From: Guptibacillus hwajinpoensis
Lineage (GTDB): Bacteria; Bacillota; Bacilli; Bacillales; Guptibacillaceae
Assembly (NCBI RefSeq): GCF_001039475.1
Contig: NZ_LELK01000004.1
Location: forward strand, 371,055-435,054
Reading direction: 5' to 3'
Length of the DNA stretch: 64,000 bases
In this document: one piece after another, positions 1 through 64,000 of the stretch
How the letters are laid out: each line of letters opens with the position of its first letter
Position numbering within the stretch: position 1 is the stretch's first letter
The notes under the pieces: generated by a model
What the model was told of the DNA's origin: nothing
What the model saw: only the letters and a program-made list of their open reading frames with translations
Database searches by the model: none
Program-made: the position numbers and the translations under genes

Positions 1-1
1 C

Positions 2-334
2 GATCACTATCGAAGGTGGATATCCGACCCTCTAACCGTTTCCCCTCCTGGTGGAGAGAGTTTCAAAGAATTTGGGGGACGTGTTGATAAAGCGTTCGAT
101 TCCGTCATCGATCAGGTCAAGCAAACGCCAAATCGGAGTGCAGCGATCGTGACGCACGGTGGCGTTATTCGCTATTTGTTATCGAAGTACGCACCTATAG
201 AGCGTTCGTTCTGGGAATGGCACGTTCAACACGGCACAGGCGTTTCGCTCGAATGGAAACGGAGCGAATGGAGGAGTGATGCACGATGCATTTCGTTACG
301 GGAGGTGCCTATAACGGCAAAGCCAAATGGGTGA
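2..334 (+). CDS. Histidine phosphatase family protein, CobC-like (5' end outside window)
   Basis: The frame is open from the first bases to a TGA at 332-334, so only the C-terminal ~110 residues are seen. The segment IVTHGGVIRYLL matches the second catalytic-histidine block (THGGxIR) of the phosphoglycerate-mutase/CobC superfamily. The N-terminal RHG motif would lie upstream of the window. Directly downstream are a CobU-like protein, a corrinoid adenosyltransferase and CblT/CblS-like genes, so alpha-ribazole-5'-phosphate phosphatase (CobC), a late step of cobalamin assembly, is the likely role. Its end overlaps the next gene by 49 bp. Another histidine phosphatase function cannot be excluded without the missing part. 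Confidence 0.75.
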   Translation, partial: DHYRRWISDPLTVSPPGGESFKEFGGRVDKAFDSVIDQVKQTPNRSAAIVTHGGVIRYLLSKYAPIERSFWEWHVQHGTGVSLEWKRSEWRSDARCISLREVPITAKPNG

Positions 335-720
335 AAACGTTCTATGGAATAACGGAGAACCACTGCTGGAAATCTGGATTCAATGAGAAAAAGATTCCCC
401 TTGATGATCGTCGCCTTTATGGAGATGTAGTCGTCTTTGAAGGTGTTGAGCACTGGATCAAAGAGCTAACCTCGGACGCGGACCTTTTAGAATGTCGAGA
501 AATATGGCAATCGTTGCTCAGCATCTGGCATGCATGGGAAAACGAGCGAGAGGAACGAACCGTTGTGATCATTGGTACGGATCTATCAAAAGGAATTGTG
601 CCAATGGAAAAAGAAGATCGAGACTGGCGTGACCTGACAGGATGGGCTTATCAAGATCTAACTGCTGTTGCAGACCGCGTTGATGTGATCTGGTATGGCC
701 TGAATCAACAGCTAAAATAA
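286..720 (+). CDS. Short CobU-like adenosylcobinamide kinase/guanylyltransferase, copy 1
   Basis: 144 residues. The N-terminus HFVTGGAYNGKAKWV aligns with the CobU P-loop region, and the C-terminal block RDWRDLTGWAYQDLT followed by ADRVDVIWYGL is the CobU-family tail. Known CobU phosphorylates adenosylcobinamide and then transfers GMP to it. This protein is shorter than the ~180 residues of classical CobU, and the Walker A residue that is normally Ser/Thr after GK is Ala here, so full bifunctional activity is uncertain. It overlaps the upstream phosphatase and is 12 bp from the adenosyltransferase, in an apparent B12 salvage operon. A paralogue lies at 5197-5631. Confidence 0.7.
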   Translation: MHFVTGGAYNGKAKWVKTFYGITENHCWKSGFNEKKIPLDDRRLYGDVVVFEGVEHWIKELTSDADLLECREIWQSLLSIWHAWENEREERTVVIIGTDLSKGIVPMEKEDRDWRDLTGWAYQDLTAVADRVDVIWYGLNQQLK

Positions 721-732
721 GGAGGAAAAGAA

Positions 733-1323
733 ATGAGAATCTATACACGTACTGGGGACGAAGGAAAAACAAGCATCATCGGTGGACGAGTTGATAAAGA
801 CGATGTGAGAGTGGAAGCTTACGGAACGGTCGATGAAGTGAATGGGTTTGTCGGACAAGCAATCGTTGAACTGAGTGAATTGGCTGAGGAGAAATTCAGT
901 GACATAGTAGAAGATTTAGAAAAAATTCAGCATGAGCTGTTCGATTGCGGTGGGGACTTAGCGAACGTCTCACCGAAACGTGAAGACAAACTAATGGAAG
1001 AATCGATTACGTACCTTGAAGGACGCATCGATGAATACATTGAAGAAGCACCAGCCCTCGAGCGCTTCATCCTTCCAGGTGGAAGCAAACCGTCTGCTAC
1101 CATCCATATCGCCCGCACGATTACCCGTCGCGCTGAGCGCCATGTTGTGAAACTAGCAAAGGAAGCGGAGAATCTACCACCTGTTCCAATGAAATACTTG
1201 AACAGACTATCCGATTACTTCTTCGCTCTTGCCAGAGTCATCAACTTCCGTCTGAACGTAAATGACGTAGAATACGCAAGAAGCGCGAAAGTATTTCGCG
1301 GTGGGAAGCGTAAAGGAGAGTAA
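733..1323 (+). CDS. PduO-type ATP:cob(I)alamin adenosyltransferase
   Basis: 196 residues, the normal length for this family. The start IYTRTGDEGKTSIIGG is the PduO signature that builds the ATP site. AYGTVDEVNGFVGQA and, later, FILPGGSKPSATIHIARTI with RRAERH are also conserved family blocks. The enzyme attaches the 5'-deoxyadenosyl group of ATP to cob(I)alamin or cobinamide in the cytosol, giving the substrate used by CobU. A strong ribosome site (AAGGAGG) precedes the ATG. It is 12 bp after the CobU-like gene and 3 bp before the CblT-like gene, so co-transcription is likely. Confidence 0.93.
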   Translation: MRIYTRTGDEGKTSIIGGRVDKDDVRVEAYGTVDEVNGFVGQAIVELSELAEEKFSDIVEDLEKIQHELFDCGGDLANVSPKREDKLMEESITYLEGRIDEYIEEAPALERFILPGGSKPSATIHIARTITRRAERHVVKLAKEAENLPPVPMKYLNRLSDYFFALARVINFRLNVNDVEYARSAKVFRGGKRKGE

Positions 1324-1326
1324 GCA

Positions 1327-1812
1327 ATGAATGGAAAACGGGCAAGCATCCTTGCCATATTCATTGCTTTGTCAGTCATAGGAGCTTTCATTAAAATACC
1401 CGCTATCGTTGGAAGCGTTGCCCTCGACGTGTTCCCAGCCCTCGTTGCAGCCGTTCTGCTCGGAAGTAGAAGCGGAGCGCTGATCGCAAGCTTCGGACAT
1501 CTTTTATCAGCCTTACTCGTTGGCTTGCCACTTGGCCCGCTCCACTTGTTAATCGCAGCAGAAATGGCAGCGCTCGTTTGGCTCTTCGGAAATCTGTATA
1601 AGAATAATAAACGAAAGTTGGCTACGGTCTCATTCTTGGTAGGAAATGCTTTCGTAGCACCACTGCCGTTCCTTTTTATACTTGGAAGTGGATTTTATGT
1701 GGCTCTAGTACCAGTCCTTGTTGTCGGTTCTCTTCTTAACCTTGGTCTAGGGATCGTGTTAATCCCACGCCTCGCGATGATAGTTGAGAAAAAAGGGGTG
1801 GTGAATTCATGA
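1327..1812 (+). CDS. cblT: ECF transporter S component, CblT-like (alpha-ribazole uptake)
   Basis: 161 residues with about five hydrophobic segments, for example ILAIFIALSVIGAFIKIP near the start and LVPVLVVGSLLNLGLGIVLI near the end. Size and topology are those of ECF-transporter substrate-binding (S) subunits, which sit in the membrane and share the common ATPase module. The stop codon region overlaps the next gene (CblS-like) by 4 bp. In Listeria and Geobacillus, CblT and CblS form an alpha-ribazole import and phosphorylation route that bypasses CobT. The assignment to alpha-ribazole rests on this neighbourhood rather than on a residue signature. Confidence 0.75.
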   Translation: MNGKRASILAIFIALSVIGAFIKIPAIVGSVALDVFPALVAAVLLGSRSGALIASFGHLLSALLVGLPLGPLHLLIAAEMAALVWLFGNLYKNNKRKLATVSFLVGNAFVAPLPFLFILGSGFYVALVPVLVVGSLLNLGLGIVLIPRLAMIVEKKGVVNS

Positions 1813-2543
1813 GAGATGCGACAGTTATTCCTTTAGGAGATCAGTATCTTGTTATTGCGAGCGATAACAGCGGTGGGATTGGACGTAAAGAGCACGATAT
1901 TGTCCAAGTTCCGTATGATCTTGTTTCCTACTATTCGTTCAGGGTCGCTGTAATGGAGTGCCTGTCACTTGGAGCTACCCCCTCTTCCGTTGTCATGCAT
2001 AACTTTTGCGGTGATTCAGAATGGGCGACACTAGTAAGCGGAGTTGAGCGTGGAATACGGGAGATCGGATTAAGCGACACAACGATCACAGGTAGTTCGG
2101 AAACAAATATGCCGTTGCTTCAGTCAGCGCTTGGGGTTGTTGTGATTGGGAAGAAGGAAACGAATGAGCTAGCGGATATTCGTATCGGCGAGTTGAAATT
2201 TGCTGTTATTGGTGAGCCGCTAGTTGGGGAAGAAGTCGTTAGTCAGGAATCTGTCATTGCACCGCTCTTATTATTCAGATGGATGTGTGAGCAAGAAGGA
2301 GTTCGAGGTGTTATTCCTGTAGGATCAAAGGGGATTCTTTATGAATTGAATCAGCTTGTATCCTCCTCTGTACACATTGAAGAGGAAATGGTGACGGTGG
2401 ATCTCGACCTTCATAAATCTGCAGGACCTTCGACTTGTTTTATTGTTGCGTATGATGAAGCTGTTCATGAGCAGGTGAAAGATGAGGCAGGTTCACACTT
2501 TTATCAGATCGAAGTAGAAATAGAAGAAGAAAGCGAAAAATAA
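1809..2543 (+). CDS. cblS: CblS-like alpha-ribazole kinase (AIR synthase-related)
   Basis: 244 residues resembling the AIR synthase/ThiL ATP-binding fold: SDNSGGIGRKEHDIVQVP near the N-terminus corresponds to the conserved phosphate-binding start, and TITGSSETNMPLLQSALG to the second conserved block. CblS phosphorylates alpha-ribazole to alpha-ribazole-5'-phosphate, the nucleotide later joined to adenosylcobinamide-GDP. ATG overlaps the CblT stop (translational coupling), which supports the pair. A large hairpin terminator follows. I am fairly sure of the family, less sure of the substrate. Confidence 0.75.
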   Translation: MRDATVIPLGDQYLVIASDNSGGIGRKEHDIVQVPYDLVSYYSFRVAVMECLSLGATPSSVVMHNFCGDSEWATLVSGVERGIREIGLSDTTITGSSETNMPLLQSALGVVVIGKKETNELADIRIGELKFAVIGEPLVGEEVVSQESVIAPLLLFRWMCEQEGVRGVIPVGSKGILYELNQLVSSSVHIEEEMVTVDLDLHKSAGPSTCFIVAYDEAVHEQVKDEAGSHFYQIEVEIEEESEK

Positions 2544-2546
2544 AAA

Positions 2547-2572
2547 GGGGGTCAGGCACGTGCCTGACCCCC
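2547..2572. repeat. Palindrome of the GGGGTCAGGCAC family, copy a
   Basis: A perfect 26-bp inverted repeat: GGGGGTCAGGCAC followed by its reverse complement. It is four bases after the cblS stop codon. The same core recurs at 3337, 4611 and 5636, with variants at 4970, 6085 and 7681, so it is a dispersed palindromic repeat. Confidence 0.9.
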
Positions 2573-2584
2573 CTCACAAACAAG

Positions 2585-2623
2585 AAAGCCGCAAAGTCCG
2601 CCTGAGGCGGACTTTGCGGCTTT
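2585..2623. terminator. Bidirectional hairpin terminator between convergent genes
   Basis: Nineteen-base perfect arms (AAAGCCGCAAAGTCCGCCT and its complement) around one central base, with T-rich sequence on both outer sides. It lies between cblS (+) and the SleB-like gene (-) and can serve both. It shares its core AAAGTCCGCCT with hairpins at 3379 and 5677, each time just after a GGGGTCAGGCAC palindrome. Confidence 0.85.
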
Positions 2624-2632
2624 CTTTAGAGC

Positions 2633-3250
2633 TTACCTTGCATAAACATGCTTCCCGATCGTCTTAATCACATCACGAGAGTAAATCCACTCGTCCGTTA
2701 CGCCACTTGGATTGTAGTAATACGTTGCCCCACCGGACGGGTCCCATCCGAAGTAAGCATCCTTAGCTGCTTGATAAGAAGAAGGATCCGGCGTGAGCCA
2801 GAACTGTCCATCATTTAGAGCCGTGAAGGCATTTTGCTGATAGATTACGCCGTATGTACTACTAGGAAATGAAGTAGACTGGACGCGATTTAAAATAACG
2901 GCCGCTACCGCAACTTTTCCTTCGTATGTTTCACCACGCGACTCGCCATGTACAGTGTGAGCCATCATTTCAAGATTGCTTAGCATGTTCAGCGTATTCG
3001 TTCCCGCTATACCATCTGCTCTGAGCCCGAAATCGACTTGGAAATCTCGGACAGCTTCCTTCGTGATGGATCCATAATAGCCTGTTGGCGTTGTATGGAA
3101 GTAATCTAACTTCTCCAAAATCGACTGCATGTGTTCAACTTCTGATCCATTTGACCCCGTATCCATTAAAGCAGAAGCACTGTCTTCTAGGATGAATAAA
3201 TAAAAGCATGCCGCAAGAACGATAGAGCCTAATACGTGTACAAATTTCAT
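2633..3250 (-). CDS. SleB-family spore cortex-lytic / cell wall hydrolase
   Basis: 205 residues. An N-terminal hydrophobic segment (about residues 5-22) serves as signal or anchor. A peptidoglycan-binding domain with the DFQVDFGLRADGIAG pattern lies at about 35-90, and the C-terminal half is the SleB/CwlJ hydrolase domain, with HGESRGETYEGKVAVAAVI carrying the predicted catalytic glutamate and TYYYNP near the end. Such enzymes cleave muramic-lactam peptidoglycan during germination or act on wall peptidoglycan. The gene stands alone, convergent with cblS. SleB itself is usually longer (about 250-300) and followed by ypeB, which is absent here, so this is a family member rather than proven sleB. 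Confidence 0.85.
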   Translation of the reverse strand: MKFVHVLGSIVLAACFYLFILEDSASALMDTGSNGSEVEHMQSILEKLDYFHTTPTGYYGSITKEAVRDFQVDFGLRADGIAGTNTLNMLSNLEMMAHTVHGESRGETYEGKVAVAAVILNRVQSTSFPSSTYGVIYQQNAFTALNDGQFWLTPDPSSYQAAKDAYFGWDPSGGATYYYNPSGVTDEWIYSRDVIKTIGKHVYAR

Positions 3251-3336
3251 AGAAACTCTCCTTTCATCGATAATAGGTTCATTATAAATGAGGTGGTATA
3301 GGAAAGATATGGGAAGAATGTAAGAAAAGAAGAAAT

Positions 3337-3360
3337 GGGGTCAGGCACGTGCCTGACCCC
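3337..3360. repeat. Palindrome of the GGGGTCAGGCAC family, copy b
   Basis: A perfect 24-bp inverted repeat, GGGGTCAGGCAC plus its reverse complement. Unlike copies a, c and e it lies between divergently transcribed genes, which argues against a pure terminator role. Confidence 0.9.
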
Positions 3361-3378
3361 ACAAAAGAACAAAAGCAA

Positions 3379-3407
3379 GTCAAAGTCCACCTCACACGGA
3401 CTTTGAC
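3379..3407. repeat. Second hairpin of the palindrome pair, copy b
   Basis: Ten-base arms GTCAAAGTCC and GGACTTTGAC around ACCTCACAC. It follows copy b of the palindrome by 18 bp, the same arrangement seen at 2547/2585, 4611/4647 and 5636/5677. Confidence 0.75.
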
Positions 3408-3521
3408 ATCCTACCTTCACTACTAATCTTAATTACATAAATGATTAACAGCATTTTACAACTTGAGCTAACCCAACTATGCTAGGTACATAATCAAAAA
3501 TAATGCTCTAGGAGGAATGGT

Positions 3522-4580
3522 ATGTGGAATAAAACAGTACTATCACAACTTCTACAAATCGAGTATCCAATCATTCAAGCACCAATGGCTGGAGGACCAA
3601 CAACTCCTCAACTAGTCTCAGAAGTAAGCAATTCGGGCGGTCTTGGAATGATTGGGGCGGGCTACTTAAGCGCAGATCAAGTAAGAACAGTGATTCAAGA
3701 AGTTCATCAACAAACAAAGCTTCCATTCGGAGTGAACTTGTTTGTAGTGGAAGAACAGGAAATCTCAGAAAGTGATTTACATAAAAGTTTCGATGCACTA
3801 GAGCCCATACGTAAGGCATTAAAAATACCGAATGAAGTACCAGATGTAAAAGCTTCCTTAACTATCGAACGACATGTGGAAGTCATTATTGAAGAAGGTG
3901 TTTCAGTGTGTTCCTTTACGTTTGGTATTCCTCCTCAATCGATCATCACTCGTCTAAAAGAAAACAACATCATCGTTATCGGCACAGCAACGACGGTTGA
4001 AGAAGCGATAGCAGTGGAAAGAGCTGGCATGGATGCGGTAGTCGCTCAGGGAAGTGAAGCAGGAGGTCATCGTGGATCATTCTTAGGAGAGAGCAAAGGT
4101 GGTCTCATTGGAACGATGGCCCTGGTCCCTCAAATCGTCGATCATGTAAAGATTCCAGTCATCGCTTCCGGCGGAATTATGGATGCAAGAGGTTTCGCGT
4201 CATCTAGTATGTTAGGTGCAGAAGGCGTACAAATGGGTACGGTTTTTCTAACAACTGTCGAGAGTGGGGCACATGATCTTCACAAGAAAGCAATTATGAA
4301 TGCCACCAAAGAGAATACCGTTATAACCAAATCCTTTTCAGGAAAAGAAGCAAGAGGAATGGAGAATAACTTTATTCGTCTCATGAATGATAATGCCTTT
4401 ATTGCACCATATCCTATTCAAAACACCCTAACAAAACCAATCAGAAAAGAATCAGCTAACCAGGGGAATGCAGACTATATGTCACTCTGGGCAGGACAAG
4501 GAACGCGATTGAATAAGGAGATGACTGTTAAGGAGCTTTTTGAAGAGCTAGTATCTGAGATTGATAAAAAATTGAAGTGA
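3522..4580 (+). CDS. Nitronate monooxygenase (2-nitropropane dioxygenase family)
   Basis: 352 residues, normal length for this FMN-dependent TIM barrel. IIQAPMAGGPTTPQLVSEVS at the N-terminus is the family start. AQGSEAGGHRGSF carries the conserved glycine/histidine block, and PVIASGGIMDARGF and GAEGVQMGTVFL form the FMN phosphate-binding strands. The enzyme oxidises alkyl nitronates such as propionate-3-nitronate in the cytosol. The start has AGGAGG eight bases upstream. It appears monocistronic, closed by the hairpins at 4611-4688. Confidence 0.92.
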   Translation: MWNKTVLSQLLQIEYPIIQAPMAGGPTTPQLVSEVSNSGGLGMIGAGYLSADQVRTVIQEVHQQTKLPFGVNLFVVEEQEISESDLHKSFDALEPIRKALKIPNEVPDVKASLTIERHVEVIIEEGVSVCSFTFGIPPQSIITRLKENNIIVIGTATTVEEAIAVERAGMDAVVAQGSEAGGHRGSFLGESKGGLIGTMALVPQIVDHVKIPVIASGGIMDARGFASSSMLGAEGVQMGTVFLTTVESGAHDLHKKAIMNATKENTVITKSFSGKEARGMENNFIRLMNDNAFIAPYPIQNTLTKPIRKESANQGNADYMSLWAGQGTRLNKEMTVKELFEELVSEIDKKLK

Positions 4581-4610
4581 TGAATTAATATATTTATAAG
4601 AGTAATAAGA

Positions 4611-4634
4611 GGGGTCAGGCACGTGCCTGACCCC
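4611..4634. repeat. Palindrome of the GGGGTCAGGCAC family, copy c
   Basis: Perfect 24-bp inverted repeat identical in core to copy b, between the convergent nitronate monooxygenase and FbpA-like genes. Confidence 0.9.
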
Positions 4635-4646
4635 CTAAAAAGACAA

Positions 4647-4688
4647 AAAGCGCTTAAAATCCGTCTCAGACGGACTTCGAGCGCTTTT
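4647..4688. terminator. Bidirectional hairpin terminator
   Basis: Outer arms AAAAGCGCT and AGCGCTTTT with an inner CCGTC/GACGG stem; imperfect between. It sits between two convergent genes and directly follows palindrome copy c. Confidence 0.75.
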
Positions 4689-4703
4689 CTATTTATTTTT
4701 CAA

Positions 4704-4874
4704 TTAGTGTACGTGTACTTGTTTACGATTCTCATTAGCATACATCTTCTCAAGCTCAGTTAGAGTGAGCTCGTGAAGCTTTGTTAGATCATTTCGATTG
4801 TCTGGTGAATTCAGTAGCTTACGAATGAGGTAGGTGCGTCGATCGGTCATGCCTTTACGGAGCAGTTCGCCCAT
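4704..4874 (-). CDS. Small basic FbpA-like protein, copy 1
   Basis: 56 residues if started at the ATG at 4872-4874, which has AAGGAGG at good distance; an upstream in-frame start adds ten unlikely residues. The product is basic, with DRRTYLIRKLLNS and LHELTLTELEKMY. This resembles the Fur-regulated basic protein FbpA family of Bacillus, which is thought to assist the FsrA iron-sparing response. I rely on recall of that family, so the name is tentative. A close copy lies at 5718-5885. No Fur box was confirmed upstream. Confidence 0.6.
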   Translation of the reverse strand: MGELLRKGMTDRRTYLIRKLLNSPDNRNDLTKLHELTLTELEKMYANENRKQVHVH

Positions 4875-4969
4875 GTTTACACAACCTCCTTCCATTACAA
4901 TCACGTTCTACTCTAGCATAACGTGTTTTGATGCTATTGTGTGTTAAGACTTTGTGAAGAATGTAACAA

Positions 4970-4993
4970 GGGGTCAGACCCCTGTCTGACCCC
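4970..4993. repeat. Variant palindrome (GGGGTCAGAC ... GTCTGACCCC)
   Basis: Ten-base arms around CCCT in the gap between the divergent FbpA-like copy 1 and CobU-like copy 2. Apart from it the gap 4905-5196 shows no clear gene. Confidence 0.8.
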
Positions 4994-5196
4994 ACCCACA
5001 AAAAACCGCTCCTTCACAATCAAGAAGGAAAAACACACGATAACCTTGAATGTCATAAGCAATATTGATTTTCACAGGTTCTCCGTTATTTCTTCGTAGC
5101 AACTACAAATGAAGCGGTCGTACTAGTACTGTCTCATTCCGAATGGTTTAGGAACGGAATTAAATTAGAAGAGGATGAACGAAGGAGAGAGATGCG

Positions 5197-5631
5197 ATGC
5201 ACTTCGTTACAGGAGGCGCCAATAACGGCAAAGCAAAATGGGTGAAGTCGTTCTATGGATTAACGGAAATTCACTATTGGAAATCGCCAAGCGATAAACC
5301 GAAGATCCCAATTGATGTTAGTCGATTCTATGGAAATGTAGTCGTTCTTGAAAGGATGGAGGAATGGATTAAAGGTCTTACTGAAGACGCAAGTCTTGAA
5401 GAATGCCGAGCGATCTGGCGTTCATTATTAGGCATTTGGCAGTCGTGGGAAAGTGAAAATAAAGAAAGAACCGTTGTAATTATCGGGACCGATATTACGA
5501 AGGGGATTGTCCCATTAGAAAGGGAAGAACGCGACTGGCGGGACTTAACAGGTTGGGCTTATCAAGATCTGACAGAGGCCGCAGATCGAGTTGATGTCAT
5601 TTGGTATGGATTGAATCAGCAGTTGAAGTAA
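5197..5631 (+). CDS. Short CobU-like protein, copy 2
   Basis: 144 residues, the same length as copy 1 at 286-720, with HFVTGGANNGKAKWV at the start and RDWRDLTGWAYQDLTEAADRV at the end differing at few positions. It again has Ala after the Walker A lysine. It stands alone, away from the B12 run, with a GGAGAGAG ribosome site. Both being intact argues for function, either as a redundant CobU or as a diverged nucleotide-binding protein. Downstream is a second FbpA-like gene in convergent orientation. Confidence 0.7.
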   Translation: MHFVTGGANNGKAKWVKSFYGLTEIHYWKSPSDKPKIPIDVSRFYGNVVVLERMEEWIKGLTEDASLEECRAIWRSLLGIWQSWESENKERTVVIIGTDITKGIVPLEREERDWRDLTGWAYQDLTEAADRVDVIWYGLNQQLK

Positions 5632-5635
5632 GAAA

Positions 5636-5661
5636 GGGGGGCAGGCACGTGCCTGACCCCC
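5636..5661. repeat. Palindrome of the GGGGTCAGGCAC family, copy e
   Basis: 26-bp inverted repeat with one mismatch (GGGGGGCAGGCAC against the complement of GTGCCTGACCCCC), five bases after the CobU-like copy 2 stop. Confidence 0.85.
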
Positions 5662-5676
5662 TACAAAGACAAAAAC

Positions 5677-5709
5677 AGCGCAAAGTCCGCCTCAGGCGGA
5701 CTTTGCGCT
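5677..5709. terminator. Bidirectional hairpin terminator
   Basis: Arms AGCGCAAAGTCCGCCT and its complement, between convergent CobU-like copy 2 and FbpA-like copy 2. It shares the AAAGTCCGCCT core with the hairpin at 2585. Confidence 0.85.
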
Positions 5710-5717
5710 TCTCTATT

Positions 5718-5885
5718 TTACAGCACTAATTTACGCTTTAGATCCCTTGCATACACACGTTCAAGCTCTGTTAGTGTAAGCAAATGAAGTTGAGTGAGGT
5801 CTTTTCTGTTGTCAGGTGAGTTTAATAGCTTGCGAATAAGGTAGGTTCTACGATCAGTAATCCTTTTACGAAGCAATACGCCCAT
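5718..5885 (-). CDS. Small basic FbpA-like protein, copy 2
   Basis: 55 residues from the ATG at 5883-5885, with AAGGAGG upstream. It contains DRRTYLIRKLLNSPDN and LTLTELERVY, nearly the same as the gene at 4704-4874, so the two are recent paralogues. The charge is strongly positive. As with copy 1, FbpA family membership is a resemblance, not proven. Confidence 0.6.
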   Translation of the reverse strand: MGVLLRKRITDRRTYLIRKLLNSPDNRKDLTQLHLLTLTELERVYARDLKRKLVL

Positions 5886-6277
5886 TTAACAAACCTCCTT
5901 CCTTTGTTAGGATTTTCGCTCATATCGTGCTGTATGTGTATGTGTACCTTCAAGATGTAAACAAATTGTGAAGGTGTTTTAAATGTGAATAGAGAGTCAC
6001 AACCGTATCTTTTCTTACTGAGTTCCTCAATTTAGCACAGTTCAAACCAAAAGGAACAGTTTGAACTGTAGTAAAAAAGTAGGTAGGGGTCTGACCCCTC
6101 TCTGACCCCTCTCAAAACATCTCCATTTTCCGACAAAATCTTCCTATAGCGCTTACACCCATTTCTATATATAATCATCTTAGTGTGAAAAAATGGAAGG
6201 GTGATGAAGGAGCAGGGGGACGTGCTCGATAACGGATGTGTACTAGAAAATTAGAATGATAGGGGAAAACGAAAAGA
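5886..6277. other. Intergenic region upstream of the CWB2 protein
   Basis: No gene is seen. It contains a perfect 10-bp inverted repeat CAGTTCAAAC / GTTTGAACTG at 6038-6068 with an 11-base spacer, and a variant palindrome (AGGGGTCTGACCCC-like) at about 6085-6110. The CWB2 gene promoter should lie in the last 150 bp. Confidence 0.7.
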
Positions 6278-7672
6278 ATGAAAAAAGCATTCGCTATGTT
6301 ATCTACAGTAATCCTTGCAGGAAGCTTGATTGGTGCTCCTGCTGCTTCAGCCAATAACCAGGACGCTTTTGCCAAAAAAGCGCAGAACATTTCAATGAAC
6401 GGCTATGATGAGTTTGGCTTTTTTAATGAGGTAGAACCAAACAATAGTTTTGCTCAGGCGAACAAGCTACAAAATGGTGATTTCGCATCAGGTAAACTAA
6501 CAAACAATGATAAAGACTATTATAAGCTCGTAGTTGATGCGGATAAGGAAGTTTTCTTAGACCTTATTGCTGGAACTGATGAAGAGAAACCATCTTTAAA
6601 ACTTCAGGTTGATGTGTATAACAGTTCTCAGAAAAAGATCACACCAGATTTTACGGATAAAGATGGTGGTTTCTACGCTAGTTTCGATGCCCTTGCACCA
6701 GGAACCTATTATTTCGTCGTATCTGATACAGCTAATAAAAACAACGGCGTTGAGTACTTTTTCACAGCATCTGCCTACACAGGTGAACCAGAAATCACTC
6801 GTATCGAAGGCCTAGATCGCTACGAAACAGCAGTTGAAATCGCGAAAGCTGGCTTTGAAGAAGGAAATACACCTGAAGTGGTTCTCGCAACAGGACTCGA
6901 TTTCCCTGATGCCCTTGCAGGAGCGCCCCTTGCCTATCAAATGGATGCACCGATTCTATTAACGAAAACAAAATCAATTCCTGATTCTGTGAAAAAGGCG
7001 TTAACTTACTTCGGAGTCGAGCACGTGACGATCCTTGGTGGACAATCTGTTGTTACGAAAGACGTTGAAACCCAGCTTAAGAAAATGAACATTACATTCG
7101 ACCGCATCGCTGGTGCGAATCGTTATGACACAGCTGCGAAAATTGCTGCTGAATTAGAGCCATGGAGTGACACAGCGTTCGTAACATACGGTGGTAACTT
7201 CCCAGACGCCCTATCAGTCGCTTCCATCGCTGCTTCCCAAGGTAGCCCAATTCTTCTAACAAAAACAAAAGAGCTTCCAGCTGAAACAGCTAAGGCTTTG
7301 AAGAACTACAACGATACGTATGCAATTGGTGGAACAGCAGTAATAAGTGATACTGTTTACAAAAAACTCCCTAACCGTAAGCGTATTGCTGGAAAAGACC
7401 GCTACGATACATCTGTACAAGTTGTAAAGCAGCTTGATGTCCCAGTATTCGGAGCAACTCTCGCAACAGGTCAAGGCTTTGCTGACGCATTAACAGGTTC
7501 AGTACTCGCAGCAAACTGGTACGAGCCAGTTGTCTTAACGAGAAAAGACAGCCTCCCGGATCCAGCAGCTACACTCTTCCAAGATAACGAAACAATGTAC
7601 TACACGATTCTTGGTGGAAAGAGCGCAGTTGGTGACGGGGTAGAAGAAGATATTAGAATGTTGTTTGAATAA
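6278..7672 (+). CDS. Secreted cell wall-binding protein: PPC domain plus three CWB2 repeats
   Basis: 464 residues. Signal peptide with a lysine start and AGAPAASA-type cleavage region (residues 1 to about 25). A pre-peptidase C-terminal (PPC) domain follows at about 50-165, beginning NEVEPNNSFAQANKL and containing DKDYYKLVV. Three CWB2 repeats come next, beginning RIEGLDRYETAVEIA, RIAGANRYDTAAKIA and RIAGKDRYDTSVQVV, with TILGG and FPDALAGAPLA blocks. CWB2 triplets bind the anionic wall polymer, so the protein should sit on the cell surface. No protease domain is present. A perfect terminator palindrome follows. Confidence 0.92.
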   Translation: MKKAFAMLSTVILAGSLIGAPAASANNQDAFAKKAQNISMNGYDEFGFFNEVEPNNSFAQANKLQNGDFASGKLTNNDKDYYKLVVDADKEVFLDLIAGTDEEKPSLKLQVDVYNSSQKKITPDFTDKDGGFYASFDALAPGTYYFVVSDTANKNNGVEYFFTASAYTGEPEITRIEGLDRYETAVEIAKAGFEEGNTPEVVLATGLDFPDALAGAPLAYQMDAPILLTKTKSIPDSVKKALTYFGVEHVTILGGQSVVTKDVETQLKKMNITFDRIAGANRYDTAAKIAAELEPWSDTAFVTYGGNFPDALSVASIAASQGSPILLTKTKELPAETAKALKNYNDTYAIGGTAVISDTVYKKLPNRKRIAGKDRYDTSVQVVKQLDVPVFGATLATGQGFADALTGSVLAANWYEPVVLTRKDSLPDPAATLFQDNETMYYTILGGKSAVGDGVEEDIRMLFE

Positions 7673-7680
7673 AAGACTTA

Positions 7681-7710
7681 AGAGGGATCAGACACGTGTC
7701 TGATCCCTCT
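7681..7710. terminator. Perfect 30-bp palindrome terminator
   Basis: AGAGGGATCAGACAC followed by its exact reverse complement, then TTCTTTTT. A relative of the GGGGTCAGGCAC palindromes, here acting as a good intrinsic terminator for the CWB2 gene. Confidence 0.85.
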
Positions 7711-7817
7711 TTCTTTTTAATTTCCCACAAAAAGTCAAAACGGAAGACTTTATAAGGAAATTAAAGTAAAATAGAGTGTGAATTGAGATAATCGCAGTTC
7801 CCCTTAGAAATTTAAAC

Positions 7818-7845
7818 TTGTATTTTGTATAGAATACACTATAAT
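7818..7845 (+). promoter_or_regulatory. Sigma-A promoter of the first CpsC/CpsD operon
   Basis: -35 TTGTAT (7818-7823), 16-bp spacer, perfect -10 TATAAT (7840-7845). The expected start near 7852 is immediately before the palindrome at 7854, so a protein bound there would block initiation. Confidence 0.75.
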
Positions 7846-7853
7846 AACATTAA

Positions 7854-7869
7854 GTTCATTAAAAAGAAC
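7854..7869. promoter_or_regulatory. SinR-like operator 1
   Basis: GTTCATTAAAAAGAAC, a 16-bp GTTC-N8-GAAC palindrome eight bases after the -10 box. One of seven such sites in the exopolysaccharide locus. It resembles the SinR half-site GTTCTYT of B. subtilis. Confidence 0.65.
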
Positions 7870-7941
7870 AGATAGGTATTTTATAAAGTATTTGGGGGAG
7901 TTATAGATAGCAAAAGAGTCAGTATTGTTGTTTATCTAGGT

Positions 7942-7957
7942 GTTCGTTTTAAAGTAC
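7942..7957. promoter_or_regulatory. SinR-like operator 2
   Basis: GTTCGTTTTAAAGTAC, same 16-bp layout with one base changed in the right arm, 88 bp downstream of operator 1 in the same leader. Two spaced sites would allow cooperative repression. Confidence 0.6.
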
Positions 7958-8000
7958 AGACGAATTCCTACAAGTCTAATTCATTGGGATGGAGGCTGTA

Positions 8001-8753
8001 ATGGAAGAGAAATTGAATTTAAGAGATTTGTATAAGATGGTTAAAAAGAATTTGGTTATGATTGTTCTTATTGCAATTGTAGCAATGGTCATTAGTGGTG
8101 TTGTTTCGAAGTATGCCATAACGCCTGTTTACCAATCTTCAACGCAAATTCTTGTGAATCAAGCTGACTCAGATAACATTTTCGATGTGAACGTAGTGAA
8201 ATCTAACATTGAATTGATTAATACGTATAGCGTCATCATTAAAAGTCCTCTAATCCTTGAAAAGGTGATTACTGAACTTGATCTGAATCGTGATTTCGAT
8301 ACGATTTATGAGCAGGTTACAGTAAGCAGTCAGGAAAATTCTCAGGTAGTTGTTGTCACTGTAGAAGATGAAGATCCAAAAACAGCAGTGAACATCTCAA
8401 ATTCAATTACGAAAGTATTTGAAGATCAAATTAAGAAATTCATGAAGGTGGATAACGTTAATGTCCTGTATCCTGCAAAGTTAAAAGCAGATCCGAAACC
8501 AATTAAACCTCAACCACTCCTGAATATTATTGTCGCAGGACTTGCTGGTGCTTTTATTGGAATTGGCATTGCCTTTACGAGAGAGTATTTTGATAATACG
8601 ATCAAAACAGAAGCAGATATTGAGAGCAAACTTGGGCTACCGACCCTTGGTGCAATTACAAAGATTAAAGAAACCACAACACCTCAACAAATAGCCCAAA
8701 TGAAAACGAAAGCAAAGAAAAAAGAAGTAGGAGGGAAGATGATTGGCTCTTAA
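8001..8753 (+). CDS. CpsC/Wzz-like polysaccharide co-polymerase and kinase adaptor, module 1
   Basis: 250 residues from the ATG at 8001, which follows GGAGG at proper distance. Two membrane helices flank an outer domain: residues about 20-40 (VMIVLIAIVAMVISGVV) and about 175-195 (LLNIIVAGLAGAFIGIGIAF). PVYQSSTQILVNQ is the Wzz domain block. In Firmicutes this protein sets chain length and activates the partner BY-kinase through its cytoplasmic tail. It overlaps the kinase gene by 11 bp. A paralogous module is at 27154-28582. Confidence 0.9.
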   Translation: MEEKLNLRDLYKMVKKNLVMIVLIAIVAMVISGVVSKYAITPVYQSSTQILVNQADSDNIFDVNVVKSNIELINTYSVIIKSPLILEKVITELDLNRDFDTIYEQVTVSSQENSQVVVVTVEDEDPKTAVNISNSITKVFEDQIKKFMKVDNVNVLYPAKLKADPKPIKPQPLLNIIVAGLAGAFIGIGIAFTREYFDNTIKTEADIESKLGLPTLGAITKIKETTTPQQIAQMKTKAKKKEVGGKMIGS

Positions 8754-9435
8754 TAAACCGAAGATGAAAAGAAACCAAATGTTGGTCACCCACCTTAATC
8801 CGAAGTCTCCTGTAGCTGAGCAATATCGAACGATTCGCACAAACATTCAATTTGCTTCGATCAATGAACAAATCCAAACGTATATGGTAACCTCTCCAAT
8901 GGCTGGAGAAGGGAAGACAACAACGATTACGAATCTTGCTGTTGTGATGGCTCAACAGGAGAAGAAAGTGTTGATTATTGATGCTGATACGAGAAAGCCT
9001 TCTGTGCATTACGCTTTCCAACGAAATAACATCAAAGGCGTTACAAATGTCTTAACCGGTCAACTTTCTTTAAAAGGAGCCGTTATTCCAACAGCAGTGC
9101 CAAATCTCGATATTCTAGCAAGCGGTCCAATTCCACCAAATCCATCTGAGTTACTTGCTTCTCCACAAATGGAGCAACTTCTGAAAGAAGCCTGTCGACA
9201 CTACGATATTGTTCTTGTTGACACTCCGCCTGTTCTTATTGTTTCCGATGCACAAATCATGGCAAACCGTTGCCAAGGCTCGATTCTAGTCGTGAATAGC
9301 GGTAAAACGGAGTCTGACTCTGCTAATCAAGCGAAGGACGCCCTCATTCATGCGAAGGCGAAGTTATTAGGTGTCGTTCTAAATCGCAAGAACAAACGTC
9401 GAGATAAAACATTCTATTACTACGGACGTCAGTAG
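8743..9435 (+). CDS. CpsD/YwqD-like bacterial tyrosine kinase, module 1
   Basis: 230 residues from a TTG start inside the end of the CpsC-like gene, preceded by GTAGGAGGGA. Walker A GEGKTTT, Walker A' VLIIDADTRKPS and Walker B IVLVDTPP mark a BY-kinase. The C-terminus carries the autophosphorylated tyrosine cluster (FYYYGRQ). It phosphorylates itself and polysaccharide enzymes, and its phosphorylation cycle governs chain assembly. The PHP phosphatase at 26146 is the likely opposing enzyme. Confidence 0.93.
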   Translation: MALNKPKMKRNQMLVTHLNPKSPVAEQYRTIRTNIQFASINEQIQTYMVTSPMAGEGKTTTITNLAVVMAQQEKKVLIIDADTRKPSVHYAFQRNNIKGVTNVLTGQLSLKGAVIPTAVPNLDILASGPIPPNPSELLASPQMEQLLKEACRHYDIVLVDTPPVLIVSDAQIMANRCQGSILVVNSGKTESDSANQAKDALIHAKAKLLGVVLNRKNKRRDKTFYYYGRQ

Positions 9436-9460
9436 CAACGTTCTTTCTTTTGGTGATATC

Positions 9461-9476
9461 GTTCTTTTTAAAGAAC
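9461..9476. promoter_or_regulatory. SinR-like operator 3
   Basis: GTTCTTTTTAAAGAAC, seven-base arms GTTCTTT/AAAGAAC around TT, the closest match of all to the SinR consensus. It lies between the kinase gene and manC. Further half-sites (GTTCTTT at 9440, AAAGAAC at 9492) flank it. Confidence 0.7.
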
Positions 9477-9533
9477 TTTGTCGAATCATAAAAAGAACGA
9501 TTGATATATTCCAACATCGAAAGGGTTGAGATT

Positions 9534-10913
9534 ATGAAGCTTGTGTTGTTATCTGGAGGATCGGGTAAGCGATTATGGCCACTATCGAATGATTCACGCT
9601 CGAAACAATTCCTTAAAGTGCTGAAGAATGAACATGGAGAAATGGAATCAATGGTTCAGCGTGTTTGGAAACAGCTTAAAGCCGTTGATCTAGACCAATC
9701 CGCTTTCGTAGCAACGAGCAAAAGTCAGGTTGATATGATTCAGAACCAACTTGGGGGGGAGGTTCCTCTCATCATTGAGCCGGAACGGAGAGACACGTTT
9801 CCTGCAATTGCTCTAGCAGCAACCTATTTATATTCAATGGCTGGTGCTAGTTTAAATGAGGTCATTGGCGTTCTTCCAGTTGATCCTTATGTGCACAATA
9901 ATTTTTTCAAGAAAGTAAAGGAACTGGAAGACGTATTGATGACATCTGATGCTGATCTTGCCTTGCTTGGGGTGGAGCCTACATATCCTTCTTCAAAGTA
10001 TGGATATATCATTCCAGAGCTCCCACAGCATCCTGGAACAAGCGGACTCACTGTTAGTCATTTTAAAGAAAAACCGAGCGAAGAGGATGCAGAAGGATTA
10101 ATGAAACAGAAAGCACTGTGGAATTGTGGTGTATTTGCTTTCAAACTCGATTACATCATCAATTTACTTGTTCAGAAAGGGTTACCGATTCATTATGAAG
10201 AGTTAACCAAGCAATACGGGCGCTTAATGAAAACAAGCTTTGATTATGAAGTTGTGGAGAAAACAAAGAAAATTGTAGCTCTACCTTATGCAGGGAGCTG
10301 GAAGGACCTTGGAACGTGGAATACGCTCACAGAAGAAATGTCGACTACGCAGATTGGCAAAGGAAAGCTCTGTGACAAGTCAACAAACACCCACATCATT
10401 AATGAGCTTGATATTCCTGTCACCGTCCTTGGCATTGAAAACGCAGTTGTAGCCGTTAGTCCAGATGGAATTCTTGTAACGGATAAACAGTCGAGTCCAA
10501 ATGTGAAGAATCTCATTAAAGATCTTGTGCAACGACCAATGTTTGAAGAACGAAGGTGGGGCTGGTACAGAGTACTCGATCATGTTAAATATGCTGAAGG
10601 TGATGAAGTTCTTACGAAGCGAATCGGAGTATTCAAAGGTAAGAACATTAGCTACCAGCTTCATACGAGACGAAGTGAAGTGTGGACAATTCTTAAAGGC
10701 GAAGGACTGTTTGCACTAAATGGTGAAATTCGATTTGTTAAAGCGGGCGATGTTCTGCAAGTACCAGTTGGTAGCAAGCATGGAATCAAAGCATTGACTG
10801 ACCTAGAATTAATTGAAGTTCAGACCGGGTCAGAGCTAATTGAAGGAGATATTGAGCGTTTTTTCCTTACATGGGATGAGATTGAGGCTCACTGTGCCTT
10901 TGCGAGTAAATAA
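9534..10913 (+). CDS. manC: Mannose-1-phosphate guanylyltransferase with C-terminal cupin (ManC type)
   Basis: About 459 residues from the ATG at 9534; the upstream TTG frame extension is unlikely. LLSGGSGKRLWPLS is the nucleotidyltransferase signature. The C-terminal third is a cupin isomerase-like domain (about 350-450) with GEGLFALNGE and VPVGSKHGIKAL. Makes GDP-mannose from GTP and mannose-1-phosphate; the cupin may isomerise fructose-6-phosphate to mannose-6-phosphate. It feeds Gmd and Fcl at 22.3-24.3 kb, so the product sugar is GDP-fucose. No phosphomannomutase is seen nearby. Confidence 0.9.
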   Translation: MKLVLLSGGSGKRLWPLSNDSRSKQFLKVLKNEHGEMESMVQRVWKQLKAVDLDQSAFVATSKSQVDMIQNQLGGEVPLIIEPERRDTFPAIALAATYLYSMAGASLNEVIGVLPVDPYVHNNFFKKVKELEDVLMTSDADLALLGVEPTYPSSKYGYIIPELPQHPGTSGLTVSHFKEKPSEEDAEGLMKQKALWNCGVFAFKLDYIINLLVQKGLPIHYEELTKQYGRLMKTSFDYEVVEKTKKIVALPYAGSWKDLGTWNTLTEEMSTTQIGKGKLCDKSTNTHIINELDIPVTVLGIENAVVAVSPDGILVTDKQSSPNVKNLIKDLVQRPMFEERRWGWYRVLDHVKYAEGDEVLTKRIGVFKGKNISYQLHTRRSEVWTILKGEGLFALNGEIRFVKAGDVLQVPVGSKHGIKALTDLELIEVQTGSELIEGDIERFFLTWDEIEAHCAFASK

Positions 10914-10931
10914 AAGATATTGCACCCTATC

Positions 10932-10947
10932 GTTCTTTAATAAGAAC
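10932..10947. promoter_or_regulatory. SinR-like operator 4
   Basis: GTTCTTTAATAAGAAC, a 16-bp palindrome 18 bp after manC and 55 bp before the sugar transferase start. Confidence 0.65.
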
Positions 10948-11001
10948 GAATCCAAGGCTAACGAGACAGAATAATAATAACGATTGGAGGATGATGGTTC
11001 A

Positions 11002-11688
11002 GTGTCAAAGTCTAATTTAGAGATAGAAGCAGTTAAATCATATCCAGCTTCCGAACCGGTAACTCCAAGTCAATTATCAGCTGGATACTATGCAGCCAAG
11101 CGCGTAATGGATATTGTAGCTGCCCTGATAGCCCTTCTTCTTCTCTCTCCTCTAATGGCTATCATAATGGTCATCTCTATCTTTGACAGAGGTCCAATTT
11201 TCTTTAAACAGCAGCGGTTTGGGAAGGACGGCGTGCCTTTCTCTATTTACAAATTCCGTTCAATGGTAACTGATGCAGAACAAGTATTGAAGAAGGATGA
11301 GACGCTTTACCAGAAATACGTCACCAATAACTTTAAGCTCGAACCTGATGAAGATCCCCGTATTACGAAATTGGGACGTTTTCTTAGAAAAACGAGCTTA
11401 GATGAAATCCCTCAATTAATCAATGTGTTAAAAGGCGACATGAGTCTTGTTGGTCCTAGACCAATTGTGAACGAAGAGCTTCAGCAATACGGAAACAAAC
11501 AAAGAGTCTTTCTTTCAGTCAAGCCAGGTATGACCGGATACTGGCAAATAAGTGGAAGAAGTGCAGTTGGTTATCCAGAGCGTATTGATGTGGAACTATT
11601 CTATGTGTACAACCAGTCGATCAAGATGGATATCAAAATTATCATTGGAACGTTTTCGGCAGTATTGAAAAAGAGAGGTGCTTACTAA
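11002..11688 (+). CDS. Undecaprenyl-phosphate sugar-1-phosphate transferase (initiating)
   Basis: About 228 residues from GTG at 11002 with GGAGG eleven bases upstream. One N-terminal helix (VMDIVAALIALLLLSPLMAI) is followed by the bacterial sugar transferase domain: FKQQRFGKDGVPFSIYKFRS, FLRKTSLDEIPQLINVLKGD, LVGPRP and PGMTGYWQISGRS. It starts repeat-unit synthesis by moving a sugar-1-phosphate onto undecaprenyl phosphate at the inner face of the membrane. The specific sugar (Gal or Glc) cannot be read from sequence. Confidence 0.9.
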   Translation: MSKSNLEIEAVKSYPASEPVTPSQLSAGYYAAKRVMDIVAALIALLLLSPLMAIIMVISIFDRGPIFFKQQRFGKDGVPFSIYKFRSMVTDAEQVLKKDETLYQKYVTNNFKLEPDEDPRITKLGRFLRKTSLDEIPQLINVLKGDMSLVGPRPIVNEELQQYGNKQRVFLSVKPGMTGYWQISGRSAVGYPERIDVELFYVYNQSIKMDIKIIIGTFSAVLKKRGAY

Positions 11689-11745
11689 GGAACGGAATGC
11701 TTCTCATTTAGCGAGAGGCAAATTTGAAATGGGGGATGGATCGTT

Positions 11746-12498
11746 ATGAAAGGAATTATTCTAGCTGGAGGAACTGGTTCACGTCTTTACCCGTTAACGA
11801 AAGTGACGAATAAACACTTATTACCCGTTGGGAAATTTCCTATGATCTATCATTCGATTTACAAGCTGAAAGAAGCTGGAATCGAAGACATCTTAATCGT
11901 TACGGGACGAGAGCATATGGGTGATGTGGTGAATTTACTTGGGAGCGGGGCAGAATTTGATGTTAGCTTAACGTATCGCGTTCAAGATGAAGCAGGTGGA
12001 ATTGCGGAAGCATTAGGTTTGGCGAAGACATTTACTCATCATGAACCGATGGTCGTGATCCTTGGAGATAATATATTTCAAGATAATATTGCTCCTTATG
12101 TTGAGAGTTATAAAGATCAGGGTCTTGGCGCAAAGCTGTTGGTTTCAGAAGTAGATGATCCTGAACGCTTTGGCGTCCCTGAAATCGTTGGAGACTTTAT
12201 CGTTTCAATTGAAGAGAAACCACTGGTTCCGAAATCTCGTTATGCTGTGACTGGGATTTATATGTTCGATTCAACTGTGTTCGATATCATCGATACGCTA
12301 ATTCCATCGGCGAGAGGGGAGCTTGAAATTACGGATGTAAACAATGCGTATATTGCAAAGGGAGCTCTAACCTTTAATAAGCTCGAAGGATATTGGACAG
12401 ATGCTGGTACACACTCCTCACTTGCAAGAGCGAACCTCCTTGTTCAGGATATTGATTTTAGCCCACTATTTAGTAAAGAAACTGCTCTTATTAAATAA
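11746..12498 (+). CDS. Glucose-1-phosphate thymidylyltransferase, SpsI-like short form
   Basis: 250 residues. GIILAGGTGSRLYPLTKVTN is the pyrophosphorylase signature; VILGDNIFQDN binds the metal, and EITDVNNAYI follows. It is shorter than classical RmlA (~290) and in length and wording is like SpsI of the B. subtilis spore polysaccharide operon. It makes dTDP-glucose, the entry to dTDP-rhamnose. RmlB and RmlC partners are not in this window. GGGGGATGG lies upstream of the ATG. Confidence 0.88.
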   Translation: MKGIILAGGTGSRLYPLTKVTNKHLLPVGKFPMIYHSIYKLKEAGIEDILIVTGREHMGDVVNLLGSGAEFDVSLTYRVQDEAGGIAEALGLAKTFTHHEPMVVILGDNIFQDNIAPYVESYKDQGLGAKLLVSEVDDPERFGVPEIVGDFIVSIEEKPLVPKSRYAVTGIYMFDSTVFDIIDTLIPSARGELEITDVNNAYIAKGALTFNKLEGYWTDAGTHSSLARANLLVQDIDFSPLFSKETALIK

Positions 12499-12519
12499 GG
12501 ATAACGGAGGAATAGCAAG

Positions 12520-12585
12520 ATGAGACTATGGAGCGCGAAGGTTGGCCACCAAACGGTCATTTTCAGTGATTGCGTCCAATGGTGA
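12520..12585 (+). CDS. 21-codon leader ORF upstream of the RmlD-like gene
   Basis: ATG at 12520 has GGAGG nine bases upstream, the best ribosome site in this junction. It encodes 21 residues starting MRLWSAKVGHQ and ends with TGA at 12583-12585, overlapping an ATG (TGATG) in the RmlD frame. RmlD itself has no good ribosome site, so translation of the leader may feed it. An alternative is a frameshifted original start of rmlD. Confidence 0.45.
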   Translation: MRLWSAKVGHQTVIFSDCVQW

Positions 12586-13484
12586 TGGAGTCTAGAGGTG
12601 GTGCAACCAAGGAAGCCAACTCGATTACAAAGAAGCTGATGATTATTGGAGCTGGTGGTCAGGTAGGATTAGAGTTTGTTCGATTGCTGAAAGGGTCATC
12701 GCATCAGGTTTTTTCGTATACAAGGGAAGATCTCGATATCACTGATTATGAGAAAGTTTCGAACCTACTTAATCACGTCAGACCCGATGTGATTGTAAAC
12801 TGTGCAGCTTTTACAAGTGTTGACGAAGCGGAGAGGGAACAAGATCGTGCATTCCAAATAAATGCTCATGCTACGAAATGGTTGGCTGAGGAGACAAGGC
12901 GCATTAATGCAAGCCTTGTCTTTCTTAGTACAAACTATGTGTTCAATGGGGAAGCGGATCTACCATACTCAGAAGATGATAGAGAAGATCCGATCAATGC
13001 ATATGGACGTAGCAAACTAGCAGGAGAAGAATTCGTTCGGCAAACATTGAACAACTATTTCATTATCCGAACGTCTTGGGTGTACGGATGGTCAGGACAG
13101 AACTATTTCTTGAACTTCCTAGATGCGACGGAAACGAAAGAGACAATTGGGGTTGTGGATGTTCAAATAAGTAGCCCGACCTATACGGAAGATCTCGTTC
13201 ATATCGTTATGAAACTGGTTGAGACAGATCAGTTTGGAACCTACCATGTAACAAATAGAGGTTCTTGCTCACGATATGAATTTGCTAAAGCCATTTTGGA
13301 TATAGGGGCAATAAGTTCGAAGCTAGAGAAGATTGCGCCAGACTATCAAATGGCAAGCAGACCGGCATATTCCGTACTAAAACATAAGCGGCTGAATCAG
13401 GCAGGCATGACACCGCGACATTGGAAAGAAGCGTTAGTCGCCTGTATGACAGTTGAAAGTGAGGATCATGATGGTGAATTCTAA
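12585..13484 (+). CDS. dTDP-4-dehydrorhamnose reductase, RmlD/SpsK-like
   Basis: About 299 residues. Rossmann motif IIGAGGQVGLEFVRLL, STNYVFNGEADLPYSEDD and YGRSKLAGE with the catalytic Tyr-x3-Lys are RmlD/SDR-family features. Reduces dTDP-4-keto-L-rhamnose to dTDP-rhamnose. There are 18 extra residues before the usual N-terminus, and in-frame starts at 12570, 12579 and 12585 are all possible; I chose 12585 because it overlaps the stop of a well-initiated leader ORF. The stop overlaps the next glycosyltransferase gene. Confidence 0.85.
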   Translation: MESRGGATKEANSITKKLMIIGAGGQVGLEFVRLLKGSSHQVFSYTREDLDITDYEKVSNLLNHVRPDVIVNCAAFTSVDEAEREQDRAFQINAHATKWLAEETRRINASLVFLSTNYVFNGEADLPYSEDDREDPINAYGRSKLAGEEFVRQTLNNYFIIRTSWVYGWSGQNYFLNFLDATETKETIGVVDVQISSPTYTEDLVHIVMKLVETDQFGTYHVTNRGSCSRYEFAKAILDIGAISSKLEKIAPDYQMASRPAYSVLKHKRLNQAGMTPRHWKEALVACMTVESEDHDGEF

Positions 13485-14424
13485 AAAGCGCTCTGTGGCG
13501 ATTATTCTATTAAATTGGAATAGCTACGATGATACATCTCAATGCCTCTTGTCTCTAGGGGAGCTGAAGTATGACCCGTTTCATGTGTACATTGTTGATA
13601 ATCAATCGGGTGATGATTCTTATCAGAAACTTATAAACGACTATGATGCAGGGGCATATCCAATCGGTGTTACGTTTATTCAGTCTGGCGGGAACCTCGG
13701 ATTTGCTGGAGGGAACAACAAAGGAATCAAGCAAGCTTATGAAGATGGCCATGATTATATTTGGCTACTAAATAACGATACAACAATTGATTCGAATGCT
13801 CTGCATCCACTAGTAGAGGTTATTGATCGAGATGAAAAGGTGGGGATTGTCGGTTCGAAGATTTACTTCTCAGATACAGGATTGCTTTGGTTCGCTGGAG
13901 GCGAAGTGAACTGTTATTCTGGTTCAACTCATCATATTGGATATAAAGAAAGAGACATAGGGCAATATGATGAGATTAAGAGTGTGAAATACATTGTAGG
14001 CTGCAGCCTCCTATTCAGAAGAGAACTGGTTGAATCGGTCGGTTATCTTGAGGAAGATTATTTTCTATATTACGAAGACACCGATTGGAACATTCGAGCT
14101 GGGAGGTTAGGTTGGAAGATTCTCTACGTTCCAGATTCAATTGTTTACCATAAGATATCCAGTGCGTCTTCTTCAAGAGAAGTAGCGCCATTTTTTGCGT
14201 ATTACAACATCCGAAATGCATACCTCATGATTTTAAGGAATGAGGGGAGAGGCCTTGCTAGAATTAGTGCATTTATGAATGTTCTCTGGCGGGTGTTTGA
14301 GTACCATGTACGGGTTGTTGTGAAGAATCAGGATAGCAAGAGACGGCGTAGCAATCTCATTATGTTAGGGGCGCTTGATGGCTTTCGTGAACGATCCGGT
14401 AAAAAAGAATTTCAGATAAAATAG
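13468..14424 (+). CDS. Family 2 glycosyltransferase (rhamnosyltransferase-like)
   Basis: About 318 residues, GT-A fold. SVAIILLNWNSYDDTSQCL at the N-terminus and VYIVDNQSGDDS bind nucleotide sugar; GGNLGFAGGNNKGI is typical of the WbbL/rhamnosyltransferase subgroup; YIWLLNNDTTID carries the DxD-like metal motif; EDYFLYYEDTDWNIRA is the conserved acceptor block. Cytoplasmic, building the repeat unit. It overlaps the RmlD-like gene by 17 bp, supporting rhamnose as donor sugar. Confidence 0.9.
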   Translation: MMVNSKKRSVAIILLNWNSYDDTSQCLLSLGELKYDPFHVYIVDNQSGDDSYQKLINDYDAGAYPIGVTFIQSGGNLGFAGGNNKGIKQAYEDGHDYIWLLNNDTTIDSNALHPLVEVIDRDEKVGIVGSKIYFSDTGLLWFAGGEVNCYSGSTHHIGYKERDIGQYDEIKSVKYIVGCSLLFRRELVESVGYLEEDYFLYYEDTDWNIRAGRLGWKILYVPDSIVYHKISSASSSREVAPFFAYYNIRNAYLMILRNEGRGLARISAFMNVLWRVFEYHVRVVVKNQDSKRRRSNLIMLGALDGFRERSGKKEFQIK

Positions 14425-14456
14425 GAGAACGGCAGTGGAGAGGAGCACCGGGATTA

Positions 14457-15761
14457 ATGAAGAAACTGTTAATTGCAAGTGTTATCGCCTTTATGCTTGT
14501 TGTAGCTGGGTTAGTCTTTATTCAATTTGATGATGTTCAGCGTACGACACCTGTTAATGCGGATAATACTTCAGATGAGTTTGTTGAACCAGATCGAATC
14601 AATGTGAAGGAGTACGGTGCGAAAGGCGATGGCGTAACGGATGATACTGTAGCGATTAGAAAGGCTCTTAAAGATGGCGCGTATTTGTTTTTTCCTGCAG
14701 GAACGTATCTTGTGACACAATCCTTTGAAGTCGACAAACACAAAATTCATGGCTCAGGGATGGCGAATACAGTTATTATGAGCAATGCTGATGCGCCAAT
14801 TTTTAAAGTCGTTGGATCAAATAGTGATATACGAGATCTAACACTTCAGTATGAGGATTGGTACCAGGACGAACATCCTGAGCGAAATGCGATTGTGTTT
14901 GAAGGTGAAGTTGGGCACTCGAGCTTTGAGAATCTTAAGCTCGTTTCAGTTTATCGCGGTTTCTATGTGCTGCCTTCTAGTAAAGAAACAAATCATGCGT
15001 TCTCATTAAATCTTCGTAATATTTATGTATTCAATTATGCAAAAAACGCTCTACATTTCGCCCCTTCTACAGGTGGTCTTTCGGGCAGCGTCATGGAGAA
15101 CATTTATACTCATAACGGAACTCGCGACGATCGATACGAAGAGAAAGTGGTACCTTATTACTTTGATAATTTATCTGAGCTAACCCTTATCCAAGTTAAT
15201 GCCGAGTGGTCAGATATCACGACAGCTTTTAGCTTGAATAACAGCAGAAATGTCGTCATTATAAGTCCTCATATTGAGGGAACCGATTTGTTTGAAGAAG
15301 GATCATATTTCGATATTCATAACTCTAACGTTAAAGTGATGGGAAATGATTTCATTAATAACGTGATTCATTCAGATAGCTCCATTTTTAGAGTGTATGG
15401 AAATTCCAACCTCTCTGTTGATGGTGTCCATACAAGGGACACAGTCCAGGAAGGTGGCACACTATCCATATTTGAAACGGTAGGGGAAGAAGACAATTCT
15501 GCAACTATCGAACGGTTCATTGGGGATGTGGAGAAGATAGGGGATTTTAATAAGTTAGTAAACAGTGATGGCACACCGATCCTCAAGCGATACAACGACC
15601 AGAATTTCTATGAGAAACTTGGTGTGCAGTATGAAAGTAAACTCCCTAATCCAACAGAGGAAATGCGAGGGAGGATCATCTTAATTCAGAACGGCCAAAC
15701 AGATGAACTTTATATATGTATTAAAGAAGGATCCCTATACAAATGGAAAAAGATTGAGTAA
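14457..15761 (+). CDS. Membrane-anchored beta-helix protein, pectate lyase superfamily
   Basis: 434 residues. A hydrophobic N-terminus (about residues 4-22) acts as signal or anchor. INVKEYGAKGDGVTDDTVAI at about 48 is the classic start of the pectate_lyase_3 / GH28-like right-handed beta-helix, and YLFFPAGTYLV follows. Within polysaccharide operons such proteins cut or trim the nascent polymer outside the membrane. The exact chemistry (lyase or hydrolase) and substrate are not readable from sequence. Confidence 0.85.
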   Translation: MKKLLIASVIAFMLVVAGLVFIQFDDVQRTTPVNADNTSDEFVEPDRINVKEYGAKGDGVTDDTVAIRKALKDGAYLFFPAGTYLVTQSFEVDKHKIHGSGMANTVIMSNADAPIFKVVGSNSDIRDLTLQYEDWYQDEHPERNAIVFEGEVGHSSFENLKLVSVYRGFYVLPSSKETNHAFSLNLRNIYVFNYAKNALHFAPSTGGLSGSVMENIYTHNGTRDDRYEEKVVPYYFDNLSELTLIQVNAEWSDITTAFSLNNSRNVVIISPHIEGTDLFEEGSYFDIHNSNVKVMGNDFINNVIHSDSSIFRVYGNSNLSVDGVHTRDTVQEGGTLSIFETVGEEDNSATIERFIGDVEKIGDFNKLVNSDGTPILKRYNDQNFYEKLGVQYESKLPNPTEEMRGRIILIQNGQTDELYICIKEGSLYKWKKIE

Positions 15762-15768
15762 GAAGTTC

Positions 15769-15784
15769 GTTCGATATAAAGTAC
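15769..15784. promoter_or_regulatory. SinR-like operator 5
   Basis: GTTCGATATAAAGTAC, same 16-bp layout with GTAC right arm, eight bases after the beta-helix gene stop and 135 bp before operator 6. Confidence 0.55.
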
Positions 15785-15865
15785 ATTTGGTTGATAATAT
15801 AAGAATATGTGAGATAAAAGAAGGAAATGGCATGTTATTCCAACTAAATGGTCTTTTTTAATGGT

Positions 15866-15893
15866 TTGTCATTTATAACATTATTAGTATAAT
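15866..15893 (+). promoter_or_regulatory. Sigma-A promoter of the Wzy-Wzx-GT operon
   Basis: -35 TTGTCA (15866-15871), 16-bp spacer, perfect -10 TATAAT (15888-15893). The SinR-like operator at 15904 covers the expected start, the same geometry as the promoter at 7818. Confidence 0.75.
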
Positions 15894-15903
15894 ATGCGTA
15901 ATC

Positions 15904-15919
15904 GTTCAATATAAAGAAC
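15904..15919. promoter_or_regulatory. SinR-like operator 6
   Basis: GTTCAATATAAAGAAC, ten bases past a perfect -10 box and 40 bp before the polymerase start codon. Confidence 0.65.
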
Positions 15920-15958
15920 AAAACAAGTGAGTTGCATGAATAAGAGGAGGCGAAGAAG

Positions 15959-17248
15959 ATGGATATGCGTAGTGGTCTAACAATTGAACGTGTCTTGCTT
16001 CTTCTCTTCGTCATCCTCCTCGTTTTCTTCCAACGCCTTGGTGTTACAGTTAGTGGAATGGTTGTACCTCTTCTATTTTGTTTAGGATTGCCGATCATTC
16101 TCATCCTGTTTCTGTTTAATCGTTTAGTGTTAGATACTAAGAAGTTCTTTCTGTTCGTTATAGCGCTATGTTGTTTGTTACTATCGAGTGTCTATTCGAT
16201 GTTTGCTACAACAAGCTTTAGTTTAACTTCTCTCTTGTTCTTACTAGCATTCTATCTGCCAATTATCTTTACATATAAAGATCAGCGGCATTTTCATTTT
16301 TTACTGAAGAGCTTTCAGGGAGTCGTTGTTGCCATTACACTAATTGGAATCTTCCAGTTTCTGTTTCAATTCGTAGGTGGATTTATTGATCCTTTCGAGA
16401 GCTTGCCACCAACCGTCATGCTTCAGGGCTACAATACACATATTCCACTCGTGTTCGGCTCACCAATTTTTAAATCGCATGGCATGTTTTTGTTGGAGCC
16501 ATCATTCTATTCGAAATTTATTGCGACAGCGATCATCATTGAATTCTTCTATTTCAAACGTATGAAAATCATCATACTTTTCGTGATTGGGATCCTTTTT
16601 GGATTCTCTGGAACAGGATTCATCCTACTGTTACTAGCAGCACTTCCGATTCTATTTCAAATGAAAGCGAAACAGCTTGTACCGATCTTTATTCTATCTC
16701 TCGTTCCAATCTATTTCTTTCTAACGAGTGATTTTGGTGAATTAATGCTTGGAAGAGTCGGAGAGTTTACAAATCCTGAAAGCAGCGCTTATATTCGTTT
16801 TGTTGCGCCATATCTTGCTTACGGGGAGTTCTTTCAAACGCAACAACTATCGACCGTTCTATTTGGTATAGGACCAGGTACGTTAGATGCTTATGAAGGT
16901 GTCACGTACACGTTTGGTGAGAACAGTCCATTAAAGCAGGCTCATAGTCTAGCATTCATTAAGTTACTAATTGAGTACGGACTTCTCGGGGGAGCAGCTT
17001 TCAGCATTCTTATTACGTATTCATTCGTTGCAAATGCGCCGAACCGAGTCCTTTCGTTCTGTATGTTCGTGAATTATGCGATTCTCTCAGGAGCGTTACT
17101 TGAAGCGGTAACTTTCTATATGTGTTACATACTCATCATGATGTTTGCGACAGGTGAGAGTGTCCAAGAAGAGGTTGCTGTTCAGAAGAAGCCTCCTCCT
17201 CATCATCACTCACTCCAGCCACTCTATCTAATCGAACAAAGGAGGTAG
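15959..17248 (+). CDS. O-antigen ligase/Wzy-like polysaccharide polymerase
   Basis: 429 residues, almost wholly hydrophobic with about ten to twelve membrane helices. A longer outer loop near residues 140-180 contains HGMFLLEPSFYSKF, and GTGFILLLLAALPILF and FGIGPGT with a conserved glycine follow, as in O-antigen ligase family (Wzy_C) proteins. It would link lipid-bound repeat units on the outer face. AGGAGG precedes the ATG. The C-terminus carries a histidine-rich tail. Confidence 0.8.
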   Translation: MDMRSGLTIERVLLLLFVILLVFFQRLGVTVSGMVVPLLFCLGLPIILILFLFNRLVLDTKKFFLFVIALCCLLLSSVYSMFATTSFSLTSLLFLLAFYLPIIFTYKDQRHFHFLLKSFQGVVVAITLIGIFQFLFQFVGGFIDPFESLPPTVMLQGYNTHIPLVFGSPIFKSHGMFLLEPSFYSKFIATAIIIEFFYFKRMKIIILFVIGILFGFSGTGFILLLLAALPILFQMKAKQLVPIFILSLVPIYFFLTSDFGELMLGRVGEFTNPESSAYIRFVAPYLAYGEFFQTQQLSTVLFGIGPGTLDAYEGVTYTFGENSPLKQAHSLAFIKLLIEYGLLGGAAFSILITYSFVANAPNRVLSFCMFVNYAILSGALLEAVTFYMCYILIMMFATGESVQEEVAVQKKPPPHHHSLQPLYLIEQRR

Positions 17249-17253
17249 TATAT

Positions 17254-18438
17254 ATGAAGATTATGGTTCATGATTACGGAGGTTACTCATTCCCCATTCA
17301 ATTAAGCCGAGCACTTTCACAGCGAGGGCATGAAGTACGGCATGTGTTCTCTAAATCTGTTCTGTCGCCACAAGGCTCACTTCAGCGTAAAGAAGGAGAT
17401 CCAGATCACCTATCATTTGAAGGAATTTCACTTTCCGCTGTTATTGAAAAACAGTCTTATCTTAAGAGGCGCCAGCAAGAAATCGAGTACGGTCGCCTGC
17501 TAGTTGAAGAAGTGAAAAGGTGGAAACCTGATGTTGTTCTTTCAGGAAATACACCACTGGATACACAGAAGCTTCTACTAAAGCAGTGCCATGCAACCGA
17601 AACAAAATTTATCTTCTGGATTCAGGATTTGTATGGAGTAGCGGTTGATCGGATTCTTCGCAAAAAAATCCCGGTCATTGGATCACTAATTGGTCGATAC
17701 TATGTGAATCTAGAACGATCACTATTACGCAAAAGCAAAGAAATTGTACTCATCACTGAAGACTTTAAACAGCAAATGAAAGATTGGAAAGTACAGGAAG
17801 AGAATCTCCATGTGATTGAGAACTGGGCACCGATTGAAGATTTACCGCTCAGATCCAAAAGAAATGAGTGGTCAATCGAACATGGTCTTCACGAATCGAA
17901 ATGCATTGTTTACTCTGGTACGCTCGGAATGAAACACAATCCTTCACTCCTTTTAGATCTAGCTGTTCGTTTTAAGGAACAAAGTGATGTGAAGGTTGTG
18001 GTTGTGTCTGAAGGTGCCGGTGCAGATTGGCTGAAACAGCAAAAAGAGAAGCTTGGTTTACAAAATCTTCTTATTCTCGGATTTCAGCCGTTTGATCAAG
18101 TTGCGAACGTGCTTGGTACAGCCGACTTACTTGTTGCTGTATTAGAGCCAGACGCAGGTGCATTCTCTGTTCCTTCTAAAGTCTTAACGTATCACTGCGC
18201 TGGAAAACCAATGCTGCTAAGCGTACCTCGTACAAATCTAGCAGCCAAAATCGTTACCCGACAAGAATCAGGTAAAGTGGTAGAACCATTCGAAGCAGAT
18301 GAATTCGTGAAACAAGCAGAGCTCTTAATTTCAAATGACGTTGCTCTTAAGAAAATGGGCATAAACGCAAGAGCTTATGCAGAAGAAGCTTTTGACATTA
18401 CACGGATCACAGACAAGTTTGAGTCAGTCATCGGATAG
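17254..18438 (+). CDS. Family 4 glycosyltransferase (WcaI-like)
   Basis: 394 residues, GT-B fold. KIMVHDYGGYSFPIQLSRAL is the acceptor-side N-domain; VYSGTLGMKHNPSLLLDLA starts the donor domain; FSVPSKVLTYHCAGKPML carries the nucleotide-sugar binding block of WcaI/fucosyltransferase-like GT4 enzymes. The resemblance fits use of GDP-fucose made by Gmd/Fcl downstream, but the donor is inferred. GGAGG lies upstream of the ATG, five bases after the polymerase stop. Confidence 0.85.
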   Translation: MKIMVHDYGGYSFPIQLSRALSQRGHEVRHVFSKSVLSPQGSLQRKEGDPDHLSFEGISLSAVIEKQSYLKRRQQEIEYGRLLVEEVKRWKPDVVLSGNTPLDTQKLLLKQCHATETKFIFWIQDLYGVAVDRILRKKIPVIGSLIGRYYVNLERSLLRKSKEIVLITEDFKQQMKDWKVQEENLHVIENWAPIEDLPLRSKRNEWSIEHGLHESKCIVYSGTLGMKHNPSLLLDLAVRFKEQSDVKVVVVSEGAGADWLKQQKEKLGLQNLLILGFQPFDQVANVLGTADLLVAVLEPDAGAFSVPSKVLTYHCAGKPMLLSVPRTNLAAKIVTRQESGKVVEPFEADEFVKQAELLISNDVALKKMGINARAYAEEAFDITRITDKFESVIG

Positions 18439-18544
18439 TATGATTTCAATCAGGGGAAGCGGTGGTTGTGTTGGATGGTTTCAGAAGTAGAAACAGGATC
18501 GCGAGAACGAATGAAAGGCTAAGTAAGAAAGGTGGGCATGAGTA

Positions 18545-19942
18545 ATGTTTCAGAATACATGGGCACGACTCATGGAGAATCCAGTAGCGAAAAGACTGTT
18601 AAGTCACGGAGTATGGGCGATGGCAGGGAAGTTCGGTACGGTTTTCCTAAGCCTACTAGTCAATTCCCTTTTGGCGAGAATTCTTTCTCCTAAAGAGGTA
18701 GGAATCTATTTCCTACTATTTAGCATCGTAACATTCGGTAGTTATATAGGAATGTTAGGGTTACGTCAAACGGTTGTGAGATTGATTGCTGAGAATTTAA
18801 ACGAGCCCGATCGAGTGAGAATACTCGTGAAACGGATCCTGAAAATAGGTCTTGTAGGAGCACTCGGTTTTGCAGTATTCTTCGTCATCTTTTTCCAATC
18901 GATTGCGACAAGCGTGTTTAATATGAAGATCGTGATGCCAATCGTTGTTCTTGTCTCTGTTTGGATCTTCATTGATATTTTCCAACAAATCATCTCAGAA
19001 GGGTTTCGAGGCTTTCACAACATTAAGTTCGCTTCGATCTTTGGAGGATTCCTATCAAGTCTTATGCTCGTTATCAGTCTTTTCTTAATCTACTTTCTAG
19101 GTGAATCGAGACTGATCACGGTCGTTGGTTTGATGGTCATTTCCTTACTAACGAGCGTCACGATTGCCGGCTGGTTATTTAAGCGTCAGGTGAGTAGTGT
19201 TCGTGAAACTGATCCAGCGTTAACACTTCCTTCTCTTGAGACGATTTCTTACAGGGGTATTCTCGGCGTATCCATGCCGCTATTAATTTTTACCGTGACG
19301 GCATTTTTCTTATATCAATCCGACTTATGGATTGTAGGGGCGTTTGGATCAGAAGAAGAAGTGGCGATTTATGGAGCCGCCTTTCGTCTCGTCTTACTCG
19401 TATCCATGCCGATTGTAATTGCTGATATGATCACACCACCGCTCATTGCTCAAATGAATGCACAGAACAAATTAAAGGAGATTGAAGGGACGCTAAGAAG
19501 TGTTTCGACGATCGCAAGCATCCCAGCCATTGCTGTGATCATTGTTTTTATAGCAGGTGGTCAGCTTATTCTTGGGTTAATCTTTGGCGAATTCTATAAA
19601 GGAGGAGCAGTCATTCTCTCCATCCTTTGCATCGGTCAATTCTTTAATGTGATTGCTGGAGCGGCTGGTTCAACGCTCATGATGACAGGTAATCAGAAAG
19701 CAATCATGTATATTACGCTTTTCTCAAGCGTCCTGATGATTGGTGGAAGTATTATCGCTGTACAGAAATATGGACCTACAGGTGTAGCCGTTGTGAAATC
19801 AGCTGGTCTCTTACTTCAGAATTTCCTAATGATTGTTGTCACGAAGCGCAAGCTTGGCATCTGGGCACATATGAAGTGGATTACAAAGCTATCCCTTCCG
19901 AAAAAGGAAGACAGTTATAAAGTAGAGCGTGAAGCAAACTAG
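18545..19942 (+). CDS. Wzx-type oligosaccharide flippase
   Basis: 465 residues with about 12-14 membrane helices. The N-terminus GVWAMAGKFGTVFLSLLVNS with LLARILSPKEVGIYFLLFSI is typical of the MOP/polysaccharide_synt family. It flips undecaprenyl-linked repeat units to the outer face for the polymerase. The basic C-terminal tail is cytoplasmic. A 106-bp gap without visible features separates it from the preceding glycosyltransferase. Confidence 0.9.
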   Translation: MFQNTWARLMENPVAKRLLSHGVWAMAGKFGTVFLSLLVNSLLARILSPKEVGIYFLLFSIVTFGSYIGMLGLRQTVVRLIAENLNEPDRVRILVKRILKIGLVGALGFAVFFVIFFQSIATSVFNMKIVMPIVVLVSVWIFIDIFQQIISEGFRGFHNIKFASIFGGFLSSLMLVISLFLIYFLGESRLITVVGLMVISLLTSVTIAGWLFKRQVSSVRETDPALTLPSLETISYRGILGVSMPLLIFTVTAFFLYQSDLWIVGAFGSEEEVAIYGAAFRLVLLVSMPIVIADMITPPLIAQMNAQNKLKEIEGTLRSVSTIASIPAIAVIIVFIAGGQLILGLIFGEFYKGGAVILSILCIGQFFNVIAGAAGSTLMMTGNQKAIMYITLFSSVLMIGGSIIAVQKYGPTGVAVVKSAGLLLQNFLMIVVTKRKLGIWAHMKWITKLSLPKKEDSYKVEREAN

Positions 19943-19957
19943 AAAGGAGTGATCAGG

Positions 19958-21139
19958 TTGAAAGTATTGTTTCTAAATGGTGATCATCCGTGGGAGGGGC
20001 GGGATGGTTATTACAAACTAACAAGACAAGTTCTTACGATGCTAAGTGAAGAGCATGAAGTTCACCTGCTTGCTTTAGCAGGAAGCGAGTTGATAAGAGA
20101 TAGTAAGAAAGAGAACCTAGCTTCCATGAACGTCCTTTTCAAATCTAAAAAGAATAAGAAGGTATCCCAAATCCGTTCGATCATTAGCAAGGATTCCATG
20201 GTCACCTGGCAATTTAAACATAGAGATCTTGTTGAAGTTGTCAATGATCGAATCGCTAAGATCCAACCGGACGTTATTATTCTTAACCATATGCGAAGTG
20301 CATGGCTAGCTCCTCATATTAAAAGTTACGCCAGATTGGTTTATATCGCTCACAATGCTGAAGCACATGCGATTGGTTCGATTTCAAAGAACGAATCAGG
20401 TGTGATGAAACAGATTACGAAGCTCGAATCGAGTAAGTTAACAAGATTAGAATCGGATATTCTTAATGCGGTTGATACATGCGTAGCACTAACGGAAGAG
20501 GATCGTGATCGCTTAAAGCAACTTTCTAGTAAACCTGAATTCAAGGTAATTCCACCCCCTATTAAGCTACCAGCCATCAAAAGCGAAATCCTTAAGCCTA
20601 ACTTACTATTAATCGGTAGTTACAAATGGTATCCAAAACGAAAGAATGCGCTTTGGTTGGCAAACGAAGTGATGCCACTTGTACGAGAAACGTTCCCACA
20701 TCTTTCGCTCAAGTTTGTTGGTGAATCGGCTTCACAGCTAGAGGAAGAGCTTGGTAAGTTGTCAAATATCGAATATCACTCCGATGTTCCAGAAATTGAA
20801 CCTTATTTAACAGCGGGAGATATTTTCCTAGTTCCTGAGCGACAAGAAGGTGGCATCAAAATTAAGACGCTTGAAGCTGCAAGCTATGGTCTTCCGATCA
20901 TATCAACGCGAGCCGGGATGGAAGGATCTACACTTGTAAACGGCAAAAATATTCTTCAAGCGAACACAGCTCAAGAATTCGCGACCCAAATCTCTTATAT
21001 GCTTCTCAATCCTGAGGAAACGAGAGAGATGGCAAGTGGAGCACAGGAGACCATTGCAAAAACGTTCAATGCGGATAAAGTGAAATCACAATATGAAGAA
21101 CTTCTACTCTCCGAGCGTGTATTGGATGTCGTTCGTTAG
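19958..21139 (+). CDS. Family 4/1 glycosyltransferase
   Basis: About 393 residues from the TTG at 19958 (AAAGGAG ten bases upstream); GTG at 19949 overlaps that ribosome site. KVLFLNGDHPWEGRDGYYKL is the GT-B N-domain. LLIGSYKWYPKRKNALWLAN and the donor block EGGIKIKTLEAASYGLPIIS with the acidic residue of the E-x7-E family follow. Cytoplasmic repeat-unit assembly; sugar unknown. Confidence 0.87.
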   Translation: MKVLFLNGDHPWEGRDGYYKLTRQVLTMLSEEHEVHLLALAGSELIRDSKKENLASMNVLFKSKKNKKVSQIRSIISKDSMVTWQFKHRDLVEVVNDRIAKIQPDVIILNHMRSAWLAPHIKSYARLVYIAHNAEAHAIGSISKNESGVMKQITKLESSKLTRLESDILNAVDTCVALTEEDRDRLKQLSSKPEFKVIPPPIKLPAIKSEILKPNLLLIGSYKWYPKRKNALWLANEVMPLVRETFPHLSLKFVGESASQLEEELGKLSNIEYHSDVPEIEPYLTAGDIFLVPERQEGGIKIKTLEAASYGLPIISTRAGMEGSTLVNGKNILQANTAQEFATQISYMLLNPEETREMASGAQETIAKTFNADKVKSQYEELLLSERVLDVVR

Positions 21140-21181
21140 AAAAGGCAGGGGGTAATGCCTTAATTTCGAGGGGGGATAAAT

Positions 21182-22267
21182 GTGAATTCCAAGAAAGATA
21201 TGCTTGTAGACCGGATGGAAGGCCGAAGAAATCACTTCGATATCTTGCGCTTCGTCGCCGCTTCTCTCGTCGTTTTCACACATGCATATGCTATTTCACT
21301 GGGTCACGAAGATACTGAACCATTCATGTTGTTGAGTCATGGTCAATCCACACTAGGTTATTTCTCAGTCCTTGTGTTTTTTGTTACAAGTGGCTTTCTT
21401 ATCACAATGAGCTTTGATAAATCACGATCGCCCGGCTACTTTCTTAAAGCAAGGATACTACGTATTTTCCCAGCCCTAATTATTATTGTAGCCCTAACAG
21501 TCTTTATCATTGGTCCATTAATGACCTCAATGAATCTTAAAGAGTACTTTATGCAAACAGAAACGTATGGATACTTACGAGCTTCCTTATTATGGCCAAT
21601 GCCTTATGAACTTCCCGGTGTGTTTGAAGGGAACGTCAATACCGGTATTGTGAATGGATCACTCTGGACGCTTGCTTACGAGTTTCTGTTCTATCTAGTT
21701 GTGGCAGGTCTAGGTATAACAGGCCTGTTGTACAAAAGGGTTCTTATGCTACTAATGTTCGTTATAACAGTCATTTTGTCGAATGTACCACTACCTTTCG
21801 GTGGAAACACAGTTGAGTTGTTCTCCATCTTCTCTTCTGGCATGGTGTTCTACCTCTACCGTAAAGAAATACCGTATCACGGTGGACTAGCGCTACTTTC
21901 ACTTGTAGTACTCGCTTTAACGATTGAATATGGAGGCATGATTGCAGCCTTTCCGATCGTTGGTAGTTACCTGACGTTCTATCTAGCTTATGGTAGGCGA
22001 GTTAATTTATCAGGATTTGGTAAACGCGGTGACTTTTCTTATGGCATTTATATTTACGGCTTTCCGATTCAACAAATCATATCGAAACAGTTCGGTGGCA
22101 GTATGGATCCGTATATTAACTTCTTACTAGCGTATCCACTGGTTCTCCTTTGTGCGTATGTATCCTGGCACTTCATTGAAAAAAGAGCGCTGCAATGGAA
22201 GCACCGTAGATGGAATTTCTCAAGAGAGATTAAGCGTCGCTCAGCGGCCTTGATGCATTCAAAGTAA
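21182..22267 (+). CDS. Acyltransferase family 3 (O-acetyltransferase)
   Basis: 361 residues from GTG with GAGGGGGG upstream. About ten helices; RRNHFDILRFVAASLVVFTH includes the conserved arginine and histidine of acyltransferase 3, and VTSGFLITMSFDKSRS and SLWTLAYEFLFYLVVAG are further family blocks. It probably O-acetylates the exopolysaccharide using a cytoplasmic acyl donor. Confidence 0.9.
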   Translation: MNSKKDMLVDRMEGRRNHFDILRFVAASLVVFTHAYAISLGHEDTEPFMLLSHGQSTLGYFSVLVFFVTSGFLITMSFDKSRSPGYFLKARILRIFPALIIIVALTVFIIGPLMTSMNLKEYFMQTETYGYLRASLLWPMPYELPGVFEGNVNTGIVNGSLWTLAYEFLFYLVVAGLGITGLLYKRVLMLLMFVITVILSNVPLPFGGNTVELFSIFSSGMVFYLYRKEIPYHGGLALLSLVVLALTIEYGGMIAAFPIVGSYLTFYLAYGRRVNLSGFGKRGDFSYGIYIYGFPIQQIISKQFGGSMDPYINFLLAYPLVLLCAYVSWHFIEKRALQWKHRRWNFSREIKRRSAALMHSK

Positions 22268-22305
22268 ATTCAAACGATTAAGAATGAGAGAAAAGGGGTG
22301 GCGAT

Positions 22306-23250
22306 TTGCATAAACAGAACAGAATTTTCGTAGCTGGACATAAAGGTCTTGTTGGTTCGGCGATCGTAAGAAGACTAGAAAAGGAAGGATACAATCAACT
22401 GATTACAAGAACGAGCAAAGAGCTCGACCTGCGAGATAAGAGAGCCGTTGATCACTTCTTCCAAACGGAGAACATTGATGTTGTTTTCTTAGCAGCAGCG
22501 AAGGTTGGCGGGATTGTCGCTAATCGCGACTATCCGGCTGAATTTATTCGGGATAACTTACTCATTCAGACAAACGTCATTACGGCAGCACATGAAGCAG
22601 GGATTACGAAACTATTGTTTCTAGGTAGTACGTGTATCTATCCGAAGTTCGCTCCGCAACCAATGAAGGAAGAGTACCTTCTTACAGGAGAGCTTGAGCA
22701 AACGAATGAGCCGTACGCCATTGCGAAGATTGCCGGTATTAAAATGTGTCAGTCTTATAATCGACAATATGGAACGAACTACATCTCTGTGATGCCGACA
22801 AATTTATTCGGCATAAATGATAACTTCGATCTACACAGTTCTCATGTGCTTCCTGCGCTCATTCGTAAATGTCATGAAGCGAAGAAGAATGGAAGTTCAT
22901 CGATTGAAGTATGGGGGACAGGAACACCGAGAAGAGAGTTTCTCTATAGTGATGACCTCGCTCATGCGTGTGTTCATCTGATGGAAACATATGATGGGAA
23001 CGACATTGTAAACATCGGTGTTGGGAAGGATATTTCAATCGCTGAACTTGTCGAGAAAATCAAAGCTGTTGTTGGGTACGAAGGGAAAGTGATCTACAAT
23101 ACCGACAAGCCAGACGGCACACCGAGGAAGCTCGTTGATGTTACAAAGCTACACTCATTAGGCTTTGAAGCTTCAACTTCTCTTGAAGAAGGGTTGCACG
23201 AGACGTATCGCTGGTATCTCGAAAACTATGAAACGCAAGCTGTTAATTAA
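22306..23250 (+). CDS. fcl: GDP-L-fucose synthase
   Basis: 314 residues, standard length. RIFVAGHKGLVGSAIVRRLE is the Fcl Rossmann start; VFLAAAKVGGIVANRDYPAE, FLGSTCIYPKFAPQP and the catalytic YAIAKIAGIKMC (Tyr-x3-Lys) are diagnostic. Epimerises and reduces GDP-4-keto-6-deoxymannose to GDP-L-fucose. TTG start with AAAAGGGGTGG upstream. Directly precedes Gmd, which makes its substrate. Confidence 0.95.
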   Translation: MHKQNRIFVAGHKGLVGSAIVRRLEKEGYNQLITRTSKELDLRDKRAVDHFFQTENIDVVFLAAAKVGGIVANRDYPAEFIRDNLLIQTNVITAAHEAGITKLLFLGSTCIYPKFAPQPMKEEYLLTGELEQTNEPYAIAKIAGIKMCQSYNRQYGTNYISVMPTNLFGINDNFDLHSSHVLPALIRKCHEAKKNGSSSIEVWGTGTPRREFLYSDDLAHACVHLMETYDGNDIVNIGVGKDISIAELVEKIKAVVGYEGKVIYNTDKPDGTPRKLVDVTKLHSLGFEASTSLEEGLHETYRWYLENYETQAVN

Positions 23251-24291
<1,041 letters not shown>

Positions 24292-24310
24292 CTAATAAAT
24301 CCTAAATAAA

Positions 24311-24341
24311 AACGAGTAGCGCCACATTGGCGCTACTCGTT
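24311..24341. terminator. Intrinsic terminator after gmd
   Basis: Thirteen-base perfect arms AACGAGTAGCGCC / GGCGCTACTCGTT around ACATT, followed by T-rich sequence. It may also serve the small minus-strand gene at 24361. Confidence 0.88.
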
Positions 24342-24360
24342 TGTTCTATTGTAAAGGATG

Positions 24361-24480
24361 TTAACTTACTAGTTTAATGACAACCTTAGCCCACCCAAAA
24401 ATTGCGATCCAGAGAGGAATACTTAATGAGACGCCCCATACCATTCCTTTGGCGAAGTTGCCTTCTTCTTGGTAATGCAT
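24361..24480 (-). CDS. 39-residue single-helix membrane protein, unknown
   Basis: From the ATG at 24478-24480, which has AAAAGGGGTTGAG upstream; a longer in-frame extension is less likely. It encodes a short polar start (MHYQEEGNFAKG) and one membrane helix (VWGVSLSIPLWIAIFGWAKV). I do not recognise it. It ends 20 bp from the gmd terminator. Confidence 0.55.
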   Translation of the reverse strand: MHYQEEGNFAKGMVWGVSLSIPLWIAIFGWAKVVIKLVS

Positions 24481-24808
24481 GATCTCAACCCCTTTTAAGA
24501 AATTCATCCGGTTAAAGCAGGGTGACTTTCTTTTTATTTTATATGAAAGCGTTATCATAATCTGTCGGTCTATGAAAAAGAAATAGGCTTGTTTTGGTTA
24601 ATTTTGAATCTATGAGGCTATGATTAAGTATACCCGGATAAGGGTATGATTATTCCGGAGTAAACGCTTTGATAGGATAACGAAACGGTATCGAAATAAT
24701 TGTGACAAAAATATTTTACAGATTATTTACAAAATTTTAATGGGAATTACTTGAAGATAGTGGTATACTCTCAAAATAGTTTACTAGAAAACGGAGTGAG
24801 GATTCGGA

Positions 24809-24976
24809 ATGAAAGGGCAAGAGAAACAGAACCCCATGTGGGGGGAGCTGCAGGAATTTGTGCAGCAGGTCGAAAAAGAACAGAAGCAGGCGGGCGAAGC
24901 AAAACCATACATTGAACAGATTCGAAGCATTCTATCAAAGAACATGGGCATGACATCGAACTTGAAAACAGACTGA
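24809..24976 (+). CDS. 55-residue helical acidic/basic protein, unknown
   Basis: ATG at 24809 with a weak-to-moderate ribosome site (CGGAGTGAGG). The product is soluble, charged and predicted helical (FVQQVEKEQKQAGEAKPYIE), without a hydrophobic segment. It is followed eight bases later by a hairpin terminator, which supports a real gene. Function unknown. Confidence 0.5.
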   Translation: MKGQEKQNPMWGELQEFVQQVEKEQKQAGEAKPYIEQIRSILSKNMGMTSNLKTD

Positions 24977-24983
24977 ATCTACA

Positions 24984-25014
24984 AAGAAGGCCGCTCCCAG
25001 TGAGCGGCCTTCTT
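24984..25014. terminator. Bidirectional terminator
   Basis: Arms AAGAAGGCCGCTC / GAGCGGCCTTCTT around CCAGT, between convergent small ORF (+) and LCP gene (-). Confidence 0.88.
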
Positions 25015-25017
25015 ACA

Positions 25018-25923
25018 TTAACTAATCTCTAGATGATTCTTCAACTTCTGTGTAATCGATTGTCTCTCTTGATCAGGGACAATGTAATACCAGAGGTTAT
25101 CAATCATCTCACCACTCCCCTGAACTTCAAAGGTTTCCATGTCTTTACGAGCGCCTTTGTAATTCTTGAAGATGTTGTTCATTTCTTCAAATGTCATGTT
25201 TGTTTTCACATTTGTTCCAACAGCTGCAAGCAGTTCATCAATCTTATTGATACTTCCGACGCTTGCGCCTTCGTCGATAATGGCTTTAATAATTTCACGC
25301 TGGCGATCGTTACGACCCATATCACCTTTTGGATCTTCGTAGCGCATACGTGAAAACGCAAGGGCTTCGTCTGCATTTAACTTCACTTCACCTGCAGGGA
25401 AGGAGTATCCGTTATAATCAAACGCGAATGGGTTATCCACGGTTACGCCATTTAAGGCAGAGACCACATCCTGAAAAGCTTCCATGTTAACCTTAAAATA
25501 ATAATCAATCGGGACATCAAGGAAATTCTCAACGGTATCCATCGCCATTTCGACGCCCCCATACGCATACGCATGATTCATTTTCTCAACGGTTCCACGG
25601 CCAATGATTTCTGTACGCGTATCGCGAGGGAGGTTGAACATGATCATGGAATCTTCGTTTGGATTGACCGTAATCATAATCATCGTGTCGGAACGACCCT
25701 GATCATCCTCACGCTCGTCCACTCCCATTAATAGAATCGAGATAGGGTCTTTCTTTTCGGTGTTAATTTTCTCCGAACGTAGTGTAGATGTTTCACGGCT
25801 AATCGGTTCATGCATATCGCTCGCTGTGTTCTTCACCGTAGAGTATAAGTAATAGGCATATCCACCACCAGCTAAGAGAAGGACGCCCGCAATAACACCA
25901 GTAATAATAAGGAACTTCTTCAT
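25018..25923 (-). CDS. LytR-CpsA-Psr (LCP) family wall polymer ligase, TagU-like
   Basis: 301 residues. N-terminal membrane anchor (about residues 4-27), then the LCP domain: ILLMGVDEREDDQGRSDTMI and MFNLPRDTRTEI with arginines and aspartates that bind the lipid pyrophosphate head group, and LNADEALAFSRMRYEDPKGD near the active site. LCP enzymes move teichoic acid or capsule polymer from undecaprenyl pyrophosphate onto peptidoglycan. It lies between the two polysaccharide modules, so it may attach the polymer to the wall. Confidence 0.92.
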   Translation of the reverse strand: MKKFLIITGVIAGVLLLAGGGYAYYLYSTVKNTASDMHEPISRETSTLRSEKINTEKKDPISILLMGVDEREDDQGRSDTMIMITVNPNEDSMIMFNLPRDTRTEIIGRGTVEKMNHAYAYGGVEMAMDTVENFLDVPIDYYFKVNMEAFQDVVSALNGVTVDNPFAFDYNGYSFPAGEVKLNADEALAFSRMRYEDPKGDMGRNDRQREIIKAIIDEGASVGSINKIDELLAAVGTNVKTNMTFEEMNNIFKNYKGARKDMETFEVQGSGEMIDNLWYYIVPDQERQSITQKLKNHLEIS

Positions 25924-26079
25924 TTTACATTCCAGCTTTCCATAGAGTAGTAGTCTTGACGCTGCGATAGTCTAAATTCCATTATAAGTCGAACTATTTT
26001 GTAAAGTAAATACCTACCAGTCATCTCATTTCTCTATGTGCAAATGGTTGAATGATATGGTAGGATATAGTAAATGCAT

Positions 26080-26095
26080 GTTCTTCAAAAAGAAC
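26080..26095. promoter_or_regulatory. SinR-like operator 7 upstream of the PHP phosphatase
   Basis: GTTCTTCAAAAAGAAC, eight bases after a plausible -10 box TATAGT (26066-26071), repeating the geometry of operators 1 and 6. The matching -35 is weak. Confidence 0.65.
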
Positions 26096-26145
26096 AATCG
26101 GTCTTACTAAACTGTTAACAGTTAATACGAAAGGAGAATGGGAGA

Positions 26146-26910
26146 ATGATAGATATCCATTGTCATATTCTACCCGGAATCGATGACGGGGCTAAGGATA
26201 CAAGTGAAAGTGTTGAGATGGCAAGACAAGCGGTGTCTCAGGGAATCACCCAAGTTGTCGCAACCCCCCATCATAAAAACGGGAGCTTTGATAACGCTTT
26301 GCACGATGTTTTGAAGAAAGTGTCTGAATTAAACAGTGATCTTCAGCGAGAAGGAATTAACCTTGAAATTCTCCCTGGTCAGGAGATTAGATTGTATGGC
26401 GAAATGATAGACGATCTTGATATTGATCTATTAACGGTTAATAATTCGGGCGTCTACCTATTAGTAGAGTTTCCATCAAGCCACCTTCCACGCTATGCGA
26501 ACAAGCTGTTATTTGATCTTCAACTAAAAGGTATTGTGCCGATCATTGTTCACCCTGAGCGGAACCGGGAAATCATGGAGAACCCATCGAAACTATACCA
26601 ACTCATTAAGGAAGGCGCGCTCAGTCAGGTAACAGCGTCTAGTGTCACAGGGAGTATGGGGAAGAAAATTAAGAAGTTTTCATTAGATCTGTTATCTCAC
26701 AACCTTGCCCATTTCATCGCATCCGACTCGCATAATACAACAACTCGACCATTCGAGTTAAGACACGCTTATGAAACAGTGGAGCAAGAGCTTGGAACGA
26801 CAATGCGGTATATGTTGCAGGAGAATCCTGAGGAATTGATTAAAGGAAGAATGATCGACAAAGACATGCCAGAACGAATTAAAAAGAAGAAAGTACTCGG
26901 TCTCTTTTAG
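26146..26910 (+). CDS. PHP-type tyrosine-protein phosphatase, YwqE/CpsB-like
   Basis: 254 residues. MIDIHCHILPGIDDGAKDT carries the HxH and Asp metal ligands of the PHP fold. VVATPHHKNG, IVHPERNREI and FIASDSHNT supply the other His/Asp ligands. It removes phosphate from the tyrosine cluster of CpsD/YwqD kinases, and both kinases of this window are candidate substrates. Monocistronic: SinR-like operator upstream, strong terminator downstream. Confidence 0.94.
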   Translation: MIDIHCHILPGIDDGAKDTSESVEMARQAVSQGITQVVATPHHKNGSFDNALHDVLKKVSELNSDLQREGINLEILPGQEIRLYGEMIDDLDIDLLTVNNSGVYLLVEFPSSHLPRYANKLLFDLQLKGIVPIIVHPERNREIMENPSKLYQLIKEGALSQVTASSVTGSMGKKIKKFSLDLLSHNLAHFIASDSHNTTTRPFELRHAYETVEQELGTTMRYMLQENPEELIKGRMIDKDMPERIKKKKVLGLF

Positions 26911-26917
26911 GACAAGA

Positions 26918-26946
26918 AAATCCGCTCAAACGAAATGAGCGGATTT
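26918..26946 (+). terminator. Intrinsic terminator after the PHP phosphatase
   Basis: Arms AAATCCGCTCA / TGAGCGGATTT with a seven-base loop followed by a run of T. Confidence 0.9.
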
Positions 26947-27153
26947 TTTTATAAAGAAATTTCGTGTTGTTTTTGTAAAGACAGCGTTTTCTTCGACAGC
27001 GTTCGACACCCTTCTATGTACCTATCTTACTAATTGACGCAATATTGGTTTTAAGCTAAAAAAAACCCTAATTTTTACTGATTTTCTGTGTTATAGTAAA
27101 ACCTGTAATTCTTTCTGTATCAAAATAAATTACGATTGCGTTGGAGGCACCTT

Positions 27154-27891
27154 ATGGAAGAAACAATCAGTTTAAAGGAAATATTCGAAGTACTTAAAAA
27201 ACGACTTGCTCTTATTCTACTTATTACCCTACTCGCTACAGCAACAAGCGGAGTTGTCTCTTATTTCTTTCTTACCCCAATCTATGAAACTCAAACCCAA
27301 ATTCTTGTAAATCAAAAAGCAGATAAAGAAAGCACTATAGATGTAAACCAAGTAAATAGAGATGTAGCACTTATTAATACATACAGCGTTATTATTAAAA
27401 GTCCTACGATTCTTGATGAAGTAAAAGACAGTTTATCACTAGATATGACGACTAGTGCACTTAATAATAAAATTTCTGTTAGCAATGCACAAAACTCGCA
27501 GGTGGTCCTGATCTCTGTTACAGATCCTGACCCAACACTTGCCGTGAAGATTGCAAATACAACAGCAACCGTATTTGAAAAAGAGATTACGAGCATTATG
27601 AACGTCGACAACGTAAGCATCCTATCAAAAGCAGGATTCGAAGGAACGCCAGCTCCAGTTAATCCAAATCCAGTTCTCAATATGGCGATTGCTTTAGTTG
27701 TTGGTTTAATGGTTGGCGTTGGACTAGCATTCTTACTAGAATACCTTGATAACACGATTAAAGATGAAGAAGATATTGAGAAGATTCTTGGTCTTCCAGT
27801 ACTCGGTACGATTGCCGTTATTGAAGATAAAGAAGCAGGCATTTCTAAGAAGTCTAAAAAGTCAGTAAGGGGTGAAGCAGTTGAGTCGTAA
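27154..27891 (+). CDS. CpsC/Wzz-like co-polymerase and kinase adaptor, module 2
   Basis: 245 residues from the ATG at 27154 (TTGGAGG upstream). Two membrane helices at about residues 18-38 and 172-194 flank the Wzz outer domain, with PIYETQTQILVNQ. Clearly paralogous to the module at 8001. The partner kinase gene begins within its last codons. No GTTC-N8-GAAC palindrome is seen upstream, so control may differ from module 1. Confidence 0.9.
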   Translation: MEETISLKEIFEVLKKRLALILLITLLATATSGVVSYFFLTPIYETQTQILVNQKADKESTIDVNQVNRDVALINTYSVIIKSPTILDEVKDSLSLDMTTSALNNKISVSNAQNSQVVLISVTDPDPTLAVKIANTTATVFEKEITSIMNVDNVSILSKAGFEGTPAPVNPNPVLNMAIALVVGLMVGVGLAFLLEYLDNTIKDEEDIEKILGLPVLGTIAVIEDKEAGISKKSKKSVRGEAVES

Positions 27892-28582
27892 AGAGAGAGG
27901 CGCGATTAGCGTTAGCAAAGAAAGAAGTCTACTAACGCATCAAAATCCGAAGTCACCAATTGCTGAGCAATACAGAACGATCCGAACGAACATTCAATTC
28001 GCAGCGGTTGAAGAAGAAATCCGCACGATCATGGTTACTTCTTCAGGACCAATGGAAGGGAAATCGACCACGATCGCAAACCTTGGCGTTGTGCTAGCAC
28101 AACAGGGGAAGCGCGTTCTAATTGCTGATACGGATCTTCGCAAACCGACAGTACACTATACATTTCGCGTGATGAATACGAGAGGGTTAACAAATGTTCT
28201 TACTCGTCAAGCCGAGCTAACAGAAGTGACGCTCGAAACTGAAGTACCAAATTTAGAAGTCCTAACAAGTGGTCCAGTACCACCAAATCCATCTGAACTT
28301 CTTGGTTCAAAAGCGATGGATACGTTAATCGAAGAGGCACTTTCGCACTATGACGTTATACTCTTCGACTGTCCTCCCGTACTTGCGGTGGCAGATTCGC
28401 AAATTATTGCTAATAAAGTGCAGGGAACGGTTCTTGTTATTAGTAGTGGAACGACGGAGAGAGAAGCAGCGATTAAAGCAAAAGAACGATTAGAGTCAGC
28501 TAAAGGGAAATTGCTTGGAGTTGTGCTAAACCGTAAGAAAATGAAAGACGGCAGCTATTACTACTACTACGCGCAAAAGTAG
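27881..28582 (+). CDS. CpsD/YwqD-like bacterial tyrosine kinase, module 2
   Basis: About 233 residues from the TTG at 27881 (AAGGGG nine bases upstream); GTG at 27872 is possible. Motifs: MEGKSTT Walker A, VLIADTDLRKPT Walker A', VILFDCPP Walker B, and a C-terminal tyrosine run (SYYYYYAQ). Paralogue of the kinase at 8743 with the same role. Likely partner of the CpsC-like protein just upstream. Confidence 0.93.
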   Translation: MSRKERGAISVSKERSLLTHQNPKSPIAEQYRTIRTNIQFAAVEEEIRTIMVTSSGPMEGKSTTIANLGVVLAQQGKRVLIADTDLRKPTVHYTFRVMNTRGLTNVLTRQAELTEVTLETEVPNLEVLTSGPVPPNPSELLGSKAMDTLIEEALSHYDVILFDCPPVLAVADSQIIANKVQGTVLVISSGTTEREAAIKAKERLESAKGKLLGVVLNRKKMKDGSYYYYYAQK

Positions 28583-28687
28583 ATAGCAAAATACTTCTTG
28601 ATAGAAGTATTTTTTTGGGAGATTAGCGTGACTAAAGGCGCGTGTCTTAAGTCACCAAAAGCGTTTATCAAAAAGGGGAGTGGTGAA

Positions 28688-28840
28688 ATGAAGGGGACGG
28701 ATCAATTGCCAAAGTCGATTCGAAAAGCCATTCGATACATTAAGCAAGATGCACCTGAACAGAAGTTACTTGAAATACAGGGGTTAGTAAATAAGTCTAT
28801 TGAAGAAAGAATGGCAAAATCAGAAGTGGGGTGCAAGTAA
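28688..28840 (+). CDS. 50-residue soluble helical protein, unknown
   Basis: From the ATG at 28688, preceded by AAAGGGGAGTGG. The longer open frame from 28598 lacks a ribosome site. The product (starts MKGTDQLPKSIRKAIRYIK) is charged, without membrane or signal segment. Its stop codon abuts the next gene's ATG, so it is probably co-translated with the sugar dehydratase. I do not recognise a family. Confidence 0.55.
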   Translation: MKGTDQLPKSIRKAIRYIKQDAPEQKLLEIQGLVNKSIEERMAKSEVGCK

Positions 28841-30664
28841 ATGACCTATGGAAAACGGTTATCTTATCTGATAGTGATAGATTCCATCATCGTTGCATTT
28901 GCCATCTTTATCAGTACATTCCTTCTCAATTACAATGACTTTCTAACATCCAAGCCGATTGTTGCTAGCTCAATTGTTCTACTACTCGGTCATCATTTCT
29001 TTTCTTATTATTACAATCTGTACAAACGAGCCTGGCAGTATGCGAGTATCGGAGAACTTGTCGTTATATTTAAAGTAGTCACTTTCTCAGTCATTCTTGC
29101 AGCATTAGCTCAGTTTATCTTGCTTCAGGACATCTACTTCCGCGCATTATCTATTACGTGGATGCTTCACATGTTGTTGATTGGTGGTTCTCGCTTTGCA
29201 TGGAGAATGTTCAGGGATACATATATGAATACAAGGAATAAGAAGAAACGAGTACTTGTGATCGGAGCAGGATCAGCAGGAATGATGATTGTTCGACAGC
29301 TGCGACAAAGTGTTGATTCTGACCTTAATCCAATTGGTTTTATTGATGATGATATCCGCAAGCAGAACTTAGAAATCATGGGAGTTCCTGTCCTAGGATC
29401 AACGGAAGACATTGAAGACCAAGTAAGACAACTGGAAATTGATACGATTGTTATCGCAATACCTTCTCTATCTAAAATTGAAATGAAGCGCATCTATGAA
29501 GAATGTTCTAAAACAGCTGCGAAGACGCAAATCATTCCAATGATTGAAGATTTAATGACTGGTAAAGTCTCGATTAACAGCTTCCGTGATGTGAAAGTTG
29601 AAGATTTACTTGGTCGAGAGCCAATTAAATTGGATACGGAAAACATCGCAGAAACGTTAACAGGAAAAACGGTACTTGTCACAGGTGCCGGTGGATCAAT
29701 CGGTTCTGAGATCTGTCGCCAGGTTTCAAAATTCAACCCTGATCAAATTGTTTTACTCGGTCATGGAGAAAATAGTATCTATACAATTGAAATGGAATTA
29801 AAAAATACGTACGGTGACGCCATTACCTTCATTCCAGTCATAGCGGATGTTCAAGATCGAGAACGTCTTGGTGAAGTGATGAAGCTTCATCGTCCAAATG
29901 TTGTGTATCACGCAGCAGCACATAAACACGTTCCTTTAATGGAAGCAAACCCGCATGAATCGGTGAAAAACAACGTTATCGGTACAAAAAATGTGGCCGA
30001 AGCAGCAAGTGATGCGGATGTTGATACCTTCGTAATGGTCTCTACTGATAAAGCCGTTAATCCAACAAGCGTCATGGGTGCGACGAAGCGTCTTGCGGAA
30101 ATGATCGTGCAGCAGATGGATAACATTAGTGCCACACGCTTTGTTGCTGTTCGATTCGGTAATGTACTTGGTAGTCGTGGGAGTGTGATTCCACTATTTA
30201 AGAAGCAGATTCAAACAGGTGGACCGGTGACGGTTACGCATCCGGATATGGTTCGTTACTTTATGACGATCCCAGAAGCATCAAGACTAGTGATTCAGGC
30301 TGGTGCTATGGCACGAGGCGGAGAGATCTTTGTACTTGATATGGGTGAGCCGGTTAAGATTGTTGATCTAGCGGAGAATCTCATCAAGCTTTCCGGTTTC
30401 TCAGTTGATGAGATTGGGATTAAGTTTGCGGGTGTGAGACCTGGAGAGAAGTTGTATGAGGAGCTTCTTGGGAAAGATGAGGTTCATGATGAGCAGATTT
30501 ATCCTAAGATTTATGTTGGGAAGTCGATTAATGCGGATTTGAGCGTTGTGATGGATTTTGTTAAGCGGTTTGAGTATATGGATAAGCTGGGTGTTAGAGA
30601 AAGGGCTTTGGATATTGCGCATAATAGGGTCAATTCTGAAAAGGAAATGTTATATGCGAAATAA
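28841..30664 (+). CDS. Membrane-bound nucleotide-sugar 4,6-dehydratase, CapD/EpsC/PglF-like
   Basis: 607 residues. Four N-terminal membrane helices (about 10-115), a CoA-binding-like Rossmann domain (VLVIGAGSAGMMIVRQL at about 143), then the catalytic SDR domain (VLVTGAGGSIGSEICRQVSK at about 281), with TDKAVNPTSVMGATKR holding the active-site region, where Met replaces the usual Tyr as in PglF/FlaA1-type dehydratases. Acts on UDP-GlcNAc to give a 4-keto-6-deoxy sugar. Codon use in the last ~300 bp shifts toward G/T-rich codons, suggesting a recombination edge. Confidence 0.92.
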   Translation: MTYGKRLSYLIVIDSIIVAFAIFISTFLLNYNDFLTSKPIVASSIVLLLGHHFFSYYYNLYKRAWQYASIGELVVIFKVVTFSVILAALAQFILLQDIYFRALSITWMLHMLLIGGSRFAWRMFRDTYMNTRNKKKRVLVIGAGSAGMMIVRQLRQSVDSDLNPIGFIDDDIRKQNLEIMGVPVLGSTEDIEDQVRQLEIDTIVIAIPSLSKIEMKRIYEECSKTAAKTQIIPMIEDLMTGKVSINSFRDVKVEDLLGREPIKLDTENIAETLTGKTVLVTGAGGSIGSEICRQVSKFNPDQIVLLGHGENSIYTIEMELKNTYGDAITFIPVIADVQDRERLGEVMKLHRPNVVYHAAAHKHVPLMEANPHESVKNNVIGTKNVAEAASDADVDTFVMVSTDKAVNPTSVMGATKRLAEMIVQQMDNISATRFVAVRFGNVLGSRGSVIPLFKKQIQTGGPVTVTHPDMVRYFMTIPEASRLVIQAGAMARGGEIFVLDMGEPVKIVDLAENLIKLSGFSVDEIGIKFAGVRPGEKLYEELLGKDEVHDEQIYPKIYVGKSINADLSVVMDFVKRFEYMDKLGVRERALDIAHNRVNSEKEMLYAK

Positions 30665-30700
30665 ACTACTCTTACTAATTTTCAACTAGTTATTATATAT

Positions 30701-30740
30701 AGGTGTTAAGTACACTCAGATTTACGTGCACTTAACACCT
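30701..30740. repeat. Inverted repeat after the CapD-like gene
   Basis: Eleven-base arms AGGTGTTAAGT / ACTTAACACCT around an 18-base loop. A T-run is lacking, so termination is uncertain. Confidence 0.6.
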
Positions 30741-30794
30741 TTAACAATAAGAAGTTAAGTGTAATTTAAAGATAGACAAAATAGTGGGGTACTT

Positions 30795-30844
30795 GGTTAG
30801 TTGCTAGATTGATAGAAAAACTATCTTAGAACTAGCAATTACCC
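30795..30844 (+). promoter_or_regulatory. Structured leader hairpin upstream of the AT-rich cassette
   Basis: A long hairpin: outer arms GGTTAGTTGCTAG and CTAGCAATTACCC (11 of 13 pair), inner GATAG/CTATC around AAAAA. It ends 29 bases before the sugar transferase ATG, in the untranslated leader. It could attenuate or protect the transcript. Confidence 0.5.
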
Positions 30845-30873
30845 AACTAACTGACTTAGAAGGAGAGTTACAT

Positions 30874-31503
30874 ATGTATATGAAAGTTAAAAAAGTAATG
30901 GATATTGTTCTTTCTTCAATAGGTATTGTGATATTATCACCCGTATTTATCGTTTTAATTATTGCAATTAAGGCAGAATCAAAAGGTCCAGTTCTCTTTA
31001 AACAGAAACGTGTAGGTATTCATAAAAAGCATTTCAGTATATTAAAGTTCCGCACGATGAGGGTTGATACGCCAAAGGACACTCCTACTCACTTACTAGA
31101 GAATCCGGAACAGTATATAACTAAGGTAGGGAAGTTTATGAGGAAGACTAGTTTAGATGAACTTCCGCAGATCTTTAATATATTGACTGGTCAGATGTCG
31201 GTGATAGGTCCTCGCCCCGCCCTTTGGAATCAGTATGACCTTATTAAAGAGCGTGATAAGTATGGAGCTAATGATGTGCCTCCTGGTTTGACTGGGTGGG
31301 CGCAGATTAATGGGAGAGATGAGTTGGCTATTGAGGTTAAGGCCAAGTTGGATGGGGAGTATGTTGAGAGAATTAGTTTCTTGCTGGATGTTAAGTGCTT
31401 CTATGGAACCATTTTGAGTGTATTAAAGCGCGATGGGGTTTTGGAAGGTGGTACTGGAGCTAAAAAGCACTCTGAGATATCAAGGGAGAACGTTTCGAAA
31501 TGA
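30874..31503 (+). CDS. Undecaprenyl-phosphate sugar phosphotransferase (EpsL/PglC-like)
   Basis: 209 residues: one N-terminal membrane segment (VMDIVLSSIGIVILSPVFIV) and the catalytic domain with LFKQKRVGIHKKHFSILKFR, MRKTSLDELPQIFNILTGQM, VIGPRPALW and PGLTGWAQINGRD. Short forms such as this are PglC-like monotopic transferases that often use UDP-bacillosamine or UDP-HexNAc. It follows the CapD-like dehydratase, which supports that. AGGAGAG precedes the ATG, and the stop overlaps the next gene. Confidence 0.92.
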   Translation: MYMKVKKVMDIVLSSIGIVILSPVFIVLIIAIKAESKGPVLFKQKRVGIHKKHFSILKFRTMRVDTPKDTPTHLLENPEQYITKVGKFMRKTSLDELPQIFNILTGQMSVIGPRPALWNQYDLIKERDKYGANDVPPGLTGWAQINGRDELAIEVKAKLDGEYVERISFLLDVKCFYGTILSVLKRDGVLEGGTGAKKHSEISRENVSK

Positions 31504-32387
31504 AAAAAATACTAATAACAGGTGTAAATAGTTATGTAGGTTCTGGTTTTAAAGAATGGATGGAGCAGTTCCCAGGTCTTTATAACATCAGCACTATCAG
31601 CTTGAGAGATAGTAGGTGGAGGGAAAAAAGTTTCTCTGAGTACGATGTGATTCTGCATGTGGCTGGGATAGCACATGCAGATGTTGGGAATGTTTCGGAA
31701 GAAAGAAAACGACAGTATTACAAAGTAAACACTGACTTAACTCTAGAGGTTGCAAAGAAGGCAAAGGAAGATGGAGTTGGACAATTACTATTTATGAGTT
31801 CAATTATTGTATATGATATTAGTAGTTCTATTAAAGAAGCTAAAATTATTACAAAAGATACAGTTCCTAAACCAACAAACTTTTATGGTGATAGTAAGTT
31901 GCAAGCGGAAAAGGGATTAGCACTATTAACTTCGGAAAACTTTAAGGTCGCAATTATTCGACCGCCAATGATTTATGGTAAAAATAGCAAAGGTAATTAT
32001 CCGTTACTTGCAAAGTTAGCTAAAAAATTACCTGTTTTTCCGGATGTGAAAAATGAGAGATCAATGTTATTTATTAATAACCTATGTGAATTTATTCGTT
32101 TAATTATAGACAATAAAGAAAATGGGACGTTTTTTCCTCAAAATAAAGAATATGTAAAAACATCAGAATTAGTAAAATTAATTGCAATGTGCCACGGAAA
32201 GAAGATTTGGATAACGAGCCTATTAAATGTTTTTGTTAGACTTATCGGTTATATTCCAGGTAAACCTAGTGAATTAGTAAATAAGGCATTTGGAAATTTA
32301 GTATATGATAAATCTCTAAGTTTTTATGAAAAGGGTAATTATAGAATAAGTTCATTGGAAGAGTCTGTGAAACAAACGGAAGGATAG
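31500..32387 (+). CDS. NAD-dependent epimerase/reductase (SDR family)
   Basis: 295 residues. ILITGVNSYVGSGFKEWM is the Rossmann glycine motif; VILHVAGIAH, FMSSIIVYD and FYGDSKLQAEKGL (Tyr-x3-Lys) are extended-SDR features. The wording resembles 4-keto-sugar reductases or epimerases next to PglC-like transferases (WbpV/WeiO type). Substrate is probably the 4-keto sugar from the CapD-like enzyme, which is inference. It overlaps the preceding gene by 4 bp. Confidence 0.83.
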   Translation: MKKILITGVNSYVGSGFKEWMEQFPGLYNISTISLRDSRWREKSFSEYDVILHVAGIAHADVGNVSEERKRQYYKVNTDLTLEVAKKAKEDGVGQLLFMSSIIVYDISSSIKEAKIITKDTVPKPTNFYGDSKLQAEKGLALLTSENFKVAIIRPPMIYGKNSKGNYPLLAKLAKKLPVFPDVKNERSMLFINNLCEFIRLIIDNKENGTFFPQNKEYVKTSELVKLIAMCHGKKIWITSLLNVFVRLIGYIPGKPSELVNKAFGNLVYDKSLSFYEKGNYRISSLEESVKQTEG

Positions 32388-32394
32388 TTTAATT

Positions 32395-33534
32395 ATGAGA
32401 AGAGTATTAATGTTAGCTTCTGTATCCTCAATGTTAGATCAATTTAATATGCCTAATATAAAACTTCTTCAAGAAATGGGTTATAAAGTAGATGTAGCTT
32501 GTAACATGAAAGAAGGAAATACTAGCTCGGAGCAAAGAGTGAATGATTTTAAAGAAGAATTAAGACAACTAAATATTGATTATTTCCAAATAGATTTTGC
32601 AAGGAATATTACCAAAGTAAGATTAAATGTCACTGCGTATAAACAACTTAAAAAGCTACTTCAGGAAAAAAAATATAATTTTATACACTGTCATTCGCCT
32701 ATCGGTGGTGTAATCGGAAGACTAGTATCTCGAAGTACAAGAACTAAAGTAATATATACTGCTCATGGCTTTCATTTCTTTAAAAGTGCTCCGCTTATAA
32801 ATTGGTTGTTGTATTATCCGATTGAACACTATCTTTCTAAATACACAGATATATTAATTACCATTAATAAAGAAGACCACGATATTGCTAATAAAAAGTT
32901 TAAAGCAAAGGATATTACCTATATACCTGGTATTGGTATTGATACTAAAAAATTTGGTGGCAGTTCAATTGATAGAGAGTCTAAAAGAACTGAAATGGGT
33001 GTTGCTAGTACAGATACGGTACTACTTTCAGTAGGAGAGCTTATTGAAAGAAAAAATCACAGTGTCGTGATTAAGGCTTTAGCTAAGTTAGCCAACCCGA
33101 ATGTAAAGTATTATATCTGTGGAAGAGGCCAACTAGAAGCTGAATTAATAAAGTTGGCAAAAGATAATCAAGTAGAAGATCAAGTTTTCTTCCTTGGATA
33201 TCGTACGGATGTTTCGGACATATATAAAGCTGCAGATTTATTTGTTTTCCCTTCTTTGCAAGAAGGGCTGCCAGTAGCGCTAATGGAGGCAATCTCAACA
33301 GGGCTACCAGTAGTTGCTTCGAAGATAAGAGGGAATACGGACTTAATAAGTAATGGGGAAGGTGGATTTTTAGTATCTCATTCAGACGTTCATGGATACG
33401 TAATTGCCATAGAGAAAGTTATGTCTGACTATTCTTTGAAAGAACAATTTAAAAATAGAAATGTGGAATATATCAAAAAATTCGAATTAGTTAATGTTCA
33501 AAAAATAATGAAAACTATCTATTCAAGAATATAG
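32395..33534 (+). CDS. Family 4 glycosyltransferase (EpsD-like)
   Basis: 379 residues, GT-B. RRVLMLASVSSMLDQFNMPN at the start, the YTAHGFHFFKSAPLINWLLY block typical of EpsD/PglA-type enzymes, LLSVGELIERKNHSVVIKAL, then FVFPSLQEGLPVALMEAIST with the E-x7-E donor motif. Likely second step after the initiating transferase. Codon use is AT-rich like its downstream neighbours. Confidence 0.9.
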   Translation: MRRVLMLASVSSMLDQFNMPNIKLLQEMGYKVDVACNMKEGNTSSEQRVNDFKEELRQLNIDYFQIDFARNITKVRLNVTAYKQLKKLLQEKKYNFIHCHSPIGGVIGRLVSRSTRTKVIYTAHGFHFFKSAPLINWLLYYPIEHYLSKYTDILITINKEDHDIANKKFKAKDITYIPGIGIDTKKFGGSSIDRESKRTEMGVASTDTVLLSVGELIERKNHSVVIKALAKLANPNVKYYICGRGQLEAELIKLAKDNQVEDQVFFLGYRTDVSDIYKAADLFVFPSLQEGLPVALMEAISTGLPVVASKIRGNTDLISNGEGGFLVSHSDVHGYVIAIEKVMSDYSLKEQFKNRNVEYIKKFELVNVQKIMKTIYSRI

Positions 33535-33563
33535 AAAAAATGTAAATTGGATGGTGTAAAACG

Positions 33564-34883
33564 ATGATGCTATTTGAAAAGTTATTAAATAAAGAAGAGA
33601 AGATAGCTGTTATTGGTATGGGGTATGTAGGGATGCCCATTGCAATTTCCTTTGCCAGGAAAGTAAACGTAATTGGATTTGATATAAGCGAAGAAAAGAT
33701 AAACTTGCTAAATCAGGGGATTGATCCAACGAATGAAGTTGGTAATGATGTAATTAGAAATACTAAAGTTGAATTTACATTAGATGAACAAAAAATAAAG
33801 GAAGCAAAATTTCATATAGTTGCAGTCCCAACTCCTATTAACCTAGATAAAACGCCCGACTTGTCCCCGGTTATTGGTGCTAGTGAAATTATCGGGCGTA
33901 ACCTTACGAAAGGTTCAATAGTAGTTTATGAATCTACAGTCTACCCTGGAGTAACAGAAGATATTTGTATTCCAATACTTGAAGAAGTATCAGGTTTAAA
34001 ATGCGGAGATGATTTTAAAGTTGGTTATTCACCTGAGAGAATAAACCCGGGAGATAAAGTTCATACACTAGAGGATATTATTAAAATTGTATCAGGTATG
34101 GATGAAGATTCTCTAAAAGAAATTGCTAGTGTATATGAGATTGTTATTGAAGCGGGTGTTCACAGAGCACCAACAATCAAAGTTGCAGAAGCGGCGAAAG
34201 TAATAGAAAATAGCCAACGTGACATTAATATTGCGTTCATGAATGAGATTGCAATGGTATTTGATCGTATGGGAATTGATACAAACGAAGTGGTCGAGGC
34301 AATGAATACTAAATGGAATGCTTTGAACTTTAGACCTGGACTAGTAGGAGGGCATTGTATTGGTGTAGATCCATACTATTTTGTTTACCAAGCAGAAAAT
34401 CTAGGATACCATAGTCAAATCATTTTATCAGGAAGAAAAGTGAACGATGGAATGGGTGCGTTTGTGGCGGACTCTATCATAAAGAAACTTGTCTTAGCAA
34501 ATAAACTCGTTAAGCAAGCAAAAGTAGTTATTTTTGGATTAACCTTTAAGGAAAATTGTCCTGATATAAGAAATTCCAAAGTAGAAGATATTATTACTAG
34601 ATTAAGAGAATATGGTATCGAACCTATTATTGTTGATCCATGGGCTAGTAAAGAACATGCGCAACATGAGTATGGTGTTGAATTAAGAGATATGACTGAT
34701 ATTAAAGATGCAGACTGTCTAGTTTTTGCTGTAACACATCAGGAGTTTAAAGAGTTGAAGTGGAGCGAAATAGAAGGTATGTATGCTTTGGAGAATAACG
34801 AAAATAAAATATTAGTTGATGTAAAAGGGATGTTTGATAAAAAACAACCAGAAGAAAGTGGATATAGTTATTGGAGGTTATAA
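33564..34883 (+). CDS. UDP-N-acetyl-hexosamine 6-dehydrogenase (WbpA/TviB-like)
   Basis: 439 residues. IAVIGMGYVGMPIAISFARK is the NAD site; VYESTVYPGVTEDICIP and GYSPERINPGDK follow; the catalytic cysteine is in GGHCIGVDPYYF; VVIFGLTFKENCPDIRNSK starts the third domain. TviB/WbpA-type wording favours UDP-GlcNAc or UDP-GalNAc over UDP-glucose. Product would be an acidic N-acetyl-hexosaminuronate, making this polymer anionic. Confidence 0.9.
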   Translation: MMLFEKLLNKEEKIAVIGMGYVGMPIAISFARKVNVIGFDISEEKINLLNQGIDPTNEVGNDVIRNTKVEFTLDEQKIKEAKFHIVAVPTPINLDKTPDLSPVIGASEIIGRNLTKGSIVVYESTVYPGVTEDICIPILEEVSGLKCGDDFKVGYSPERINPGDKVHTLEDIIKIVSGMDEDSLKEIASVYEIVIEAGVHRAPTIKVAEAAKVIENSQRDINIAFMNEIAMVFDRMGIDTNEVVEAMNTKWNALNFRPGLVGGHCIGVDPYYFVYQAENLGYHSQIILSGRKVNDGMGAFVADSIIKKLVLANKLVKQAKVVIFGLTFKENCPDIRNSKVEDIITRLREYGIEPIIVDPWASKEHAQHEYGVELRDMTDIKDADCLVFAVTHQEFKELKWSEIEGMYALENNENKILVDVKGMFDKKQPEESGYSYWRL

Positions 34884-34890
34884 AAAAGGA

Positions 34891-35886
34891 ATGAATAGTA
34901 CTTTTGATTTATCAATTATTATCCCCATGTATAATGCTAATAATACAATCGCTAAATGCCTGGATTCCATATGTATTAATAAGCCTATAGAGGTCATTTT
35001 AATTGACGATGGTTCTAGTGATTCCACTTGTGAAATTTGCACAAAATTCACAAGTGGAAATTCTAAATTTAAATATTTCTACCAAGAAAATAGCGGTCCG
35101 GGTGCTGCAAGGAATAATGGAATTAGTCATGCTCAAGGCAAGTACATAATGTTTTTGGACTCAGATGATTATCTTAAATCATCTGAGTTGGAAAAATTAA
35201 TTGATACGAGCTTAAATTTGAATGCCGATATTATTTATTACAATTTTGAACAGGTTGATCAAGATGGAAATTCACTAAGAAGATTTCTATTAGATAAATT
35301 TAATGGACTGGACAAAAAAGATATCATCACGAATACTTTATCTTGGAATTTGCCATGGGGCCAATTCAAGTTGATTAAAAGAGGTATATTACAGGATTAT
35401 GATATAAAATTTGATGAAACTATTGTTGATTCTGAAGAATTAATTTTTACTATTTCTTGTATCGAGAAAGCGAACAAAATTCTCTTTACAGATTTAATGG
35501 TCTATAAGTATGTGAAAACAGTCAATTCTCTATCAACAGGGCACGAGGGCTTGGAATTATATGAAATTAGAGAGAAAGTTATAACCTCATTGAGAGAAAA
35601 ATATGGTGACAAATACCCAATAGGAGTTAGTAACTATAGTTTTGCATCGTATATTCAGATTATAAAACTACTAGCGGAGCAATATAAAATTATACCCGGT
35701 TATAAACTTTACAGAAAAACAATTAAAAATAAGATAAAGAATCAAATGAGGGAAGTAAATCTATCCTATTACGAAAAAAGATATCAGTTCTTATATAAAA
35801 TAATTAAGTTAGGTCTAGACATGCCATTATTTTTAGCATTTGGAATTAGAGGTGAGTACCATTCAAAATCAATCAAAAGAAGTTAA
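34891..35886 (+). CDS. Family 2 glycosyltransferase
   Basis: 331 residues from the ATG at 34891 (GGAGG upstream, partly inside the preceding stop region). FDLSIIIPMYNANNTIAKCL, VILIDDGSSDSTCEIC, NSGPGAARNNGISHAQGKYI and FLDSDDYL with the DxD motif mark a GT-A enzyme. Sugar not readable. The stop region overlaps the next gene by about 35 bp. Confidence 0.9.
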   Translation: MNSTFDLSIIIPMYNANNTIAKCLDSICINKPIEVILIDDGSSDSTCEICTKFTSGNSKFKYFYQENSGPGAARNNGISHAQGKYIMFLDSDDYLKSSELEKLIDTSLNLNADIIYYNFEQVDQDGNSLRRFLLDKFNGLDKKDIITNTLSWNLPWGQFKLIKRGILQDYDIKFDETIVDSEELIFTISCIEKANKILFTDLMVYKYVKTVNSLSTGHEGLELYEIREKVITSLREKYGDKYPIGVSNYSFASYIQIIKLLAEQYKIIPGYKLYRKTIKNKIKNQMREVNLSYYEKRYQFLYKIIKLGLDMPLFLAFGIRGEYHSKSIKRS

Positions 35887-37273
35887 ATATAGTAAAGGTG
35901 CAAAGATAATTTTATTAATCTCATTGTCTGCTATTCCAATACAGCTCTTAACTTCTATGTTAATTAGTAGAGTCTCTCCTGAAGCAGCAGGAACTCTAGG
36001 TGTGGTAGAACTATTTTATAATGCCATTGTAACGTTTTTTCTTTTTGGCGGGGAAACTGCGATTGTAAAATTACTCTCAGATTTTAAAGGGAATAACTCA
36101 AAAAAAAGCTTTATATTATACTATATCGGCATTTGCATAGGTTATTTTCTAGTATTTGCTGGTGTTTTAAGATTACTGAATATAGATATTATAAAATTAA
36201 TAATAGGCTCAAATTCTAATACATCGTTTTTAATGTACGTTGTTGGAGTACTAATAGTACTTCATAATATATTGCTTTCTTTCCAAAAAGAGCAAGAACA
36301 ATTTTTAAACTACTCAATAGGAGTTAAGCTTTTTCATTTTGTAATGTTATTTGCAACCATTTTTATCTTTGTTAATCCTATGGAAAATATGCAAAATGTA
36401 TTCTACTATGGAATGATAATTAGTTATATTCTCATTATTCCGGTTACTATTTTTCAGTTGAATTTTAGTTTGCCAAATATTAAAGGAATAAAGAGCTCGG
36501 AATACAAATTCTTTAAATATACTATTTTCCTACATGCCTCTACAATAGTTGCCTTTCTTTTTGACAGGATTGACCAGATTCTCATCCTAAATTCACTAGG
36601 TGTTGCTGTGTTAGGTGGATATTATTTAATGTTTAAAGTATCTACTATGGTTAAATTACTTCCTAATATTTACAATTCCACGTTCTACCTTTATTTCTGT
36701 AGAGAACTTCGAAAAGAAAATGCAAATGAGCTTTGTCGAAGCTTGTTAAATAGAAATTTACTAGTAGTAGTACCGATTATATTTGTTGTAATCCTAAATG
36801 CTGGACTCATTATCCAATTACTATTTGGAAAAGACTATCTTGAATTCTCGAATGTTTTAAAAATATTCATGGGTATTATCATAATCGGAGTTCCCGGAAT
36901 GGTATTAAATAATTGTCTTTTTGCATTAGGAAGATCTAAACAATATTTTGTAATAAGTACTATATCGGTTATTGTTCAGCTTGCAGTGATGTTCCCTTTA
37001 ATGTCTTTGCTAGGTGTAGAAGGACTAGTAATTGCAAAGGGTCTTACAAATGTTTTAATTATTACAATGTGTCTTTTCTACCTTAAAAAGGAAAAATACA
37101 ATATTGAATTACCTGGAAATTACTTCTTCTATTCAATCATGGCAATATTCCTAATTTTATTTAGTAATTTACTAGATTTCTCAGTGTTCTATGAAATTTT
37201 AATAACAATACTATTTCTAGTTACGTACATTTACTTTAATAGAGCAAGTATCAAAGAATTAATTATTAGGTAG
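35852..37273 (+). CDS. Polysaccharide flippase (Wzx family)
   Basis: About 473 residues with 12-14 predicted helices. IILLISLSAIPIQLLTSMLI and PEAAGTLGVVELFYNAIVTF match the MOP flippase start. The start is unsure: GTG at 35852 lies inside the previous gene and TTG at 35840 is also possible. Companion of the polymerase at 39995. Confidence 0.85.
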   Translation: MSTIQNQSKEVKYSKGAKIILLISLSAIPIQLLTSMLISRVSPEAAGTLGVVELFYNAIVTFFLFGGETAIVKLLSDFKGNNSKKSFILYYIGICIGYFLVFAGVLRLLNIDIIKLIIGSNSNTSFLMYVVGVLIVLHNILLSFQKEQEQFLNYSIGVKLFHFVMLFATIFIFVNPMENMQNVFYYGMIISYILIIPVTIFQLNFSLPNIKGIKSSEYKFFKYTIFLHASTIVAFLFDRIDQILILNSLGVAVLGGYYLMFKVSTMVKLLPNIYNSTFYLYFCRELRKENANELCRSLLNRNLLVVVPIIFVVILNAGLIIQLLFGKDYLEFSNVLKIFMGIIIIGVPGMVLNNCLFALGRSKQYFVISTISVIVQLAVMFPLMSLLGVEGLVIAKGLTNVLIITMCLFYLKKEKYNIELPGNYFFYSIMAIFLILFSNLLDFSVFYEILITILFLVTYIYFNRASIKELIIR

Positions 37274-37504
37274 GGTTAATATCATATGCACTTATTTTTG
37301 AGTATCAGGTTAGATAAAAGATTATCTTATTTTGTTATGAGTTACTAGATTGCAAAGGGAGCTTTCTTTTGTTTGTTATAAAATTACATTAAATAGTGTT
37401 ACTGAGCGTCCTTAATTTTTTTACCAAAAGAAATATATATATATATTAAACAATAGTAAAGTAGGAATTAATAAAGTCATCTCAAATGTTTATGAGGAGG
37501 AACT

Positions 37505-38665
37505 ATGATTAAAGATAATATACTGAAATTTGTAAATAAGCCCGTTGCTAATATTCTAAGTTCTCAAACTTTATATGAAGCATTATTTACTACAATAAAT
37601 ATGGATTTAAAATATGGGGATGAAACATATAAAATACAATCACAGGAGATTGCAAAGCTAATTATTAAAACGCAGCTTGAAGATGGCGGATTTGATATTG
37701 GATATAATTTTTCTTTTGGAAAAAACATGAATAAACAACATCAAAAAGAATCTACAGCACCTGAAATATTGTCTATATATGCACTTATCAAATATTACAG
37801 TGTATATCAAGATGATTCTGTGAAACAGGCAATATTGAAGGGGATAAACTGGGTTAAAAACTACTCATATAAGATTGGAAATAATTACTGGGTTATTCCT
37901 TATGCCCCTTGTTCATATAAGGAAGTTCATATAACAAATGCAATTACATTTACAGTTGCAACATTAGCTTACTATATGTATGTCTTTAAGGATGAAAGTG
38001 TAAAAGAAATGTGTGATGGTATGCTTCTGTTCATGAACGATGAGTTAATCAAAGAAGGCCAAAGTGGACATTGGAATTACTTTGATAAAAAGCTAATGGG
38101 CGACCCTTTCTATATAAAGGTAGATAATTATCATATTGCCCAACAATTGTTCTTCCATCAATGCATTGATCAGTTTTATGACAATGAGGATAACAAAGAG
38201 ATTATTGAATGTGTATCCAATTATCTAAAGGACAAACTTAACAAGTCACTTGCTGTACCTTATATTGAAGTAAAAGATAAGGCTTCCAGTGATATTCATA
38301 CTTGGGGATATTGTGCTTTACTAGCTTGTTCACTCTATTGGAATAATCAAAAGTTAACGAACGATATTAAAAACTTTATGTATGAAAAAATGTGGAATAA
38401 AAGGTCTTATTTTTATCCTGTAATAAAGAGAACAGGTGAAATTGTAGAAGATTGCTATTACCCAAGGTCAGATGCATGGTTATTACATGCCTTTAGTGAG
38501 TATATATTGATTAACGGTGATGTAAATATCAAAGAGATGATAAATACAGGTTTAAAGAATTTAAATAAATGCGAATATCAAGGCTATGAAAACCACGTGT
38601 TAACTAAAAGAAAAGTATTTTTTAATAAAACAGTAATTGTTGTAAAAAAGCTTCTTAAGAAGTAA
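37505..38665 (+). CDS. Unrecognised alpha/alpha-toroid-like protein
   Basis: 386 residues, soluble, no signal peptide. QLEDGGFDIGYNF, EILSIYALIKYYSVY, ITNAITFTVATLAYYMYVF, VDNYHIAQQLFFHQC and HTWGYCALLACSLYW give a repeating helix-pair pattern with glycine-rich turns, like prenyltransferase, glycoside hydrolase or epimerase (alpha/alpha) barrels. It lies between flippase and glycosyltransferase, so a polymer-modifying role is plausible but unproven. AGGAGG precedes the ATG. A 231-bp gap upstream holds a TA repeat and no gene. Confidence 0.6.
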   Translation: MIKDNILKFVNKPVANILSSQTLYEALFTTINMDLKYGDETYKIQSQEIAKLIIKTQLEDGGFDIGYNFSFGKNMNKQHQKESTAPEILSIYALIKYYSVYQDDSVKQAILKGINWVKNYSYKIGNNYWVIPYAPCSYKEVHITNAITFTVATLAYYMYVFKDESVKEMCDGMLLFMNDELIKEGQSGHWNYFDKKLMGDPFYIKVDNYHIAQQLFFHQCIDQFYDNEDNKEIIECVSNYLKDKLNKSLAVPYIEVKDKASSDIHTWGYCALLACSLYWNNQKLTNDIKNFMYEKMWNKRSYFYPVIKRTGEIVEDCYYPRSDAWLLHAFSEYILINGDVNIKEMINTGLKNLNKCEYQGYENHVLTKRKVFFNKTVIVVKKLLKK

Positions 38666-38703
38666 GACGTATATATTAAAGGAGAAGCTTAAAGTGGAAA
38701 GGT

Positions 38704-39909
38704 GTGAATATTTTGAAGGTATGGCTGGTTACAAATGCCTATCTACCCGAAAAAGGTGGTTTGGTAACTTATACGAGAAATTTAGCCCTGCAACTAATTA
38801 AAGAGGGTAAAGATGTGGGTATTATTACTTCCAACCTAAAAGACAAGAATTTAAAGAGAATAGAGGAGATAGAAGGTGTAGAAGTTTCTAGGATAGACTA
38901 TTCAAGTGTACCTATATTCCTTAAACCGTTTGCTCCTCTAGTTTACTTTTATCTTACTTATAAACACATAAAAAACATAGATATAAAGGAAAACGATATA
39001 GTAATATCTAGGTTTTATACATTTGCATTGGCAGTTGCATTAGCAAAAAAAATTAAAAAGCATATTTTTATCAGTCCTTTGATTGCTAGTAAGCTTCAAT
39101 ATATTGAAGCTAAAGAAACAAAAAAATTCAAAAAAATATATTTATATTTCACACTACCACAGTTAGCTTTTCTGGATAAAATGGCCATTAAGCTTTCTCC
39201 ATTTATTGCGGTTTTAAGTAATTCGAAACAAAAAGAAGTAGCAGATTATTATAATATAAAGGATCAAAAGTCTATTTCAGTTATACCTCCTGGTGTGGAT
39301 ATGTCCCGTTTCAATCTTCCTAGTTCCCATGAGAAGAATTCGATAAGGTCTTCTTTAGGATACTCAATTGAGGATAAAATAATTGTTTGCGTTAGTAGGT
39401 TATCTACTGAAAAAAATTTAGAAATCTTATTTCATACAATAAATGATATGAAAGATGCTAATATAAAACTGGCAATTGTTGGTGAGGGACACTCTAGAGG
39501 CAATCTAGAACGACTAATTTCTAAGTATAAATTAGAACAAAGAGTTAAACTCTGGGGAGCAAGGCAGAACGTTGAAGATTTTTATAAAATGGCTGATACT
39601 TTTATACTTCTTTCAAAATACGAAGGGTTTGGACATGTATATCTTGAAGCATTATCTTGCGGTTTACCCTGCATTGCTGCCAGATCTAATCCCCCAGTTA
39701 CAATTACGGCTAGTGATGAAATAATAATTAATGATAAAATAGGCTATTTAGTCAATTATGATCAAAAAAAAGAAATAATTGAGGCAATTAGTAATTGCTT
39801 AGAACAAGGTAATGAGAATCAAAAATACAGACGTGATTATGTAATGGAAAATTATACATGGAGTAAGCACTTTAATGTCATTGAAAATATAGTTACAACT
39901 GACATGTAG
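38704..39909 (+). CDS. Family 4 glycosyltransferase
   Basis: About 401 residues (GTG 38704) or 398 (TTG 38713). VWLVTNAYLPEKGGLVTYTR is the GT-B acceptor domain; IIVCVSRLSTEKNLEIL opens the donor domain; FILLSKYEGFGHVYLEALSC carries the E-x7-E motif. Cytoplasmic repeat-unit assembly. Confidence 0.88.
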   Translation: MNILKVWLVTNAYLPEKGGLVTYTRNLALQLIKEGKDVGIITSNLKDKNLKRIEEIEGVEVSRIDYSSVPIFLKPFAPLVYFYLTYKHIKNIDIKENDIVISRFYTFALAVALAKKIKKHIFISPLIASKLQYIEAKETKKFKKIYLYFTLPQLAFLDKMAIKLSPFIAVLSNSKQKEVADYYNIKDQKSISVIPPGVDMSRFNLPSSHEKNSIRSSLGYSIEDKIIVCVSRLSTEKNLEILFHTINDMKDANIKLAIVGEGHSRGNLERLISKYKLEQRVKLWGARQNVEDFYKMADTFILLSKYEGFGHVYLEALSCGLPCIAARSNPPVTITASDEIIINDKIGYLVNYDQKKEIIEAISNCLEQGNENQKYRRDYVMENYTWSKHFNVIENIVTTDM

Positions 39910-39994
39910 AATAAACATTTAGAATGATCTAATTTCTATTAGAAAAAGTTTCACTTAGATGAGCATAGTGAAACATTGAAAGGGTAGTTTTACC

Positions 39995-41245
39995 ATGAAA
40001 AATAATAATGGTTTCAATAGTACGATATTAATTTTCATTCCATTATTTTTATTAATTTTATTCCCATTCCCTTCTAAAATTATAGGGTACTCAATGGCAC
40101 TATGGATTAGTGATCTTTTGCTAATGGGGTACTTACTATTTATGATTTTATTAAAAAAATTTAACATTCCAAAGACTAAAACGTTTCTATTCTTTTGCGG
40201 GTTCCTTTTGTTAAATATAATTGGTATGACAAATTCTTTAATCAGTGGAAATATCTCTAGTATTCGTGTTATAGCAGAAGCTATTAGATCAGTAGAATAT
40301 ATTATTATCTATATGTATTTCAGTAATATTTTTATATTGATAAAGAACGCAGGGATGTCGATAGAGGAGCTACTTAAGAAAAATATAATTAAGATCGCTG
40401 TAACAGTTTTTATTGTTTCAATAATAGAGCTATTTAATCTACCTTTAAAAGAACTATTAAGAAGTCTATATGATATGGATAAATCAGGAAATATATATCA
40501 ATATTATAACCGCATAGTGGGAACACTTAGAAATCCAAATTATTATGGTATTTGGTTATCGTTTATGCTCTTGTTCTTTTACATAGTAAAAATGAGACTT
40601 GTATATAAAATAGTATTAATAAGTTTAAGTGGGTTTTTCCTATATTTTACTGGGTCGAGGACTTCTTTGGTAGCATGTCTTATTTCTTTAGTAACAGTCA
40701 TTATTATTCAATCAGTGAGAATGAAAAAACAAAAAAATTCTTCAATTCTTTTATTCGGTTTTATTGCATTTATATTCTATTATGTAAGCTTTCACTTTCA
40801 AGAATTCTTTTTTTCCGTGAGATTACAGTACAACATAAATGAATGGCGCACCTTTGGAGGAAGGTTAGAAATATGGGAGAAGTACTATGAACAATTTCTT
40901 GCTAATCCTTTGTTTGGAGTGGGGATACAGAAAAGTAATGATTTGGTTTTTGATAATACCTTTGTCCAGTATTCCTACTACTACGGTCTCGTTGGCTTCG
41001 TATTTATTTGTATCTTTTTCCTAAGAAATATCACTCTAAACTTAAGAATGATATTTTCAAAAAAATTCTTATCAGACAAACTAATTTATTTTATTCTAGG
41101 AGTCCAAATAGTAGTAATAACTTCAGCATTTACTGTACAAATCTTAGACGTTTTACAAGTAAGCTTCTTTTATTTAATGAGTTTAGCTTATTTAGATTTT
41201 TCCGTTTTATCAAAGAATAATGATCTGGTGAATAAAAAAAGATAA
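39995..41245 (+). CDS. O-antigen polymerase/ligase-like (Wzy)
   Basis: 416 residues with about eleven helices. RIVGTLRNPNYYGIWLSFML, YFTGSRTSLVACLISLVTVI and the conserved outer block WRTFGGRLEIWEKYYEQFLA followed by NPLFGVGIQ are O-antigen ligase/polymerase family features. Last membrane gene of the AT-rich cassette's core. Confidence 0.85.
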   Translation: MKNNNGFNSTILIFIPLFLLILFPFPSKIIGYSMALWISDLLLMGYLLFMILLKKFNIPKTKTFLFFCGFLLLNIIGMTNSLISGNISSIRVIAEAIRSVEYIIIYMYFSNIFILIKNAGMSIEELLKKNIIKIAVTVFIVSIIELFNLPLKELLRSLYDMDKSGNIYQYYNRIVGTLRNPNYYGIWLSFMLLFFYIVKMRLVYKIVLISLSGFFLYFTGSRTSLVACLISLVTVIIIQSVRMKKQKNSSILLFGFIAFIFYYVSFHFQEFFFSVRLQYNINEWRTFGGRLEIWEKYYEQFLANPLFGVGIQKSNDLVFDNTFVQYSYYYGLVGFVFICIFFLRNITLNLRMIFSKKFLSDKLIYFILGVQIVVITSAFTVQILDVLQVSFFYLMSLAYLDFSVLSKNNDLVNKKR

Positions 41246-41731
41246 AACTGATTTTCACGAATTAAGATGACTTATTTCAAAAAGGAATAAAAGGTCTCAT
41301 TAGTGAATGGCTTCAGAAGGAAGTTAGTAATTTAGTAGAGCTAAAGGAAATCTCGTTAGAAGCTATTAAATAGGGGTTACGAGGACAAAGTTACATTCTA
41401 ACTAAAAAGGGCGGGGGAGAAGATGGGGGGGTTACATTGCAAACCACTTCTTTAAAAGACATGGTTTACACGAGCAGCTAAAGTTAGATAATTAGAATAA
41501 GGAGAGCATCGATTATCAGATTCATCAATAGTGAAATTGGTGAAACAGTTTTAGTAATAGTGAAGGATATAGTCATCTAAGGTTAACATTAGAAACAGGA
41601 GGATATTGTTATTGTGAAATAACAACTTTTTTATGAAAGTCTAATAAGATTCCAATGTCCTTAAAGTAACTACTTGAATACAATTAGTTATGATATACTA
41701 TTATAAGTATTAATTAGAGGGAGAAAAAATC
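41246..41731. other. Gene-poor gap with decayed coding remnants
   Basis: No intact gene. One short open stretch (about 41268-41372) reads FQKGIKGLISEWLQKEV and later LVELKEISLEAIK, then stops. It looks like a remnant, possibly of a transposase, but I cannot name it. The end contains the ribosome site for the next gene (GAGGGAG). Confidence 0.5.
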
Positions 41732-42811
41732 ATGGGTGAACAGAATTATACCATACATGGATTAAGAGGGATGGCATCTTTATTAGTTGTTTTCTATCAT
41801 ATTTACGGTATGGCATATCTGGGAGGGTTCTTTGAGAAAAGAGACGTAGAAGGTTTTTTTATTATATTTCATAATTTTGGAGCAATGGGAGTCAATCTAT
41901 TTTTCATAATAAGTGGTTACTTAATTATTGGAAGTTTAGCAAGACATGGTAATGTTAAAAGTTTCATCATTAATAGGATTATTAGGATTTATCCAGTGTT
42001 TTTAATTTTACACTTAATTATATTTTTGGTTGGACCAGTGATAAACTACGAATGGCTTGGAGAGGTAGATTTCAAAGGATATGTTGCTGGGTTTTTATCT
42101 AATCTGTTCTTTTTACCTGGAATATTTAATCTACCAATCGCACAAAAAAATGCGTGGTCTTTAAGTTATGAATTTACATTTTATATTGTTTCGGCACTAT
42201 TTTTCTTAGTAATATTGAGGCTGGAAAATAGACTATTAAAAGTTGTATCCTTTTCATTGTTGATATTACTGTCATGTGTAATAATTTACTTCCATAATAC
42301 AGCCATGTTTTTTGTGCTTGGTGTAATTATATTTTATGCAGAGGATATTATCAAAAGTAAGTATTCATATAAAAAATACTTTACTTTAAATGGTATAGTT
42401 ATGTTACCAGTAATATTTTATATTTACAACCAATATAATATTATTTTGATTTTAGCTTTAAGCTTAATATTATTTTGGATTGTGGTTAATGAAGAAGGGC
42501 TATTATCAAAAATATTGAGACACAGTGTATTTCAATTCTTAGGTACAATTAGTTACAGCCTTTATTTAATTCATCCTTTGGTCTTATTTCCTTTAAAAAT
42601 AATTTTCAGTACTGAACAACTTAAGATGATTATAGTTAATGAGTATGTGAGAATTACATTATTTGGATTAATGGGTTTGGTTTTTGCAATAATAGGATCG
42701 TATATTTCCTTTAAATTAATAGAGGATAAGTTTGGCTCGAAACTTAAAAGTCTTGTAAAGGAAAAAAGTATTAGGAATAATCGGGGAGTCAAGAACCTAA
42801 ATGTTTCTTAG
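41732..42811 (+). CDS. Acyltransferase family 3
   Basis: 359 residues, about ten helices. YTIHGLRGMASLLVVFYHIY contains the conserved Arg and His; GAMGVNLFFIISGYLIIGSL and AWSLSYEFTFYIVSALFFLV follow. O-acyl modification of the second polysaccharide is likely. It is separated from the cassette by a decayed gap, so it may have been acquired separately. Confidence 0.88.
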   Translation: MGEQNYTIHGLRGMASLLVVFYHIYGMAYLGGFFEKRDVEGFFIIFHNFGAMGVNLFFIISGYLIIGSLARHGNVKSFIINRIIRIYPVFLILHLIIFLVGPVINYEWLGEVDFKGYVAGFLSNLFFLPGIFNLPIAQKNAWSLSYEFTFYIVSALFFLVILRLENRLLKVVSFSLLILLSCVIIYFHNTAMFFVLGVIIFYAEDIIKSKYSYKKYFTLNGIVMLPVIFYIYNQYNIILILALSLILFWIVVNEEGLLSKILRHSVFQFLGTISYSLYLIHPLVLFPLKIIFSTEQLKMIIVNEYVRITLFGLMGLVFAIIGSYISFKLIEDKFGSKLKSLVKEKSIRNNRGVKNLNVS

Positions 42812-43024
42812 TTAGCAAATAGTTTTTTTTAAAAGTCCTAATCAATTCTAATAAGGATTTTTATCTAGAAATGGGTTGAGTACGAAGCCCGGGGAGGGTT
42901 CGCGCGCTTCTGTTGGGTTGGAACAAATTCAAATGAATTAACATTGTATGACAAAGTAAATAATGTAAATAAAGAAATAGATATCATAAAAGGTAATTAC
43001 TAAATATAAATACCCCAGAATCCA
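42812..43024. other. Gap with a lost gene's 3' tail
   Basis: No intact gene. An open stretch from about 42920 to a TAA at 43001-43003 reads SNELTLYDKVNNVNKEIDII, with lysine/asparagine-rich coding style, and looks like the tail of a deleted gene. A GC-rich spot (CCCGGGGAGGG) lies at about 42890. Confidence 0.4.
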
Positions 43025-43143
43025 GAATCATGGGGACAGTTCTTGTGATTCATTCCCACATTTAATTAAATCTCTTCAACCTCAGATAAAAACCAAGTGA
43101 TCTAATCTACTTATTAGATCACTTGGTTTATTTGTATTTTGTG
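43025..43143 (+). repeat. Inverted-repeat element A (3'-truncated)
   Basis: Starts GAATCATGGGGACAG, continues very like element H at 52435 (shared CATTCCCACATTTAATTAAA), has the internal hairpin AACCAAGTGATCTAATC / GATCACTTGGTT, and lacks the right terminal repeat. It stops where IS21-like end sequence begins. Confidence 0.75.
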
Positions 43144-43308
43144 TGCAATGTTTGTAACGGTGTCAATGACGTTTAATTTTATACAAAATCGTCGGGTTAA
43201 AATTATACAAAAGTGGCACCTTAGTTGATGCTTTTTTCATTCATTCGGTAGCTCGTGTCAATAACGGTTTAAAATTCCCTAATTTCAACGGAAACAAATT
43301 CCCTAATA
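43144..43308. mobile_element. IS21-family end sequence remnant
   Basis: Contains repeated short blocks (TGTCAATGACG, GTTAAAATTATACAAAA, TGTCAATAACGG, AAATTCCCTAAT twice) typical of the multiple end repeats of IS21-like elements. It directly follows the istB 3' end on the minus strand. Exact tip not determinable. Confidence 0.55.
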
Positions 43309-43629
43309 TTAGCGCATCTTAGCTGGCTGTATGCCAGCTTTTACTTTTTCTCTTAATCTGTAAGATCCACCTTTGATATTAAATGTAGTAGAGTGGTGAA
43401 CAATTCGATCTAACATTGCCGTAGCCAGCACATCGTCACCAAAAATCTTTCCCCATTCTACGTAAGACTTGTTTGAAGTTAAGATCATAGCTCCTTGTTC
43501 GTACCTTTGTGATATGATTTGAAACAGGGTGTGAGCACTTACCTCATCGAAGGCAAAATAGCCTATTTCATCCATAATAAGTAGATCTGGACGACAGTAA
43601 CGCTTGATAATACGTTGGATAAGTCCTTC
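43309..43629 (-). pseudogene. istB: IstB (IS21 helper ATPase) C-terminal fragment
   Basis: About 107 codons are open. DLLIMDEIGYFAFDE is the Walker B/Asp block of IstB; LTSNKSYVEWGKIFGDDVLA and DRIVHHSTTFNIKGGSYR are the family C-terminus. The N-terminal half with Walker A, and the istA transposase, are missing. The reading frame stops at 43630, immediately against inverted-repeat element B, so this is a dead remnant cut at that junction. Confidence 0.9.
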
Positions 43630-43632
43630 TTA

Positions 43633-43793
43633 GAATCACGGGGACGGTTCTCGTGATTCATTTCCGAGTATAAACAAAGTGTCAACAAATAAGATTCAAA
43701 AGAAAATAAGGAGACTAATCGTTTTATCGATTAGTCTCCTTGTTTTTCCGTTTTGTATTAGTAGGTGAATCAGCAGAACCGTCCCCGTGATTC
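43633..43793 (+). repeat. Inverted-repeat element B (complete, 161 bp)
   Basis: Perfect 19-bp terminal inverted repeats GAATCACGGGGACGGTTCT / AGAACCGTCCCCGTGATTC. The inside carries the hairpin AAGGAGACTAATCG / CGATTAGTCTCCTT. The left end can also fold alone (AATCACG...CGTGATT). It joins the istB remnant to the brnQ remnant. Confidence 0.9.
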
Positions 43794-43796
43794 ACT

Positions 43797-44072
43797 GTGC
43801 CTGTTTTAATCGCAATCTATCCAGTTGCAATCGTTCTGATTTTCTTAACCTTCATTAACTATGCGATTCCAGTTCACACCTACGTTTACAGGGGGGCTAT
43901 CTTACTTACAATCTTGATTAGTATTCCTAACGCAATTGAAGGAGCAGGATTGGTCGAGTTTGGATTCTTACACGCTTTACCATTAGACAGCGAAGGGGTA
44001 GGCTGGCTCATTCCTGCAGTTGCTGGTGGAATGATAGGATTCATTATGCTTCAGTACAAACAGAAAAAATAA
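43797..44072 (+). pseudogene. brnQ: Branched-chain amino acid transporter BrnQ, 3' fragment
   Basis: 91 codons open, two to three helices: AIYPVAIVLIFLTFINYAI, YVYRGAILLTILISIPNAIE and GVGWLIPAVAGGMIGFIMLQ match the C-terminal end of LIVCS/BrnQ carriers, which are ~440 residues. The rest is missing, cut at element B. GTG at 43797 has no ribosome site. Considered a pseudogene. Confidence 0.8.
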
Positions 44073-44098
44073 AGAAAAACGCAGGCATTGAACTGTAA

Positions 44099-44139
44099 CC
44101 CGAATAAGGGGCACTTTTTAAAAGTGTCCCTTATTCGGG
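44099..44139 (+). terminator. Strong terminator after the brnQ remnant
   Basis: Nineteen-base arms CCCGAATAAGGGGCACTTT and the near-complement AAAGTGTCCCTTATTCGGG with a three-base loop. Probably the original brnQ terminator. The remaining gap to 44340 shows no gene. Confidence 0.8.
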
Positions 44140-44339
44140 GTATAGTTCACGTTGTTCAAAACGGGTTCTTTTCGTTCCCTATTTAATCAGCCTTTAAATA
44201 CATTTTTAATCAAACTTTTTTCTAAACTAACAGCCCTTTATATCGTAAAATAAAAGGGCATGCAAAGTATATTTAATCAAACATTATTTTAAATCTACAC
44301 GAATATACACGGCGGTTGCGTAATAATAGTCTAAATTCC

Positions 44340-45104
44340 TCACTGATCCTCAGATGTCCAAGATCCTCGTCCTTTATCCAAACCAGCTAATACTTCAATT
44401 GCGTCTTGATCATTCATCTTATCTAACTCAGATATTGTCTTTTTTACCATTTCTTTTAGTGTTTCAATGATTTCTGGAATTGTTACTTTAGATTCTTTTA
44501 GCGCTTTAATCGTCCCTGACATAGCAAGAATTGAAATAGATAATTTATAGTTAACCAGATAGGCTTTTTTTAGTTTAACACGAGATCTAACACCTTCATG
44601 AATTGTATCTCTAAGTTTATCTCGCTTAATCGATCCGGAAATCGCACCGATGGCAAATGTAAGACCGATAGCAGCAACTCCTGCTGCAGCACCAATTCCT
44701 ATTTCAAAAGCAGCAGGTAATCCAACAAGCCCGGCAAATGCGGCCGCTCCAATTTCCCCTGAAGCTAGTAAGTAACTCGTTGCAGCAATGGTTAATGATG
44801 CAGATACGACAGGAACTGTTATTAATGGAACAATTAGTTGGGCGACATCGACTCCCCACTGTCCAAATTCCATTTCAACTGGTTTAACATCTGATGGGAG
44901 CTTGGTTGGGTCACCGTACAATGAAGCTAACTCATCATTCAACTGAGTTAGATCATTCTTAACCTTTTCCGCCAATGATGATAGTTTACTTGTAAAATCA
45001 CCGCAATCCTGAGCTAGTTCCTGTGCGCGATGTTCTCTTTTTGGATTATCCGGAAAATAAGTGTCTCCGGTAAAGAGTCCTCCGATATCATCCCAGAATG
45101 ACAT
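44340..45104 (-). CDS. Toxin-like helical protein with hydrophobic hairpin, paralogue 2
   Basis: 254 residues, no signal peptide, GGAAGGAG ribosome site. It has a helical polar N-third, a central hydrophobic part (about 85-165: LIVPLITVPVVSASLTIAAT, then GEIGAAAFAGLVGLPAAFEI and GVAAIGLTFAIGAISG), then a helical C-third ending GLDKGRGSWTSEDQ. The layout resembles alpha-helical pore-forming toxins (ClyA/Hbl/Nhe-like), but no family match is claimed. It shares start and end with its neighbour 15 bp upstream, so the two are tandem duplicates acting together or in sequence. Confidence 0.6.
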   Translation of the reverse strand: MSFWDDIGGLFTGDTYFPDNPKREHRAQELAQDCGDFTSKLSSLAEKVKNDLTQLNDELASLYGDPTKLPSDVKPVEMEFGQWGVDVAQLIVPLITVPVVSASLTIAATSYLLASGEIGAAAFAGLVGLPAAFEIGIGAAAGVAAIGLTFAIGAISGSIKRDKLRDTIHEGVRSRVKLKKAYLVNYKLSISILAMSGTIKALKESKVTIPEIIETLKEMVKKTISELDKMNDQDAIEVLAGLDKGRGSWTSEDQ

Positions 45105-45119
45105 ATGGTTTTCTCCTTC

Positions 45120-45863
45120 CTATGAATCCTCGTTTGTCCAAGATCCTCGACTACTGTCTAATTCTTGTAGGGCTGCTTTTGCACTGTCATCAGTTATGTC
45201 ATCGACTTTTGCTTTGTGCTGGTCAATTATGTTCTGTAAAATGTTATCCAGTTGTTCTGGGGTCAATCCTGGTACATTCTTTACCGCATCATAAGCATTA
45301 ATAGCCGATTGCAACGAAATACAAACTACCTCATTAATCATTGCAGACTTTTTCAGTGTTACTCGTGGAGGGATAAGGCTATGAATGGCATCTCTTAAAT
45401 TGCTTCGATTTTCGGCGCCCATTCCAGCATCAATAAGCATTTCAACAGCCACAACAGCTGCTATGCCTCCCATTACTTTTCCAACATTAAACCATTTTGG
45501 AAGCCCTACCAAACTTGCAAATGCAGCTTCTCCAATTCGTCCTTCAGATAATAAAAAGGATTTTGCAGCTGTTTCCAGAGCTGTTGTCACACCATAGTAA
45601 GTAACGACAGAACCAAGTCCCTCAGCTACAAATGTAATCCATTCTCCATTACCTATGTCAACTTCTTTTACTGGAATAGCAGACTGTCCAATGTTTTGAT
45701 AAGCTTCTTTTATCGCTTCGTTTGCACCTTGTAATAGAAGGTCAATCGTTTGTTTCTTTTCAACTAATTCGTGTGTAATGATAGCGCAATCATTGCCTAA
45801 CTCACTTGCTCGATTACCTCGATTCTTGTTGTCTGGGTACAATAAATCATCAAAGACCCCCAT
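45120..45863 (-). CDS. Toxin-like helical protein with hydrophobic hairpin, paralogue 1
   Basis: 247 residues, AGGAGG upstream. Start MGVFDDLLYPDNKNRGNRAS, hydrophobic middle (about 80-165, including GRIGEAAFASLVGLPKWFNV), C-terminus ELDSSRGSWTNEDS. Shared with paralogue 2: the D-D and P-D-N start, the NRA/HRAxEL..DC block, GxIGxAAFAxLVGLP, LRDxIH and RGSWTxED. First gene of a two-gene operon. Function unknown; membrane insertion is inferred from the hydrophobic core in an otherwise soluble protein. Confidence 0.6.
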   Translation of the reverse strand: MGVFDDLLYPDNKNRGNRASELGNDCAIITHELVEKKQTIDLLLQGANEAIKEAYQNIGQSAIPVKEVDIGNGEWITFVAEGLGSVVTYYGVTTALETAAKSFLLSEGRIGEAAFASLVGLPKWFNVGKVMGGIAAVVAVEMLIDAGMGAENRSNLRDAIHSLIPPRVTLKKSAMINEVVCISLQSAINAYDAVKNVPGLTPEQLDNILQNIIDQHKAKVDDITDDSAKAALQELDSSRGSWTNEDS

Positions 45864-46480
45864 CCCTCATCCTCCTATACTCTTAATATCATAGAATATA
45901 ATACAAACTATCTTATGCTGGTAGTGAGAGTTATAATCCTAATAATTGGAATGTCAGTAATCTAAAAATCGTTAAATGTATTTAGAAGTACTGTGAAATT
46001 TAGGAAGGGGTGTCTTCGTAATAATCTAACAGGGGCTTTTCTGCAATAAAGCAGGAATCACGTGGACGGTTATCGTGAGGCTAACTAGAAATAATAGTAC
46101 CTGCATTCTATAAGAGTGTGTTATTGTGTTCATTTTTATAGAGCAGAAATTGTTCACTTTATTTTAGCGTTTACACATAGCCCTTGCTATGCTTTTATTG
46201 GTGCCTAAATCTATATTAACCTCGAAATTCTAGCAAAGACCGATAATGATTAATGATAAAAAAATTCGATAATATCCCCTTTAGCCTATCACTATGAATG
46301 ACTTCGGTGAGTATAACTAACTAGGAATCTATAAAACTACATATGGAAATTTAAACCATTCATGTAATTAGCACTATTTTTATAAATCCAACATATACCA
46401 TTTGTTGGATTTATAAACAATATTATCCATGATAATGTTTAGAGGTAACTATACATTCAATCGTTGGGAGCGAAGTATTT
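45864..46480. other. 617-bp gap with one copy of a duplicated segment
   Basis: No gene. Holds the promoter region of the toxin-like pair (TATAATAC-like box on the complementary strand near 45895) and copy 1 of the duplicated segment at 45980-46176. The rest is AT-rich sequence with a GGGAG ribosome site for the next gene. Confidence 0.6.
45980..46176 (+). repeat. Duplicated ~197-bp segment, copy 1
   Basis: Matches 48450-48644 with about a dozen differences. Shared blocks include GTGAAATTTAGGAAGG, TGTCTTCGTAATAA, TTTTCTGCAATAA, GTACCTGCATTCTATAAGAG and TTCACTTTATTTTAGCGTTT. The central part contains a fragment of the GAATCACG...GGTT element end. Confidence 0.85.
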
Positions 46481-47149
46481 ATGAACCTAAATTTAATGGT
46501 AAATGAATTAACCTACGGAAATAGAAATGTTAATGAGGAAGATATGCTGTATTTGATGGAGTTAATAGAAAAAGTTGAAGATAGTGAATTAAATGAAGAT
46601 AATATACGGGCATTGCATGTTCTTGATGAGTATCTGATGATTCAAAAATTAAAAGGAAATACTTTAATAAGCGATGAAACAATAAAAAAGATTAACATCA
46701 TTACTAGAGATTATTCTACTAAAGCAGCTAAAAAGAGACACGAGGAATATATGGAGAAGTTGAGTAAAACATATTACATTACTGATTATGAAAAGATAGG
46801 GCTCACTTTCCAATCATCTGATAAGTGGGATTACGTTAGGCTATCTGATAATTCTAAGGGCACACCAGTGAAATTCGAACAAGCTGAAGGGGGGTTGTTA
46901 ATAAAAATGACTAAGTGTAACTATCCTGGGTATGATTACCTTACTAAGTCCTCTAAGAATTGGGTGTATCTCGACAAACGTGAAAATGCAACACCTTGGA
47001 TACTTAATATAGATACATTGCAACATATTTACACCGAGGGTGGAGGAGAGCACAATTTTAATATGTACTTTAAATTCTTTAATCAAGGTGGTCATCAGTG
47101 GTTGGGTATAGACCGTGAACGCAATAGTTTTGACGTTGTTCCTTCATGA
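46481..47149 (+). CDS. Hypothetical 222-residue protein
   Basis: Soluble, no signal peptide. A helical acidic N-half (YLMELIEKVEDSELNEDNIR) and an aromatic, beta-rich C-half (SDKWDYVRLSDNSKGTPVKF, then FFNQGGHQWLGIDRERNSF). I do not recognise a family. AT-rich codon use, flanked by copies of the 197-bp segment, so probably acquired. GGGAG lies upstream of the ATG. Confidence 0.55.
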   Translation: MNLNLMVNELTYGNRNVNEEDMLYLMELIEKVEDSELNEDNIRALHVLDEYLMIQKLKGNTLISDETIKKINIITRDYSTKAAKKRHEEYMEKLSKTYYITDYEKIGLTFQSSDKWDYVRLSDNSKGTPVKFEQAEGGLLIKMTKCNYPGYDYLTKSSKNWVYLDKRENATPWILNIDTLQHIYTEGGGEHNFNMYFKFFNQGGHQWLGIDRERNSFDVVPS

Positions 47150-47519
47150 TTTTATTAAGTTAGCAATGTCGTTGGTTCAACCACATGTTGTCATTTGTAT
47201 AACAAAAATAAACAATAAAATCATATTAAGATGAAACACGGGGACGTTTCTTGTGATTCATTTCAAAGTACAGACAATTTTCTATAATTAAGATCCAGAA
47301 AAAAACTAGGAGTCTAACCATATAGTGATTAGCCTCCTGGTTTTGTTTTTTGTGAAACCAAGTAAATCAGCAGAACTGTTCGGATGATTCGGTAATAATA
47401 ATAGTGGATCCCCAAAAATACATTACCAAATAAAATAAAAATACCATGTGATCAATTACTCAGGCTTGCACTTCCTTTAACATCTAAAGCACTTATGTTA
47501 CAGAATAGATTGTTTAATA
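47150..47519. other. 370-bp gap containing element D
   Basis: No gene. Mostly the degenerate inverted-repeat element D at 47233-47390; the remainder is AT-rich. Confidence 0.6.
47233..47390 (+). repeat. Inverted-repeat element D (degenerate)
   Basis: Left end GAAACACGGGGACGTTTCTT, internal hairpin ACTAGGAGTCTAA / TTAGCCTCCTGGT, right end ATCAGCAGAACTGTTCGGAT. Same length and order of parts as element B, with more substitutions. Confidence 0.8.
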
Positions 47520-48023
47520 TTAGCTTTCGTTTTTTTTACTGAGAGCATTTTCTACTATCTGTTTAAATAGTAATAGTTTTTTATATTTTTTGCTCAAAGA
47601 TATGTCAATACTATATGAAAGTACCATACTAATTACAACAGCTAATAAGAGACATCCTCCAATTGATACAATCAAATTATAATCTGAAAGCCAAATATCA
47701 ACATACCTATCTGACAAATCATAGGTTCTCTCACTAAGACCAGAAATGTAATTAGCTGAAAATATGAACAAATTAGCAGCAAAAAGTGTTAAAACAGTAA
47801 AGAACATTGTATTAAAATTATTATGTAATGGGGAAGTATGTTTATGCTTTTCAATTTCTACTATCAACATATCTCTGATAAAGACTAAATGTTCTTTTTT
47901 ATGATTTTTACTAATGTTATTAGTTAAAAACAATATGTTTTCAAAATTGGATTTTTTCTGAATAACATCACTTTGATACTTTCTCATGTATTTATAAATA
48001 TCCTTAGATCCTCTTAGTTGCAT
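47520..48023 (-). CDS. Hypothetical two-helix membrane protein
   Basis: 167 residues. A basic polar N-half (about 1-65) precedes two helices, FNTMFFTVLTLFAANLFIFS at about 70-90 and LIVSIGGCLLLAVVISMVLS at about 113-133. The C-tail is basic. No family recognised. GGAAGGAG upstream of the ATG. Confidence 0.5.
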   Translation of the reverse strand: MQLRGSKDIYKYMRKYQSDVIQKKSNFENILFLTNNISKNHKKEHLVFIRDMLIVEIEKHKHTSPLHNNFNTMFFTVLTLFAANLFIFSANYISGLSERTYDLSDRYVDIWLSDYNLIVSIGGCLLLAVVISMVLSYSIDISLSKKYKKLLLFKQIVENALSKKNES

Positions 48024-48286
48024 AACTTCACTCCTTCCATGAAATTATATCGGTAAAAGAATGTAAGATTTAAATAGAATTTCATTGATTCAATTAGAAA
48101 ATGCGTTGATCCACTTCTCTAAGTACTAGATTGTGTCGAACACAGAATCATAGAGACAATTCTCAAGAGTCTATATCGCAATAACAGTTTGAATTAAGCG
48201 ATGAGCTAGACCATGTATTGCCATATTATTAATAAACTTAGAGAATGATTTTGATTCACCTTTGCCTTGTAAGGACCAACCACAGG

Positions 48287-48441
48287 GAATCAGACGGTTC
48301 TCGTGATTCATTTTCAGAGTTTAAACAGGTTTAAATATGAGTCAAAGAAAAAAACAGGAGGCTAATCTTTCTATTGATTAGTCCACCTGGTTTTTCTTTT
48401 TTGTGCAAGCAAGTGGATCAGTAGAACCGTCCCGCTGATTC
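48287..48441 (+). repeat. Inverted-repeat element E
   Basis: Left end GAATCAGACGGTTCTCGTGA, internal hairpin ACAGGAGGCTAATC / GATTAGTCCACCTGG, right end ATCAGTAGAACCGTCCCGCT. Nine bases later the duplicated segment copy 2 begins. Confidence 0.85.
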
Positions 48442-48449
48442 GCTTATGC

Positions 48450-48644
48450 ATTTAGTAGTACCGTGAAATTTAGGAAGGAGTGTCTTCGTAATAAACTAAC
48501 AGGGGATTTTCTGCAATAATGCAGGAATCACGAGAACGGTTCTCGTGAGGCTATCTAGGAATAATAGTACCTGCATTCTATAAGAGTGTGATTGTGTTCA
48601 TTTTTATAGAGGAGAAAGTGTTCACTTTATTTTAGCGTTTACAC
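48450..48644 (+). repeat. Duplicated ~195-bp segment, copy 2
   Basis: Direct repeat of 45980-46176, same orientation. Its centre reads GAATCACGAGAACGGTTCTC, closer to an intact palindrome than copy 1. The two copies bracket the orphan genes at 46481 and 47520. Confidence 0.85.
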
Positions 48645-48752
48645 CTGTTTAAAATGGCTCATTTCAACACATCCTTTATTGTTCCAAGATAGGTATATCT
48701 GGGGTTGTTTAAGAAATAATTCTCTGGGTTTCCCTTGGATTCGAATAACGGG

Positions 48753-48820
48753 GAATCACGGGGATGGTTCTCGTGAATCATTTCTAAGTATAACCAGGTG
48801 GGACAGGTTACCTGTCCCAC
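48753..48820 (+). repeat. Half-element F with attached GTGGGACAGGT palindrome
   Basis: Starts as a left end (GAATCACGGGGATGGTTCTC), reaches TTTCTAAGTATAACCAGG, then changes to a perfect 11-bp inverted repeat GTGGGACAGGT / ACCTGTCCCAC at 48798-48820. A chimera of two palindromic repeat types. Confidence 0.8.
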
Positions 48821-49380
48821 AGGGAATCGCTGTTTTAGTATCAATACAATACAGTAATGCTTCAGTAATTGTAGAAAATTTATGATTATGTCTGCTGTGT
48901 TTTAATATTAGATATTTGCTGGTGCTGGGAGTAGGTACCTCTTCCACTGTTCCTTTATAGCTGGGTTTAGAAAACCCAAAAGTCTATGCTGTAATTTAGT
49001 CTCCCTTTGCTAGCTGGAAGTTATTTCAGACATTCATTATGTGATTTAATTTATCGACAAAGATGAGATGCCACTTAAGGAGTTTGAACCTACGTCATTC
49101 GAATGTCTGTATTGTGATTTCTGTAATACATGTTCTCCCATTGAAAATACGTATACATTTGCGGGTATTATCTGATGAATATATTAGTGAGCTGCTCCTC
49201 TTCGACAGGGTGGCTCTTTTTTTAAATCAAATGATTAATAGGAAAATTCCGTCTGTTTGATTTTCCCCCTAAAAATTTCACTTAGTTACCATAAATGGAA
49301 ACATATTACCAGGCTCTTTTTTACAAAAAATCTCCTTTAATATTTGGGAAGTTCAAAAAACACTCAGGGGGATGACACAA

Positions 49381-50097
49381 ATGAAAAAGTTTTTAGTAGC
49401 TTTAATGGCAGTATTAATGATCATGCCATCATTCGCGAGTAACAATGCACAAGCAGCAAACTCGAATGGTATTGATCAGCATCAGATTACTGAATATACA
49501 TATGAAGACATCAAGGAATTAAAGCCTTATGTATCTGTTAAGAATGGCAAGTTCAAATTTGATTCAAGCCAAGCTAAAAAAGACGGTTTTGATAAAGAAT
49601 TAGTTAAAATGCAAAAAGAACACCTTTCTGGTATGAACAAAGAGATTAAAAATGGTAAGCTAAAGGCTCAAAACAATCTTGAGATTGTTACAGTAGATTC
49701 TGATTCTAAAGTCGAAGTTGAACAGGCTAATCCTGATCTGCCTGTAATCGAACCTAATTCGCCAGATGATAATGTTGTTGCATCTGCTGTGCCATATGCA
49801 AAAGCTAGTAGTTGTCTTGGCAAGAATACTTCTGTAAAATACCACTGGTGGGGTTATTCACGATACATGGATAGCTGTAGAGCAGAGAAGTTTGCGTACG
49901 ATATGGCAGTTGTTGGTGCTGGAGCAGGTGGAGCAGGAACTGCCGCAGCTCTTTGGTTCCCTCCAGCAGGAGTTGCTGCCGGTGTCATGGGTATGCATGC
50001 TACAATAATGTCAGTTCGTGCTTCTGCAAACAATCACGGTTATGGAATTATCGTAGAGATCACTTATGCTCAATTCTTCAATATTGATCCTCAATAA
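49381..50097 (+). CDS. Secreted protein with hydrophobic C-terminal domain, possible antimicrobial
   Basis: 238 residues from the ATG at 49381 (GGGGG ten bases upstream). Signal peptide MKKFLVALMAVLMIMPSFA with cleavage near ASNNAQA. A charged pro-like region (about 30-130) is followed by a compact end domain (about 140-238): two cysteines (SSCLG and MDSCRA), KYHWWGYSRYMD, then glycine/alanine-rich helices GAGAGGAGTAAALWFPPAG and VAAGVMGMHATIMSV. The pro-region plus membrane-active end looks like a secreted toxin or bacteriocin-like protein. A 59-residue two-helix protein follows 18 bp later and could give immunity. No family name is claimed. Confidence 0.6.
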   Translation: MKKFLVALMAVLMIMPSFASNNAQAANSNGIDQHQITEYTYEDIKELKPYVSVKNGKFKFDSSQAKKDGFDKELVKMQKEHLSGMNKEIKNGKLKAQNNLEIVTVDSDSKVEVEQANPDLPVIEPNSPDDNVVASAVPYAKASSCLGKNTSVKYHWWGYSRYMDSCRAEKFAYDMAVVGAGAGGAGTAAALWFPPAGVAAGVMGMHATIMSVRASANNHGYGIIVEITYAQFFNIDPQ

Positions 50098-50115
50098 AAG
50101 AAAGGCGGTGGGATT

Positions 50116-50295
50116 GTGGATATAACAGTTCTATATTTACTATTTTCAATATCGAGTATGATTATTGTGTTAATACTTTTTCTTTCATCCAGGAAAAGAA
50201 AACAACAAAACAAGAAGGTCCCAGTCAAACAACTTCTTATATCTCTTGTATTGGGGATAGTTATAATGAATATTGTAGTCCTCAATCTCATGTAG
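50116..50295 (+). CDS. 59-residue two-helix membrane protein, possible immunity partner
   Basis: GTG at 50116 with AAAGGCGGTGGG upstream. Two helices (ITVLYLLFSISSMIIVLILF and LLISLVLGIVIMNIVVLNL) flank a strongly basic loop (SRKRKQQNKK). Size, topology and position straight after a secreted membrane-active-looking protein fit a self-immunity protein; that is inference. A terminator follows. Confidence 0.5.
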   Translation: MDITVLYLLFSISSMIIVLILFLSSRKRKQQNKKVPVKQLLISLVLGIVIMNIVVLNLM

Positions 50296-50301
50296 CTTTT
50301 C

Positions 50302-50335
50302 AAGGTCGTATCGAATTTGATACGATCTTTTTTTG
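50302..50335 (+). terminator. Terminator of the secreted-protein operon
   Basis: Stem GTCGTATC / GATACGATC with loop GAATTT, followed by seven T. Confidence 0.8.
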
Positions 50336-50337
50336 TT

Positions 50338-50819
50338 TTGAATCACGAGAACCTTCTCTGTTGATTTCAAATTAAATACCACAATACCTAAGAAGTTAGC
50401 ATTAATGCAATAACTAGTGCTATGACCAAAGCAAAATAAAATACAATATCCCATATCCTTCTTTTTTTGTAAAAGTAAAAATAGCTGATTAATAAATATA
50501 TTGAATAACCTAAAATCACGGGGACGGTTCTCATGATTCATTTCAGAGTTTAAACAAATATGAGTCAACAAAAACCAGGAGGCTAATCATTTTAATGAAT
50601 AGCTCCCCTGGTTTATTTATGTTGTTTACCCGTGTTAATCAGTAGAACCGTCCCGGTGATTCCCCGATTGAATCGACAACATCCTCCCCATGATTCAATG
50701 AATTGGGAATCATCTTAGCATAGAAGGACATCACTAATGATGGTAAAATAATTGATGTTATTTGTGAGGCTTTAGAATTTGTGAAACAATAATTTAGGAC
50801 TATATAAAGAGAGGGAAAC
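50338..50819. other. Gap with element fragments and element G
   Basis: No gene on the plus strand. A short fragment AATCACGAGAACCTTCT lies at 50341, the complete element G at 50513-50662. A 61-residue frame on the minus strand near 50340-50500 has hydrophobic stretches but no convincing ribosome site. Confidence 0.5.
50513..50662 (+). repeat. Inverted-repeat element G
   Basis: Left end AATCACGGGGACGGTTCTCA, internal hairpin ACCAGGAGGCTAATCAT / GAATAGCTCCCCTGGT, right end ATCAGTAGAACCGTCCCGGT. Confidence 0.88.
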
Positions 50820-51200
50820 ATGGATATTTTATTCTTTATAACGTTAATCATTTCGTTTTTTGCACTCCTAATAGGAATGATTAATCCACGACTAGTTTTA
50901 CCTTGGATAACGAAAAAAATGAGATCAAGATTACTAGTTTTCAAAACGTACAGCGCTACTTTGATTATATCGATTTGTCTTGGTGCATTCATTCTTAATC
51001 CCGAGTTAAGCTTCCCTGATAAGTTTTCTGGAGCACTTCTCTTTATGGGATGGTTCTGTTGCGCAATGGCTATATTAGCGCTTTTTAACCCGTTAATCCC
51101 TATTAACTTTTCTAAAGATGAGCCAACAAGAAAGAGAGTGTTCCTAATTTATTTAGGAGCAATGGTAGTAGCGATCATGATTGGTAGTTTGTTTTTGTAA
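50820..51200 (+). CDS. Hypothetical four-helix membrane protein
   Basis: 126 residues with helices at about 3-22, 42-60, 72-90 and 107-125 (MDILFFITLIISFFALLIG at the start, VFLIYLGAMVVAIMIGSLFL at the end) and a short polar loop FSKDEPTRKR. GAGAGGG precedes the ATG. No family recognised. Confidence 0.55.
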   Translation: MDILFFITLIISFFALLIGMINPRLVLPWITKKMRSRLLVFKTYSATLIISICLGAFILNPELSFPDKFSGALLFMGWFCCAMAILALFNPLIPINFSKDEPTRKRVFLIYLGAMVVAIMIGSLFL

Positions 51201-51641
51201 GGGGGTAACCTTACTGGAATGAATAATAATGGTTGAGATAGTCATCTTTATTTATACCGTCTCAGTTTAATTGCTCAACTTCATTGTGCGGTTATTAAAG
51301 GAGTCTTATGATAGATTGTGTGGCAGTTAGATCGGGAGTTTCCAGGGAATCACGGGGACGGTTCTCATGATTCACTTCTAAGTATAATATTACTTCAAGA
51401 AACACCAGATGAGTTAACTAATTCACTACACATTTCACAAGGTTTATTGACTTATTTCTATTTTATTAGCTAAGAATCAGCAGAACTGTTCCGATGATTG
51501 GAACATAGGCTATTATGTTGGAAGCTGTTCCTTCACAAAGTGTGACTAGTAGAACTTTGGTTAGAGATATAAGGATCGTAGAGTTTGGGATGACATATAA
51601 TCAAGGAATAATTTTATTTTCAATAGAGGAGAGGCGATCTA
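51201..51641. other. 441-bp gap containing element I
   Basis: No gene. Element I occupies 51347-51500; a weak inverted repeat AGATAGTC-like sequence precedes it and a GGAGAGG ribosome site ends the region. Confidence 0.55.
51347..51500 (+). repeat. Inverted-repeat element I (centre diverged)
   Basis: Left end GAATCACGGGGACGGTTCTC, right end ATCAGCAGAACTGTTCCGAT, same length as other copies, but the central GGAGGCTAATC hairpin is not preserved. Confidence 0.75.
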
Positions 51642-52433
51642 ATGAGTGGTGAAGATAAATATAATACTAGTAGTGTATCTAGCTATATTAAGAAATTCAC
51701 AAGTTTGATGATCCCCATAATATCCGTGGGAATCTTTTTCACAGCCTATTATTATAAATATGGATTTTTTTCCTACTATAAAATACCTGCTATGTATATG
51801 AACCTTAATGTTACTTACTTAGCAATCAAGCTACCACTAATATTAATAGTTTTAGCTTTTATCTACATTGCTGTTGTGATCATTGATAGTGCAGCAAAGC
51901 ATAATTTTACTAAATTTATGCCCTATAATACTTATGTGATAGAACAAGAAGAAGCTCAGAAAGAAGTGAAAGGTAAATATAATTGGTATAAGGATTATAT
52001 AAAGGAGAATAGAACTGAAATTAGTTGTCCAGGAATTTTGGCACTATTATATATAATAGTAGGTGGAATATATATTTATCTTGATAATTATTATAATATT
52101 TTGGTTTGCCTAATAGTAATGACATTTATTACTACAGGTCTTCTATTATATATTTCGTTAGGATTGAGACTTTACTTAATTAGTATTATCATAATTTTCT
52201 CAGGAATGAGTTTTGCAGCCTATAATTATGGATATCTTGAGGCTATGTCAAAAGAAACATATGAATCAACGGATGAGAATAATGTCATTATTGATTACTT
52301 TGAAGATACTTATATAATCGCAAAGAGAGATGGAAATAAGATAACACCAAAATATACTATTAAAGCCATCATAAATGATTCAATAAACATACAAAAAGAT
52401 GAAATAGGACCATTATACATAAAAGAAGATTAA
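51642..52433 (+). CDS. Hypothetical membrane protein with five helices
   Basis: 263 residues. Helices at about 20-38, 58-80, 125-142, 147-168 and 172-190; the last ~60 residues are polar (VIIDYFEDTYIIAKRDGNKI). AGGAGAGG precedes the ATG. Not recognised. Its stop is one base from element H. Confidence 0.55.
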   Translation: MSGEDKYNTSSVSSYIKKFTSLMIPIISVGIFFTAYYYKYGFFSYYKIPAMYMNLNVTYLAIKLPLILIVLAFIYIAVVIIDSAAKHNFTKFMPYNTYVIEQEEAQKEVKGKYNWYKDYIKENRTEISCPGILALLYIIVGGIYIYLDNYYNILVCLIVMTFITTGLLLYISLGLRLYLISIIIIFSGMSFAAYNYGYLEAMSKETYESTDENNVIIDYFEDTYIIAKRDGNKITPKYTIKAIINDSINIQKDEIGPLYIKED

Positions 52434-52434
52434 G

Positions 52435-52586
52435 GGATCACGGGTACGGTTCTTGTGATTCATTCCCACATTTAATTAAATCTCTTTAATCTCAAAGAAA
52501 AACCAGGTGAACTAATCTACTGATTAGTTCACCTGGTTTTTTGAATTTTATGTACTAATGAATCAGTAGAACCGTCCCGCTGATTC
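52435..52586 (+). repeat. Inverted-repeat element H
   Basis: Left end GGATCACGGGTACGGTTCTT, internal hairpin ACCAGGTGAACTAATC / GATTAGTTCACCTGGT followed by TTTTTT, right end ATCAGTAGAACCGTCCCGCT. It could also end transcription of the two flanking convergent genes. Confidence 0.85.
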
Positions 52587-52590
52587 ATAA

Positions 52591-53217
52591 TTAACTTTTG
52601 GAATAGAAAGGGTCGATAATTCCTCTTTTTATTCCCTCCACCACAGCACCAACTCGTGAAAAACAATTGAGTTTTTGTATGATTGTTGAAACGTGATGTT
52701 CTACAGTACGCTTACTCATCCCTAGAGACAAAGAAATATCTAAATTAGTCATATCTTTAGCAATGTTGTGTAATACCTTTGTTTCTGTTTCTGTTAAGCG
52801 ATTCTCTGAATAAGTTGGGTCTGTTAAGGAGATCGATATTGCTGTTTTTCCATCGTTTACTTTTCGAATAGCATCTGCTAATTTATTTATCGAGTTTTCT
52901 TTGGCTATAAAGCCTTTAGCTCCAGCCTTGAAAGCCGAACGTACATATTCTTCAAAGTTATAACCAGAAAGAATAATTACTTTGGTATTAGGGAATTCAT
53001 GAGTAATTTGCTTTGTAAGTTCAATGCCGTTGTAATCGTTCATTCTTATATCCATGACCAAGACGTCAACTTCTTTTCTTAATAGTATGTCATACAACTT
53101 TTCAGGATTATCAACTGCATCCATTACTTTAATATCCTGCTCGTTCTCCAAAGACTTTAAAATACCGGATATAACCATATGGTGATCATCAACTAATACG
53201 GTATTTATTTTCCTCAT
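52591..53217 (-). CDS. NarL/ComA-type response regulator
   Basis: 208 residues from the ATG at 53217 (GAGGGGG nine bases upstream). Receiver domain: VLVDDHHMVISG supplies the acid pocket (Asp10/Asp11), VLVMDIRMND the phosphate-accepting Asp56, VIILSGY the switch Thr/Ser position and FIAKE the lysine. The LuxR-type helix-turn-helix is LTETETKVLHNIAKDMTNLD with LGMSKRTVEHHVSTIIQKL. It overlaps the kinase gene by 29 bp. Likely target: the lanA promoter, which carries TTGCGG half-sites like those of ComA. Confidence 0.93.
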   Translation of the reverse strand: MRKINTVLVDDHHMVISGILKSLENEQDIKVMDAVDNPEKLYDILLRKEVDVLVMDIRMNDYNGIELTKQITHEFPNTKVIILSGYNFEEYVRSAFKAGAKGFIAKENSINKLADAIRKVNDGKTAISISLTDPTYSENRLTETETKVLHNIAKDMTNLDISLSLGMSKRTVEHHVSTIIQKLNCFSRVGAVVEGIKRGIIDPFYSKS

Positions 53218-55507
53218 TAGCATTTTCCCCCTCGATAGGAACCTCAAAATAAATGGTTGTCCCTTCGTTAATAGTTGAATAGATTTCTAAGTTTCCATTC
53301 AATTCTTCTATTTGTTTATAAGTCGTGAACAATCCCATACTTTTCTTGTGTAATAATTCCGTAATTTCCTTTGGCACTTGAAAACCTACCCCGTTGTCTG
53401 AGAGTTTGACATGAATAGTATTACTAGATATTTCTACATAAAGGGAGACCTTAGAGGCTTGTGCATGCTTTATAGCATTGATTATGAGTTCTCTAATCAC
53501 TCTGAAAACGTGCACTCTTACATAGCTGGTTAATTCATGACAATTCCCTTCAAATACAAAGGAAAGTTCAGTGGTTGGAGGATTAAGTTTATTAAGAAAT
53601 GATTTGATGCTTGCTTTTAATCCAAAATCATCAACCATGATAGGATGTAATTCGTTACACATTTTTCTAATCATCGAAATGGTTTCAACGATCTGTTGAT
53701 TTAAATGGACTAGATTTAATTCATGATTGTTTTTCTGGCTGAGCTTTATATCGTTCGAGATAAAGATTAGGTTTTGCAGCACACCATCATGTAACCAGTT
53801 CGATAACTCTTTTTTCTCATCTTCTTTTGTTTTAATTAACAGGTCACTAATTTTCTTGAATGATTGTGATGATTTTGAAAATTGAAAAGAATTAGAGTGT
53901 TCTTGTGTGTATTTTAAATTTCTTACGCTTCTTAATAGTTCGACAATATCCTTTATAAACGAACGTATGATTTTCAATTCTTTAGGTTTTAAAGGAGGTT
54001 CACTACTATATTTAGCTAAATATAGAACTCCTAATTCTGTTTCAAAATCACGTAAAACAAATGATGTGTATCGTAAGTCAGAATCTTTATCTTTTTTTTC
54101 TATATTCAGTGTAAGAATGTCCTTTCCATGCAATACACCGGTCGAATGGAGTATCTTTTGAGTTTCTCGATCTCTCCAAACTAAGCAAACGCCATTTACA
54201 CGTGCGATGCTATGGATAAGGTTACATATTGTCCTACCGATATGTAAGGCATGTTCTCCTTTAATGACATTACTTAGTACAGGAGATGGAGGAGAGATAG
54301 AAAAAACATCAGGCAATAGTTTGTTATGTAGATATTTAATGAATTTATAAGAAAAAATGAAGAGAACGATTGAACTTATTATAATTATTGTTTCATACGT
54401 TCTACCTGATAGATTTTCAATCGATCCAATTTTATGTTTCATAGAGAAAGATAAAAGGTACATAAGAGTCAAGGTTAGGAAAATAGAGACCACATAATGA
54501 ACGGTAGTGATTATTTCTTTTATATAAATGCTTAACCCCTTGTTCATTAAAAGTAGACTCAAGGTTATTGGAAGTACCAATATAAATGGAATGGTTAATT
54601 CGGAATTTATACTTTTCCAATTCATCATTATGGGAATAATGACGAATAGTATTACTGGTACAAACCCAATAAGTAAACAGCTGATTATATAGTAAATTTT
54701 CGTTTCTACTGCAGAAGTGAATCTCTGGTACATAATCAATAAAAAGATACTGGTCGTGCCTGCAAATAAGAAGTGTCCTATTACTAATCCTTCGATGATT
54801 ACTCGTATAGGAGAGAATTTCGTGAAATAAATCAACAATAAAAAGATTAACGAAGAACCAATAAAGAAATAGGATATATGTAGAAGTTTACTCTTCAATA
54901 CTTTTCTAATTTGCGTAGGATATGTTGTAAAAAAATGAACTAAACAATGAGACGTTAACAAAATCGATACCACCCCTATGACATGGGCATAAGGTAACCC
55001 CATCTGTGAAGGAGTAATACTAATGATCGTAAAAGCCATACTTGAGCATAAAATATAAAAAACTAGGGCTTCTTTTATATACGATTTTCTTATATATGTA
55101 TAAGATGCAAACATTAGAAGTAAGGCTGAAATGAAAACATGTAATAGATAAAGGTTTTTTTGAGGATCTTCTTTTAGAGTGACAGAATAAATGTTATTCG
55201 AAGAATCCTTAAGCAAAGCATAATCAATTCCAGATACAACTCCCCACACACTTCCTGTTTCACTAGCATATGGATTACCATCTATGCTGATGATGATATC
55301 TCCTTCTTCAACACTCTTAAAAGAAGAGTTTCCTGAGGCAACACCTATTCCAATATTAGAAACTTTAGGATTTATTGATATATATCCTGAACTAAAGTTA
55401 AATACGAATGGCGTGAAAAAGTATACGCATCCTAGAAACAGAATGCCTACACTGTACATAACCAATTTATTCTTCCCATTGCTTGTCATTAGAATCCCCC
55501 AATCCAA
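53189..55507 (-). CDS. ComP-like membrane sensor histidine kinase
   Basis: 772 residues, close to ComP (~770). One N-terminal helix, then an outer PDZ-like domain (VASGNSSFKSVEEGDIIISI at about 54) as in ComP; about eight helices (110-400); a GAF-like region (400-540); HisKA_3 with SNWLHDGVLQNL, phospho-acceptor His573; and an ATPase domain ending DNGVGFQVP and SMGLFTTYKQIEELNGNLEI. Partner of the overlapping NarL-type regulator. No ComQ/ComX-like pheromone genes are seen, so the lantibiotic itself or an outside peptide may be the signal. Confidence 0.92.
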   Translation of the reverse strand: MDWGILMTSNGKNKLVMYSVGILFLGCVYFFTPFVFNFSSGYISINPKVSNIGIGVASGNSSFKSVEEGDIIISIDGNPYASETGSVWGVVSGIDYALLKDSSNNIYSVTLKEDPQKNLYLLHVFISALLLMFASYTYIRKSYIKEALVFYILCSSMAFTIISITPSQMGLPYAHVIGVVSILLTSHCLVHFFTTYPTQIRKVLKSKLLHISYFFIGSSLIFLLLIYFTKFSPIRVIIEGLVIGHFLFAGTTSIFLLIMYQRFTSAVETKIYYIISCLLIGFVPVILFVIIPIMMNWKSINSELTIPFILVLPITLSLLLMNKGLSIYIKEIITTVHYVVSIFLTLTLMYLLSFSMKHKIGSIENLSGRTYETIIIISSIVLFIFSYKFIKYLHNKLLPDVFSISPPSPVLSNVIKGEHALHIGRTICNLIHSIARVNGVCLVWRDRETQKILHSTGVLHGKDILTLNIEKKDKDSDLRYTSFVLRDFETELGVLYLAKYSSEPPLKPKELKIIRSFIKDIVELLRSVRNLKYTQEHSNSFQFSKSSQSFKKISDLLIKTKEDEKKELSNWLHDGVLQNLIFISNDIKLSQKNNHELNLVHLNQQIVETISMIRKMCNELHPIMVDDFGLKASIKSFLNKLNPPTTELSFVFEGNCHELTSYVRVHVFRVIRELIINAIKHAQASKVSLYVEISSNTIHVKLSDNGVGFQVPKEITELLHKKSMGLFTTYKQIEELNGNLEIYSTINEGTTIYFEVPIEGENANEENKYRIS

Positions 55508-55624
55508 TAAGATAGCAGCTATGTACTAAGAGTTTTAGACTAAAATGGAAAATTATTATAAATTAATCCACCAAACATCATGTTAAGGAAGTCTTACATA
55601 AATTACAAGTTTTTCTAAAAAGAT

Positions 55625-55661
55625 TTTGCGGTAAATGCAGTGAAATATTTGCGGTATATAC
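55625..55661 (+). promoter_or_regulatory. Tandem TTGCGG repeats upstream of lanA (ComA-box-like)
   Basis: TTTGCGGTAAATGC at 55625 and TTTGCGGTATATAC at 55648, start-to-start 23 bp, about two helix turns. TTGCGG is the left half of the ComA box TTGCGG-N4-CCGCAA; the right halves here are degenerate. A weak -10 (TAAGAT at 55687) would put the sites upstream of and near -35, a normal activator position. Confidence 0.6.
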
Positions 55662-55739
55662 GGATATCAATTCTTCTCATAACCGTTAAGATTAAATTGT
55701 ACTCGCGAGCTACTAATAAAATTTAGGAGGAATTGTAAA

Positions 55740-55880
55740 ATGGAAAATGCGAAAAATGCTTTTGACCTTGATCTTGAAGTAACAAAATCTAAGGATGTAG
55801 TTGAGCCTAACATCACTAGTTATAGCTTCTGTACACCTGGTTGTGGGGAAACAGGTAGTTTTAACAGTTACTGCTGTTAA
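55740..55880 (+). CDS. lanA: Epidermin/gallidermin-type class I lantibiotic precursor (LanA)
   Basis: 46 residues with AGGAGG eleven bases before the ATG. The leader (1-24) contains FDLD at 8-11, the FNLD-type box recognised by LanB/LanC. The core (25-46) starts ITSYSFC, continues TPGCGE and ends TGSFNSYCC. Against epidermin (22 residues) all modified positions of the core are kept: Ser3, Cys7, Thr8, Cys11, Thr14, Ser16, Ser19, Cys21, Cys22. LanD downstream predicts the C-terminal aminovinyl-cysteine. Lys4 and Lys13 of epidermin are Tyr and Glu here, so the core has no positive side chain. Cleavage after EPN is inferred from the EPR site of epidermin. Confidence 0.95.
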   Translation: MENAKNAFDLDLEVTKSKDVVEPNITSYSFCTPGCGETGSFNSYCC

Positions 55881-55892
55881 TAAGTAATACAT

Positions 55893-55950
55893 AAAGGGCT
55901 GCACTCCATGATTTCAAACCTTAGAGGTTTAATACATAGAGCAGCCCTTT
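55893..55950 (+). terminator. Attenuator-like hairpin between lanA and lanB
   Basis: Ten-base perfect arms AAAGGGCTGC / GCAGCCCTTT enclosing a small AAACC/GGTTT hairpin, followed by AATTATTTTT. It would let much lanA mRNA end here with partial read-through to lanB. Confidence 0.8.
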
Positions 55951-55981
55951 AATTATTTTTCTGTCCAAAGGAGGAAAGAAG

Positions 55982-58900
55982 ATGGGATTAGATAAGTTTT
56001 CTCAAAAAACGAGCCAACTATACGGAACGATGGATTATTTTATGCTCAGGGCACCTTTACTCCCGATATCAGAAAGTTATGGACACGCAGGAAGTGACTC
56101 ATTTATTGCTAATATCAAAATGATTTCTGATATGCCTGAAGTTAAGGAGGCTATTGCAGTATCTAGTCCAACACTATATAAATCTTTACACAAGCTAAAC
56201 GGTGATCCTAAATCTAAAAAGACAAGAAACGCAATCTCAAGTGTTATGAAGTTTTTAATAAGAATGTCGACACGCCCAACTCCATTTGGTTTATTTTCAG
56301 GCTTTGCCAGTGGTCATTTCAGCGAAGAAACGATGGGAAATATAGGAGAAATAGACCAGCATATCAAGAGGGCGCGGCCAGATATGGAATGGCTGTTGGG
56401 AATTGTAGGAATAGCCGAAGATGAGTATAGCATTGTGAAAGATGTAAAAGTGAAGGTGAATGACACTGTCTATTTCGTTGGAGAGAGAGTTTATCTAGGT
56501 TATCATTCCAATGGAGGAAGAAAGAGCAACAACGACAAAGTTGAAAAAACAGAGAATATTTCGATTAAGTACAGTGAGGCAGTTGAGAAAGTGTTTGCTC
56601 ATGCTAATGGTTATATCTATTTCTCTGATTTAGTAGGAAATATACACGAAGCATATCCAGGTGTAGAAAAGGATCAAATTAGAGATTTTATATGGAAATT
56701 ATTTAAAGAAGAATTTTTGATTAGTGAGTTAAGACCTCCGTTTACTAATACAAATTCTTTTACCTACATAATTAATAAGCTAAAAAACGTTGATGGAGCA
56801 AAGACTCTGGTAGACGAATTGGTTGAGATAGCTCGTGAAATAGATGTATATAATAGCTTATCTATTGGTGAAGGTTTAGAGAAATATGAGCAAATAACCA
56901 GTAATATGAAGAGTTTACATAAAATCAACACACCGTTACAAGTGGATGTTAAGCTTCATTTTCCTGAAGAGGTTAAGATACATAAAAATGTAAAGCAAGA
57001 TGCAGCTTTTGCTGCTGAACTATTATGGAAACTATCAGAACCTACCATAGGATATAAACATCTAAAAGACTATCATATGGAATTTATTGAAAAGTATGGG
57101 ACAAATAGAGAAATTAGCGTATTAGAGTTGCTTAGTGAGGAAAAAGGATTAGGGGCACCTGCGACATACAAACACCCGCAAGGTTTCAGAAGTTTTAGTG
57201 ATGACCACTATTCTAATTCACAAATGGACCGTCTCTTATTTGGAAAATACCATGAATGTGTCGCAAGTGAAAGTTTAGAAGTAGTTCTTACAGAGAGTGA
57301 GCTTCAACCAATATTAGATGATGAAACAGTTGATATGTTCGCTCCTGATTCAGGCGAATTATATACTGAGTTACTATCGCCTTCAAAAGAAGATCTTGAT
57401 AATGGGGATTACTTATTAGCGATAGGCAGTAATGCAGCTTCTATGGAAGTAGGACAAACTTTTGGTAGATTCTCTGACATGTTGGATGAGCATTCATTAC
57501 TTAATATAACTAACGATCAAAGAGAAATTCAGAAAAACTTCACTGATGATTCTGTTGAATTCGTAGAAGCAACTTTTTTACCGAACTCTGGTAGAACTGG
57601 AAATGTCTCTGTAAATTACTCATCTCAAAAATTCGAACTGGCTTTGGGCACAAATACTTCTTCGTCAGGAAAATCGATTGCAATTCACGATATCATGGTG
57701 GGTGCAACATTGGGAAGACTCTACCTAAAATCGAAATCATTAAACAAACGCCTAGTTATTAAATCGAACAATATGTTCAACTTCAATAATGCACCAAATA
57801 TATATAGGTTTTTACAGGAAGTTTCCAAGGAAGATACCAAACCTATTAAACCCTTTAACTGGGGAGTTTTAGAACATTCACCATTTTTACCGAGAGTCAG
57901 AGTTGGAAGGTTGATCTTAAATCCAGCACTATGGAAAATCAATCAATCGATAGTAGAACTAGCTGATCCAGACCTCGACTTTCAAGAATGGAAGAAGAAT
58001 TTTGAAGAGTGGAAAGCTAAATGGAAAGTCCCTGAGGTAGTATTTTTAACCTTTGGAGACAATAGGATACTAATCGATCTGCAAAATGACTTTCATTTAA
58101 AAGAACTGAGAGGAGAGTTAAGGAAGAAGGGAAGGGTTCAACTAAGAGAGGTTATAAGCAATTACAAAGACCATCACTGGGTTAAAAATAATAGTAGGTC
58201 ATATAACTCTGAACTGATTATTCCTTTTAAGAAGAATGAAGTAGTACACCCTAAGCCAAAAGTTAGGTTGCTAACTACATCGGAAATCTCTGAAGAAGAT
58301 ATTTATAAAGAGATCGGCTCTGAGTGGCTGTACTTTAAAATATACTTACCTTTCAGTCGACAAGAACCATTAATTGCTCAAGAGTTTTATGAGTTCGTCA
58401 AAACGATTAAATCTCAAAAAGGTGTGGAAAATGTCTTTTTTATTAGATATCAGGACCCACAACCCCATATTCGGTTGCGGATGAAAGGTGCACCAGAAGA
58501 ATTAATAGGATCGGTGTTACCGAAATTTAGGAATTGGTTCAATGTTACAAAGCAAAAAGGATATGTAAGAGACTTTTCAATAAATACTTTTGAAAGAGAA
58601 ATCGAAAGGTACGGCGGTCTAGGTCTAATCGATACTATTGAAGATTACTTCGAGGTCGATAGCTTTATCGCAATCGAACTACTTAAGATGAAGAAGTTCA
58701 ACCAATTAGAATTTGATCTACCGTATATTGCTGCCATGAACATTTTACATTTACTAGATAAAATCGGGTGGCCATATGATAAACAGCTAACTTGGATCAA
58801 GACTGGTACAGACAAGCTTGATTATATAGATGAAGTAAGACCAATTAGAAAAGAGCTTGTATCGCGCACCCTACCCTTTGACGGGTGGGCACATTTACAA

Positions 58901-59173
58901 AAGAGTGATTACAATCTGTATAAACTGCTTTCTATGAAAGACCAAATCCTATCTGTACTTGCAGAAAAGATTGATCGAAATCTGGAAACAAACTCCCTAA
59001 CTAATAACCCAGAGAGGATTATTGGAAGTTTGATTCATATGCATTGTAATAGGATTTTCGGTACGAACAGAGAGCTCGAGAAGAAAGTTATGGCTACAGT
59101 TAGGCATGTGCTAGAAGGACAGAAGTATTGGAGGGAGCAAGAGCGTGAAAGCGTCTATTCCCGAAGTATCTAA
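55982..59173 (+). CDS. lanB: Class I lantibiotic dehydratase LanB
   Basis: 1063 residues, full length for NisB/EpiB-type enzymes. The glutamylation domain holds RMSTRPTPFGLFSGFASGHF from residue 94 and RPDMEWLLGI. The SpaB_C glutamate-elimination domain starts at about 780 (GSEWLYFKIYLPFSRQEP), with FIRYQDPQPHIRLRMKG around Arg822 and the C-terminal HMHCNRIFG block. It uses glutamyl-tRNA to dehydrate Ser/Thr of the lanA core. GGAGG precedes the ATG, and its end overlaps lanT by 29 bp. Confidence 0.97.
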   Translation: MGLDKFSQKTSQLYGTMDYFMLRAPLLPISESYGHAGSDSFIANIKMISDMPEVKEAIAVSSPTLYKSLHKLNGDPKSKKTRNAISSVMKFLIRMSTRPTPFGLFSGFASGHFSEETMGNIGEIDQHIKRARPDMEWLLGIVGIAEDEYSIVKDVKVKVNDTVYFVGERVYLGYHSNGGRKSNNDKVEKTENISIKYSEAVEKVFAHANGYIYFSDLVGNIHEAYPGVEKDQIRDFIWKLFKEEFLISELRPPFTNTNSFTYIINKLKNVDGAKTLVDELVEIAREIDVYNSLSIGEGLEKYEQITSNMKSLHKINTPLQVDVKLHFPEEVKIHKNVKQDAAFAAELLWKLSEPTIGYKHLKDYHMEFIEKYGTNREISVLELLSEEKGLGAPATYKHPQGFRSFSDDHYSNSQMDRLLFGKYHECVASESLEVVLTESELQPILDDETVDMFAPDSGELYTELLSPSKEDLDNGDYLLAIGSNAASMEVGQTFGRFSDMLDEHSLLNITNDQREIQKNFTDDSVEFVEATFLPNSGRTGNVSVNYSSQKFELALGTNTSSSGKSIAIHDIMVGATLGRLYLKSKSLNKRLVIKSNNMFNFNNAPNIYRFLQEVSKEDTKPIKPFNWGVLEHSPFLPRVRVGRLILNPALWKINQSIVELADPDLDFQEWKKNFEEWKAKWKVPEVVFLTFGDNRILIDLQNDFHLKELRGELRKKGRVQLREVISNYKDHHWVKNNSRSYNSELIIPFKKNEVVHPKPKVRLLTTSEISEEDIYKEIGSEWLYFKIYLPFSRQEPLIAQEFYEFVKTIKSQKGVENVFFIRYQDPQPHIRLRMKGAPEELIGSVLPKFRNWFNVTKQKGYVRDFSINTFEREIERYGGLGLIDTIEDYFEVDSFIAIELLKMKKFNQLEFDLPYIAAMNILHLLDKIGWPYDKQLTWIKTGTDKLDYIDEVRPIRKELVSRTLPFDGWAHLQKSDYNLYKLLSMKDQILSVLAEKIDRNLETNSLTNNPERIIGSLIHMHCNRIFGTNRELEKKVMATVRHVLEGQKYWREQERESVYSRSI

Positions 59174-61031
59174 CTTGTCTATGAGAGAAGTTTTTAAAAC
59201 ATTTAAATACTGGCCAAGAATTTTCTCATTACTATGGCAAACACACCGGGGCTACTTCTTTCTTGTTATTTTTTTGAATATATTTAGCGGGCTTTTACCA
59301 GCCCTGCTAATTTTTTTGACTCAAATATTGGTCAATTATGTTCAATCCTCCTATTCTGAAGACTTAGATTTTTCTACTTCCTTGGGAGAATTTGGGCCTA
59401 TATTTAGTGTATTTGCAATCGTCACGATCCTTTCTGGGATATCTGGATTGATACTGGAAACATTTAAATCTATCTATCGTGAATTACTTTCGAATGTAAT
59501 CAATATCAAAATAATGAATAAAGCGATAAATCTTTCGTATGCTAGTTTTGAAAATGATCGAATCTATGACAATTTACAAAGAGCTAGACAAGATGCGACC
59601 TATAAACCGTATCAAATATTTGAAAAAGTCATGGGAATCATTCAAGGAACGGTAACCTTATTTTCAGTCGCGGGTATTTTGATAGCTTGGAAGTGGTGGA
59701 TAGGATTTATCTTACTATTGATCCCCATTTCATCAGCATGGTCTGTCTTAAAAGTGGGGCAACAAATCTTTCAGGTGGATTATCAACGTGCTACTGAAAA
59801 AAGAAAACAATTCTACTTTATGCATTTGTTGACTACTGATGCGAATGTTAAAGAGATCAAAACGTTCCAACTAGGAGAATTGATTTTAGGTAAGTATAAA
59901 GGGCTATATCAAAAGTTTTTTGCTCAAGATAAGTTTTTATTGTTGAAAAGGATGAAGATCGACCTGGTTTTTCAAATCCTCACATTAATCGTAGTGGTTG
60001 GCATCCAACTATTAGTTATTTATGAATCGTTGCTGGGGTTGATAGCTATTGGGAGCTTGATTGCGTATTTTCAAGCGATGACCACCTCTCAAACCACCTC
60101 TACTAGATTGATGTATAACATATTTGAAATGCATCAGAACAACCTTTATATTAGTCAACTTTTCACTTTCTTTGACGTTGAAGAAGAAACAGATCGTCCA
60201 CTTTCTTTAAAACAACCAGAAACTTCAAATGGTTTTACCAACACTGGAATAGAGTTTGTGAATGTGTCTTTTAAATATCCCAATACCAATCATTATGTGT
60301 TGAAAAATGTGAGCTTTCAAATAAAGCCTGGAGAAACATTAGCATTAGTAGGAAAAAACGGCTCTGGAAAGTCGACCATCGTTAAATTGTTAAATCGATT
60401 ATACACAGAGTATGATGGTCTGATCTTACTTAACGGCAAGGAATTACGGTCCTACACGGCCAAAGAGTGGAGTCAAGTGATAACGGCTGTATTCCAGGAT
60501 TTTGTGAAATACGAATTGGATGTTAAGGATAACATAGGGTTTGGAAACTTCGAGAAAAGCGATGACATACATGCAATTAACGAATCGGCAATCTTATCAG
60601 GATCATCTGAAATTATCGAGAAGCTGCCATATGGTCTGGATACTCAGTTAGGAAAGTGGTTTGCAGATGGTTATCAGTTATCAGGAGGACAATGGCAAAG
60701 GATAGCTATCGCCAGATCTTACATGAAGAATGCTGAAATTTATATATTAGACGAGCCTACTGCAGCACTAGATCCGGAATCAGAAACGGAAGTCTTCAAG
60801 AAATTTAATGAAGTTACAAAAGGTAAGATTGGTATTTTCATCTCCCATCGCTACTCTGCAGTCCAATACACAGATAACATCATTGTGTTAAAAGACGGGA
60901 GGATTGTAGAGCAAGGGAACCATGAATTGTTGATTCGAAAAAAAGGCGAATATGCGAAGCTGTACGAGACTCAAGCTGAATCTTACGTCAAAACTTATCG
61001 ACCACAAAAACTTGTTAGTTCGTCATCATAA
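59145..61031 (+). CDS. lanT: Lantibiotic ABC exporter LanT (no peptidase domain)
   Basis: 628 residues from GTG with GGAGGG upstream. Six-helix exporter domain (about 30-330), then the ATPase: Walker A GKNGSGKST at about 403-411, QDFVKYELDVKDNIGFG, signature LSGGQWQRIAIARS and Walker B IYILDEPTAALDPE. There is no C39 peptidase domain at the N-terminus, so leader removal must be done by another enzyme. It exports the modified precursor. Confidence 0.95.
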   Translation: MKASIPEVSNLSMREVFKTFKYWPRIFSLLWQTHRGYFFLVIFLNIFSGLLPALLIFLTQILVNYVQSSYSEDLDFSTSLGEFGPIFSVFAIVTILSGISGLILETFKSIYRELLSNVINIKIMNKAINLSYASFENDRIYDNLQRARQDATYKPYQIFEKVMGIIQGTVTLFSVAGILIAWKWWIGFILLLIPISSAWSVLKVGQQIFQVDYQRATEKRKQFYFMHLLTTDANVKEIKTFQLGELILGKYKGLYQKFFAQDKFLLLKRMKIDLVFQILTLIVVVGIQLLVIYESLLGLIAIGSLIAYFQAMTTSQTTSTRLMYNIFEMHQNNLYISQLFTFFDVEEETDRPLSLKQPETSNGFTNTGIEFVNVSFKYPNTNHYVLKNVSFQIKPGETLALVGKNGSGKSTIVKLLNRLYTEYDGLILLNGKELRSYTAKEWSQVITAVFQDFVKYELDVKDNIGFGNFEKSDDIHAINESAILSGSSEIIEKLPYGLDTQLGKWFADGYQLSGGQWQRIAIARSYMKNAEIYILDEPTAALDPESETEVFKKFNEVTKGKIGIFISHRYSAVQYTDNIIVLKDGRIVEQGNHELLIRKKGEYAKLYETQAESYVKTYRPQKLVSSSS

Positions 61032-61043
61032 GGAGGAATTTGC

Positions 61044-62399
61044 ATGGTTCAGAACGTCAAACATCCCATAGTACGAGATGAAGAAATGAAGGGTAGAATT
61101 CAAGATGTTGTCTTTAACTTAGCAAAGAAACTAAATAATCCTGAGGAAGTTGAAAGGAAGGTGATGGCCAAAGACAATAAAACATTAATAGGGAAGGTAA
61201 ATCCTTGGGGGCCTTTATCTTTATCGCACGGATTCCCCGGTACGATCATGTTTTTTGGGGAGCTTGATGATCTCTTTCCAAATCAAGGCTGGGATGAAAT
61301 CGCACATAAACATATTGTGTACTTAACCCAATACTTACAAATGGGGGTACATTCCATTTCGCTGTTTGGCGGAGTTACAGGATTAGCTCTTTCTATATTA
61401 AATGTTTCTAAGAATGGAGAAAGGTATCAAAATTTATTATTCAATTTAGATACGTTTATCAAGAGAGAAGCCGAGAATATGCTGAAACTCGAAAATGAGA
61501 GATTAGAAGAACAAAAAGGTGTAACACCAGCATTTTATGATGTGATACAGGGAGGAACAGGAATCGGTAGATACCTTCTTGAGCGAGCTCCACAAAACCC
61601 AGAATTATACGCTCCACTAAAACAATTTTTAAAGCTTTTTACGTATTATCAATTGGAAAAAGACAGGAACCCATTACTTGGCTGGCATGTGATTAGAGAG
61701 GACCAATTCTTAGAGAAGGATAAAGTGAAATATCCTGAGGGTAACGTTAATTTCGGATTAGCGCATGGGGTATTAGGTCCAATGAACTTATTAACATTGG
61801 CAGCCTCTGAAGGGGTAGAGGTTCCACTCCAAAAAGAAACGATTGAGAGTATGTCAGAAGATTTATTCCGAGTAATGAGGTATGATTCGGATAATCATCC
61901 GGTTTGGCCACACAGATTAGCCTATAAAGAAATGCTCTCTAATGATTTTGTCATACAAGATACACGGAACGGTTGGTGTTATGGAAATCCCGGTGTAGCT
62001 AGATCTCTATACTTGGCTGGGGAAGTTTTAGGAAATCAAAGATACAAACAAGTGGCTATGAATGGTTTTAAAGGGATTGTTAGTCAACCCAATGATGACT
62101 TAGTTAGTGCATCTTTTTGTCATGGTAAATCAGGGTTGCTCCAATGTCTTGTAAGAATGAGGTCAGAAACTGGTGAAGGGTGGCTGGATGAACAAATTTG
62201 GTCTTTAACTGATTCCATTTTAGGTCAATATGATAAAGAAAATCCGTTAGGGTTTTATGATATAGAAGAGTTTGGTGGCCAAGGAAATACGATCACCAAA
62301 GCTGGTCTATTGGAAGGAAGTTCAGGAACAGGATTAAGTTTAATGGGCCTACTAGGTAATGGGACGCCTAGATGGGACAAAGCATTTTTACTATCTTAA
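61044..62399 (+). CDS. lanC: Lantibiotic cyclase LanC
   Basis: 451 residues. Zinc ligands Cys312 (NGWCYGNPGVA), Cys359 and His360 (SFCHGKSGLLQ), with the catalytic-type histidine His241 (GLAHGVLGPMN), all expected for NisC/EpiC. SHGFPGTIMFFGEL and HSISLFGGVTGLALSI are early helix-barrel glycine motifs. It joins Cys thiols to dehydrated residues to form the lanthionine rings. AGGAGG precedes the ATG, 12 bp after lanT. Confidence 0.96.
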   Translation: MVQNVKHPIVRDEEMKGRIQDVVFNLAKKLNNPEEVERKVMAKDNKTLIGKVNPWGPLSLSHGFPGTIMFFGELDDLFPNQGWDEIAHKHIVYLTQYLQMGVHSISLFGGVTGLALSILNVSKNGERYQNLLFNLDTFIKREAENMLKLENERLEEQKGVTPAFYDVIQGGTGIGRYLLERAPQNPELYAPLKQFLKLFTYYQLEKDRNPLLGWHVIREDQFLEKDKVKYPEGNVNFGLAHGVLGPMNLLTLAASEGVEVPLQKETIESMSEDLFRVMRYDSDNHPVWPHRLAYKEMLSNDFVIQDTRNGWCYGNPGVARSLYLAGEVLGNQRYKQVAMNGFKGIVSQPNDDLVSASFCHGKSGLLQCLVRMRSETGEGWLDEQIWSLTDSILGQYDKENPLGFYDIEEFGGQGNTITKAGLLEGSSGTGLSLMGLLGNGTPRWDKAFLLS

Positions 62400-62424
62400 A
62401 AGGATAGATTAAGGAGGGCTTCCT

Positions 62425-62988
62425 ATGAGAGAAGAGGCGAATATATTAATAGGAATAACTGGTTCTATATCTGTGTTGAGTTTGCCAACCTATTTAGGGG
62501 CAATCAAACATAACTTCGGAAACGTAAAAGTTATTATGTCAGAATCAGCCAGCAAGATGCTACCATCCTCAACGATCTCCTTATTCTGTGATGATGTTAT
62601 GGTGACGAGCGAGGATGAGTTACAAAATAAGTATAATCACGTTCAACTAGCTAGGTGGGCAGATCTATTCATCATTCTCCCTGCTACAGCTAATACCATT
62701 GGGCAGGCTGCCCACGGTTTAGCCCCAGATTTACTATTATCGACCATATTAGCTCACCATCATCCAGTAATCTTTTATCCGAACATGAACAAACTTATGT
62801 GGGAAAAGGCTAGCTTACAGCGAAATATTGACTACTTAAAAGAAGATGGTCATATGGTTGTTCAGCCAGAAGAAAAATCCGCGTATGAGGTGGCATCTGG
62901 TACTATTAAAACAAACTTTATAATACCGGACGTACCATCTATTTTAAAAGACCTAAAGAGTGAATTACATAATCGAAAAAGTTTTTAA
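62425..62988 (+). CDS. lanD: EpiD-like flavoprotein cysteine decarboxylase LanD
   Basis: 187 residues, HFCD family. ILIGITGSISVLSLPTYLGA binds FMN; active-site His72 is in YNHVQLARWAD; PATANTIGQAAHGLAPDLLL corresponds to the PASANT motif with Ser changed to Thr; YPNMNKLMWEKA is the substrate clamp. It oxidatively decarboxylates the C-terminal cysteine of the precursor, giving the enethiol that forms AviCys with Ser19 of the core. AAGGAGG precedes the ATG. Confidence 0.95.
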   Translation: MREEANILIGITGSISVLSLPTYLGAIKHNFGNVKVIMSESASKMLPSSTISLFCDDVMVTSEDELQNKYNHVQLARWADLFIILPATANTIGQAAHGLAPDLLLSTILAHHHPVIFYPNMNKLMWEKASLQRNIDYLKEDGHMVVQPEEKSAYEVASGTIKTNFIIPDVPSILKDLKSELHNRKSF

Positions 62989-63075
62989 ATCATAACGAGA
63001 AAGTTCCCAATCTTGATAATTCCTTGGGATTTTCTCGTTATCTTTATTTTATACAGGAATGAAGGAGGAACAGTT

Positions 63076-63801
63076 ATGGAAAATGTGATCGAAGTACGTA
63101 ATTTAACGAAGAAGATAAAGCGTAAAACACTAATTAATGATGCTTCTATCAGTATTAAAGAAGGAGTAATCTGTGGTTTTTTAGGTCCGAACGGAGCTGG
63201 TAAAACAACATTGATGAGATTATTAACGGGGCTCGTAAAGCCGAATAAAGGTGAAGTGTTATTAAACGGTAAAAATGTGAACAAAGACCGTGAAGAAGCA
63301 TTAAGACATATAGGTGCAATCGTTGAAGCTCCTGTTTTCTTTGAGTATTTATCAGGCAGGAAGATGTTGAATAATTTAGCTCGTTTACATCAATTGTCAA
63401 AATCTGAAAGGAAACAAAAAGTAGAGGAAGTACTTGAGATCGTTAACTTAAAGGAACGAGGAGACGACATCATAAAAACTTACTCTCTAGGTATGAAACA
63501 AAGGCTAGGGATAGCCCAAGCATTATTAGGAAATCCGAAAGTGATCATTTTGGATGAGCCAGCTAATGGACTTGACCCTATCGGTATGAGGGATCTTAGA
63601 GAACTTATTCTTTATTTAAACTCTACAAAGAACATTACGTTTTTTATCTCGAGCCATTTACTAGATGAGTTACAACACGTTTGTAACGAACTCGTGATGA
63701 TTAAGGATGGAGAGATCAAATATCAAGGAAGTGCAAAGGATGTGTTAAAAGACGATCACCAACGTCTAGAAGATATCTTTTTTGAGTTGATGTCATCATG
63801 A
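63076..63801 (+). CDS. lanF: Lantibiotic immunity ABC transporter ATPase LanF
   Basis: 241 residues from the ATG at 63076 (GAAGGAGG upstream). NLTKKIKRKTLINDASISIK, Walker A GPNGAGKTTLM, signature YSLGMKQRLGIAQ, Walker B VIILDEPANGLDP and HLLDELQHVCNEL fit the BcrA/LanF group. It powers removal of mature lantibiotic from the producer's membrane. Its stop overlaps the permease ATG (ATGA). Confidence 0.93.
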   Translation: MENVIEVRNLTKKIKRKTLINDASISIKEGVICGFLGPNGAGKTTLMRLLTGLVKPNKGEVLLNGKNVNKDREEALRHIGAIVEAPVFFEYLSGRKMLNNLARLHQLSKSERKQKVEEVLEIVNLKERGDDIIKTYSLGMKQRLGIAQALLGNPKVIILDEPANGLDPIGMRDLRELILYLNSTKNITFFISSHLLDELQHVCNELVMIKDGEIKYQGSAKDVLKDDHQRLEDIFFELMSS

Positions 63802-64000
63802 AGGGATTAATAGTGAGTGAATTTGAACGTCTGTGGTCTAGAAAGTTTATAATCATTCTGTTTTTAAGTATTCCTGCGTTAACGTTTGCTTTAGGTATGT
63901 ACTATAAATCGAATAATGAGGAAATTATTCAACTTCAACCAGATTTTGCGACAGCTTTAAACTTCCCTATTCTGGGGTTGGCGGAACACTTATTTATAAC
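63798..64000 (+). CDS. lanE: Lantibiotic immunity permease LanE (3' end outside window)
   Basis: The first 67 codons are seen and the frame is open to the window end. A polar start (GLIVSEFERLWSRK) and a first helix (FIIILFLSIPALTFALGMYY) are as in ABC-2 type permeases of LanE/EpiE type. ATGA overlap with lanF shows coupling. A LanG permease and perhaps LanP may follow outside. Confidence 0.85.
   Translation, partial: MKGLIVSEFERLWSRKFIIILFLSIPALTFALGMYYKSNNEEIIQLQPDFATALNFPILGLAEHLFI

What the first reader, a model, noticed from the sequence alone, without database searches (positions are those of the whole stretch)
55740..55880. Anionic epidermin-type lantibiotic, possibly undescribed
All ring-forming residues of epidermin are retained in a 22-residue core, but Lys4 is Tyr and Lys13 is Glu, leaving no positive side chain. 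Known epidermin, gallidermin and mutacin 1140 are cationic, which helps them bind anionic membranes and lipid II. A net-negative member would test what charge does in this group and may have a different target range.
Basis: partly seen in the sequence, partly recalled or inferred. Interest (0 to 1): 0.88.

Follow-up and report, generated by a model that had tools for sequence, protein, structure and literature searches.

The report
Clausin-type lantibiotic gene cluster
The gene encodes a small ring-bearing antibacterial peptide, a close cousin of the known lantibiotic clausin, so its lack of positively charged residues is already known in nature, although the way its genes seem to be switched on may be worth a look.

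Summary
The gene is real: window 55740-55880 encodes a 46-residue class I lantibiotic precursor (Pfam Gallidermin, 7e-15), core ITSYSFCTPGCGETGSFNSYCC, followed by lanB, lanT, lanC, lanD and immunity and regulatory genes. Clausin of Shouchella clausii has a core 19/22 identical, with the same Glu13 and no Lys/Arg; it is purified, active and reported to bind lipid precursors of the cell wall. Of eight distinct 22-residue cores read here, five (none staphylococcal) lack a positive side chain. The mature product should be about net zero: N-terminus +1, Glu13 -1, and AviCys removes the C-terminal carboxylate. The exact core was not met elsewhere in the searches run: a new member of a known kind. 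A side finding is more original. A divergent ComP/ComA-like pair lies beside lanA, and a 17-bp operator-like sequence with a second TGCGG 23 bp upstream is shared with the lantibiotic promoter of Priestia megaterium plasmids, which also carry ComX- and ComQ-like genes. In the window's genome no ComQ was found, and no ComX-like match either, though that last test is weak.

The parts
55740..55880 (+). lanA, 46-aa precursor (leader 24 aa + core 22 aa)
   Evidence: Pfam Gallidermin 7e-15
55812..55877 (+). core peptide ITSYSFCTPGCGETGSFNSYCC; cleavage site after ...VEPN inferred from the alignment with other precursors
   Evidence: cleavage is inference
55627..55665 (+). operator-like motif TGCGG-N18-TGCGGTATATACGGAT, shared with the P. 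megaterium lanA promoter
55886..55957 (+). stem-loop between lanA and lanB (partial terminator or mRNA-stabilising stem, inferred)
   Evidence: inverted repeat; fold of 55878-55981 -32 kcal/mol, z -4.7, 0 of 200 shuffles as good; the simple terminator scan found nothing here
55982..59173 (+). lanB, lantibiotic dehydratase, 1063 aa
   Evidence: Pfam Lant_dehydr_N 1.2e-174 and Lant_dehydr_C 6.1e-52; NisB 4wd9 1e-65
59145..61031 (+). lanT, ABC exporter, 628 aa
   Evidence: Pfam ABC_tran 2.4e-32; 54% to the P. megaterium pBM700 counterpart
61044..62399 (+). lanC cyclase, 451 aa, WCYG and FCHG present
   Evidence: Pfam LANC_like 5.8e-65; NisC 2g02 8.7e-35
62425..62988 (+). lanD, AviCys-forming cysteine decarboxylase, 187 aa, NHVQL and PNMNKLMW present
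   Evidence: MrsD 1p3y 1.1e-47, EpiD 1g63 3.3e-29
63013..63801 (+). lanF, immunity ABC ATPase (start codon uncertain)
   Evidence: TIGR03740 6e-65, below its curated cut-off (219.1 of 309.75 bits); 63% to the S. rhizosphaerae cluster gene
63798..64000 (+). start of lanE permease; lanG, lanR and lanK follow outside the window
   Evidence: L010 14853-18617; 40-49% to Shouchella/Alkalicoccobacillus cluster genes
53189..55507 (-). ComP-like sensor histidine kinase, 772 aa, divergent from lanA
   Evidence: Pfam HATPase_c 9.5e-11; 27% over residues 150-765 to the kinase beside lanA on pBM700
52591..53247 (-). ComA-like LuxR-type response regulator, 218 aa
   Evidence: Pfam Response_reg 1.5e-24, GerE 1.2e-13; 49% to the pBM700 regulator

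Best explanation
This is a class I lantibiotic cluster making a clausin-type (epidermin-subgroup) peptide. LanB dehydrates up to seven Ser/Thr, LanC closes rings Ser3-Cys7, Thr8-Cys11 and Ser16-Cys21, and LanD decarboxylates Cys22, which closes with Ser19 to AviCys. LanT exports it and LanFEG protects the producer. The product is expected to bind the pyrophosphate of lipid II through the backbone of the conserved N-terminal rings, so side-chain charge is not essential, and to inhibit Gram-positive neighbours. Its net charge is near zero. Shown: gene content and sequence conservation. Inferred, from established knowledge of nisin, epidermin and clausin: modification, ring pattern, mass, charge, target and activity.
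For: Precursor and enzyme families. Core 19/22 identical to the S. clausii core in L018. The mass calculated for that S. clausii core with 7 dehydrations and AviCys is 2107.78 Da, or 2107.86 with losses rounded to 18 and 46 Da; published clausin: predicted 2107.86, MALDI 2107.94. LanB, C, D, F, E, G, R and K are closest, of ten loci compared, to the Shouchella or Alkalicoccobacillus clusters, 40-63%. Clausin is reported to bind lipid I/II (PMC8772736) and C55-PP-GlcNAc (PMC7358638), both citing Bouhss 2009, which is not held.
Against: No product, expression or activity data. No leader protease was recognised among the nine proteins scanned; the wider genome was not searched for one. LanT is only about 30% like the Shouchella exporter and nearer that of Priestia (54%). 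In the LanB tree the window branches with the Shouchella-type and Staphylococcus rows at 100/98, but its exact sister is unresolved. In PMC10413542 the recombinant clausin masses were 2-3 Da above prediction. PMC6165006 lists S. clausii KSM-K16's peptide as only 56% identical to clausin, which does not sit with the identification made here by mass.
Confidence: 0.92

Rival explanations
1. A new functional class: a genuinely anionic epidermin with a different target because of its charge.
For: Core has 0 Lys/Arg and 1 Glu.
Against: The clausin core has the same charged residues and clausin is reported to bind lipid precursors. AviCys removes the C-terminal carboxylate, so the product is about neutral. 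Mutacin 1140 variants with Ala, Asn or Asp at 13 stay active.
Confidence: 0.04
2. A silent or decayed cluster whose peptide is not made.
For: The kinase-regulator pair has no ComX/ComQ-like gene beside it, and the only ComQ match in the genome looks like HepT. A strong stem-loop follows lanA.
Against: The cluster genes are long open frames. lanRK, closest to the regulators of the clausin-type clusters, is present. A stem-loop behind lanA is usual in lantibiotic operons (recalled).
Confidence: 0.1

Closest known systems
Clausin (Shouchella/Alkalihalobacillus clausii)
   Same: 22-residue core, 19 identical; same Glu13 and no Lys/Arg; seven Ser/Thr; lanB, C, D, F, E, G, R, K in the same order
   Different: Ile1/Tyr4/Tyr20 for Phe1/Val4/Phe20; lanT lies between lanB and lanC here, whereas in L018 a distant exporter gene (30%) lies upstream on the other strand; no match to the ComP/ComA-like pair within the 20-kb S. 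clausii locus
Priestia megaterium pBM700 lantibiotic (not experimentally characterised according to PMC6165006, passages)
   Same: Core ITSVSLCTPGCGDTGSWNSFCC, 17/22, also without Lys/Arg; lanA-B-T-C-D-F order; divergent kinase and regulator; same operator-like motif
   Different: Tandem identical lanA copies (2 on pBM700, 4 on pMLY91_2), plasmid-borne, with ComX- and ComQ-like genes
Epidermin/gallidermin (Staphylococcus)
   Same: Ring-forming residues and Cys-Cys end; 16/22 to each
   Different: Lys4 and Lys13, Ala2 and Phe5; 5 instead of 7 Ser/Thr; LanB only 30%
Bacillus subtilis ComQXPA
   Same: Kinase/LuxR-type regulator pair and TTGCGG elements (consensus from PMC4797271, passages)
   Different: No comX or comQ beside the pair and no ComQ found in the genome; the spacing of the elements does not fit B. 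subtilis ComA's 4- or 5-nt rule

Membership tests
Epidermin-subgroup class I lantibiotics | Gallidermin-family precursor with FDLD-type leader | tested here: met
   Pfam 7e-15, TIGR03731 2.1e-18, NF038155 6.2e-06, all above their cut-offs
Epidermin-subgroup class I lantibiotics | 22-residue core with Ser3/Cys7, Thr8/Cys11, Ser16/Cys21, Ser19/Cys22 | tested here: met
   residues present; the ring pattern is recalled
Epidermin-subgroup class I lantibiotics | LanB, LanC and LanD in the same cluster | tested here: met
Epidermin-subgroup class I lantibiotics | Modified product with lanthionines and AviCys | not testable with these tools
   needs mass spectrometry
Clausin type | Core with Gly12-Glu13, no Lys/Arg, seven Ser/Thr | tested here: met
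Clausin type | Binding of lipid II / C55-PP-GlcNAc | not testable with these tools
   reported for clausin only
ComQXPA quorum sensing | ComP-like kinase and ComA-like regulator | tested here: inconclusive
   27% and 49% to the pBM700 pair; likeness to B. subtilis ComP/ComA themselves is recalled, not tested
ComQXPA quorum sensing | ComX pre-peptide and ComQ isoprenyl transferase | tested here: not met
   no such gene beside the pair; the only ComQ match in the genome is an HepT-like enzyme beside a ubiE/menH-like gene; the Priestia ComX-like peptide finds nothing in the genome, a weak test since no positive control was available
ComQXPA quorum sensing | TTGCGG direct repeat with a 5-nt spacer or inverted repeat with a 4-nt spacer | tested here: not met
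   TTGCGG occurs twice, 23 bp start to start; any second half-sites are degenerate

The most novel reading that the evidence does not exclude
The clausin-type cluster is switched on by a ComP/ComA-like two-component system through a conserved operator (TGCGG-N18-TGCGGTATATACGGAT), in addition to lanRK. On Priestia plasmids the same operator goes with its own isoprenyl-peptide pheromone (ComX/ComQ-like), whereas the window's species has kept the receiver without recognisable pheromone genes, so it would listen to a signal made by others or to a different ligand.
Probability: 0.35. Interest if true: 0.5.

Novelty: new member of a known kind. Interest (0 to 1): 0.25.

Why it matters
It corrects a tempting claim: epidermin-type lantibiotics without positive side chains are an existing natural group (cores in Shouchella, Priestia, Marininema and Alkalicoccobacillus), not a single oddity. 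That group is a ready-made natural series for asking what charge does in lipid II-binding peptides. The shared operator and the ComPA-like pair make quorum or cross-species control of such a lantibiotic directly testable.

Tried and rejected
Six strings from the window and clausin cores were searched in the paper library: 0 papers. This is weak evidence, since clausin's own strings gave none either; PMC8772736, for one, shows clausin as a drawing. A search for clausin with net charge and lipid II gave 0 papers. ComQXPA with lantibiotic gave 13 papers, judged from titles and opening abstract lines alone; none of those lines describes ComX control of an epidermin-type lantibiotic. Lanthipeptide, gallidermin and ComX together gave 0 papers. 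The ComQXPA census PMC4008528 has 0 mentions of megaterium or lantibiotic in its main text.

Viral contigs: of 83 stretches that matched a pattern none was confirmed as a relative. The 17-bp motif gave 3 hits there; no lanA-like frame was seen in their fetched stretches, and I take them for chance. The 46-base promoter query against plasmids gave 3 hits, E about 9, in Providencia and Citrobacter, and did not itself recover the Priestia site, so it was not a sensitive test. Six other loci show no TGCGG within 400 bases upstream of lanA, so the motif is not general to the family.

No sigma-70-type promoter and no intrinsic terminator was found by the consensus scan at 55480-56000.

Full report
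What is there. Window 55740-55880 (+) encodes MENAKNAFDLDLEVTKSKDVVEPN-ITSYSFCTPGCGETGSFNSYCC, preceded by AGGAGG at 55725-55730. It scores far above the cut-offs of Pfam Gallidermin (55.6 against 21 bits) and NCBIfam gallidermin/nisin family (66.1 against 29.3 bits). Downstream on the same strand lie lanB (55982-59173), lanT (59145-61031), lanC (61044-62399), lanD (62425-62988) and lanF (63013-63801). Beyond the window, in the same genome, lanE, lanG, a response regulator and a kinase follow (L010 14853-18617; identified by their matches to the genes of the clausin-type clusters). LanD aligns with MrsD (1.1e-47) better than with EpiD (3.3e-29) and keeps NHVQL and PNMNKLMW; LanC keeps WCYG and FCHG (that these are active-site motifs is recalled).

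Is the charge pattern new? No. The genome-contig scan with a four-precursor alignment gave 16 relatives. With the window, two plasmid-borne staphylococcal precursors and the Priestia one, 20 loci were read. Eleven have a 22-residue epidermin-type core, and these are eight distinct sequences: window, P. megaterium, Marininema halotolerans, the Shouchella core (identical in S. clausii, S. tritolerans and S. rhizosphaerae), Alkalicoccobacillus porphyridii, gallidermin (S. gallinarum, S. arlettae), epidermin (S. epidermidis) and S. schweitzeri; the names gallidermin and epidermin are recalled. Five of the eight have no Lys/Arg (four with Asp or Glu at 13, one with Asn), and none of the five is staphylococcal; the three with Lys are. 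Left out of this count are five Actinomycetota loci (L024, L025, L026, L029, L031; four distinct 24-residue cores, all without Lys/Arg, two of them with one His and one Glu), and L022, L027, L028 and L030, whose cores have another shape. The scan used patterns taken from the four input precursors, so this is not an even sample, and cationic mutacins of Streptococcus are not in it. The Shouchella core fits clausin by mass: 2107.78 Da with 7 dehydrations and AviCys, 2107.86 with the losses rounded to 18 and 46 Da, against 2107.86 predicted in PMC10413542 (passages) and 2107.94 measured in PMC7358638 (passages). Against this, the recombinant masses in PMC10413542 lay 2-3 Da high, and PMC6165006 states from in silico analysis that S. 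clausii KSM-K16 encodes a lanthipeptide other than clausin, listing 56% identity (passages). That the clausin core reads FTSVSFCTPGCGETGSFNSFCC is also what I recall; no passage that I saw prints it.

Charge. PMC5997364 counts F1I mutacin 1140 as +3, its R13N form as +2 and its R13D form as +1 (passages), which fits a free N-terminus, Lys2, Arg13 and no C-terminal carboxylate. By the same count the window's product is 0, as is clausin: neutral, not anionic. The same paper gives modal MICs on C. difficile of 0.25 ug/ml for F1I and 1 ug/ml for F1I-R13D (n = 8 in its table), so an acidic residue 13 costs activity but does not abolish it. PMC9794991 reports MICs on one MRSA strain of 0.5 (wild type), 0.5 (K2A) and 0.25 ug/ml (R13A) (passages). 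Clausin is said to bind lipid I/II (PMC8772736, passages) and C55-PP-GlcNAc (PMC7358638, passages); the primary paper is not held.

How common. PF02052 was found in 5 of 397 genomes of the order and 3 of 398 of the phylum, the window's own included in both. The precursor itself was found in 1 of 15 genomes of the family, only its own, and in 8 of 397 of the order at E <= 0.01. Of the seven others, the precursors of five were read and none is epidermin-type; two weak matches with in-frame stops were not resolved as lanA. The exact window core was not met outside its own genome in any search run. Sixteen plasmid records matched: 12 Priestia and 4 Staphylococcus.

Make-up of the cluster. Against ten loci, LanB, C, D, F, E, G, R and K are closest to the Shouchella or Alkalicoccobacillus genes (best identities about 45, 49, 56, 63, 49, 47, 49 and 40%). 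LanT is closest to P. megaterium (54%, against 30% for Shouchella). The kinase and regulator match only P. megaterium at E <= 1e-5 (27% over 656 aligned columns, the kinase's first 149 residues not aligned; 49%). In the LanB tree (15 rows) the window falls with the Shouchella-type and staphylococcal rows at 100/98, with its closest sister unresolved; long branches make the deeper forks unsure. The cluster therefore looks mosaic.

A shared operator. The 232 bases between the kinase and lanA contain TTGCGG twice (1 match of the spaced pair in the window; 3 of 100 shuffles have at least one). The downstream copy extends to TTGCGGTATATACGGAT, which is identical over 17 bp in the 224-base region between the ComX-like gene and lanA on pBM700, 74 and 78 bp from the respective ATG; 500 pairs of shuffled regions reached at most 13 bp. 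In both, a second TGCGG stands 23 bp upstream, start to start. With the 40 bases that end with this block masked, the two regions share nothing longer than 8 bp. The 16-base form occurs once exactly in the window's genome, plus one copy with two mismatches. It was also seen in the second Priestia plasmid fetched (L013), but no TGCGG lies within 400 bases upstream of lanA in six other loci. B. subtilis ComA binds TTGCGG hexamers as an inverted repeat with a 4-nt spacer or a direct repeat with a 5-nt spacer (PMC4797271, passages). The spacing here meets neither rule, so the link to ComA rests on the neighbouring genes and the TTGCGG core.

The neighbouring pair. On pBM700 the order divergent from lanA is a 57-residue ORF ending ...NEVGNEWV, a polyprenyl synthetase-family protein (Pfam 7.8e-07), the kinase and the regulator: a ComX-Q-P-A-like set, where the ComX likeness rests only on size, place and a Trp near the C-terminus, and no Pfam or NCBIfam family matched it. 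In the plasmid collection the 12 best matches to the window's kinase, of 415 records, are the same 12 Priestia plasmids that carry lanA. The window's own intergenic region has no such ORFs among those of 20 residues or more. The only match to the Priestia ComQ-like protein in its genome is a 326-residue frame (24% identity) beside a ubiE/menH-like gene, most likely HepT (these names are my reading of the sequence). The ComX-like peptide found nothing there, a weak test because such peptides diverge fast and no positive control was at hand. In the other 14 genomes of the family the window's kinase matched only from about residue 519 on, the kinase end; no full-length relative was found. Whether the pair controls lanA, and what it senses, is inference.

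Verdict. The regulatory arrangement is the part worth testing.

Noticed in passing
L012 7722-11561 and L013 101-1283: Priestia megaterium plasmids carry tandem identical lanA copies (2 on pBM700, 4 on pMLY91_2) and, on pBM700, a ComX/ComQ/ComP/ComA-like set divergent from them.
   Followed up: partly
window 55627-55665; L012 11669-11707: Operator-like motif TGCGG-N18-TGCGGTATATACGGAT conserved at nearly the same distance from lanA in two otherwise dissimilar promoters.
   Followed up: partly
L024, L025, L026, L029, L031: Actinomycetota (Actinokineospora, Saccharopolyspora, Prauserella) encode 24-residue CTPGC...CS(F/H)CC cores, also with no Lys/Arg, behind FDLD leaders.
   Followed up: no
L016 10001-10135: Marininema halotolerans has a core ITSVSLCTPGCGDTGSFNSYCC, 19/22 to the window, with lanFEG- and lanRK-like genes upstream of lanA instead of downstream.
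   Followed up: no
L022 10001-10168: Bacillus sp. FJAT-22090 has a longer precursor, ...ITSYMLCTPGTCWKTCKGDATLNSNCCIGKTSVTCA, with an odd CTPGTC motif.
   Followed up: no
window 49372-50097: 241-aa secreted-looking protein with no Pfam family at E 0.001 and only one weak NCBIfam match far below its cut-off, upstream of the cluster.
   Followed up: no
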